From Synechococcales cyanobacterium S06 (lineage in GTDB: Bacteria > Cyanobacteriota > Cyanobacteriia > Cyanobacteriales > JAABRE01): DNA of 37,727 nucleotides. The stretch lies in NCBI GenBank assembly GCA_011391125.1, contig JAABRE010000049.1, positions 1 through 37,727 on the forward strand, given 5' to 3'. Numbering within the stretch: position 1 is the first letter of the stretch; every line of letters begins with the position of its first letter. The position numbers and the translations under genes are program-made. Positions 1 through 37,727 of the stretch are shown here, piece by piece. A model generated the notes under the pieces. It was not told where the DNA came from and ran no database searches. It saw nothing but the letters and a program-made list of their open reading frames with translations.

Positions 1-561
1 ACAAGACTAGGGAAACACCCAGAAACAAGCACAAGGGTAGCTACCTTGTTAAAGAAACAAAAGGGCAAATGTACCAAATGTGGACATTACTTTACGAGCA
101 AAGATGTGATTGAGGTTGACCATATTATCCCAAAAACCGAAGGAGGTAAGGATGAATATAAAAACCTACAATTACTTCATGGTCACTGTCACGATACTAA
201 AACCAGAGAAGATTCCATAAGGGTGCGTGAAAATAAAGAAGAGAATAGTAACCCAGAGCTAAAATTGCTCAAGACTAAACTCGACACGGTTGAGATGGAT
301 ATTAAGAGACGTAAAAATCTCAAACTCAGTGAAGCTAACAAAGCCCAAATCGAAAGGTTAGGGTTAGTCAAAATTGACATAATTAACGAAATCAAAGCCG
401 TACGTAAGGAAATGAAATCTTTGAGAGTCAATCAAAAGCCTAAACCAAAGTCCAACAAGACAAAAGTAAAGGAAACCAGAAAACCTGACCACCTCGACCT
501 TATCGTAATAGAAAGAGAACGACAGCAACTGGAAGAAAGACTCAAGGTGAAGCTCCCATGA
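1..561 (+). CDS. Group II intron-encoded maturase, C-terminal HNH part (5' truncated by window)
   Basis: The frame is open from base 1. It begins with the segment linking the maturase domain to the endonuclease in group II intron proteins (RLGKHPETSTRVATLLKKQ). An HNH nuclease follows: CTKCG zinc-finger cysteines, VDHIIPKTEGG, a conserved N in YKNLQLLHG, and HCHDTKT. In this family the HNH domain nicks the DNA strand that primes reverse transcription, while the missing upstream part would splice and reverse-transcribe the intron RNA. After the HNH motif comes a tail of about 110 highly charged residues, rich in Lys and Glu and probably coiled-coil. This is much longer than the short tail I expect after HDTKT. 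The first in-frame start-like codon (TTG at 46) is not the real start. The stop lies about 20 bases before domain V, which is normal spacing. Confidence 0.85.
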   Translation, partial: TRLGKHPETSTRVATLLKKQKGKCTKCGHYFTSKDVIEVDHIIPKTEGGKDEYKNLQLLHGHCHDTKTREDSIRVRENKEENSNPELKLLKTKLDTVEMDIKRRKNLKLSEANKAQIERLGLVKIDIINEIKAVRKEMKSLRVNQKPKPKSNKTKVKETRKPDHLDLIVIERERQQLEERLKVKLP

Positions 562-577
562 CAAGGGTAATCTTATT

Positions 578-658
578 GAGTAGCCGTATGAGGTAAAAGT
601 CTCACGTACGGTTTCGGAGGAGAGGTTAAGATGGTAACATCTTAATCGACTCTCTAAT
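578..658 (+). ncRNA. Group II intron RNA domains V and VI
   Basis: Bases 581-614 match the conserved domain V. The catalytic triad AGC is at 582-584. The lower stem pairs AGCCGTAT with GTACGGTT, with a two-base bulge near 605-606 and an A-rich terminal loop. Domain VI follows. GAGAG (620-624) pairs with CTCTC (650-654), and TTAAGATG (626-633) pairs with CATCTTAA (638-645) under a GTAA loop. A649 is unpaired on the 3' strand and is the expected branch-point adenosine. These two domains form the catalytic core and the lariat branch of the ribozyme. Confidence 0.88.
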
Positions 659-703
659 TTCCTTTGGAATTGTATTCTGGTTTTGATAAAATTGAAAAAA
701 ATT

Positions 704-1300
704 ATGATGGATGAAGGTTATATTAAATATTTGTGTAATTGGATTAAGGATAAACCGATTAATCCGGAAAAATTAGTTGAAATTAACCATTGGCGTAATA
801 AATTATATCAATTAGGTTTAATTGGTGAATATGAAAATGGGATCGGTTTTGGTAATATTAGTATTCGGGTAAAAAATACCACTGAATTTATAATTACGGG
901 GACACATACTGGCAATATTGAGACTCTAAACGAGGAACATTTTACGACTGTAACTAATTTTAATTGGCAGAAAAATTGGGTTACTTGTGTTGGTCCTATT
1001 CAAGCTTCTTCTGAGTCCTTGAGCCATGGTGCAATATATTTAACTAATCCGGAAGTTAATGCTATTATTCATGTTCATCATCGAAAAATGTGGGAGAACT
1101 TATTAAATAAAATACCAACTACTGATAAAAATTGTTCTTATGGTACTCCAGAAATGGCTCAAGAATTAATCCGATTATCCCAAGAAAATGAGTTGAAAAA
1201 TTTGCAAATTTTAGTAATGGCTGGCCATGAAGAAGGTATTATTTCTTTTGGGAAAACTTTAGAGGAAGCTGGTAATATTTTGTTAAAATATTACTTGTAA
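704..1300 (+). CDS. Class II aldolase/adducin-family protein
   Basis: This is a roughly 198-residue single-domain protein of the class II aldolase fold. Members are zinc-dependent enzymes such as sugar-phosphate aldolases, epimerases and methylthioribulose-1-phosphate dehydratase. Visible family features are an N-terminal WRNKLYQLGLIG helix, the GFGNISIR phosphate-binding segment, and zinc ligands in AIIHVHH. A further His lies in MAGHEEGIISFG, and the C-terminal helix is EEAGNILL. The substrate cannot be told from sequence. ATG at 704 (or 707) is preferred to the in-frame TTG at 683, because the extra seven residues add nothing family-like. The group II intron ends about 45 bases upstream and may have displaced the native promoter. 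The gene converges on sbcC. Confidence 0.8.
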   Translation: MMDEGYIKYLCNWIKDKPINPEKLVEINHWRNKLYQLGLIGEYENGIGFGNISIRVKNTTEFIITGTHTGNIETLNEEHFTTVTNFNWQKNWVTCVGPIQASSESLSHGAIYLTNPEVNAIIHVHHRKMWENLLNKIPTTDKNCSYGTPEMAQELIRLSQENELKNLQILVMAGHEEGIISFGKTLEEAGNILLKYYL

Positions 1301-1357
1301 GGTGCGTCACAAAAATAATTTAGAGGTTTAATTAATAATTATTACTTATGACGCACC
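1301..1357. repeat. Inverted repeat between convergent genes
   Basis: GGTGCGTCA (1301-1309) and TGACGCACC (1349-1357) form perfect 9-base arms around a 39-base AT-rich interior. The GGTGCGTCA/TGACGCACC pair resembles dispersed palindromic elements found in cyanobacterial intergenic DNA. It could also act as a bidirectional stem between the aldolase gene and sbcC, but no U-tract follows either arm. Confidence 0.6.
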
Positions 1358-1361
1358 TACT

Positions 1362-4300
1362 TTAAATTGAGAGATTTATTTGAGAACCTTGATTAGTTTT
1401 ATCTATTTCAATTCTGGTTTGAAAAGCTTCTTTAAATTGGGGAATATGGGTGACTGCTAAAATACAAGAAAAATCGCTGGAAATTGCGTTAATTGCCGCA
1501 ATTAGGCGATCGCAACCTTCCCCATCTTGGGTCCCAAAACCTTCGTCAATAATTAACATTTGTAAAGCAGTTCCAGCCTTATTTGCTAACAATTTTGCTA
1601 GGGCCAAACGGATGGAAAAATTAATTCTAAAAGCTTCACCTCCGGAGTAAGTTTCATAGGTTCTAGTACCCTTACTATCCGCAATTAAAATATCTAAAGT
1701 ATCAAGTAATTTAGTATTTTTCTTAGAAGTACCTTTGCTAGTTTTTTGAGTTAAAAATTGGACGTGAAATTGATTACCTGTTAACCTGCTTAAAATGTGA
1801 TTAGTTTCTGCTTCTAACTGAGGTAAAATATTCTCAATCATTAATGCTTGAATACCATTTTTACCAAATGCTTGACCTAATTCTTGATAGACTCGATACT
1901 GTTTTTTCAAACCTTGTAATCTTTGATATTCGGCCTCATTTTTAATCCGTTTATCTTCTAGTTGTTTTAAAGATTGCTCTATTTTACCTTTTTCCGCTAA
2001 ATAATTATCTAATTCCTGTCTTCTATTGCGCATTTTTTCAGACAAGATCTGTAAATCACTACTATAATCTTTAATAAGTTCTATTTCGGTTAATAAACTA
2101 TCTAATTGCTGTTTAATTTTTGCTTGTTCTTCCTGTCGTTCTTGTGACTGTTTTTGTAATTCTTCTTGACGATTTTTTAACTGAGGATATTGTTGTTTCG
2201 ATTGTTCTAATTTATGATAAGTTGTTTCATAGGCTTGATTTTGACGCAAAGATGCAACCACCTGATTATGGTAAGAAGCACTATAGTTTAATTCTTGAAA
2301 AGACTCAGTAACTTTATTAATTTGTTGCTGAATTTCCGAGTTAATTTGTAAGTCGATTAATTGCTGTTTTAAGGTAGCAATATTATTAATAATGTCCGGT
2401 TTATTTTTCTCAATTTGTTCTTGACGACGTAAGCTATCTTCGATTTTGCTTTGTTTAATTTCCGACCAACGCAAATTATCGACTTCTTTTCTTACTAAAA
2501 CATGGGTTTCTTCACTGTAATTTAATCTGATTAATTCTTGGTTAATTTGTTGTAATTCCCTTTGTAATTCTGCGGCATAATTATCAGTATGTAAAGCACT
2601 TTCTAGGTCTTGTATTTGCTGTTTAATGTTATTTAAGATTTCATTTAATCCCTCAGTTTCTTCTAATTGTGCTTCTATTTGGATAAATTGCTGAAATAAT
2701 TGGTCATAATCTTGTAATTCACTGGTTAAACTTTTTTGTTCATTGGTGAATTTTTGTAACTCCCTTTGACAAGTATTTAATTGCTCTTTAAGAGTCCAAA
2801 TTTTGTTTTGATTTTCTTCTTCTTGTTTTGATGTTTTATTAATAACATGAACTCGATGGTGCTCGTCTAATTCCCTTTCACATAAAGGACAAACAGAATC
2901 TGGTTTTTGTAATAACTGTAATTTTTGTTGCAATTCTTCGATTAATTGATAACAACTATTTTGCTGTTCATTTAACCGTGAAATCGCTTTTTCTTTGTCA
3001 ATACTTTTGGTTTCAACTCTTTTTAAATATTGTTTGGTATTATCTAATCTATTTAATTCTTGATCTAAAGAAGCTAATTTCTTTCTTTGTTCGGGTATCT
3101 TGGCAATTTTACTGGCAATTTCAGCCTCTTTTTTTTGTAAGTCTTCTAATTTTAAATTTAATCTATTTTTAACTTTGTCAATTTCTGTTTCTAAAGTTTG
3201 ACGTTGGCGCATTAAAGGACTATTTTTCGTTTGTAATTGGTCTAATTCTTGTAACTGTTGTCGTTTTTCTCTCAGTTTAATTAATCCTTTTTCTACTTCA
3301 GATTTAGTTTTTAATATCACTTGGTTCTCTTTTTCTTGTTGTTCTAAATTAGCTAACCTATTTTTAGCCGTTTCTAGTTGCAATTCTAATTGTCTAATTT
3401 CCTGATCTAATTGTTTTTCTAATTCCCGTTTTTGATTTTGCAATTGTTGATAGACTTGAAAATCTTGGCTTAATTTATCCTGTTCTTTTCTCAAGTCTAA
3501 TAACTGTTGATATTTTTGATTAATCTCATTTTCTTGCTGTAATAATTGCTCTAAATTTGTTAATTCTTGGGTTAATTTTCCTAATTCATTTTGAAGGCGA
3601 TCTCCCTCTTGTTTACTTCTTTCAAATTGTTGTTTTTCTCGATTAATATTGTCTTGTTGACTATTACGAGTGATTTGGTTAGCCCTCAATTTTTGCTCAA
3701 CTTCCTTATCAATTTGTTCCTGTTTATGAAGTTCCTTAATTTCATGTTCGGTACTTTTTTGTTTAGCAATTAATTGCTCTTCATTTTGCAATTCTTTAGT
3801 TTCAGACTCTAATTGAGATTCCAATTCATCGAATTTTCCCTTAATAATTTTTGATTGTTCTTTGGACTTATCTGATAACTTTTGATACTGATCTAAATTT
3901 AATAATTCTGCTAAAACTTTTTTCCTTTCTGTTGCAGTTTTGGTCATAAATTCATCGGCTTTACCTTGACGTAAATAAGCAGAATTAATAAAAGTTTCAT
4001 AATCTAATTTTAACTCATTAATAATATATTTCTGGGTATCTGTTAACTTTTTTTCAGACAAAGAAATGAACTTTCCAGTCTTATTTTTTACTTGAAAATC
4101 TAAGGTGCTACTTTTTCCTCTGGTACGAGTTCTAATAACTTTATAATGTTTATAATTATTGCTTAATTCAAAGTCAACTCGCACATCTTTTTCGCCAAGA
4201 TGTATCACTTCATCGTCACTGTCAGCGCGAGTTTTGCCCCAAATTACCCAAGTAATTGCTTCTAATAAAGAGGATTTTCCTGCACCATTAGGACCACAAA

Positions 4301-4385
4301 TACAAGCGGTATGAAGACCACTAAAATCGAGACTTGCTTGACGATAACTAAGAAAATTACTAAGAGTAAGTTGTAAAGGTATCAT
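1362..4385 (-). CDS. sbcC: SbcC/Rad50-family DNA repair ATPase
   Basis: This is the large SMC-like subunit of the SbcCD nuclease, which processes DNA ends and cleaves hairpins during repair and replication of palindromes. Its 1007 residues match the family length. The N-terminal ATPase half carries Walker A GPNGAGKSS (about residues 31-39). Two long Gln/Glu-rich coiled coils flank a zinc hook CPLC near residue 500. The C-terminal half has the ABC signature YSGGEAFRINF and Walker B MLIIDEGFGTQD. The partner nuclease SbcD is not in the window. The ATG at 4385 directly precedes IPLQLTLSNFLSYR, the expected N-terminus. The gene is divergent from the pmp3-like gene, with only 59 bases between them. 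Confidence 0.95.
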   Translation of the reverse strand: MIPLQLTLSNFLSYRQASLDFSGLHTACICGPNGAGKSSLLEAITWVIWGKTRADSDDEVIHLGEKDVRVDFELSNNYKHYKVIRTRTRGKSSTLDFQVKNKTGKFISLSEKKLTDTQKYIINELKLDYETFINSAYLRQGKADEFMTKTATERKKVLAELLNLDQYQKLSDKSKEQSKIIKGKFDELESQLESETKELQNEEQLIAKQKSTEHEIKELHKQEQIDKEVEQKLRANQITRNSQQDNINREKQQFERSKQEGDRLQNELGKLTQELTNLEQLLQQENEINQKYQQLLDLRKEQDKLSQDFQVYQQLQNQKRELEKQLDQEIRQLELQLETAKNRLANLEQQEKENQVILKTKSEVEKGLIKLREKRQQLQELDQLQTKNSPLMRQRQTLETEIDKVKNRLNLKLEDLQKKEAEIASKIAKIPEQRKKLASLDQELNRLDNTKQYLKRVETKSIDKEKAISRLNEQQNSCYQLIEELQQKLQLLQKPDSVCPLCERELDEHHRVHVINKTSKQEEENQNKIWTLKEQLNTCQRELQKFTNEQKSLTSELQDYDQLFQQFIQIEAQLEETEGLNEILNNIKQQIQDLESALHTDNYAAELQRELQQINQELIRLNYSEETHVLVRKEVDNLRWSEIKQSKIEDSLRRQEQIEKNKPDIINNIATLKQQLIDLQINSEIQQQINKVTESFQELNYSASYHNQVVASLRQNQAYETTYHKLEQSKQQYPQLKNRQEELQKQSQERQEEQAKIKQQLDSLLTEIELIKDYSSDLQILSEKMRNRRQELDNYLAEKGKIEQSLKQLEDKRIKNEAEYQRLQGLKKQYRVYQELGQAFGKNGIQALMIENILPQLEAETNHILSRLTGNQFHVQFLTQKTSKGTSKKNTKLLDTLDILIADSKGTRTYETYSGGEAFRINFSIRLALAKLLANKAGTALQMLIIDEGFGTQDGEGCDRLIAAINAISSDFSCILAVTHIPQFKEAFQTRIEIDKTNQGSQINLSI

Positions 4386-4402
4386 AATTTTTAAAATTTG
4401 GT

Positions 4403-4408
4403 TATAAT
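4403..4408 (+). promoter_or_regulatory. Possible -10 element for the pmp3-like gene
   Basis: TATAAT lies about 37 bases before the ATG in the short divergent spacer. A GAGAGG ribosome-binding site sits at 4431-4436. No convincing -35 hexamer is visible at the usual distance, so this is only a candidate. Confidence 0.3.
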
Positions 4409-4444
4409 AAATGGTAAGTTAACAAAAAATGAGAGGTAAAACCC

Positions 4445-4609
4445 ATGGATGACTTAGTAAAAATTGTAATTGCGATTTTATTACCTCCCCTTGGAGTATT
4501 TTTTGAAGTAGGTTTTGGTAAGGATTTTTGGATTAATTTACTGTTAACAATTTTTGGTTTTTATATTCTAGGAATTGTTCATGCTGTGTGGATTATTGCT
4601 AAAAAATAA
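4445..4609 (+). CDS. Pmp3/YqaE (UPF0057)-family small membrane protein
   Basis: The 54-residue product MDDLVKIVIAILLPPLGVFF... has the UPF0057 layout. Helix one ends in LLPPLGVFFEVGFG, a short FWINLLLT link follows, and helix two is FGFYILGIVHAVWII, ending in AKK. In yeast and bacteria the family consists of tiny two-helix plasma-membrane proteoplipids linked to cation and salt stress. A GAGAGG Shine-Dalgarno sequence lies 8 bases before the ATG. The stop codon abuts the stop codon of the convergent adenosine-kinase gene with no spacer, so the two transcripts must overlap or end inside each other. Confidence 0.88.
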   Translation: MDDLVKIVIAILLPPLGVFFEVGFGKDFWINLLLTIFGFYILGIVHAVWIIAKK

Positions 4610-5092
4610 TCACAATTTATAGCCGATTTTCCGCAGAAATTCCTGACGATTATTAACATCTTCAGGTGTTTCTATTCCTTGGGGAGAAAACCCGTCAATT
4701 ACGCCTAAAATCCCTCTACCTTGTTCCGTTTCTGCGATAATTAATTGTACTGGATTTGCCGTGGCACAATGAATATTACAAATTTCCTGACACTGTTTAA
4801 TTGCATTGAGAAAATTAATGGGAAAAGCCTCTTTTAACACGATAATAAAGGTATGACCAGCTGCTAAGAATTCGGCGTTTTTCGTAGCAATTTGCTGTAA
4901 ACTTTCATCATTACCAGAAACACGAATTAAACAAGGTCCTGAAGCTTCACAAAATGCTAAACCAAACTTGACTTGAGCAGAAATTCCCACCATGATTTCA
5001 TGTAAATCTGTCACCGTTTTAATAAAATGACTATGACCGACGATTAAATTGCCATCTTCGGGAGTTTCTAAAGTAACTACTTTTAATTCCAT
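4610..5092 (-). CDS. Adenosine-specific kinase family protein (DUF355)
   Basis: The 160-residue product matches the small adenosine-specific kinase family, known structurally from archaea, which is unrelated to PfkB-type adenosine kinases. Recognisable segments are GHSHFIKTVTDLHEIM, KFGLAFCEASGPCLIR, AAGHTFIIVLKEAFPINFLN, the IHCATANPVQLIIAET core, and GRGILGVIDGFSPQGIE. The expected activity is phosphorylation of adenosine to AMP. The start is taken at ATG 5092 because a GGAG Shine-Dalgarno sequence sits nine bases upstream. The longer frame from TTG 5107 would place that motif inside the coding region. Confidence 0.85.
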   Translation of the reverse strand: MELKVVTLETPEDGNLIVGHSHFIKTVTDLHEIMVGISAQVKFGLAFCEASGPCLIRVSGNDESLQQIATKNAEFLAAGHTFIIVLKEAFPINFLNAIKQCQEICNIHCATANPVQLIIAETEQGRGILGVIDGFSPQGIETPEDVNNRQEFLRKIGYKL

Positions 5093-5164
5093 AATTTTAA
5101 GCTCCAATGATTTTTACTATTATATCTTAATTTGGCAAATTATGAACAAAAAATTAACAATTTT

Positions 5165-5533
5165 TTAATTTTTTGGCTTAATCATATCTAAATCAACGTT
5201 TAAAATATCGGCGATGGAACGCAATATTTCTACTGAAGCCAACCCCATATTCTGCTCAATTTCTGTTAATAATTGAACGGAAATATTAACTTGATCAGCT
5301 AAATTTTGCCTAGTTAAATTCCGATATTGACGATAAACTTGAATCGGATTTTTGCCCTCAAAAATAATAGAATAAACGACCTCAGAAGGAAAATTCTCTT
5401 CATTTCTACTTTTAGCCAAATCAGAAGCTTCAATGTCAGATAACATTTGGGCATCTTCGATTAATTGTTGATAGAAATCAAAGGGAATAACTGCATAATC
5501 TTGTCCATTTTTTTTGATAATTTCAGGTATCAT
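5165..5533 (-). CDS. XRE-family helix-turn-helix protein, antitoxin-like
   Basis: This 122-residue protein has two parts. The N-terminal half (IKKNGQDYAVIPFDFYQQLIEDAQML) resembles the front part of small antitoxin-like proteins that start with 'xxYAVIPxxxY'. The C-terminal part (about residues 62-118) is a Cro/C1-type helix-turn-helix with NPIQVYRQYRNLTRQNLADQ and ISVQLLTEIEQ. It begins 17 bases after the stop of the prolyl oligopeptidase gene on the same strand, so co-transcription is likely. No toxin-like gene lies next to it. It may be a solitary antitoxin-type regulator. Its target is unknown. Confidence 0.7.
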   Translation of the reverse strand: MIPEIIKKNGQDYAVIPFDFYQQLIEDAQMLSDIEASDLAKSRNEENFPSEVVYSIIFEGKNPIQVYRQYRNLTRQNLADQVNISVQLLTEIEQNMGLASVEILRSIADILNVDLDMIKPKN

Positions 5534-5550
5534 TTTAGAACAAAAAGTTA

Positions 5551-7617
5551 TTAAATCTGTAAAATATCAACTAAAAAAGCCCATTTATCGGCAATTTCTT
5601 CGATAATTTTGGTGGTAGGTTTACCTGAACCATGACCTGCTTTAGTTTCGATTCTAATTAATACGGGATTCTCTCCTGAATGGGCCTTTTGTAAAGCAGC
5701 GGCAAACTTAAAACTGTGTGCTGGAACTACTCGATCATCGTGATCAGCAGTAGTAATTAAAGTGGCAGGATAACGGGTATTTTCTATTAGGTTATGGAGG
5801 GGAGAATAGCCATATAAAAGCTTAAATTCTGCTTCATTTTCTTGGGCATTTCCATATTCTGAACACCAGGCCCAACCGATGGTAAATTTATGGAAACGTA
5901 ACATATCTAAAACACCAACTGAAGGTAAAGCTGCGGCGAATAAAGCAGGTTTTTGAACCATGCAAGCTCCGACTAATAATCCGCCATTGCTTCCCCCACC
6001 AATCGCTAATTTTTGGGGTGAAGTATAGTTATTTTCGATTAACCATTGAGCGGCAAAAATAAAGTCATCAAATACATTTTGTTTATTAAATTTCATTCCT
6101 GCTTGATGCCAATTTTCGCCATATTCTCCTCCACCCCGTAAGTTAGGTACAGCATAGACTCCACCCATTTCCATCCAAACTAAATTAGCGATGGAAAAAC
6201 TAGGAGTTAAGGACACATTAAAGCCACCATAACCATATAAATAAGTAGGGTTATGGCCATCTAATTTTAAGCCTTTTTTATGGGTAATAAACATGGGAAT
6301 TTTAGTGCCATCTTTACTGGTATAAAATACCTGTTTAGTTTGATAATCTTCGGGATTAAAGTCAATTTCTGGCTGTCTAAAAACCCTGCTTATTCCTGTT
6401 AATAAATCATAGCGATAAATGACAGAAGGAACGGTAAAACTGGTAAAAACATAGAAGGTTTCAGTGTCGTGACGTTTACCACCAAAACCACTAACTGAAC
6501 CAATATCGGGTAAAGTTATTTCTTTAACAAAAGTACCATCTAAATTAAAGATTTTAACTGAGGAATAAGCATCTTTTAAATATTCAGCAATAAACTGATT
6601 ATTAAGAATACCAACACCCTCTAAAGTTTCGTCAGTTTCGGGGATAATTTCTGACCAATTTTCGGGACTTGGGTTATCAGTATCAATGGCAATAATACGG
6701 CTTTTTGGTGCGTTTAAATCGGTTTTAAACCAAAATAATGAACCTTCGTTATCAATAAAGCTAAAATTAGCTTTAAATTCACTAATTAATTCGATAACAG
6801 GGGAATTTTCCTGAGTTAAATCTTTGTAAAAAACTAAATTTTTGGGGTCAGTTCCTCGCCAAACTGAAATGATTAAATAACTGCCATCTTCAGTAACATT
6901 ACCACTAAAACCCCACTCTTTCTGATCGGGTCGATGATATATTAAAATGTCTTCAGATTGTTCTGTACCAATTTTATGAAAGTACAGTTTTTGATAATAA
7001 TTAATATCTTCTAATTCGTTACCCTTGCTAGGTTCATCATAACGACTATAGAAAAATCCTTGATTATCTTTTGTCCAAGAAATTCCGGAAAATTTAACCC
7101 ATTTCAGGTGATCTTCTAAGTCTTTTCCTGTTAAAATATCCCTAACTTTTATTTCCACCCAATCTGAGCCACTTTTTGATAATCCATACCCCATTAATTC
7201 CCCATTATTACTAATAGCTAAACTACTTAAAGCTACTGTACCATCAGCTGAAAGGGTGTTAGGATCGATTAAGATGGTGGGAGTATCATCAAGATGTTTT
7301 AAAGTATAAAGTACACTCTGATTTTGTAAACCGTCATTTTTAAAATAAAAATATCGATCGCCTTCTTTAAAAGGAATCCCATATTTTTCATAATTCCAAA
7401 GTTTAGTAATTCTCTCTTTTATCGTTTCCCTAACTGATATTTGTTCTAAATATTTAAAAGTAATATTATTTTGTTCATTAATCCAAATTTGAGTTTCGGG
7501 GGAATCAGGATTTTCTAACCAACGATAGGGATCAGGTAGAGAAATACCATGATAAATATCAATTTGGTCATCGACTCTGGTAACAGGATAATTAAAAACG
7601 TGATTAATTTTAGACAT
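5551..7617 (-). CDS. Prolyl oligopeptidase (S9A family)
   Basis: This serine peptidase cleaves short peptides after proline. The 688-residue length is normal. The N-terminal part (YPVTRVDDQIDIYHG, PDPYRWLE) leads into a seven-bladed propeller. The C-terminal alpha/beta hydrolase domain holds the catalytic serine in GGGSNGGLLVG (about residue 543), aspartate in TTADHDDRVVPAHS, and histidine in KAGHGSGKP. There is no signal peptide, so a cytoplasmic or periplasm-leaked enzyme is expected. The ATG at 7617 begins MSKINHVFNYPVTR, the usual family N-terminus. The XRE gene follows closely. Confidence 0.95.
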   Translation of the reverse strand: MSKINHVFNYPVTRVDDQIDIYHGISLPDPYRWLENPDSPETQIWINEQNNITFKYLEQISVRETIKERITKLWNYEKYGIPFKEGDRYFYFKNDGLQNQSVLYTLKHLDDTPTILIDPNTLSADGTVALSSLAISNNGELMGYGLSKSGSDWVEIKVRDILTGKDLEDHLKWVKFSGISWTKDNQGFFYSRYDEPSKGNELEDINYYQKLYFHKIGTEQSEDILIYHRPDQKEWGFSGNVTEDGSYLIISVWRGTDPKNLVFYKDLTQENSPVIELISEFKANFSFIDNEGSLFWFKTDLNAPKSRIIAIDTDNPSPENWSEIIPETDETLEGVGILNNQFIAEYLKDAYSSVKIFNLDGTFVKEITLPDIGSVSGFGGKRHDTETFYVFTSFTVPSVIYRYDLLTGISRVFRQPEIDFNPEDYQTKQVFYTSKDGTKIPMFITHKKGLKLDGHNPTYLYGYGGFNVSLTPSFSIANLVWMEMGGVYAVPNLRGGGEYGENWHQAGMKFNKQNVFDDFIFAAQWLIENNYTSPQKLAIGGGSNGGLLVGACMVQKPALFAAALPSVGVLDMLRFHKFTIGWAWCSEYGNAQENEAEFKLLYGYSPLHNLIENTRYPATLITTADHDDRVVPAHSFKFAAALQKAHSGENPVLIRIETKAGHGSGKPTTKIIEEIADKWAFLVDILQI

Positions 7618-7694
7618 AAGAAAATAATAGTATGGTTAAATTATACAAAACTATTATCTCACAGTTAAAGAAAGGTTGGGTTAGAAATGGGTAA

Positions 7695-7739
7695 GAAATC
7701 CGATTTGTGAGCAAAAATAAATAATAAAAATCGGATTTC
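7695..7739. repeat. Inverted repeat GAAATCCGATTT
   Basis: Perfect 12-base arms (7695-7706 and 7728-7739) enclose an AT-rich 21-base loop. The element lies upstream of the prolyl oligopeptidase gene, in a 240-base spacer that holds three separate palindromes and no gene. Confidence 0.6.
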
Positions 7740-7742
7740 CGT

Positions 7743-7774
7743 TTGTAGAGACGTTGCCTGCAACGTCTCTACAA
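7743..7774. repeat. Dispersed palindrome TTGTAGAGACGTTG
   Basis: Perfect 14-base arms (7743-7756 and 7761-7774) close on a CCTG loop. The core GTAGAGACGTTG...CAACGTCTCTAC is a short palindrome widely scattered in cyanobacterial genomes. A relative occurs at 19613-19638. Confidence 0.75.
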
Positions 7775-7792
7775 GAAACCGGTTATCTAATC

Positions 7793-7834
7793 AAAAAAAT
7801 AAGTAGGTAATTAATTGTTTATAATTACCTACTT
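7793..7834 (-). terminator. Rho-independent terminator of the SdrD-B-repeat gene
   Basis: AAGTAGGTAATTA (7801-7813) pairs perfectly with TAATTACCTACTT (7822-7834). Read on the minus strand, the hairpin is followed at once by ATTTTTTGA. It sits 24 bases past the stop codon of the 1312-residue gene. Confidence 0.75.
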
Positions 7835-7857
7835 ATTAATTAATTATTTGTCAATGA

Positions 7858-10800
7858 TTAATTTCCTTTGAATACATTATCAGCACCACTAATAGCATTG
7901 TTGTATTTATCGAGTGCGGAATGAATGCCCTCACCTGCATCGATACCGTAGGTAACAGCAGTATTTCCTTTGTAAACAGTTGGAAGTGCAGATGCACTAG
8001 AAATACCACTACCCCAAGCTGAATTGGGAATCGAGGAAGTAGTAACACCAGTATCAATTAATTTGATCAGGGCACCATCACCTTTGCGATCGCCATTTTC
8101 ATCGAGTGTTAAAGCTTGTAGCCAATTAACACCCTCTTGGAGATAGTAACGAGTATCCTTATCAGTTGTAGTAGCGGTGTCAACGGGGTTACCGGCGAGA
8201 TAATTCAGCCAACTAGCGACCAGACTACGACCAAGGTTGTAAGCTTTGCCATCAATATTGCTGATACCGGCAGGGTGACTGTCCGAATCAACAATCTGCT
8301 GTGCTTGCTTAACTGTGTAGAAGAGGGTATCTTCACCGGTGTCGGTCAGACCATTGCGGTTGAAGTCACCAATGAGCAACCCTTTCGTATATTCTCCAGT
8401 GACAGGATCGACAACCTTTCCGGGTTCAGCGGAGTTGGTATAGGGTGCGAAAAGAAGGTCACTGTCAGCGAATCCAGATTGATTTCTTTGTTCAGCTTCA
8501 TTACCTTGCTCACCATCCCAGAATGTCTGCCAATTTTTCCAGAATCCAGGAGTCCGAACACCAGGAGCAATCAAGTCAGTATCAGTAGCACTGTTGTTGT
8601 TAGGATCGCTATCTGTAAAACCAGTGGGAGCTTCCACCGTTGCTGTATTGATGACAGAATTTGAGGTAATAGAGCTCAGACTTTTAACAGTAGCATTGAC
8701 TGTATAGGTAATGCTGCTACCTCCGGCCAAGGTAACAACATCGTTAATGTTACCTGTACCACTGACTTGATTATCTGTTGCGCCTCCAGTTGCGGTGCTA
8801 GTCCAAGTAACATTGGTGAGATTACTGGGCATTTCATCGCTTACCAGAGCATTGGTAGCACTAAAAGTACCATTATTTTGAACCACAATGGTATAGGTGA
8901 GGCTTTGTCCCGCGAGGACAGTGGTTAAACCGTCGGTTTTGGTAATCGACAAATCACCGATCTTAACAGAATCATCTGGTTTTTCGACTAAACCCGCATC
9001 AATGGTGGGATTATTTTCACCGGAAGTTAAGGTAACAACTTGAGATTTACCAGTATCTTGAGCAGCATCTGAATCAAACTGATCATTGCCTTGGTTGGAC
9101 TGAGTAAAGTTGTAGCCCACCAGTGGCACAAATTCGACTTGATAGTTACCGGGGGTTAAACTGGTGAAACTGTAGCTTCCCTGATCATCTGTTAAGGTGT
9201 TACTAATTAAATTGCCATTATCGTCTAACAAATTAACAGTAACTCCTTCGACTCCAGTTTCGCCACTATCTTGAATACCATCAGCGTTGCTATCTAACCA
9301 AACTGTATCCCCTAAACTGGCCAATTGATAGATACCAGCGTCAATGGTGGGGTTATGTTCACCAGAAGTTAAGGTAACAACTTGAGATTGACCTGTCGAT
9401 TTATCTGCGTCTGAATCTAAGGTATCTTGATTATTGTTGTTAACATCTTGGCTGGTGAACACATAATCAGAAGGTAAATTAGAGAAAGTTACTTGATATT
9501 CTTCACCGGGGTTAAGGTTGGTAAATTCATAGTTACCAAGAATATCGGTGATGGTAGTGGCGGTGGTGTCATCGGTTGTACCGATAACTCCATCAATACC
9601 ACCTCCGGTTAAGGTGACAGTAATTCCATCAATTCCTGCTTTTCCTTCATCTTGAATACCATTGGCGTTGTTATCTAACCAGACGGTATCGCCTAAACTT
9701 GCTTTTTGCAGTAAACCTGCATCTAGGGTGTCGTTGTATTCACCACTGGTTAAAGTGACGAGTTGGGTTAATCCATTAACTGCGTCTGAATCGCTAGAAT
9801 CGTTACCCACGTTAGCTTTGGTGAAGTCATAACCTTCTGGTGCAATAAATTGGACTTGATAATCTCCAGGGGTTAAACCGTCAAAGCTGTAGCTTCCCTG
9901 ACCATCTGTGGTGGTGGTGGCTACCACTTCACCGTTACTGTCTAACAGGTTAACTGTAACATTACCAATTCCTGCTTCTCCTTCATTTTGGATTCCGTCA
10001 CCATTTTGATCTTCCCAAACTGTATCCCCTAAACCTGCGGTTTCATAGATACCAGCGTCAATGGTGGGGTTATGTTCACCAGAAGTTAAGGTAACAATGG
10101 GTGTAACTCCGTTTACGTCAGCGTCGGAATCTTGGGTGTCATCACCAACATTAGCGGTGGTTAAGACAGAACCTGAAGGGGTGTTGAAGCTTACTTGATA
10201 TTCTTCACCGGGGTTAAGATTTGTAAAGTTATATTGACCATTAACATCAGTTGTGCTGGTTGACGTGGTGTCATCGGTTGTACCAATCACTCCATCAATT
10301 CCACCTCCGGTTAAGGTAACGGTAACTCCAGAAACTCCGGTTTCTCCTGCATCTTGAATACCATTGGCGTTGTTATCTAACCAGACGGTATCGCCTAAAC
10401 TTGCTTTTTGCAGTAAACCTGCATCTAGGGTGTCGTTATATTCACCAGAGGTCAGGGTGACGAGTTGGGTTAATCCATTAACTGCGTCTGAATCGCTAGA
10501 ATCTTTGCCCACGTTAGCTTTGGTGAAGTCATAACCTTCTGGTGCAATAAATTGGACTTGATAATCTCCAGGGGTTAAACCGTCAAAACTGTAGCTTCCC
10601 TGACCATCTGTGGTGGTGGTGGCTACCACTTCACCGTTACTGTCTAACAGGTTAACTGTAACATTACCAATTCCTGCTTCTCCTTCATTTTGGATTCCGT
10701 CACCATTTTGATCTTCCCAAACTGTATCCCCTAAACCAGCAGGTATAAAAAACCCAGAATCAATGGTGGGGATGTATTCACCTGGTTTGACTGTAACAAC

Positions 10801-11796
10801 ACTGGAGATTAAGCCGTCACTGTCGGTGGCATCATTGCCACCTTGATCAGCAGAAGTGACTTGCAAACCTTCTGGTGTTTCAAACTTAACTTTGTAATCT
10901 CCACCGATAACGGTAAAGGAGTAGTTTCCATTGCTATCTGTGGTGGTGGTAGAGATTATTTCATCCTCGCCAATGACTCCATCGCCATTTTTATCACCTA
11001 ATAAATGAACGGTTACTCCGGCAATACCTTGTTCGTTGCCATCTTGAGTACCATTTGCGTTGTTGTCTAACCAAACCCGATCGCCAATTTTTGAAAGTGG
11101 CACATAAAGAAGAACAGTTTGAGCAACTACTTGAACTCCATCCTTGGTTGCATCATCAGGAACTAAAATAAGGCCAATCTTTTGTCCATATTGAGGTACA
11201 AAATTTTGGCCGTTTGCGTAGGCATCACTGAGAATCTGATCAACTTTTACTTGGCTCCATAAACCCAATGTTTGTTGACCTAGACCAGCAACGGAGGCGG
11301 TGTCATCGATCAAGGTCCAGATGGCTCGTTGTACGTCAGCAAAGGGATATTGATCGCCGGCCGAGTAATCTTGGTTAATGATGTAGTTAATTAAACGGAA
11401 TCTTGTCTCTAAAGTTAGATTAGTTGCAACCCCATTAATAGTTACATTGAAACCTTCTTCAAAAACCTTATAGGAGCTTGTGGTGCTAGTGCCCACTAAA
11501 CCATCCGTCCTTAATGAGTCAACATCATAGCTAGAATAAACTTTAGTGGCATAGCTGGTGAAACCATCGGTGGTTGAGGTTTGCCAGTCAATTGGTTTAT
11601 CGACATCAATACAGTTACCATCATAGGTACCAGTGAAAACTCCAGAAGCATCTTGGATGAGGACATCGAAATAGCTGTTAACACCCGATTCTGTAGTTCC
11701 ACTAGTTCTGTAATAGGCATAGGAATAAATAGCTTTTGTGATGGTTAAGTTATCAATCAAACTATTTACTAAACTATCATTATTTGAAGTTGCCAT
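7858..11796 (-). CDS. Large surface-type protein: thioester-like domain, six SdrD-B-like repeats, DUF11-like domain, TPGFWKNW C-terminal domain
   Basis: The 1312 residues form four parts. Residues 1 to about 235 contain Cys62 in YDGNCIDVDKPI and Gln156 in DVQRAIWTLIDD. These resemble the Cys and TQxAIW-type motifs of thioester domains in Gram-positive adhesins, where Cys and Gln form an internal covalent bond. Residues of about 235-935 hold six SdrD-B/CnaB-like beta repeats, each starting near 'LGDTVWLDNNANGIQD', with Asp-rich probable calcium sites. Next is a DUF11-like domain (LSITKTDGLTTVLAGQSLTYTI). The last ~260 residues start TPGFWKNWQTFWDG and include EF-hand-like Asp/Asn clusters. There is no N-terminal signal peptide, LPXTG or PEP-CTERM motif, so the export route is unclear; type I secretion is possible. 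An ACAAGGAT motif precedes the ATG, as it does in the upstream PEP-CTERM gene. Function (adhesion or cell-surface layer) is inferred. Confidence 0.85.
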   Translation of the reverse strand: MATSNNDSLVNSLIDNLTITKAIYSYAYYRTSGTTESGVNSYFDVLIQDASGVFTGTYDGNCIDVDKPIDWQTSTTDGFTSYATKVYSSYDVDSLRTDGLVGTSTTSSYKVFEEGFNVTINGVATNLTLETRFRLINYIINQDYSAGDQYPFADVQRAIWTLIDDTASVAGLGQQTLGLWSQVKVDQILSDAYANGQNFVPQYGQKIGLILVPDDATKDGVQVVAQTVLLYVPLSKIGDRVWLDNNANGTQDGNEQGIAGVTVHLLGDKNGDGVIGEDEIISTTTTDSNGNYSFTVIGGDYKVKFETPEGLQVTSADQGGNDATDSDGLISSVVTVKPGEYIPTIDSGFFIPAGLGDTVWEDQNGDGIQNEGEAGIGNVTVNLLDSNGEVVATTTTDGQGSYSFDGLTPGDYQVQFIAPEGYDFTKANVGKDSSDSDAVNGLTQLVTLTSGEYNDTLDAGLLQKASLGDTVWLDNNANGIQDAGETGVSGVTVTLTGGGIDGVIGTTDDTTSTSTTDVNGQYNFTNLNPGEEYQVSFNTPSGSVLTTANVGDDTQDSDADVNGVTPIVTLTSGEHNPTIDAGIYETAGLGDTVWEDQNGDGIQNEGEAGIGNVTVNLLDSNGEVVATTTTDGQGSYSFDGLTPGDYQVQFIAPEGYDFTKANVGNDSSDSDAVNGLTQLVTLTSGEYNDTLDAGLLQKASLGDTVWLDNNANGIQDEGKAGIDGITVTLTGGGIDGVIGTTDDTTATTITDILGNYEFTNLNPGEEYQVTFSNLPSDYVFTSQDVNNNNQDTLDSDADKSTGQSQVVTLTSGEHNPTIDAGIYQLASLGDTVWLDSNADGIQDSGETGVEGVTVNLLDDNGNLISNTLTDDQGSYSFTSLTPGNYQVEFVPLVGYNFTQSNQGNDQFDSDAAQDTGKSQVVTLTSGENNPTIDAGLVEKPDDSVKIGDLSITKTDGLTTVLAGQSLTYTIVVQNNGTFSATNALVSDEMPSNLTNVTWTSTATGGATDNQVSGTGNINDVVTLAGGSSITYTVNATVKSLSSITSNSVINTATVEAPTGFTDSDPNNNSATDTDLIAPGVRTPGFWKNWQTFWDGEQGNEAEQRNQSGFADSDLLFAPYTNSAEPGKVVDPVTGEYTKGLLIGDFNRNGLTDTGEDTLFYTVKQAQQIVDSDSHPAGISNIDGKAYNLGRSLVASWLNYLAGNPVDTATTTDKDTRYYLQEGVNWLQALTLDENGDRKGDGALIKLIDTGVTTSSIPNSAWGSGISSASALPTVYKGNTAVTYGIDAGEGIHSALDKYNNAISGADNVFKGN
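9631..10743 (-). repeat. Near-identical ~410-bp segments repeated at 702-bp offset within the repeat gene
   Basis: Bases 9631-10041 and 10333-10743 differ at only a handful of positions and are exactly 702 bases apart. The flanking DNA is homologous but more diverged. Each 702-base unit encodes two successive SdrD-B-like repeats, one of 'EDQNGDGIQNEGE' type and one of 'LDNNANGIQD' type. This points to recent duplication or gene conversion of a repeat pair. Confidence 0.85.
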
Positions 11797-11837
11797 GATT
11801 TTATTAAATATCCTTGTAGTTACTTTATTTTTTATTT

Positions 11838-11868
11838 CTTAGAAAGGAAATTATTTTGCCTTTCTAAG
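11838..11868. repeat. Intergenic hairpin between PEP-CTERM gene and repeat-protein gene
   Basis: CTTAGAAAGG (11838-11847) pairs perfectly with CCTTTCTAAG (11859-11868) around an 11-base loop. On the coding (minus) strand the hairpin is followed by A-rich, not T-rich, sequence, so it is not a standard terminator. It could be an mRNA-stabilising, processing or partial-attenuation stem between two co-transcribed genes. Confidence 0.55.
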
Positions 11869-11903
11869 AGCGGTCAATTATCTTACAATCTCAAAGAAAG
11901 TAA

Positions 11904-12128
11904 TTAGGGTTTGTTTTTGAAGGAATCTGTCCATTTTTTAACCAAGATTGAACCGCCAATAAAAGTAATTCCTAATAGGGGGCTGGGTTCAGGGACTTGT
12001 GAGGGATCACATAATCCCAATTCAAACAGTTCGGGTGTACAATCACCCTCAGCAGAAGCGGGCAGGGGGGATACGGACATCATGATGGCGAGGGAAGCAC
12101 CGGCAATGGTCAGAACATTTTTCAACAT
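11904..12128 (-). CDS. Small PEP-CTERM sorting-domain protein
   Basis: This 74-residue protein has a signal peptide (MLKNVLTIAGASLAIMMS...ASAEG). A short mature part with two cysteines follows (GDCTPELFELGLCDPSQ). It ends in a PEP-CTERM tail, VPEPSPLLGITFIGGSILVKKW plus a basic end. PEP-CTERM tails direct recognition by exosortase and cleavage or anchoring at the cell surface. Only about 22 residues remain between signal and sorting tail, so the mature product would be a tiny peptide. An ACAAGGAT motif lies before the ATG. The gene is 107 bases upstream of the large repeat protein on the same strand, suggesting a shared transcript. Confidence 0.8.
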   Translation of the reverse strand: MLKNVLTIAGASLAIMMSVSPLPASAEGDCTPELFELGLCDPSQVPEPSPLLGITFIGGSILVKKWTDSFKNKP

Positions 12129-12437
12129 TAATATAATCCTTGTAAGTTATGAATTTCGGTAATTGTTTAAGTTATGTAATCATAATAGGTTACATACTTA
12201 AGTTAAACATCGGCCATTTTACTGAATTTTTTGCCTTTGACAACCCCTAAAAGGCGTAACTTTACATAAACTTTATAAAGATTTTAATTTTTGGTCGTTA
12301 ACTTTACAGAAACTTTATAAATTGATAGTGGTATCAATTACCTGATTAGTTATTAAGTTAGGCGATCGCTGGTTAAAGGTGGGTTACGCTGCTACATAGA
12401 CGGGCGACTTCTTAAGGTATAATTTAATACCAAAGTT

Positions 12438-12513
12438 AAGATGGTGGGTTACGCTGCGAAATGAAACTTGTTTGTTTTGCTTCAATGTTGATCTCGCTGC
12501 TAACCCACCCTAC
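12438..12513. repeat. 76-bp element with GGTGGGTTACGCTGC / GCTGCTAACCCACC ends, copy 1
   Basis: The ends are imperfect inverted repeats (GGTGGGTTA...TAACCCACC). The element is nearly identical to 12800-12875, differing at a few positions near the centre. It is small, non-coding and repeated, so it resembles a MITE or a dispersed cyanobacterial repeat. Confidence 0.7.
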
Positions 12514-12526
12514 TAAGAAAATTGTC

Positions 12527-12711
12527 GAAAATTGTAGGGTGGGTTAGGTGGCGAAAATTCTGGCTCTTTATCATGATTTAAAAATCCATAGTTACCCACC
12601 AGTAGGCGATCGCTTGTTGAAAATTGTAGGGTGGGTTAGGTGGCGAAAATTCTGGCTCTTTACCCTGATTTACAAATCCATAGTTACCCACCAGTAGGCG
12701 ATCGCTTGTTC
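12527..12711. repeat. Tandem pair of ~92-bp repeats
   Basis: Bases 12527-12618 and 12619-12711 are direct copies that differ at only a few positions. Each starts GAAAATTGTAGGGTGGGTTAG and ends with CCCACCAGTAGGCGATCGCTTGTT. Each unit carries GTAGGGTGGGTT near one end and a CCCACCAGTAGGCGATCGC segment at the other. Confidence 0.8.
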
Positions 12712-12784
12712 AAGGTGGGTTACGCTGCGATTTAACCGTTGTTAGTTTTGCTCCAAAATCTATCTCGTTGCTAACCGACCCTAC
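12712..12784. repeat. Diverged copy of the 76-bp GGTGGGTTACGCTGC element
   Basis: It begins AAGGTGGGTTACGCTGC and ends GTTGCTAACCGACCCTAC. The length and end structure match the copies at 12438 and 12800, but the interior has diverged. Confidence 0.6.
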
Positions 12785-12799
12785 CAAAGTACAACATTT

Positions 12800-12875
12800 A
12801 AGATGGTGGGTTACGCTGCGAAATGAAATTTGTTAGTTTTGCTTCAATGTTGATCTCGCTGCTAACCCACCCTAC
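12800..12875. repeat. 76-bp GGTGGGTTACGCTGC element, copy 2
   Basis: This nearly identical partner of 12438-12513 ends 24 bases before the stop codon of the CheW-like gene. Its GGTGGGTTA...TAACCCACC ends could fold into a hairpin in the 3' region of that transcript. Confidence 0.7.
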
Positions 12876-12899
12876 AAAATTCATTAAATTAGGTTAAGT

Positions 12900-13376
12900 T
12901 TAAAAAGCTAAATCCATTAACTGCTCGTTTAAAAGTTGATCGGAGTCGAGGATGAAAATAGTAATGGTCTCGTTTTCTTGCTGAATAACGGTGACATGAC
13001 TAGCGATTTCTAAGGTGTCAGAATTACGGTAGGAAGAAGGTAATATTCTAATATTTGAGAGAGGAACATCAATAATACTAGGAGTTTCTGTGACAATAAT
13101 TCCATATTCTTCGTCCATCGTATTTTTAGCAATAACTAAATAGGCTTCTGCTTCTTCTGAATCAGGAATAGCACTAATATTAAATAATTTTTGATGAAGA
13201 TCAATAACGGTAATTTCTTGGTCATCTCCATGGGCAATGGAGATATAATTAAGTCCACTACTGTAGAGTTTTGGTAAATTAATGACTTTTTTTACGTCTT
13301 CAACGGGAATCGATAATGTTAGTTTTCCTAGGGGAAAAACTAATAATTTTAAGAATTTTTTTTCTTGATTTTTCAT
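12900..13376 (-). CDS. CheW-like chemotaxis coupling protein
   Basis: This is a 158-residue single CheW-like domain. It has LLVFPLGKLTLSIPVEDVKKVI at the N-terminus, EITVIDLHQKLF in the middle, and EEYGIIVTETPSIIDVPLSNIRILP. CheW proteins dock receptors to the CheA kinase. It lies 35 bases downstream of the hybrid CheA gene and is the last gene of the five-gene minus-strand cluster, equivalent in role to PixI/PilI of cyanobacterial motility systems. The sequence is divergent, so assignment to one specific pathway is not possible. Confidence 0.85.
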   Translation of the reverse strand: MKNQEKKFLKLLVFPLGKLTLSIPVEDVKKVINLPKLYSSGLNYISIAHGDDQEITVIDLHQKLFNISAIPDSEEAEAYLVIAKNTMDEEYGIIVTETPSIIDVPLSNIRILPSSYRNSDTLEIASHVTVIQQENETITIFILDSDQLLNEQLMDLAF

Positions 13377-13411
13377 TTTTGTTTAATTAAATTACAAGGA
13401 AAACAATAAAA

Positions 13412-16400
13412 TTATGGGTTAATAATTTTTGCGATTTCTGTTATAAACTCTTGTTCAATATAGGGCTTGGTAAAATAGGAATTAGCTCCTAATTGCTTAG
13501 CCAATTGACGATGTTTAGGATTACCACGGGAGGTTAACATTGCCACCGGAATTTGCAATAATTCGGGTTTTAATCTCCGTTGACTAAGAAACTCAAAACC
13601 ATTCATATTCGGCATTTCAATATCACAAATAATTAAATTAACGCCGGGATTTTTACTCAATTCACTTAACGCTTCTCGGCCATCTTTCGCTTGTAAAACT
13701 AAATATCCGGCTTTTTCTAAAGTAAGGGCTAAGGTTCGACGTAAAGCGCTGGAATCATCTACAACTAAAATCCGAGAGGCTAAAATGCTGAGATTTGGGC
13801 TTAAATTACCCAAATCCGAGTCATTTTCGCTAATTAAGGGACTTTGATCTTGGGCAAAATGGTAATCAATCAACAAAGCACCGTCAATAACTGGAATAAT
13901 ACTGCCATCGGCCAAAATGGTACAACCAAATGTATATGATGGTGCTTTGATCACGCTACCAAAGGGTTTAATGACCAATTCTTGTTCAGTCACTAAACGT
14001 TCAACTTCCAGGGCAAAAATATGTTGTTCACGACGCAAAATAAGCAGGGGAAAAGCCCAATCTTTAGGAGCATCGACAACGGTTAAAGCTTTACTAAGAA
14101 TGGTGGAAGGTAGAGGACAATTATACTGCAATAAATCTGATAATTTATAATGAGGAATTAACTTATTTTGCCAATGGAAAAATGTGCCTGATCCGCTTGT
14201 TTTTATTTGTTCTGGATTGGGAATAATAATTTCTTCAACGCTATCAGAAGGTAAAGCAAAAGCACTATTTCCGCACAAACAAACTAACAGTTTAGAAATG
14301 GTTAAAGTCAGAGGTAAACTAAGGATAAAAGTTGTTCCTTCTCCGGATTCGGAAATAACGTTAACACTGCCTTTAATGGCGCGTAATTGGGTTCGTACAA
14401 CATCTAAACCAACACCTCGTCCTGAAATTTCACTAACTTTATCTGCGGTAGAAAATCCGGGTTCAAAGATTAAGTTAGATAAACGTTCTTTACTGGCTAT
14501 TTCTGTTTGTTCTTTAGTTAATAAACCTTTTTGAATCGCTTTATTTTTGATCTTGTATAAATCAATTCCTTGACCATCATCTTTGATTTCAATAATAGTT
14601 TGGTTACCTTTATGATAGGAATGAATTGTAATTTCTCCCTGTTCTATTTTGCCAAATTTTTGTCTCAGTTCAGTAGGTTCAATTCCGTGATCAAAGGCAT
14701 TTCTTAGCAAGTGTAATAAAGGATCATAAAGCTTTTCTAAAATTACCTTATCGACTAAAACTCCTGCTCCTGTTACTTTTAAATTCACGGATTTCTTGTA
14801 GGTGGTTGATAAGTCTCGCAAAACTCGAGGAAAGCGGTTAAGTATTTCCGATAAAGGTAACATCCTCGCCCACATTAATTCATCCCGTAAATTAGTGAGC
14901 ATTTGCCGTTGTCCCTGTAAGGTTTGATTAGATAAACGAGCAAATAAGGTAATGTCATCCACCGCTTCTTCTACCTGCATCATTTCTTCTACTACTTCTT
15001 GTAGTAAGTTATGAATTTGACTGTAACTATCCATTTCTAAGGAATCAAATTCACCATTATTTGTGATTAATTCCGTTGAATTTGAGCCCTTTTCTTTAAT
15101 TTTACTTCCTCTTACTTTGTCTGATTCAACAAGGGTTTTATCAGACAAATCTCGAAATTTATTGGTAATAGTTTGAAACTGAGTAAAACGACGAACCAAT
15201 TCGCGCACATTTCCCTGTAATTGTTCATTTTGTAGGGAAAGACTGTTACGATTAATTGTTAGTTCACCCACTAAATTATTCATTCTTTCTAATCTGTTTA
15301 CATCCACCCGAACCGAGAAACTCGTTTGGTTTTGATTTTGAACTACGGGTGCTGGTATTGCTGTGTTAACTTGGTCAACGGTGGTTATTTTGCTTTTTTG
15401 AGCTTTTTTTTGTCGCTCTGCTTTGTTGTTGCGAGCTTCCAGGCTGGGCAATTGTTCAAAAATATCGGGCAAAGATTGCAGAGCTTCATCAAGAGTAGCC
15501 GGATTTGGTAAGTTTTGCTGTTCTTCGGTTTCGATGGACTCGAACATATCGTCCAAATCGGGGGTTTCTGACTCGATTTCCCCAAACATATCCTCCAAAT
15601 CAGGGGTTTCTGACTCGATTTCCCCAAACATATCGTCCAAATCGGGGGTTTCTGACTCGATTTCCCCAAACATATCCTCCAAATCAGGAGTTTCTGACTC
15701 GATTTCCCCAAACATATCGTCCAAATCGGGGGTTTCTGACTCGATTTCCCCAAACATATGGTCCAAATCAGGAGCAGGTAAATTATCGCTAAAAAAAGCT
15801 AACCAACCGGCGGAAGGCCGGCCTCCTTCGGTGCGATCGCCCGCCAAAACTCTCTCCCTACCGCTCAAAAAATCAGCGATGGCTAATTCGGTAATGGCGA
15901 TCGCCTGGTCAGGATGTCGCTCCAGAGCGGCTTCTGCGGTTTTGGCAATCTCACCAAAACCAGGTAAATTGAGGAGTTCTGCAAATCCAGCAAAAACTTC
16001 AGCGGCCGCGCGCAATTCCCCTCCCACTTGATAATCTTGGGGATTGGCCAAAACGGTTTTCAGGCGATCGATTTCTTGACCGACATCTATGTCGAACATA
16101 GATGCTACCATGTCAATGCCTAAATCACCGGAACTGGGGATATATTCATCAGCATTCATAGCATCGCCAAGTCGATGCTCAATTTGTTCAAATAAAGGAA
16201 TAGCCGAAGCTAAGGCCAAATCTCCATGATGAGAACCGGTTTGAATTTGATCAATCAAAGGTTGACGAAGACAATCAAAAGCTTTTAAAAGTTGGGTTTC
16301 GAGTTCCGTGTCGATAATTACACTATCGTGATAAAGTGCCTTAAAAATGTCTTCAAGTCGGTGAGAAATACTTTTGATAGAATCTAAACCAACACTAGCA

Positions 16401-16564
16401 GCACCACCTTTAATCGAGTGTGCTGCGCGCATAATTTCATGGACTTTGGGGGTACTTTTGTCCTCTTTAAGGTCAAGTAATCCGGTTTCGATAACATGAA
16501 GAAGTTCGGCGGCTTCTTCGATAAAAAATTGATAAGCTTGGTCTCTAATTTCGGGATTTAACAT
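13412..16564 (-). CDS. CheA-type hybrid histidine kinase with C-terminal receiver
   Basis: The 1050 residues show the order Hpt, linker, dimerisation, ATPase, CheW-like, receiver. The phosphorylated His is His49 in RAAHSIKGGAAS. A second, His-less Hpt-like stretch occupies about residues 155-245. An acidic repeat linker (about 265-341) follows. The dimerisation segment VNRLERMNNLVGELTINRN is near 420. ATPase motifs are HLLRNAFDHGIEP, DDGQGID and SGRGVGLDVV. The CheW-like regulatory domain starts near 750. The receiver RILVVDDSSALRR...LIICDIEMPNMNG carries the acceptor Asp near residue 979. This is the PixL/PilL architecture, controlling type IV pilus motility or phototaxis in cyanobacteria. 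It follows three receptor genes and precedes cheW. Confidence 0.93.
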   Translation of the reverse strand: MLNPEIRDQAYQFFIEEAAELLHVIETGLLDLKEDKSTPKVHEIMRAAHSIKGGAASVGLDSIKSISHRLEDIFKALYHDSVIIDTELETQLLKAFDCLRQPLIDQIQTGSHHGDLALASAIPLFEQIEHRLGDAMNADEYIPSSGDLGIDMVASMFDIDVGQEIDRLKTVLANPQDYQVGGELRAAAEVFAGFAELLNLPGFGEIAKTAEAALERHPDQAIAITELAIADFLSGRERVLAGDRTEGGRPSAGWLAFFSDNLPAPDLDHMFGEIESETPDLDDMFGEIESETPDLEDMFGEIESETPDLDDMFGEIESETPDLEDMFGEIESETPDLDDMFESIETEEQQNLPNPATLDEALQSLPDIFEQLPSLEARNNKAERQKKAQKSKITTVDQVNTAIPAPVVQNQNQTSFSVRVDVNRLERMNNLVGELTINRNSLSLQNEQLQGNVRELVRRFTQFQTITNKFRDLSDKTLVESDKVRGSKIKEKGSNSTELITNNGEFDSLEMDSYSQIHNLLQEVVEEMMQVEEAVDDITLFARLSNQTLQGQRQMLTNLRDELMWARMLPLSEILNRFPRVLRDLSTTYKKSVNLKVTGAGVLVDKVILEKLYDPLLHLLRNAFDHGIEPTELRQKFGKIEQGEITIHSYHKGNQTIIEIKDDGQGIDLYKIKNKAIQKGLLTKEQTEIASKERLSNLIFEPGFSTADKVSEISGRGVGLDVVRTQLRAIKGSVNVISESGEGTTFILSLPLTLTISKLLVCLCGNSAFALPSDSVEEIIIPNPEQIKTSGSGTFFHWQNKLIPHYKLSDLLQYNCPLPSTILSKALTVVDAPKDWAFPLLILRREQHIFALEVERLVTEQELVIKPFGSVIKAPSYTFGCTILADGSIIPVIDGALLIDYHFAQDQSPLISENDSDLGNLSPNLSILASRILVVDDSSALRRTLALTLEKAGYLVLQAKDGREALSELSKNPGVNLIICDIEMPNMNGFEFLSQRRLKPELLQIPVAMLTSRGNPKHRQLAKQLGANSYFTKPYIEQEFITEIAKIINP
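15545..15772 (-). repeat. 42-bp tandem repeat inside cheA encoding a 14-residue acidic motif
   Basis: The period is exactly 42 bases, with units starting at 15545, 15587, 15629, 15671, 15713 and a partial unit at 15755. Two variants alternate (CGTCCAAATCGGGGG and CCTCCAAATCAGG), giving an 84-base higher-order period. The encoded unit is DDMFGEIESETPDL, with D/E alternating at one position. The region has no stop codon in several frames on both strands, which produces spurious long frames. Confidence 0.95.
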
Positions 16565-16668
16565 AATATTTTAGTTGGTAATTTGTTAATTATTAATGAG
16601 TAAGTATTTGGTGATAATTATTAGTAAAAATGAAAAATTATCATTCAACTTTGCAATTGATACCAAGA

Positions 16669-16690
16669 GCGCTAAAGCGCAACTACGAAC
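16669..16690. repeat. Dispersed palindromic repeat GCGCTAAAGCGCAACTACGAAC
   Basis: This 22-base sequence, with palindromic core GCGCTAAAGCGC, lies in the spacer between the receptor and cheA genes. Its exact reverse complement is at 30166-30187 inside the IS607-family element. It is probably a dispersed repeat, and the stem may act on the transcript here. Confidence 0.7.
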
Positions 16691-16725
16691 TATTTGTCAT
16701 TATGCTTTGATTGATAATTATTTGC

Positions 16726-19569
16726 TTAATTGACTTTAAATTTACCGACACTTGTCTCTAATTCCTTTGCTAAGGTTAATAATTCTTGGAAGGAATTAGA
16801 GACATTTTCCACTGATTCCGCCGTTTTTTCCGTGACAGAGGCAATTTCGTTAATGGTTTGACTGGCCATTTCTGAATCTTGGCTTTGGTCGATGGTTGCT
16901 AGGGCGATCGTCTTGACTAAATCACTAATTTTATTAGCAACTTTTTGAATTTGGTTTAGGGATTCCCTCGCTTCTTCTACCAATTTAGTACCTGTTACCA
17001 CCTGTTCTGTACCAGTTTCCATGGCTGCTACCACTTCATTGGTATCTGTTTGAATCTCCTCTACTAAATCGGCAATTTCGGCGGTTGCTTCGGCGGATTG
17101 TTTCGCTAGATTTCGGACTTCCTCCGCAACTACGGCAAAACCACGGCCTTCTTCTCCGGCGTTGGCGGCTTCAATTGACGCATTTAAAGCCAATAAATTA
17201 GTTTGATCGGTAAAACCATCAATGAGATTGACGACTTTAGAAATTTTCTGGGAAGCTTCACCTAAGCGTTTTACTTTTTTGGAGGTTTCGGCTATGGTGC
17301 TTCGGAGTGCCAAAATCCCTTCCACAGTGCGATTCATCGCTTCATCACCCTTGGCCACAGTTTGAGCTGATTCTTGTACGGCTTTTTCGGCTTGCTTGGC
17401 GTTATCAGCGACGAGGGTAATCGATTGAGCCATGGTTTCAATCCTCATTAAAGTATTATTCATGGAGCGGGTTTGCTGTTGAATTTCCTGAGACAATTGC
17501 TGCACAAAGCTTTCATTTTCGCCCGTAGTTTCCGCCATCACTTGGGAAGCAAATTGTACTTGACTTACAATTTTTCTTAAACTTTCAATAGTGGCGTTGT
17601 AAGAGTCGGCGATGGTACCAATTTCATCGGCAGTTACGGTGGCCCGAATGGTTAAATCTCCTCGGCTGACGGGATCAACTTGCATTAATAATTCTAAAGC
17701 CCGTCTTTGCAATTGCTCTTTAAGCCTACCTTGTTCTTTCGCTAAATTTTCTGCTTCTTTTTGCGCTTGTTTAATCTTTTCTAAATCAGATAAACGGGTA
17801 TAAACTCGACTTAATTCCTTCGCTAAATCCTGCATAAAACTAATTTCTAAATCTGGCCACTGATATTTTTTACTGCATTGATGTGCCACCAATAAACCAT
17901 ATAATTCGCCTGCTTCGGCGATTCCAACTACTAAATTAGCTTTAATTTGTAAACGTTTCATTAACTCTAAATGTTCGGGATGAAAACCAGCATTAAAAAC
18001 ATCTTCTGTGGGTACAACTCTATTTACTTTATACTGATTTAATAAATTTTCAGGAATACAAGAATCTTCGATGTGCTGATTTTTTGCTGGTGTCCAACCT
18101 TTACCCACTGACTCACTACTGATATAACCACTATAATCAGAATTAAACCGATAAATTACGACTCGATCTACTTTTAATAAAGCCCTTACTTTGGCCAAAG
18201 ATTCGTTTAATAGCTCCTGTAAAGTGGCTTCGTTTTCTGCTTCGACACTAACAATTTCGGCTAATAATTGAGATTTTTCGACGGCTAATTTTTGTGCATT
18301 TACAAAATTTTCTAATCTATTTGCCATCAAATTAATATTAGTGGCTAATAAACCTAGTTCATCTTTACTGGTTAAATCAATCCTGGTATCGAGTTTACCC
18401 TGTCCAATTTCTTCCACCGCTTTAGCAGTTTCTAAAATAGGTTTAGTGGCTCGATTGGCTAAATAAATAGCAAGCAAAGCAATAATTACAATAGTAAAAC
18501 TAATACCATAAATTAAGAGAATAATTAATTGTTTTTGATTAGCAAAAGCGATCTCAACATCAGTTGCAACAACGGCACTCCAATCTAAATCTGGTAATCC
18601 GTCTATAGTTTGAGGAGGAGTATAGGCGACAATTTGTTGAGTTTTAGTTTTGGCATTAAAAATTTCGCCGTTAAAAAGTTGATTATTTTCTGTTGCTAAT
18701 TTTAAACTCGGAAATAGCTCTTGAAAATTAATCGCTTGATATTGATTTTGAATGTTTTTAGCTTCTGCACCACTACTTAATATTTTAGTAACATAAGTTC
18801 CCTCTGGTCCAATAAATACTTCACCATTTTTATTAATTAAATAAAATTGTTTGCCCTTTTCATTTCGGTTAAAAATATTTTCCAGATTTTTTACCGGAAT
18901 CCGACACCGAATAAAACCGATTATTTCTTGGGAAATTTTATCTTTAATCGGTGCAGCTGAATACACACTAAAAATACCTGAAGTTGTGGAAATAATTGGT
19001 TGACTCAATACTGCGGTTTTTGTGTTTAAGGCTGCTTGAATATAACTACGATTAAGGTGGTTTCCTAATGGTTTTCCCTCTGTTTGTGCGATTACATTTC
19101 CTTGCCTGTCGAATAAACCAATACTATCATAAACTCCAGATTTTTTTTGATATTCTGTTAAAATTTGTGCTTTTTCCACCGGAGTTAAAATGTCTCTTAT
19201 TTGGGGATTTATAAAAATATCAAGAGTTGCTAAAACCTGAATATCGCCATATCTTTCTTTCATAAACAAGTTAACTTGATCTTGTAAATCTTCCGCCAAA
19301 ATTTGTTCGGATTCAAGGATTTGTGTTTCTAAAGATTCTTTACTAATATAAATACTACCTGCTCCCACCATTATTAAAGGAATTGAGCCAATTAAAATAG
19401 CGGCAATAGTCGCTTTGGTTCTGAGGGTACTTAAAAAATCCAACTGATTTTTTTTCTGGGTTGATTTTACTTTTTTGGCCTTAATTTGTGCCGGTTTTTT
19501 CGGCTTTAGATTACTCTCAATTTCTTTCATTTCTAATTTATTTAGAGTTGGTTTTTTTGCGGTTTCCAT
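16726..19569 (-). CDS. Methyl-accepting chemotaxis protein with periplasmic sensor, HAMP, GAF
   Basis: This 947-residue receptor is the last of the three receptor genes in transcription order. A basic cytoplasmic N-terminus leads to TM1 (about residues 53-75). A periplasmic Cache-like sensor ([29 protein letters not shown]) follows, then TM2 (about 343-367) and HAMP. A GAF domain spans about 465-572. A second HAMP-like segment ([20 protein letters not shown]) leads to the signalling coiled coil with hairpin tip [17 protein letters not shown]. The GAF keeps DSC (in [12 protein letters not shown]) but has HPEH where bilin-binding GAFs carry Cys before His. The expected role is a PixJ/PilJ-like receptor feeding the CheA downstream. 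Confidence 0.92.
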
Positions 19570-19612
19570 ACTTGATTTAATTCCTGTTTATTGGTTATTG
19601 GTGATTTAATGT

Positions 19613-19638
19613 AGAGACGGACTGCGCAGTCTGTCTCT
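19613..19638. repeat. Palindrome AGAGACGGACTGC/GCAGTCTGTCTCT
   Basis: The 13-base arms meet without a loop and have one G-T mismatch. It lies between two receptor genes. The outer part, GTAGAGACG, is shared with the palindrome at 7743-7774, so both probably belong to one dispersed family. Confidence 0.65.
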
Positions 19639-19644
19639 CTCTCT

Positions 19645-22566
19645 TTAATTAATCTTAAACTTATCTACCGTGGTTTGTAATTCCCTTGAAACTGTTAGTA
19701 ATTCCTCAAAAGATTTCGAGACATTTTTAGCTGAAACTGAGGTTTTATAGGCAATGGAGGCCGCATCATTCATGGTTTGATCTACTATTTCTGAATCTTG
19801 GAATTGTTGGGAGGCTGCTTGGGCGATCGCCTCAACTAATTGACTGGTTTTCAGGGAAGATTCACTAATTTGGCTCAACAAATTACGGGCTTCTTCCACC
19901 AAAAAAGTCCCCTGTAACACTTGCTCTGTACCTTCTTCCATCGCTTTGACCACGGTTTGGGTTTCCTGTTGAATTTCATCCACTAAGGCGGCAATTTCCG
20001 CCGTGGCTTTAGCTGATTGAGAAGCCAAGCTACGGACTTCTTCCGCAACCACCGCAAAACCGAGACCTTGATCTCCTGCATGGGCTGCCTCAATGGAAGC
20101 ATTTAATGCCAATAAATTTGTTTGACTAGCAAAGCTACCAATCAATTTAACCACTTTAGAAATTCTCAGAGAAGATTCACCCAACGCCCTGACTTTTTCC
20201 GCAGTATCCGAAACGGTGTCGCTAATGGCTAAAATGCTTTCTACAGTGCGATTCATGACCTGATCGCCTATTTTTACGGTTTTATTAGCCTGTTCCACGG
20301 AAATTTGGGCTGTTTCGGCGTTTTCTGTCACTAAAGCAATGGATTGAGTCATTGCTTGAATTTTCGACAAAGCGAGATTCATTTCTTCTGTTTGTTGTTG
20401 GCTTAAAGCGAATAAATCCTGCACCAAAATTTCATTATTAGTGGTGGTATTATTTACTTGTTGACTAGCTTTTTTAACTTGGGTAACAATTTTATTTAAA
20501 CTCTGAATAGTGGCATTATAAGAATCAGCTAAAGTACCGATTTCATCTTCAGTAACCGTAGCACGAATGGTTAAATCTCCCTTACTAACGGGGTCAACTT
20601 CCATTAACAATTCTAAAGCTCTTCTTTGGATTTCTTCTTTTAATTGTTGTTGTTGTTGAGCCATTTTTTCTGCTTGTTGTTTAGCTTCTTCAATCTGGGT
20701 TAAGAAGGTGACTCTATCCTGAACAATTTGTAATTGGGTAGCCACTTCTTGTAAAAATTTGGTTTCGTAATTTTCCCAGATATGTTTAACAGCACAATGG
20801 TTAACGATTAACAAACCAAGTAATTGTTTTTGACTAATAATGGGAACTACTAAATTAGATTTAATTTGTAACCTCTGCATTAAAGCGAGGTGATCGGGAT
20901 GAAAACCGGCTTTTAAAACATCATTAGTGGCAACAGTACGATTATTTTGATAAGCTTGTAATAATTCTTCAGAAATACAAGGATCAGTAAAGTCTTCGGA
21001 CAAAGCACTGGGCCAATTTTCAGCTACGGATTCCTGGGCAATATAACCACTTTTATCCCGATTAAACCGATAAATTACGACTCGATCTGCTTGTAAATAT
21101 TCTCGAACTTTGTCCAAACTTTGAGTGAGAAATAACTGTTGATCTTTTTCATCTTTAGCCTCCGAACTACTAAGATCTGCTAATAATAAAGCTTCTTGGG
21201 TTGCTCTTTCTTGTGTTTGTAATAAGTTACGTACTCTAGTAATTAATTTATTAAAAGTTTCGGCTAAAGTTCGTGTTTCCATTGTCCCCACCGGTTTAAC
21301 CTGCACATCTAAATTACCGAGGGCAACTTCTTCCGCAATTGCTGATAATTCCACTAAAGGTTGAGATAAATTATTAGCAACGGCCAAAATAATTCCCGTT
21401 ACTATTATTAAAAGGACAATTTCTATTAATCCAAACACACTAATTAAAGCACTACCTGCGGCATTAATTTCTTTAATTTCCATGCTTGATGACGCTATCC
21501 AATTAGTTCTTGGTATGGTTGCGATGCTATATTCACGTCCTTGATAAACAAAAGAAGCAAGTAATATTTCTTCGCCATTTTGTTCATAAATAGGTGTTAA
21601 ATTTGCTTTAATTTTAGCATCGCTGGTAAATTTGGTTAAATCCATTTCTGTAATTAAAGTTGGTTCGGCCACTATTTTGATCATAGCCTCACCCAGTTTA
21701 GTTAATTCTTCTGCTCCCAAAATTGGTTGATTACTTTTATTTTCTTCGGAATTAATGGTAATAATTTCTTGCTGTTTACTAGGTATTAGTATTTGTAATA
21801 CTTGTGAACCGGTTAAACCTGATTTTCTCAAAGAATTGGAAATTAAATTAAATCTACGAGCGGGTAAAGAGGCTTGAATTACTCCCAAAAAAGCTCCGCT
21901 ATCGGGATCTTTAATACTTTGAGAAAGCAATAAACCATAAGTAGTATCTGTACTATTAACAGCTTGGTTTTTATTTTTAGCTTGTTGCCACCAGGATTGA
22001 TCTTGGTGCCTTAATTTACTAACTGAATTACTATAAGCAACGTTAAAACCATTCCTTTCTGTTAATAATAAAGAACCTAAACCGGTTTCATTAACTGTTT
22101 TTTGTAAGTAATTATTTAATTGCTGATTAACAACAATTAATTTGTTTTGCTGATATTTTGTTTCTACTTCCACTGGTGGTAAAGAAAGTAAATTTTGTGC
22201 AGTTATCTCAGCATTAGTATTTTTAATTGTTTGAATAATTAAAGGATTATTAGCAATTGTAGCCGGAATTTTTTGCGCTTCACTAATAGTTTGTAAGGCA
22301 ATTTCTCCCGTTAATAAAGCTTGATCTTCTAATTGGTTTTTAATCCGGGTAGTTTCTTTGTCTTGTACGTTTTGATAACCTAAACCACCCGCAATCAAAA
22401 GGGGAATTAAGGCCGTTGGCAGTAAGGTTAATAATAATTGACGACGTAAACTGCTACTATTATTGCTTTCATTTAGAGAGGACAGCTCCTCCAGTTTTCT
22501 CGGTGCGGAGGAATCAAGTTTCGTTACTTTTGAAGCCGAAGACTTTTTAGAAGAAGTTTGAGTCAT
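19645..22566 (-). CDS. Methyl-accepting chemotaxis protein with periplasmic sensor, HAMP, GAF (second receptor)
   Basis: The 973-residue protein is collinear with both neighbouring receptors. TM1 is [21 protein letters not shown] (about 45-65). The periplasmic Cache-like domain includes [22 protein letters not shown]2 is near 372-400, followed by HAMP, GAF at about 490-595, a second HAMP-like segment, and a signalling domain with tip [17 protein letters not shown]. The GAF has DPC (DPCISEELL) and HPDH in place of a Cys-His bilin site. One conserved position in the coiled coil has [11 protein letters not shown] where relatives have [11 protein letters not shown]. The start MTQTSSKKS parallels MTQTPIKPEN of the gene upstream. 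Confidence 0.92.
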
Positions 22567-22630
22567 GATTTTGTCTAGGGGTTATTTTTTCGTGGTCGGC
22601 CAATAATTAATCATTATTAATGATCAATTA

Positions 22631-25585
22631 TCAATTAACTTTAAACTGACTTACAGTTTCTTGCAATTCGCCAGCTACGGCAAGTAATTGGCGAAAGGAT
22701 TGGGAAACATTGAGGGCATTTTGGGAACTCATTTGAGCAATTTCGGCCACTTCGGCAATGGTTTGACTGACTATTTCTGAATCTTGCCCTTGCTCAATGG
22801 TTGCTGAGGCGATCGCCGCTACCAAATCGTTAATCAAGGTCGTTGCTTCGTTAATCTCGTTCAAATTTTGTCGAGTTTCCGCTACTAGCTTGGTACTTTC
22901 TTCCACTTGCCTCGTACCAGATTCCATTGACTCAACTACTTGAGTTGTCTCACTTTGAATCTCATTTACAATAAGTTCAATTTGATCCGTTGCTTGGGAA
23001 GACTGGGCGGCTAAATCCCTGACCTCATCGGCAATTACGGCAAAACCGACTCCTTCTTCCCCTGCTCTGGCCGCTTCAATGGAAGCTTTTAATGCCAACA
23101 AGTGAGTTTGAGCGGCGAATCGACTAATTAAACTGACGACTTCGGAAATTTTCTCAGAGGCTTGTCCCAATTTTCTTACTTTGGCCGCTGTTTCTTCTAC
23201 GGTATTTCTCACGTTTAAAATACCTTCAACGGTGCGATTCATGGCCTCATCTCCTGCTTTTACGGTTAAGGTTGCTTGTTGGGCTGCTGCTTCGGCTTGA
23301 AGGGCATTAAGGGCGACCTTGCCCATGGATTCATCCATAGCTTGAATACGCAGTCGAGCATCATTGATTTCCAAAACCTGTCGCTGCGCTTCGGTGGCCA
23401 AGTTTTGAATCAAACTATCATTAGTACCGGTGGTGAGACCAACTTGTAAGGCTGAGGTTTTTACCTTCAGCACAATTTTCCGTAAACTTTCAATGGTGGA
23501 ATTATAGGAATCGGCGATCGTCCCAATTTCATCGGCCTTCACACTAGCTCGGATAGTCAAGTCGCCGTATCTAACGGGATCAACTTCCATCAGCAGTTCT
23601 AAAGCTCGTTTTTGCAGTAGTTCTTTTTCTTGTCTTTGTTCTTGTTCGGCTAATTGTTCCCTTTTAAAGCTATTGACCCGATTGATTGTCACCCCGATTT
23701 GACCAGCCAATTGTTCGAGAAAATCACTTTCCGCTGCTGTCCATTGATGGGTTTTGGCACAATAATGAGCAATTAATAAACCAAAAAGTTCGCCTTTATG
23801 AAGAATGGAAACGATCAAATTAGCTTTAACTTGCAGCCTGTCCATTAAAGCAACGTGTTCGGGATGAAAACCAGCTTCAAAGACATTGTTATTGGCCAAA
23901 ACTCGCCCATTTTGATATGCAGCGATTAATTCTGGGGGGATACAAGGATCGCAAAAGGAAGTGCTTAGGGCACTGACCCAATTTTCGCCAACAGCTTCTG
24001 AGGAAATATAACCGCTAAAATCCTGATTAAAACGATAAATTACTAAACGGTCTACCTTCAAAAATTGACGACATTTCCTTAATACGTCCCTAAAACTCTG
24101 GTTCAGGGTTTGTTCATCTAAAGCTCTAATTTCCGTAATTTCAGCTAATAAGCGGGTTTGTTGGCTGTATTCTTCCTGTTGTTCTAATAATTCCGTTACT
24201 TTAGTAATCAAATTATTAAAAGTTTCGGCCAAATTTTCGGTTTCAGCGATTCCATCGGCTTTGGCTACCACAGTCAAATCTCCGGCCGCTATTTGGTTGG
24301 CAGTTGCAGTTAACTCGCTTAAAGGTTCAGATAAATGTTTAGATAATAATAAAACCACACCAATAGAAACAATGCCTAAAACCACACCAATGAGGGCAAA
24401 TACTCCGAATAACTCTGTTCCAGCCTCTTGAATTTCGCTTTCTTTAATGGAAGAGATCGCCACCCAATTAGTATTAGGAATGGTAGAAATGGCATACTGA
24501 CGATTTTCGTAACTTAAAAAACCGATAATCGCTATTTCTTTAGTGTCGTGTTGATAGGGTTCTAATTTCAAAGTTAAAGCATATTTATTTTGCCAACTAT
24601 TCGCTAATTCCGTAAGATTAACACCAGGATTTTCAATGGCTTGGATTAGGGAATTCGCAATTTCTAAAACTACATTGCCGCCCATAATTGCTTTTTTATT
24701 AAGGCGATTTTCGTCGGTACTAATAGTATTAAAAACGCTTTTGGTCAGGGGTTCAATCAATTGTAAAGTTTGACTACTTTGAAGACCAGCGTGTTCTAAA
24801 TAACTGGATATCAAATTAAAACTTGAAGTAGGTAATAGAGCTTTAATTACTCCGAGAAATTCCCCCGATTTGGGATCTATTATTTTTTGACTCAACTCTA
24901 AACCGTAAGTTTGACTAGATTCATCGAATGAGCTTAATTCTAAAAATTGCCCTTGTTCTTGTGCTTTTTTCCACCAATTCTCATCACTTTGGACAAAATC
25001 AGAAGTCGGATTACTATAGGCAATATTAAAGCCATTTTTATCAGTAAAAAAGATTTCTGTAAATTTAGTATTTTCGAGATAATTTGTCAGATAATCATTA
25101 AGAACTTGATTATCTGCCCGTAATTTGGTTCGAGCAAACTGTTTCTCTAATTCCTCCTTTGGTAACTGATTTAAACCCTCAGTTTCGGACTGTAGTCCAG
25201 CCTGAATTGCTGCATCAACTATGACATAGTTTTTGGCTAAAGTTTGGGGAAGTTGCCAAGAATTTTCAAGAATCGCACTAGCTACTTCTCCAGTTAATAA
25301 AACTTCATCTCGGAGTAATTTCGTGATACGTGTTTCTTCTTTTTCTTGTACATTTCTATAACCAAAAAAACTAGCCAATACTAGGGGAATTAAAACAGTA
25401 GGTAAAACTGTTTGCAACAATTGTTGACGGAGAGATGTACTTTTTTGCTGATATTTATTTTGGGTTTTTTTTGCTGTTAATTTTTGGTAATCTTGTTTTA
25501 ATTCCCTAGAAAAATTATTAGTTTCTTGGTCAAAAGTATTAATAAAATTTTCTGTATTTTCCGGTTTAATCGGTGTTTGTGTCAT
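22631..25585 (-). CDS. Methyl-accepting chemotaxis protein with periplasmic sensor, HAMP, GAF (first receptor of the cluster)
   Basis: This 984-residue protein is the first gene of the chemotaxis cluster. TM1 is LLQTVLPTVLIPLVLASFFGY (about 58-78). A Cache-like periplasmic domain (ENWWKKAQEQGQFLELSSFD) follows, then TM2 near 388-418, HAMP, GAF at about 510-612, a second HAMP-like segment, and a signalling domain with tip DEVRDLAAQSSQATDQI. The GAF again shows DPC (DPCIPPELI) and HPEH. ATG 25585 is preferred to TTG 25597 because MTQTP matches the start of the next receptor. No clear ribosome-binding site is visible. The tip is the most diverged of the three (HLLALKASIEAARAGEEG). Confidence 0.92.
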   Translation of the reverse strand: MTQTPIKPENTENFINTFDQETNNFSRELKQDYQKLTAKKTQNKYQQKSTSLRQQLLQTVLPTVLIPLVLASFFGYRNVQEKEETRITKLLRDEVLLTGEVASAILENSWQLPQTLAKNYVIVDAAIQAGLQSETEGLNQLPKEELEKQFARTKLRADNQVLNDYLTNYLENTKFTEIFFTDKNGFNIAYSNPTSDFVQSDENWWKKAQEQGQFLELSSFDESSQTYGLELSQKIIDPKSGEFLGVIKALLPTSSFNLISSYLEHAGLQSSQTLQLIEPLTKSVFNTISTDENRLNKKAIMGGNVVLEIANSLIQAIENPGVNLTELANSWQNKYALTLKLEPYQHDTKEIAIIGFLSYENRQYAISTIPNTNWVAISSIKESEIQEAGTELFGVFALIGVVLGIVSIGVVLLLSKHLSEPLSELTATANQIAAGDLTVVAKADGIAETENLAETFNNLITKVTELLEQQEEYSQQTRLLAEITEIRALDEQTLNQSFRDVLRKCRQFLKVDRLVIYRFNQDFSGYISSEAVGENWVSALSTSFCDPCIPPELIAAYQNGRVLANNNVFEAGFHPEHVALMDRLQVKANLIVSILHKGELFGLLIAHYCAKTHQWTAAESDFLEQLAGQIGVTINRVNSFKREQLAEQEQRQEKELLQKRALELLMEVDPVRYGDLTIRASVKADEIGTIADSYNSTIESLRKIVLKVKTSALQVGLTTGTNDSLIQNLATEAQRQVLEINDARLRIQAMDESMGKVALNALQAEAAAQQATLTVKAGDEAMNRTVEGILNVRNTVEETAAKVRKLGQASEKISEVVSLISRFAAQTHLLALKASIEAARAGEEGVGFAVIADEVRDLAAQSSQATDQIELIVNEIQSETTQVVESMESGTRQVEESTKLVAETRQNLNEINEATTLINDLVAAIASATIEQGQDSEIVSQTIAEVAEIAQMSSQNALNVSQSFRQLLAVAGELQETVSQFKVN

Positions 25586-25610
25586 ATTAATTATCAATGG
25601 TGATCAGTTA

Positions 25611-25723
25611 TTAGACTTCTTGCAGAAGTCAGGTAATAGGTAATAGGTAATAGGTAATAGGTAAAGAAATTGACGCTTTCTATAGGAAAATTGATTTTAT
25701 TCTTAGTTTCGCAAGAGGTCTAT
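25611..25723. repeat. Small element with TAGACTTCTTGC-like inverted ends and GGTAATA tandem core
   Basis: TTAGACTTCTTGC (25611-25623) faces GCAAGAGGTCTAT (25711-25723). These 13-base ends match at 11 positions. Inside are four or more copies of the heptamer TAGGTAA. The same left end followed by GGTAATAGG repeats occurs at 31868. It resembles a MITE or a non-coding short tandem repeat hotspot. Confidence 0.55.
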
Positions 25724-25899
25724 TGACCGTTTAAGTCTTTTTTCGGTTATTTTAACCTAAAATTGGTGATTTCAGTTATCAGTTAACAGTTATTAGTTAT
25801 TAATTATCTGTTTCACTGTTTACTGAAAGAGGAGCTCTTACACAGCTTTTTGGTCATAAGAAGAATCGAGATAACTTGAATTTTACTCATTAAGTAATT

Positions 25900-26174
25900 A
25901 TGGCCAGTGAAGAGGGCAAAAAACGTATTCGACAACACTTAAATTGTAATTTGTGAGCTAAACTTAGTATCATCTACGGCCTTTTATCTTGCCAAAAATC
26001 CTCCCACTACGGAAATTACTTGTTTAACATCTGAAACTCCTTCTTCATTACCCAGTAAAAAGGAAATTACAACTTATCTTAACCGAAGTAGTGGTAATTT
26101 TGGTAGTTTTTCCTTTTCTACTCCCCACAGGAAGAAAACAAATTCAAGACCAAAGTCGTCAACGTATCGTTTAA
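25900..26174 (+). pseudogene. Possible decayed small membrane-protein gene
   Basis: This lies in the ~740-base spacer before the unknown gene. ATG 25900 opens MASEEGKKRIRQHLNCNL and then stops. Further on, in another frame, a stretch reads LILTEVVVILVVFPFLLPTG, then RKQIQDQSRQRIV and a stop at 26172-26174. The two pieces look like the start and a hydrophobic end of one gene joined through frameshifts and a stop. The family is not recognised and the interpretation is weak. The rest of the spacer holds AT-rich DNA and short CAGTTATTAGTTA-type repeats near 25773-25803. Confidence 0.3.
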
Positions 26175-26327
26175 AATTATACTCAAAAACCGGATTATTG
26201 CCAAAAATTAGATTCTGTCCTGGGAATATTTCCATTTGATCCTTTTTGAGAAAAATATGTTATATTGACAACAATAACTTAAATTTTCATCAAATCTTAT
26301 TCCTTTAAAAACTAAATTATTTAAACA

Positions 26328-27398
26328 ATGAATGAGTATATTTTTAGCCCTAAAAACGAAAAAACTCCAGGAGAAATTGAAGAAGAAATTAGTCAGTATT
26401 TCCTCTTAAAAGTTGAATATGAATCGGCCAAATGGATGTTTAATGAATTTGATAGTCTGTTTATTTTAGGTGCAAAAGTATCAAATAAAACGATGCAAAA
26501 GTATCTTGATCAATTAATTGAATTAGAAGAAGAGCAAGTTTTTCTTCATACCTTAAAACGCTGTTGTTTTGTCTTACTTAACAACTGGAAAACCATTCGG
26601 AATTATGAATATTGTGAAAAATTAATTACTTTTTTAAATGGGGTAAAAAATAATATAGTCATCCCTAAAAACAAAATAGATGAAATCAGAATTAGATGGA
26701 TTATCAAATTTATCAAAAGTGATGACTTTGAGAACATGAAAAATTTTGCCATTGGCGGAAGTCCCAATTTTGCCAAACATATTCAATCTGTACCTTCATC
26801 CCAAATCAAAACTAATATTAATAAGACTGAATACGTCTCTTATTTAAGTCATAAATATAATGAAAAATTTATTGAAAAATATGCTTTAAAAGCTCAAGAA
26901 TTTAAACAAAAAAGTTTAGGAGCTCCTTATGCTAGTATTAAATCTGATTTATATAATTATCTTTTTGATGGTATAGAAACCCATGAAATATTTGATCTTA
27001 TTAAAGAAAAAGTTTATGAGGATATTGATAATTATTATGAAGATGAACAGGATAAGCTTTGGGATATTAATTTAGCTTTGAGAACTTTTAATAAAATCTT
27101 AGATAAAATTACTATTAGCAAAGAAAAAAGTCCTTCCACCGTGTTTATGTGTTTAATTACCCAAGGAAATTTATCCCTTTGGGTAAATATTTTAATTAAA
27201 ATTGTCTTAGTTGTTCCTGATAGTACCAAATATTTAGATCATTGTATTAGCAGTTTAATCGACTATTACCGACAAGCTTCAACTTTTGATTTTGACTGGT
27301 TAATTAATATGTTATCTAGTATCAAAAGATATACCACAGTGGAAGTTTATAGCATCCATAAACAAATTCTGAAAAAACAAAAAACCATTGACAATTAA
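26328..27398 (+). CDS. Hypothetical protein, 356 residues, unrecognised
   Basis: I do not recognise a family. The product is rich in Lys, Ile, Asn and Asp/Glu and appears all-helical. It has no signal peptide and no sustained transmembrane segment; WVNILIKIVLVVP is the only mildly hydrophobic stretch. A Glu-rich region near residues 67-71 (LEEEQV) and YYEDEQDKLWD near 238-248 stand out. The ATG at 26328 has only weak ribosome-binding potential. It ends 44 bases before hypD on the same strand, so it may be co-transcribed with hydrogenase maturation genes. That proximity is the only functional hint. Confidence 0.65.
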   Translation: MNEYIFSPKNEKTPGEIEEEISQYFLLKVEYESAKWMFNEFDSLFILGAKVSNKTMQKYLDQLIELEEEQVFLHTLKRCCFVLLNNWKTIRNYEYCEKLITFLNGVKNNIVIPKNKIDEIRIRWIIKFIKSDDFENMKNFAIGGSPNFAKHIQSVPSSQIKTNINKTEYVSYLSHKYNEKFIEKYALKAQEFKQKSLGAPYASIKSDLYNYLFDGIETHEIFDLIKEKVYEDIDNYYEDEQDKLWDINLALRTFNKILDKITISKEKSPSTVFMCLITQGNLSLWVNILIKIVLVVPDSTKYLDHCISSLIDYYRQASTFDFDWLINMLSSIKRYTTVEVYSIHKQILKKQKTIDN

Positions 27399-27442
27399 CC
27401 CTTAATAACTAATAATGAAGATTAAACTTAGCCGACCTAAAA

Positions 27443-28528
27443 ATGAAATTTGTTAATGAATATCGAGACGGACAAATTGCCCAAAAATATGCCCGTGCCC
27501 TCTCATTTTTGGTGAGTAAATCATGGACAATTATGGAAATTTGTGGAGGCCAAACTCACTCCATTGTCAAATATGGAATCGATCAATTATTACCCCCAGA
27601 AATAACTTTAATTCATGGTCCAGGTTGTCCTGTTTGTGTCACACCGATAGAATTAATCGACGAGGCGATCGCCATTGCGAACCAAGACAACACAATTTTA
27701 TGCTCCTTTGGCGATATGTTACGAGTACCGGGTAGCCAACACGATTTATTAAGCATAAAAGCCACAGGAAAGGACATCAGAATAGTATATTCCCCGTTGG
27801 ACGCAATTAAAATAGCCCAAGATAACCCAACTAAAGAAGTAGTTTTCTTCGGTGTTGGTTTTGAAACCACCGCTCCGGCCACCGCCATGAGTGTTTACCA
27901 AGCATTCAATTTGGGTTTAAAAAACTTCTCGATTTTAGTATCTCATGTGCTCGTACCACCGGCCATGGAAGCCCTGTTATCTTCCCCCGAAACTAGGGTA
28001 CAAGGCTTTTTGTTAGCGGGTCATGTTTGCACCATCATGGGTTACACTCAGTATGAACCGATCGCCCAAAAATACCAAATTCCCTTAGTTGTCACCGGTT
28101 TTGAACCAGTGGACATTTTGCAAGGTATTTATATGTGCATCAAACAATTGGAGGAAAATCGACACGAAGTAGAAAACCAATATAGTCGATCTGTCAAAAA
28201 AGAAGGCAACGAAAACGCACAAAAAATTATCACCGAAGTATTTAAAATAGTAAATCGCAACTGGCGCGGCATAGGAGAAATTGCCGAAAGTGGATTAGGT
28301 TTGCAGGATAAATATATAGATTTTGACGCAAGTCATAAATTTAACTTAACAATAGAAAAGGCTAATCAAAACATAGAATGTATTAGTGGTTTAATATTAC
28401 AAGGTATCAAGAAACCCCAAGAATGTAGCGCTTTTGGTAATAATTGTACACCCGAACATCCATTAGGAGCACCGATGGTATCTTCAGAAGGAGCTTGTGC
28501 GGCCTATTATCGCTATCGTCAAGTATAA
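27443..28528 (+). CDS. hypD: [NiFe]-hydrogenase maturation protein HypD
   Basis: HypD carries a [4Fe-4S] cluster. With HypC it forms the scaffold on which the Fe(CN)2CO group of [NiFe] hydrogenase is assembled, using CN- supplied by HypE/HypF. The 361-residue length is typical. Conserved elements include Cys34 in [10 protein letters not shown], Cys62 and Cys65 in [42 protein letters not shown], and the C-terminal cysteine-rich cluster-binding region [25 protein letters not shown]. No defect is visible. Its usual partner hypE lies 2.3 kb downstream on the same strand, separated by a toxin-antitoxin/IS island. Confidence 0.97.
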
Positions 28529-28561
28529 TTGAAAATATATGATGAGGAAAATAGAACTAAA

Positions 28562-28810
28562 ATGATCACAGGAATTAAACAAAAAGCTTTAGTAGGAAAA
28601 AATGGTAAAGTAGAATTATTTGCTCCAGAATTACCCGAAGGTACATTAGTAGAAATAATTATGTTAGTTGAATCTGAAATAGAAGATGAAACAACTTATT
28701 TACTAAAATCAAAAGCTAATAAAAAACATTTAATGGAAGCAATAGAAAATGTAAAACAAGGTAATCTTATTGAGGTTGATCTAAATGAACTTGAGAAAAA
28801 TCTTGTTTGA
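28562..28810 (+). CDS. Antitoxin of a YoeB-type toxin-antitoxin module, with YefM-like tail
   Basis: The 82-residue product has two halves. The N-terminal half (MITGIKQKALVGKNGK, ELFAPELPEGTLVEI) resembles small beta-strand antitoxin-type proteins rather than the YefM fold. The C-terminal part (TTYLLKSKANKKHLMEAIEN plus VDLNELEK) matches the YefM tail that wraps and neutralises YoeB. The toxin ATG overlaps the last codons, the usual antitoxin-toxin coupling. The ATG at 28562, with GAGG upstream, is preferred to TTG 28529, which touches the hypD stop. Because the toxin gene is destroyed, this antitoxin is now an orphan. It might still autoregulate or counter other YoeB toxins. Confidence 0.75.
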   Translation: MITGIKQKALVGKNGKVELFAPELPEGTLVEIIMLVESEIEDETTYLLKSKANKKHLMEAIENVKQGNLIEVDLNELEKNLV

Positions 28811-28954
28811 ACCTAAAGCATTTGATCAATTAAAGCAATGGATAAAAGAAGATCAAAAAGTAAGTAAAAAAATTTTAGCCTGAATCAGAGAAACTCAAAA
28901 AAATCCGTTTTCAGGAATAGGAAAACCAGAACCATTAAAATATAAATTACAGGG
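28785..28954 (+). pseudogene. YoeB/Txe-family toxin, 5' half, disrupted
   Basis: ATG 28785 begins MNLRKILFEPKAFDQLKQWI. The frame continues through KNPFSGIGKPEPLKYKLQG, a strong match to YoeB mRNA interferases, which cleave ribosome-bound mRNA. Codon 33 is TGA (28881-28883) where the family has a hydrophobic residue, consistent with a single-base change from TTA. The reading frame then breaks after LQG, where the IS607-family element begins. The remainder resumes at 30353. The full toxin would be about 89 residues. Two independent lesions make it non-functional. Confidence 0.85.
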
Positions 28955-29024
28955 TAAGCGACAGTTAACAAAAATTTACCTAAAACTTTCTAAACTTACT
29001 CACTTTATATGCTAAGCTCATAAA

Positions 29025-29630
29025 ATGAGTAAGTTTTTAACGATTTCGGAAGCAGCGGAGTTAAAAGGAGTTAGTCCCTCAACCTTGAGGAGATGGGAGA
29101 CAGAAGGAAAATTGATACCATCGAGAACCCTTAATGGACATAGACGGTATGAATTATCGCAATTGTTGAACATCAAAAAAGAACTATCTTTTACCGTAGG
29201 ATACGCAAGAGTTAGTAGCCATGACCAAAAAGAAGATTTATCTCGCCAAATTCAAGTTTTAGAATTATTTTGTGCCGCCCAAGGTTGGCAAGTCGAAATA
29301 ATAAGTGATTTAGGTTCTGGACTTAATTATAGTAAACGTGGTTTAAAACGTTTAATTAAGTTGATAACAGATAATCAAGTAGAAAGATTGGTTTTAACTC
29401 ATAAAGATAGATTATTAAGATTTGGTTCGGAATTAATTTTTAGTCTTTGTGAAATATTTGGCACTGAAATAGTAATAATTAATCGTACAGAAGATGCTAG
29501 TTTCGAGGAGGATTTAGATAAAGATGTTTTAGAAATTATTGCAGTTTTTTCAGCTAGATTATATGGCAGTCGTAGCCATAAAAATAAAAAAATTATTGAG
29601 GAGTTAAAAGAAGTTGCTAATCGGCTTTAA
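29025..29630 (+). CDS. tnpA: IS607-family serine recombinase TnpA
   Basis: This 201-residue transposase has an N-terminal MerR-like helix-turn-helix (FLTISEAAELKGVSPSTLRR...GHRRYELSQLL). A serine-resolvase catalytic domain follows. The nucleophile is in VGYARVSSHDQKEDLSRQ. The fold continues through SDLGSGLNYSKRGLKRL and the conserved LVLTHKDRLLRFG. Length and order are complete for IS607 TnpA, and no frameshift or stop is seen, so it may be active. It probably mobilises the element through a circular intermediate. It overlaps the start of the tnpB remnant (TTG 29614), as in many IS607 elements. Confidence 0.92.
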   Translation: MSKFLTISEAAELKGVSPSTLRRWETEGKLIPSRTLNGHRRYELSQLLNIKKELSFTVGYARVSSHDQKEDLSRQIQVLELFCAAQGWQVEIISDLGSGLNYSKRGLKRLIKLITDNQVERLVLTHKDRLLRFGSELIFSLCEIFGTEIVIINRTEDASFEEDLDKDVLEIIAVFSARLYGSRSHKNKKIIEELKEVANRL

Positions 29631-30143
29631 AACAGAATTGAAACCCAATAATGAACAAAAAACGACTGTGATTTTCTTGATTTATTTGATGCTTGATGAT
29701 TAAGTTACCTGTTAGGAAACCTCACAAGTAACTTAATCATCCATAATCACATAAATCATTTAATCATAGTCAAAGATACACTACATAAGTTAACTACCTA
29801 TTTAGCCAAAAACCACGGCACAGTACTAATTGAGGACTTAAATGTATCGGGAATGATGGCAAACCATAAATTGGCAAAAGCGATCGCTGATATGGGTTTT
29901 TACGAGTTTAGACGACAATTAGAATATAAAACTAAGCTTTATGGAAGTCAATTAGTAATTGTTGACCGATTTTTTCCTAGCTCGAAAACCTGTTCTAATT
30001 GTGGTTGTAAAAAAGCTGATTTAACCTTGTCAGACCGCATTTTTAAATGTGATGATTGTAGTTTTGAGTTAGACCTTGACCTCAACGCTGCAATTAATTT
30101 ATCAAAAGTGGCAAGCTCTGCCATTTATAGTGATTCCAATTAA
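29614..30143 (+). pseudogene. tnpB: TnpB, internally deleted
   Basis: TnpB is the RNA-guided nuclease related to Cas12. The first ~18 codons survive (LIGFKTELKPNNEQKTT from TTG 29614) and then run into a TGA at about 29698. The C-terminal ~125 codons survive in another frame: VKDTLHKLTTYLAKNHG, the RuvC-II segment LIEDLNVSGM, a zinc ribbon begun by SKTCSNCG, and the RuvC-III segment LDLDLNAAINL. About 240 residues are missing, including RuvC-I and most of the nucleic-acid recognition part. The junction is occupied by a long imperfect hairpin. Nuclease function must be lost. An isolated C-terminal peptide from ATG 29853 (96 residues) could still be made. Confidence 0.85.
29664..29771. repeat. 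Long imperfect hairpin at the tnpB deletion junction
   Basis: The left arm 29664-29708 and right arm 29728-29771 are complementary over ~45 bases with several mismatches and a one-base gap. The innermost 14 bases (GATGATTAAGTTAC and its complement) pair perfectly, around a 19-base loop. The hairpin begins as the tnpB N-terminal homology ends and stops as the C-terminal homology begins. Confidence 0.75.
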
Positions 30144-30165
30144 GATTAAAACAGTTGAAAAATAG

Positions 30166-30187
30166 GTTCGTAGTTGCGCTTTAGCGC
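30166..30187. repeat. Dispersed palindromic repeat, inverted copy of 16669-16690
   Basis: GTTCGTAGTTGCGCTTTAGCGC is the exact reverse complement of the spacer repeat at 16669-16690. It is followed by TTAGGACTAAAGTCC, itself a short palindrome. It lies 22 bases after the tnpB stop. Confidence 0.7.
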
Positions 30188-30352
30188 TTCTTAGGACTAA
30201 AGTCCAACAACAAACTAAAAACTTTTGTTTAATTTTTATTTGGAATTACTATAAAGCCTCTGTATCTAGTAAGAGCCTACTCTCTAGCTATGAATGAGGA
30301 AGAAAACATTAAATTTATCTTTGGTAAATTTTCGTCAGGTTTTTTAGAGCGG

Positions 30353-30452
30353 TTATTGGTCAAGAAGAATTACCGATGAACACAGATTAGTTTATCAAGT
30401 ACAACAAGATATTTTAATTATTATATCTTGTAAATATCATTATGATGTTTAA
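30353..30452 (+). pseudogene. YoeB/Txe-family toxin, 3' half
   Basis: The frame reads YWSRRITDEHRLVYQVQ, DILIIISCKYHYDV and a stop at 30450-30452. This is the conserved end of YoeB, including the catalytic-region His-Tyr. Joined to the 5' half at 28954, it restores a complete ~89-residue toxin apart from the TGA at codon 33. No start codon or ribosome-binding site suggests separate expression. Confidence 0.88.
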
Positions 30453-30474
30453 TTGTTTTAACTAACTTAAATTA

Positions 30475-30602
30475 ATGATTACATTGTATCCAGAATTAAC
30501 TTAACAGAAGAGGAATTATGATCTGATTTAGAAAATTTATCGACATATTTTTTTGTTAAAATAATACCAGAAAAACTAACTAAAAATAGGAGCAAAATAT
30601 GA
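30475..30602 (+). pseudogene. Unidentified small gene remnant coupled to the HicB-like gene
   Basis: ATG 30475 opens MITLYPELT and stops. In another frame the sequence continues INLTEEEL, a TGA at 30519-30521, then SDLENLSTYFFVKIIPEKLT and a final stop at 30600-30602. That stop overlaps the ATG of the HicB-like gene as ATGA. Such overlap is typical of toxin-antitoxin pairs, so this may be a decayed partner, but it does not look like HicA. Family unknown. Confidence 0.35.
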
Positions 30603-30796
30603 AAAGAAATTTTACTTTAGAATACTGGTTAGATGATGGTTGGTATATTGGTAAATCAAAAGAAGTTCCGGGTGTTTTTAGTCAAGGTGAAACCTTAGAG
30701 GAATTAGAAGAAAATATCCAAGATGCTTATGAAATGATGACAATGAATAAAATATCCTTTGCGCCTTTGCGCCTTTGCGTGAGAAAATACCCATAA
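30599..30796 (+). CDS. HicB-like antitoxin, C-terminus replaced by a repeat
   Basis: The 65-residue product has the HicB partial-RNase-H-like fold: FTLEYWLDDGWYIGKSKEVPGVFSQGETLEELEENIQDAYEMM. HicB proteins neutralise the HicA mRNA interferase. A strong AGGAG ribosome-binding site lies 7 bases before the ATG. After residue ~53 the sequence becomes CCTTTGCGCCTTTGCGCC..., a non-coding repeat typical of cyanobacterial spacers, giving an unrelated tail (FAPLRLCVRKYP). No HicA gene follows. It is probably a truncated, orphan antitoxin, though the fold may be nearly complete. Confidence 0.7.
   Translation: MKRNFTLEYWLDDGWYIGKSKEVPGVFSQGETLEELEENIQDAYEMMTMNKISFAPLRLCVRKYP
30756..30784 (+). repeat. 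CCTTTGCG short repeat fused into the hicB-like frame
   Basis: CCTTTGCGCCTTTGCGCCTTTGCGTGAGA contains an 8-base unit three times. Similar CCTTTGCG-type strings occur in cyanobacterial intergenic DNA. Here it supplies the last residues of the HicB-like product. Confidence 0.6.
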
Positions 30797-30838
30797 CTAT
30801 ATATTATTTTAAATAACTTAGCACATTTATCTAAAAAT

Positions 30839-31867
30839 ATGAAAAATTTTAACATTTCTTGTCCCATTTCTATTAACCAATATCCCCATGTTTTATTAGC
30901 CCATGGTGGGGGTGGAAAGTTAATGCAGCAGTTAATTGAAAAGATGTTTTTAACGGCTTTTTCTAATCCGAATCAGGTACAACATGACGCGGCAACTTTG
31001 TCAATTCCCACTGATAAAATTGCCTTTACAACTGATTCCTATGTGGTACAACCACTATTTTTTCCGGGGGGAGATATTGGGAGTTTAGCTATTAATGGAA
31101 CAGTGAATGATTTGGCCATGGCCGGAGCAAAACCTTTATACTTAAGTGTCGGTTTTATTTTGGAAGAAGGCCTCCCCATGGACACTTTATGGCGGGTGGT
31201 TCAATCTATGCAAAAAGCGGCGGAAATTGCCGGAGTAAAAATCGTTACCGGTGACACCAAAGTGGTTGATAAAGGTAAGGGTGACGGTATTTTTATTAAT
31301 ACTGCTGGTGTGGGAATTATTGAACATAATCAAGTGATTTCTCCCGTTTCTGTGCAACCGAATGACGTAGTTTTGTTAAGTGGTGATCTTGGCCGTCATG
31401 GGATTGCCATTATGGCTTTACGGGAAGGTTTGGAGTTTGAATCTACCATAGAAAGTGATTGCGCTCCTTTAGCTGATCTGATCTTAAATTTACTAGATAA
31501 CGATATAGAAATTCACTGTTTAAGGGATTTAACTAGGGGTGGTTTAGCAAGTGCTTTAAATGAAATTGCAACTGCCGCCAAGGTAAATATTCATATTAAG
31601 GAAAATACTATTCCGGTTAACGAAAATGTCCAAGGTGCTTGCGAAATCCTCGGTTTTGACCCCCTTTATGTGGCGAATGAAGGTAGATTCATTGTGATTC
31701 TTCCTGAATCTTTTGCTACCAAAGCGTTAGAAATCATGGGAGAAAATGCTTGTCAAATTGGTCAGGTTATGGCAACTAATTCGGGTTTAGTTACCATGGA
31801 AAGTGCGATCGGTGCCACCAGAATTATCGATCTACTCTCCGGTCAACAATTACCCCGCATTTGTTAA
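30839..31867 (+). CDS. hypE: [NiFe]-hydrogenase maturation protein HypE
   Basis: HypE dehydrates the carbamoyl group delivered by HypF to its C-terminal cysteine, forming the thiocyanate that supplies CN- to the HypCD scaffold. The 342 residues contain the PurM-like ATP-binding motif [12 protein letters not shown] and [17 protein letters not shown]. Further motifs are [36 protein letters not shown], and [14 protein letters not shown]. The protein ends exactly at PRIC with the modified cysteine. It is intact. Its promoter must lie within the toxin-antitoxin debris upstream, or the gene depends on read-through from hypD. Confidence 0.97.
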
Positions 31868-31999
31868 TAGACTTCTTGCACCAAGTCAGGTAATAGGTTT
31901 TTAGGTAATAGGTAATAGGTTTTTAGGTAATAACTATCAACTATCAACTATCAACTATCAACTATCAACTATCCACTATCCACTGTCAACTATCCACTA
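31868..31999. repeat. Short tandem repeats after hypE
   Basis: This begins with TAGACTTCTTGCA followed by GGTAATAGG repeats, the same arrangement as 25611-25660. From about 31932 to 31998 follows a run of the heptamer AACTATC (about five clean copies, then CCACTATC variants). It fills most of the 190-base spacer before ndhB and matches the heptanucleotide tandem repeats known from cyanobacteria. Confidence 0.8.
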
Positions 32000-32057
32000 A
32001 ACATCCTATTTCCTGTTAAAGTATTCTCATAGTAAATAGTTGATTGCTTTTAAATAT

Positions 32058-33623
32058 ATGGATTTTTCTAGTAGTATTGCTTCTCAACTTAAGGCAGGAA
32101 CAATTTTGCCAGAAGGGATTGTCATTATTACCCTCATGGCCGTGTTGATTGTTGATTTAATTTGGGGTAGGACTGCCCGAATTTGGCTACCCTACGGGGC
32201 GATCGCCGGTTTATTAAGCGCCGTGGTGGCCTTATACTTACAGTGGGATACTGCTGATTCCATCGCCTTTTTGGGCTCATTTAACGGTGATAATTTAAGC
32301 ATTATCTTTCGTTCCATTGTTGCTTTATCCACCGCTGGGACGATTTTGATGTCTGTCACCTACGTTGAAAGGTCTGGCACATCTTTGGCGGAATTTATCG
32401 GCATTTTGTTGACTGCAACTTTGGGGGGAATGTTCCTTTCTGGGGCCAATGAATTGGTGATGATTTTTATCTCCCTAGAAATGCTCAGTATTTCCTCGTA
32501 CTTGATGACGGGGTACATGAAACGGGACCCTCGCTCCAATGAAGCTGCGTTAAAATACTTATTGATTGGCGCTTCCAGTTCGGCAATTTTCCTTTACGGT
32601 GTCTCTCTGTTATACGGTTTATCAGGGGGAAAAACCAATTTAAGCGAAATTCAAGCCGTAGTTTCCAGCGTCAATGGTGCTGAATCTTTAGGCGTGGCGA
32701 TCGCCCTCGTGTTTGTCATCGCTGGTATTGCTTTTAAAATCTCAGCCGTACCATTCCACCAATGGACTCCTGATGTCTATGAAGGTTCGCCAACTCCCGT
32801 GGTGGCCTTCTTGTCCGTAGGTTCAAAATCCGCCGGATTTGCCTTAGCAATCAGGTTGCTGGTAACAGCCTTCGGTTCAGTTACCGAAGAATGGCAATTG
32901 ATTTTTACTGCGTTAGCGATTTTAAGTATGGTGTTAGGCAATATTGTAGCTTTAGCACAAACCAGCATGAAGCGGATGTTGGCCTATTCTAGCATTGCCC
33001 AAGCGGGTTTTGTCATGATTGGCTTAATCGCCGGTACCGACTCCGGTTACGCAAGTATGGTATTCTACCTATTAATCTACCTGTTTATGAACTTAGGGGC
33101 ATTTAGTTGCGTAATTTTATTCTCCTTAAGAACAGGTACTGATCAAATCGCCGAATATGCGGGATTATATCAAAAAGACCCGTTATTAACCTTAGCTTTA
33201 AGTATCTGTTTGCTATCATTAGGTGGAATTCCTCCACTAGCAGGCTTTTTCGGGAAAATTTACCTATTTTGGGCAGGTTGGAAAGCCGGTTTATATGGCT
33301 TAGTATTACTAGGATTAGTAACCAGTGTCGTGTCTATTTACTATTACATTAGGGTAGTAAAAATGATGGTGGTAAAAGAACCTCAAGAAATGTCGGAAGC
33401 TGTTAAGAATTATCCCGCAATTCGTTGGCATTTAGAGGGAATGCGCCCTTTACAAGTAGGATTAGTATTAGCGTTAATTGCCACTTCTTTAGCTGGTATT
33501 TTATCGAATCCTTTATTTACTTTAGCTAACGAGTCGGTGGTGACAACTCCCATGTTGAAAAAAGCCATTCTTCGTGCAGAAAAACCTGTTTCTGAGATCA
33601 CAATTTCCCAACTAATTAATTAA
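32058..33623 (+). CDS. ndhB: NAD(P)H-quinone oxidoreductase subunit 2 (NdhB)
   Basis: NdhB is a proton-pumping membrane subunit of the cyanobacterial NDH-1 complex, used in respiration, cyclic electron flow and CO2 uptake. The 521-residue protein has about 14 hydrophobic helices. Family motifs include [38 protein letters not shown] (with an essential Lys), [20 protein letters not shown] and [19 protein letters not shown] 32058 ([10 protein letters not shown]) is preferred to TTG 32040, because known NdhB proteins begin with MDF-like sequence. Codon and base use is less AT-rich than in nearby small genes. It is monocistronic by appearance. Confidence 0.96.
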
Positions 33624-33632
33624 CTTTAAATA

Positions 33633-33673
33633 GTTTATTGTTGCGTTTTAGCGCTCTTTGCGCAACAATAAAC
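33633..33673. repeat. Inverted repeat after ndhB, possible terminator
   Basis: GTTTATTGTTGCG (33633-33645) pairs perfectly with CGCAACAATAAAC (33661-33673). The loop contains TTTTAGCGCTC, related to the GCGCTAAAGCGC dispersed family. It is followed by CATCTTTGATTTTT, which could serve as a loose U-rich tail. Confidence 0.55.
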
Positions 33674-33698
33674 CATCTTTGATTTTTGCCAAAATAAT

Positions 33699-34073
33699 AT
33701 GATCAAAATCTTACTTGTTGATTATAACATTAGCTCGAGAAAATATGTTTTTGATATTCTCAAAGACGCTAATTTTGAAGTAAAAGAGGCTGCTAATGGA
33801 CAAGAAGCGATTAACTTTTTAGAAAATGAAGAATTTAATTTATTAATTACTGAGGTGATTTTACCAGAAATCAATGGTTATGAATTATGTCGTTGGCTTA
33901 AAAAGAATCCTCAGACCCAGACAATTCCTGTTCTTATTTATTCAACAATAATGGAAGAATTTAGCCAGTATTGGGCAAAAAAACAGGGTGCAGATGATTG
34001 CATTGAGAAACCATTTAACAAAAATGATTTTCTAAAAAAGATTCAAAATTTATTATCTAAGCATAATAATTGA
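33699..34073 (+). CDS. Receiver-only response regulator lacking the phosphoacceptor aspartate
   Basis: This 124-residue CheY-like domain has no output domain. The fold is clear: MIKILLVDYNISSRKYVFDIL, AANGQEAINFLE, LPEINGYELCRWL, VLIYSTIMEEF, GADDCIEKPFNKNDFL. The acceptor position is Glu52 (LLITEVILPEING) where an Asp is normal. The acidic pair near the N-terminus is Asp8-Tyr9 instead of Asp-Asp. The Ser and Lys switch residues remain (YST, EKPF). It is therefore probably not phosphorylated, and Glu may mimic the active state. It lies between ndhB and a TpsB-type transporter, and is 42 bases before the latter. Confidence 0.85.
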   Translation: MIKILLVDYNISSRKYVFDILKDANFEVKEAANGQEAINFLENEEFNLLITEVILPEINGYELCRWLKKNPQTQTIPVLIYSTIMEEFSQYWAKKQGADDCIEKPFNKNDFLKKIQNLLSKHNN

Positions 34074-34115
34074 GATATATTTAATTGTTATTGAGGTGAG
34101 TGAGGTGTATTTAAA

Positions 34116-35750
34116 ATGTATTTTCGTAAAGTTATATTAAGTATATTTGGTGTGATTGCAACTTCCTGTAATCTTAATCAAGTTGCTTTTGCTAGTGATA
34201 ATTTTTCCTTAATTAATAATAGTAATAAACCAATTTTTTTAGCTCAAAATTTAGAAACTTTGCCCAATGAAACCAAGATAAAAGTAACAGAAATCAACGT
34301 ATTAGGAAGTACCATTTTTAATGATCAACAATGGCAAGAAATAGTAGCTCCTTTTTTAAATCAAGAACTTACTTTTGAAGAATTATTAACTTTAAGAACT
34401 ACGATTACTAAACTTTATATTGATCAAGGTTATAGCACTTCCGGTGCATTTTTACCAGTCCAAGATGTCACTGACGGAAAGATCGAAATTCAAGTAGTTG
34501 AGGGGGCGATCGAAAAAATTGACATCCAAGGATTAACCCATTTAGTACCTGGTTATATTCGATCTCGTCTTAGTTTAGCAACAGGTACACCTGTAAATAT
34601 AAACCGTTTAGAAGAAGCATTACAACTATTACAATTTGACCCCTTACTAAAGAAAATAGATGCAGAATTAACAGCAGGAACTACAGCGGGAAAAAATGTT
34701 TTAATGGTTAATGTAACCGAAGCTCCTGCTTTAAATGTATCCTTAGAATTAAATAATTATGATTCTCCTAGTGTCGGTTCATTTGGTCCGACTGGGGTTA
34801 TTGAACATAAAAATTTATTCGGTTTAGGAGATTCATTTTATGCCGATTATCGCTTAACGGAAGGAGTAGATAGCGCTAATATAAAATATAATATACCCGT
34901 TAATGCAAGGGATGGCAAAGTAACTTTTAGTTACGAAAATGATAAAAGTACCATTGTGGAAGACCCATTTTCTATTTTAAATATTAACTCAGAAAGTGAA
35001 ACTTTTTCCCTCGGTTTTCGACAACCTTTAATCCGTAATTCTAAAACAGAATTAGCATTAGGATTAAGTTTAGATATTCGGGATAGTCAAACTTATTTAT
35101 ATGGAGATATACCCTTTTCTTTTAGTAATGGACCTATAGATGGAAAATCAAAAATAACAGCCCTAAGATTTAGTCAAGATTGGGTTAATCGTAGTGCAAA
35201 AACAGTTTTAGCAGCTAGAAGTCAATTTAGTTTTGGTTTAGATTTATTTGATGCAACTGTTAATGAAAATGGCGCTCCTGATGGTAAATTTACTGACTGG
35301 TTAGGTCAATTTCAATGGGTACAATCATTAGGAAAAAATACCATTTTAGTTACCCGTTTAGGTACTCAATTATCCTTTGATTCCCTACTACCAATGGAAC
35401 AATTTAATATCGGAGGAGTTGATACCGTCAGAGGTTATCGTACTAATCAAAGAGTAGGAGATAATGCTGTTATTGGTTCATTGGAATTACGTTTTCCTCT
35501 TGTTAAAAATTCCGAGGCAATTGGTACAATTGAATTAACCCCATTTTTTGACTTTGGTACTGTGTGGAATAACGAAGGAAATATTCCAGATCCTAGCACC
35601 TTATCAAGTGTTGGTTTAGGATTACGTTGGCAAATAAAAGATAACTTTTTTGCGCGTTTAGATTGGGGTATTCCCTTAACAGAAATTGATAATCAAGGTG
35701 ATAGTATTCAGGATAATGGTGTTACTTTTTCCGTTCGTTTTCAACCCTAA
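34116..35750 (+). CDS. ShlB/FhaC/HecB-type outer-membrane transporter (TpsB)
   Basis: This 544-residue Omp85-superfamily protein would export a large partner exoprotein across the outer membrane in two-partner secretion. It has a signal peptide with probable cleavage at AFA-SDN, and a linker to about residue 55. POTRA domains follow (KVTEINVLGSTIFND..., then IEKIDIQGLTHLVPGYIRSRL). A beta-barrel (about 200-544) includes the conserved VDTVRGYRTNQRVGDNA loop. The barrel ends with FSVRFQP, a normal outer-membrane C-terminus. No hemagglutinin-like TpsA substrate is in the window. The receiver-only gene 42 bases upstream may be co-transcribed. Confidence 0.9.
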   Translation: MYFRKVILSIFGVIATSCNLNQVAFASDNFSLINNSNKPIFLAQNLETLPNETKIKVTEINVLGSTIFNDQQWQEIVAPFLNQELTFEELLTLRTTITKLYIDQGYSTSGAFLPVQDVTDGKIEIQVVEGAIEKIDIQGLTHLVPGYIRSRLSLATGTPVNINRLEEALQLLQFDPLLKKIDAELTAGTTAGKNVLMVNVTEAPALNVSLELNNYDSPSVGSFGPTGVIEHKNLFGLGDSFYADYRLTEGVDSANIKYNIPVNARDGKVTFSYENDKSTIVEDPFSILNINSESETFSLGFRQPLIRNSKTELALGLSLDIRDSQTYLYGDIPFSFSNGPIDGKSKITALRFSQDWVNRSAKTVLAARSQFSFGLDLFDATVNENGAPDGKFTDWLGQFQWVQSLGKNTILVTRLGTQLSFDSLLPMEQFNIGGVDTVRGYRTNQRVGDNAVIGSLELRFPLVKNSEAIGTIELTPFFDFGTVWNNEGNIPDPSTLSSVGLGLRWQIKDNFFARLDWGIPLTEIDNQGDSIQDNGVTFSVRFQP

Positions 35751-35809
35751 AAAATATCTGTTATAATTTAATCAATCAGGTATTTTTTACTCTGAAAAGG
35801 AGAGCAATT

Positions 35810-36649
35810 GTGTATGATAATATCTGCAAATATATCGCAGATCAATACCCCAGAGAAATTGCGAATTGGCTAATTGGTGAACCCTTAGATTCAGTGGAAT
35901 TAGAACCAAAAGAACTATCCCTTGATCCAATCCGCACCGATTATTTGGTTTTACGTCAAACGGAAAAGATTGTTCTTCATGCCGAATTTCAAACTGCTCC
36001 TAAAGATGATTTACCGTTCAGAATGTTAGATTATCGAGTCAGGGTTTATCGTCGTTACCCCGAAAAAAACATGAAACAAGTGATAATTTATCTGAAAAAA
36101 AGTAACTCAAATTTAGTCGAACAAGATTACTTTAATTTGGAAAATACCACCCATAAATTTAAAGTAATTCGGTTATGGGAACAACCAACCAACCCATTTT
36201 TAGAAAACCCCGGATTATTGCCATTTGCAATTTTAACCCAAGAAGAAAATAAACTCGATCTTCTTAGAGAAATTGCCCAAAAAGTGGAATCGATTCCCCA
36301 AGAAAAAGACCAAACTAATATTGCAAATTCCGCCGCAATTTTAGCAGGTTTAGTATTAAAAAAAGACCAAATTTTTTCATTATTAAGGAGTGATATTATG
36401 AAAGAATCCGTCGTATATCAGGCCATTCTCAATGAAGGAAGAGAACAAGGAAAATTTGAAGGTAAAAAGGAGGGAAGATTAGAGGGAATTAAAGAAGGTG
36501 TCCAAACTGGTATCCAAACTGGTATTGAAATCGGAAAATTAGAGGCCATTCAAGAAGTAGCAATTAATTTACTTAAAAGTGGAATGTCCATTGAACAAGT
36601 AATTAATATTACTGGATTATCCTTAGAACAAGTCGAAAAATTACCATAA
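35810..36649 (+). CDS. Rpn/PD-(D/E)XK nuclease-like protein (transposase-like family)
   Basis: This 279-residue protein belongs to the cyanobacterial Rpn-like group of PD-(D/E)XK proteins, often annotated as putative transposases. Visible features are the N-terminal ICKYIADQYPREIANWLIG, a nuclease-like core with Asp in RTDYLVL and ExQ in LHAEFQTAPKDDLPFRMLDY, and YRRYPEKNMKQVIIYL. The C-terminus has repeated EGREQGKFEGKKEGRLEGIKEG and a closing helix pair GMSIEQVINITGLSLEQV. The start is GTG 35810, fixed by AAGGAGAG six bases upstream. Known Rpn proteins promote RecA-independent recombination. The role here is unproven. Confidence 0.8.
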   Translation: MYDNICKYIADQYPREIANWLIGEPLDSVELEPKELSLDPIRTDYLVLRQTEKIVLHAEFQTAPKDDLPFRMLDYRVRVYRRYPEKNMKQVIIYLKKSNSNLVEQDYFNLENTTHKFKVIRLWEQPTNPFLENPGLLPFAILTQEENKLDLLREIAQKVESIPQEKDQTNIANSAAILAGLVLKKDQIFSLLRSDIMKESVVYQAILNEGREQGKFEGKKEGRLEGIKEGVQTGIQTGIEIGKLEAIQEVAINLLKSGMSIEQVINITGLSLEQVEKLP

Positions 36650-36681
36650 ATTATTAAGGAAAATCATCCTTAATTTCAGCT

Positions 36682-36725
36682 TTTAATAATTAAGAATTAA
36701 TAACTACTAATTCTTAATTATTAAA
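36682..36725. terminator. Long perfect AT-rich hairpin after the Rpn-like gene
   Basis: TTTAATAATTAAGAATTA (36682-36699) and TAATTCTTAATTATTAAA (36708-36725) form perfect 18-base arms around an 8-base loop. It lies between the Rpn-like gene and pyrD. It may terminate the former, although it has little GC, or be a dispersed palindrome. A smaller TTAAGG/CCTTAA pair precedes it. Confidence 0.5.
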
Positions 36726-36753
36726 CCAAACTAAACATTATTTGTCACTAAAA

Positions 36754-37727
36754 ATGCTTAACTTTACTAAACCTATTTATCCGTTTTTTTTCTCTCTATT
36801 AAAAAGTAACCCCGAAGCTGCACATTTACAATTATTAAGTATTCTTAAAAATATTGATAATTCCAGGGATACTCCTTGGGGAAAATTAGCAATTAAGGAG
36901 TTACAGGAATCATTTTGTTTCGCGAATGATCGCTTAAAACAGACACTGTGGGGGCTAAATTTTGAGCATCCTTTAGGGTTAGCGCCGGGTTTTGATAAGG
37001 ATGGTGTCGCAGCGAAAATGTGGGCTAATTTTGGCTTTTCTTTTGCGGAATTAGGTGCTGTCACTCTTCATGCTCAAACAGGCAACCCTCGCCCCCGAAT
37101 GTTTCGTTTACCTTTAGACCAAGCAGCCTTAAATCGCATGGGAGCGAATAATTTAGGAGCAGCGGTGATGGCCGAAACTTTACAACAAGCTGGTCCTATT
37201 TCTATTCCCATTGGTATTAATCTTTGCAAGTCGAAAATCGCTCCTTTAGAAGACGCTCCTTGTGATTATTTAGGGAGTTTTAATTATCTCAAAAATTGCG
37301 CTGATTATTTTGTCGTTAATGTTAGTTCCCCGAATACTCCGGGGTTAAGAACATTACAAAGTAGTGAACAATTGGGAGCAATTCTAACAGTATTACAGGG
37401 AGAAAATAAGGAAAAAAAACCACTTTTTGTGAAAATTGCTCCTGACTTAAATTATGACGATATTTTGACCATATTAGAGTTAATTGAAACCCATAAATTA
37501 TCAGGAATTATTGCTACTAATACCACCATTAGTCGGGAAAATTTAAAGACAAGGATTCTCCCCGAAACTGGTAAATTCAGTCAAGATGAAGCCGGTGGAA
37601 TAAGTGGTAGGCCTTTAACAAAAAGGTCCACAGAAATAATTAGATTTATTGCCAAAGAAAGCCAAGGAAAAATACCCATTATTGGTGTCGGCGGCATCTT
37701 CACAGGTGAAGATGCGTGGGAAAAAAT
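36754..37727 (+). CDS. pyrD: Dihydroorotate dehydrogenase (quinone), class 2, 3' end outside window
   Basis: PyrD oxidises dihydroorotate to orotate in pyrimidine synthesis and passes electrons to quinone. The visible 324 codons begin [16 protein letters not shown], a membrane-associating N-terminal helix region typical of class 2 enzymes. FMN-binding and catalytic segments follow: [56 protein letters not shown] (with catalytic Ser), [23 protein letters not shown], and [14 protein letters not shown]. It runs off the right edge shortly before the expected end. The ATG at 36754 is the only plausible start. Confidence 0.95.

Follow-up and report, generated by a model that had tools for sequence, protein, structure and literature searches.

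A cyanobacterial SdrD_B repeat protein with a predicted class I-like thioester domain and a neighbouring PEP-CTERM miniprotein

The window analysed here is the whole stretch of 37,727 nucleotides of contig JAABRE010000049.1 from Synechococcales cyanobacterium S06. It contains on the minus strand a genuine gene-length reading frame, whose product is composed, from N- to C-terminus, of a thioester domain (TED), six SdrD_B repeats, a DUF11 domain and a C-terminal domain carrying the motif TPGFWKNW, and ends with the residues SGADNVFKGN (Table 1). A small ORF encoding a miniprotein directly adjoins this gene, about 108 bp upstream. A previous interpretation of this DNA (hereafter the sequence-only reading) had recognized six SdrD-B-like repeats and a TPGFWKNW domain. 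Both were found again, the former as six SdrD_B stretches (Pfam PF17210, E 2.7e-195) beginning at residues 237, 355, 467, 589, 701 and 828, and the latter as a motif at residue 1082. The DUF11 domain at residues 948-1073, the conserved C-terminal Gln226 and the conserved small PEP-CTERM ORF are absent from that reading.

Table 1. Coordinates of the features of the locus in the window
Feature	Position	Strand	Characteristics or basis
Protein gene	7858..11796	minus (11796 -> 7858)	ATG start, 1312 aa, pI ~4.05
Thioester domain, residues 16-235, class I-like topology	11092..11751	minus	AlphaFold2 model, PDB fold matches, PF08341 in relatives
Cys62, predicted thioester Cys, end of third strand	11611..11613	minus	conservation, DSSP strand 56-62
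Gln156, central-helix TQxxPhiW-type Gln with Trp160	11329..11331	minus	helix 152-163; PMC4450167, PMC6194298
Gln226, predicted thioester partner, motif AQTVL before last strand	11119..11121	minus	conservation, end-counting, PMC4450167
Six SdrD_B stalk repeats, residues 237-936, DxNxNGxxD-type Ca-site-like loops	8989..11088	minus	PF17210
DUF11 (CLIPPER) domain, residues 948-1073	8578..8955	minus	PF01345, 63 bits, cut-off 24.6
TPGFWKNW...LDKYNN C-terminal domain	7861..8553	minus	common to own-genome paralog
74-aa miniprotein: Sec signal, CTPELFELGLC loop, PEP-CTERM tail	11904..12128	minus	PEP_CTERM TIGR02595

The sequence-only reading had described the N-terminus as thioester-domain-like and had proposed its comparison with known TEDs after structure prediction. 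An AlphaFold2 model of the domain (pLDDT 79.7, pTM 0.83) was compared with the PDB: the 12 best entries are all TEDs, with Z scores from 10.2 to 7.8, and the next entry, which is unrelated, has a Z score of 2.3. The top match obtained with Foldseek is the TED of CpTIE (5a0g, E 5.6e-5, prob 1.00). By its predicted fold, the region is a thioester domain. The window protein itself displays no match to PF08341 in Pfam scans, direct searches of the domain against Pfam, NCBIfam and PDB sequences gave no TED, and the family profile found none among PDB sequences. The TED signal came only from the fold and from Pfam scans of the relatives, member by member, where PF08341 was matched by 41 of the 57 TED-family members (E<1) and its cut-off of 22 bits was exceeded by L029 (30.8), L031 (29.2) and L012 (23.6). 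A search of the own genome and of 14 control genomes with PF08341 gave no match in any of them, the controls included, and was therefore uninformative. The missing direct Pfam match could suggest that the region is not a TED, being instead the head of a cyanobacterial repeat protein with a VQxAIW motif arisen by chance; this is exceedingly improbable, as the fold matches TEDs exclusively, which already contradicts it, relatives exceed the PF08341 cut-off, and Cys, Gln156, Trp160 and Gln226 are conserved.

In the model, the linker from helix 182-195 to strand 206 has 10 residues (short linker between helix 3 and strand P), and helix 92-97, located between strand 84-88 and helix 129-140, occupies the place of the alpha-0 helix. 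On these two traits of class I, the predicted domain is class I-like rather than class II. The third strand bears the Cys, the middle helix bears Gln156, and Gln226 precedes the last strand; the topology of the model thus agrees with that described for TEDs (PMC6194298).

Cys62 (context GNCIDVDKPI; codon 11613-11611) is the sole cysteine among the 1312 residues and is invariant in the distinct family members (79/79), a signal that therefore exceeds chance. Most of these members were gathered with a DNA pattern that constrained the Gln156 region only, so that the conservation of Cys62 is unbiased. The strand motif C62-I-D is consistent with the TED rule C-hydrophobic-hydrophilic on an early beta-strand. 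The preceding residue 61 is Asn instead of Y, F or L, and the relatives have W, Y or F at this position. Asn141 is also conserved in 79 of 79 members.

Gln156 (context DVQRAIWTLIDD; codon 11331-11329) is included in V-Q156-R-A-I-W160, which corresponds to the motif TQxxPhiW with V replacing T. It is conserved in 79/79 sequences, and in 10/10 of the relatives found without the Gln pattern. The sequence-only reading had paired Cys62 with Gln156 and regarded poor conservation of these residues as evidence against the pair; this is not what the alignment displays, both being kept throughout. In TEDs, however, the central helix carries the Gln of the VQxAIW type, which the bond does not require: in solved structures this Gln makes a hydrogen bond with the Cys backbone, the bond-forming Gln belonging to the last strand in the weak motif PhiQzetaPhiPhi (PMC4450167, PMC6194298; motif defined in PMC4450167). 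In the present domain, Gln226 is conserved in 76 of 78 members. Counting from the end of the structure alignments with 5a0g, 2xi9, 5a0l and 5a0n places the bond Gln of these structures (267, 575, 261 and 247, respectively) at residue 226, which presumes that the last 7-9 residues of the alignments are gap-free. Gln226 should thus be the predicted bond partner of Cys62. A thioester between Cys62 and Gln156 is, despite the full conservation of the latter, highly improbable, and Gln156 was rejected as partner on the literature and on the end-counting. From the pair initially proposed, Cys62 is therefore retained and Gln156 is reassigned to the helix motif.

The predicted fold and topology, the invariant Cys, the Gln of the last strand, the QxxIW motif of the central helix and the N-terminal placement on a repeat stalk are shared with the class I TEDs (PF08341; CpTIE 5a0g, Cpa/Spy0125 2xid, SfbI 5a0l and PnTIE 5a0n). 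The present protein differs from these by its Gram-negative host, the Asn before the Cys, the SdrD_B/DUF11 stalk and the lack of both a Sec signal and LPXTG.

The stalk, with its six repeats and Ca-site-like loops, resembles the B-repeat region of the MSCRAMM proteins SdrC and SdrD (PF17210). In contrast to SdrD, the score with the NCBIfam model MSCRAMM_SdrD is only 410 for a cut-off of 2500, the match being on the repeat region, and LPXTG is missing. In the DUF11 domain, the residues Lys953, Asp987 and Asn1050 are spaced like the isopeptide triad, represented by K715/D748/N806 in CLIPPER (PMC12617251). The distances are 34 and 97 here, compared with 33 and 91 in the Gram-negative fibrillar adhesin containing this domain (PDB 9IFR). 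The domain fits the CLIPPER/DUF11 isopeptide class, and an isopeptide bond is predicted. Unlike in the 9IFR adhesin, DUF11 is present in a single copy and its bond is a prediction. The combination of a TED head and a stalk in which one or more isopeptide domains (DUF11/CLIPPER) are predicted also recalls the thioester-isopeptide-ester (TIE) proteins of Gram-positive bacteria, from which the present protein is distinguished by the absence of a Sec signal and of a sortase anchor, and by a probable type I secretion. Concerning the TPGFWKNW domain, no Pfam match was obtained and its AlphaFold model (pLDDT 34.8) is unusable. A paralog of 1542 aa from the own genome has the same TPGFWKNW...LDKYNN C-terminus and a different N-terminus.

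Regarding export, the sequence-only reading had noticed neither a signal peptide nor a sorting tail and had left the route unexplained. Both absences hold, since the first 40 residues contain no hydrophobic core (maximum Kyte-Doolittle mean of 1.15 over 11 residues) and no sorting tail is seen at the C-terminus. The route is nevertheless less mysterious than it appeared: the homologue L021 ends in an RTX/Peptidase_M10_C tail, and the own genome has type_I_hlyD above cut-off and an HlyB-like ABC ORF 4.5 kb away. No signal peptide occurs in any cyanobacterial or Accumulibacter/Methylocucumis relative with a visible start; the TED proteins of other phyla mostly have Sec or lipoprotein signals. 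The lack of a Sec signal, together with the RTX end of one relative, suggests that the protein is probably exported by type I secretion. Neither RTX repeats nor a known type I signal were found in the window protein, and in type I secretion the N-terminus leaves last, so that this route does not readily account for the display of an N-terminal TED. An export through the FhaC/ShlB-like ORF at 34116-35750 was set aside, the protein having no Sec signal and no recognizable TPS domain.

The miniprotein matches TIGR02595 (PEP_CTERM) with 17.2 bits for a cut-off of 16 and has the corresponding layout, with the signal MLKN...ASA, the motif VPEPS, a TM segment and the basic tail VKK. In most members of its family, the stretch that separates the signal from the tail has 20-40 residues, and a C-x(6-18)-C loop is usually present. 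The Sec signal and the PEP-TM-basic C-terminal tail are those of the cyanobacterial PEP-CTERM/exosortase proteins (PMC12188702), from which it differs by its tiny size and its tie to TED genes. Among 384 kb of cyanobacterial DNA, all such ORFs (9/9) are directly upstream of a TED gene and co-oriented with it. Among 373 cyanobacterial genomes, the full-length family was detected only upstream of TED genes, including the TED locus G209, which is outside the model-building set. The carriers are confined to one part of the TED tree, and roughly one in two TED loci of cyanobacteria is without the miniprotein (Nostocales branch, L030, L074); the Calothrix branch has none. These losses from the pairing would fit a PEP-CTERM gene that is functionally independent of the TED protein and unrelated to it, a reading that is rather unlikely in view of the position and orientation of the nine ORFs, the restriction to TED loci in the 373 genomes and the clustering in the tree. 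The miniprotein is likely an envelope-side partner of the TED protein in its clade. More speculatively, and with little probability, both proteins could form a two-part system of covalent anchoring or cross-linking in Gram-negative cells, where the exosortase-processed miniprotein, or the polymer attached to it, would be the covalent acceptor or anchor point of the TED. If so, a fibre secreted by the type I route would be fixed to the outer surface or sheath independently of sortase, and the miniprotein offers an experimental handle on where this might occur.

Altogether, the predicted fold, the conserved residues, the architecture and the gene linkage lead us to propose, with a probability of about 0.8, that the gene product is a long fibrillar protein located outside the cell. 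In this proposal, Cys62 and Gln226 would condense into an internal thioester within the N-terminal class I-like TED of about 220 residues, which an amine (Lys) or another nucleophile of the target would open, forming a covalent link. The repeats and DUF11, with its predicted isopeptide bond, would form a stiff stalk. The protein would probably leave the cell in a single step through a type I secretion system and then, within the material of the cell surface or sheath, serve as a covalent adhesin or cross-linker, the co-encoded Sec/PEP-CTERM miniprotein being its likely envelope-side partner in this clade. Alternatively, the thioester could form without any covalent binding, as a mechanical or folding lock, or the TED could be a non-covalent ligand-binding head. 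Such a role would be in line with the lack of a known target for any Gram-negative TED member and with the loops that restrict access to the thioester in Gram-positive TEDs (PMC6194298). We consider it unlikely, because the part of the thioester in stability is negligible (Miller 2018) and because both Cys and Gln persist from phylum to phylum despite very different stalks, which suggests that a reactive bond is under selection.

In the cited literature, TEDs are described from Gram-positive bacteria only, and nothing on point concerning cyanobacteria was found in the open-access literature. This restriction is rejected here. The 79 distinct TED domains, all with the Cys, come from Cyanobacteria, Bacteroidota, Bdellovibrionota, Planctomycetota, Chloroflexota, Proteobacteria and archaeal MAGs. 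By prediction, the complete signature of Cys, helix Gln and last-strand Gln thus spans several Gram-negative phyla and archaeal assemblies. The relatives above the PF08341 cut-off would already carry a Pfam/InterPro label.

The ORF of the thioester-domain (TED) protein contains the elements named in the sequence-only reading: Cys62, which is its only cysteine, Gln156, SdrD_B repeats (PF17210 matches in six stretches, E 2.7e-195) and the TPGFWKNW motif at residue 1082. As also noted there, residues 1-40 contain no signal-peptide core. The isolated domain (residues 16-235) displays no match to the Pfam TED profile, to NCBIfam or to any PDB sequence. When 57 diverse members of the family were scanned singly, 41 were matched by the Pfam TED profile PF08341 at E<1 (best 4e-7). 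Its cut-off is passed by L029 (Coleofasciculus MAG), L031 (Bacteroidales MAG) and L012, whose sequence is identical to Richelia sinica L033; the Cys sits at profile position 4 in L029 and L012. The window domain was modelled with AlphaFold2 (pLDDT 79.7, pTM 0.83); the model's best PDB match by Foldseek was the CpTIE TED (E 5.6e-5, probability 1.00), and the 12 best VIA-align entries were all TEDs (Z 10.2 to 7.8; next entry Z 2.3). Membership of the TED fold family, as the thioester-like N-terminus had suggested, is thus well supported. The model has a short linker between helix 3 and the following strand and an alpha-0 helix, the criteria of class I TEDs (PMC6194298), and by these two features the domain would be class I-like.

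Location of the features described in the text
Feature	Location	Strand	Description
TED/SdrD_B repeat protein gene	window 7858-11796	minus	ORF, 1312 residues
DUF11/CLIPPER domain	window 8578-8955 (residues 948-1073)	minus	63 bits
Miniprotein gene	window 11904-12128	minus	74 aa, ~108 bp upstream of TED gene
Intergenic repeat tracts	window 12400-12880
CheA-like repeat stretch	window 15400-16000
HypD-like and HypE-like ORFs	window 27443-31867
IS607-type resolvase ORF	window 29025-29630
TPGFWKNW-domain paralog (L109)	own-genome contig C135, 3712-8337		1542 aa, C-terminal domain 61% identical

Three motifs characterize TEDs: the Cys on strand C, TQxxPhiW on the central helix and PhiQzetaPhiPhi on the last strand (Walden 2015, PMC4450167; Miller 2018, PMC6194298). 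The Gln of the latter forms the bond, for which the Gln and Trp of TQxxPhiW are dispensable (PMC4450167, PMC6194298). Gln156, proposed earlier as the partner of Cys62, is the non-essential TQxxPhiW-type residue, and Gln226 is the PhiQzetaPhiPhi Gln and predicted bond partner. The structure alignments end at residues 275 of CpTIE (5a0g), 584 of Cpa, 268 of SfbI and 255 of PnTIE, facing model residues 234, 235, 233 and 234, respectively. The bond Gln of Cpa is residue 575. Those of CpTIE, SfbI and PnTIE are residues 267, 261 and 247 (PMC4450167). Counting from the ends places all four on residue 226, assuming that the last 7-9 residues are ungapped.

A protein search detected the domain in 11 of 386 cyanobacterial genomes, in large ORFs nearly all containing SdrD_B-type repeats. 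Cys62, Asn141, Gln156, Trp160 and Gln226 are conserved without exception in the first 11 sequences. The alignment of these sequences, with the pattern D[VI]QxAIWxL[LI], was searched against 84,980 species, each represented by a single genome, and recovered 67 loci. The Cys62 equivalent is conserved in 79 of 79 distinct domains and Gln226 in 76 of 78, the exceptions being L077, which is an outlier, and L069, whose row is apparently misaligned. The conservation of Cys62, Asn141 and Gln226 is not imposed by the pattern, whereas that of Gln156 and Trp160 is partly by construction. With the glutamine corrected, the main idea of the sequence-only reading stands. Thioester formation is likely (roughly 0.85), with Gln226 as the predicted partner of Cys62.

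The loci belong to Cyanobacteria, Bacteroidota (mostly Allomuricauda and kin), Bdellovibrionota, Planctomycetota, Verrucomicrobiota, Chloroflexota, Acidobacteriota, Pseudomonadota (Accumulibacter, Methylocucumis, Albimonas) and two archaeal MAGs (Hodarchaeum, Methanosuratincola), the latter less secure since foreign contigs can sit in MAG bins. An uncultured proteobacterium MAG (L024) has four tandem thioester domains in a single open frame that spans 4101 aa or more, and L036 and L039 (Allomuricauda/Muricauda) have two adjoining lipoprotein-type thioester-domain genes in tandem. In Bacteriovoracaceae, relatives of predatory bacteria, five loci (L050, L051, L057, L060, L062) encode secreted proteins of ~200 aa, hardly more than a signal peptide and the thioester domain.

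DUF11 has been shown to contain an isopeptide bond, and its new name is CLIPPER (PMC12617251). The window DUF11 displays an isopeptide-type triad, Lys953, Asp987 and Asn1050, spaced +34 and +97 from the Lys, versus +33 and +91 for Lys715, Asp748 and Asn806 of the reference CLIPPER (PMC12617251). Because it joins a TED head to such a DUF11, the protein has a design like that of the thioester-isopeptide-ester (TIE) proteins. However, Gram-positive TIE proteins have a Sec signal and an LPXTG anchor, both absent here. Covalent adhesion or cross-linking by the protein is plausible, with about even chances. Signal peptides are missing in every cyanobacterial, Accumulibacter and Methylocucumis member with a visible start, and these begin at or near the TED, except L021; in most members from other phyla, a Sec or lipoprotein signal is clearly present. 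The C-terminus of L021 (Cyanobacteria bacterium RI_101 contig) is an RTX/Peptidase_M10_C sequence over the Pfam cut-off, an end characteristic of substrates of type I secretion. In the own genome, a type_I_hlyD protein scores over its cut-off and an HlyB-like ABC ORF lies 4.5 kb away. Type I secretion is the probable export route of the window protein. The paralog L109 has a different N-terminus, with no obvious signal peptide.

The miniprotein upstream is composed of a Sec signal, a CTPELFELGLC loop and a PEP-CTERM tail (17.2 bits, cut-off 16). Similar ORFs lie on the same strand upstream of the TED gene in L012, L017, L022, L023, L026, L032, L040 and L049, and these nine ORFs, the window's included, were the only finds of a motif scan of 384 kb of cyanobacterial sequence. 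A profile built from them gave full-length matches in 4 of 373 cyanobacterial genomes, all at TED loci; the match in genome G209 is outside the nine sequences and has lost the PEP motif. Weaker matches were almost all confined to the tail and lay in longer proteins. The tree of TEDs places the carriers within one 15-row group with modest support (86/88), and the Nostocales/Accumulibacter branch has none. Exosortase processes the PEP-CTERM proteins of cyanobacteria, which have been proposed to link polysaccharide to the cell surface (PMC12188702). The linkage suggests a joint role for the miniprotein and the TED protein.

Upstream of the miniprotein gene, the intergenic tracts consist of GGTGGGTTAGC... 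/ CGCAGCGTAACCCACC repeats with GCGATCGC palindromes. Elsewhere in the window, the HypD-like and HypE-like ORFs are ~2.3 kb apart, in a gap that includes the resolvase ORF, and the CheA-like protein contains near-identical ETPDLDDMFGEIES repeats over a stretch where the opposite strand is open too.
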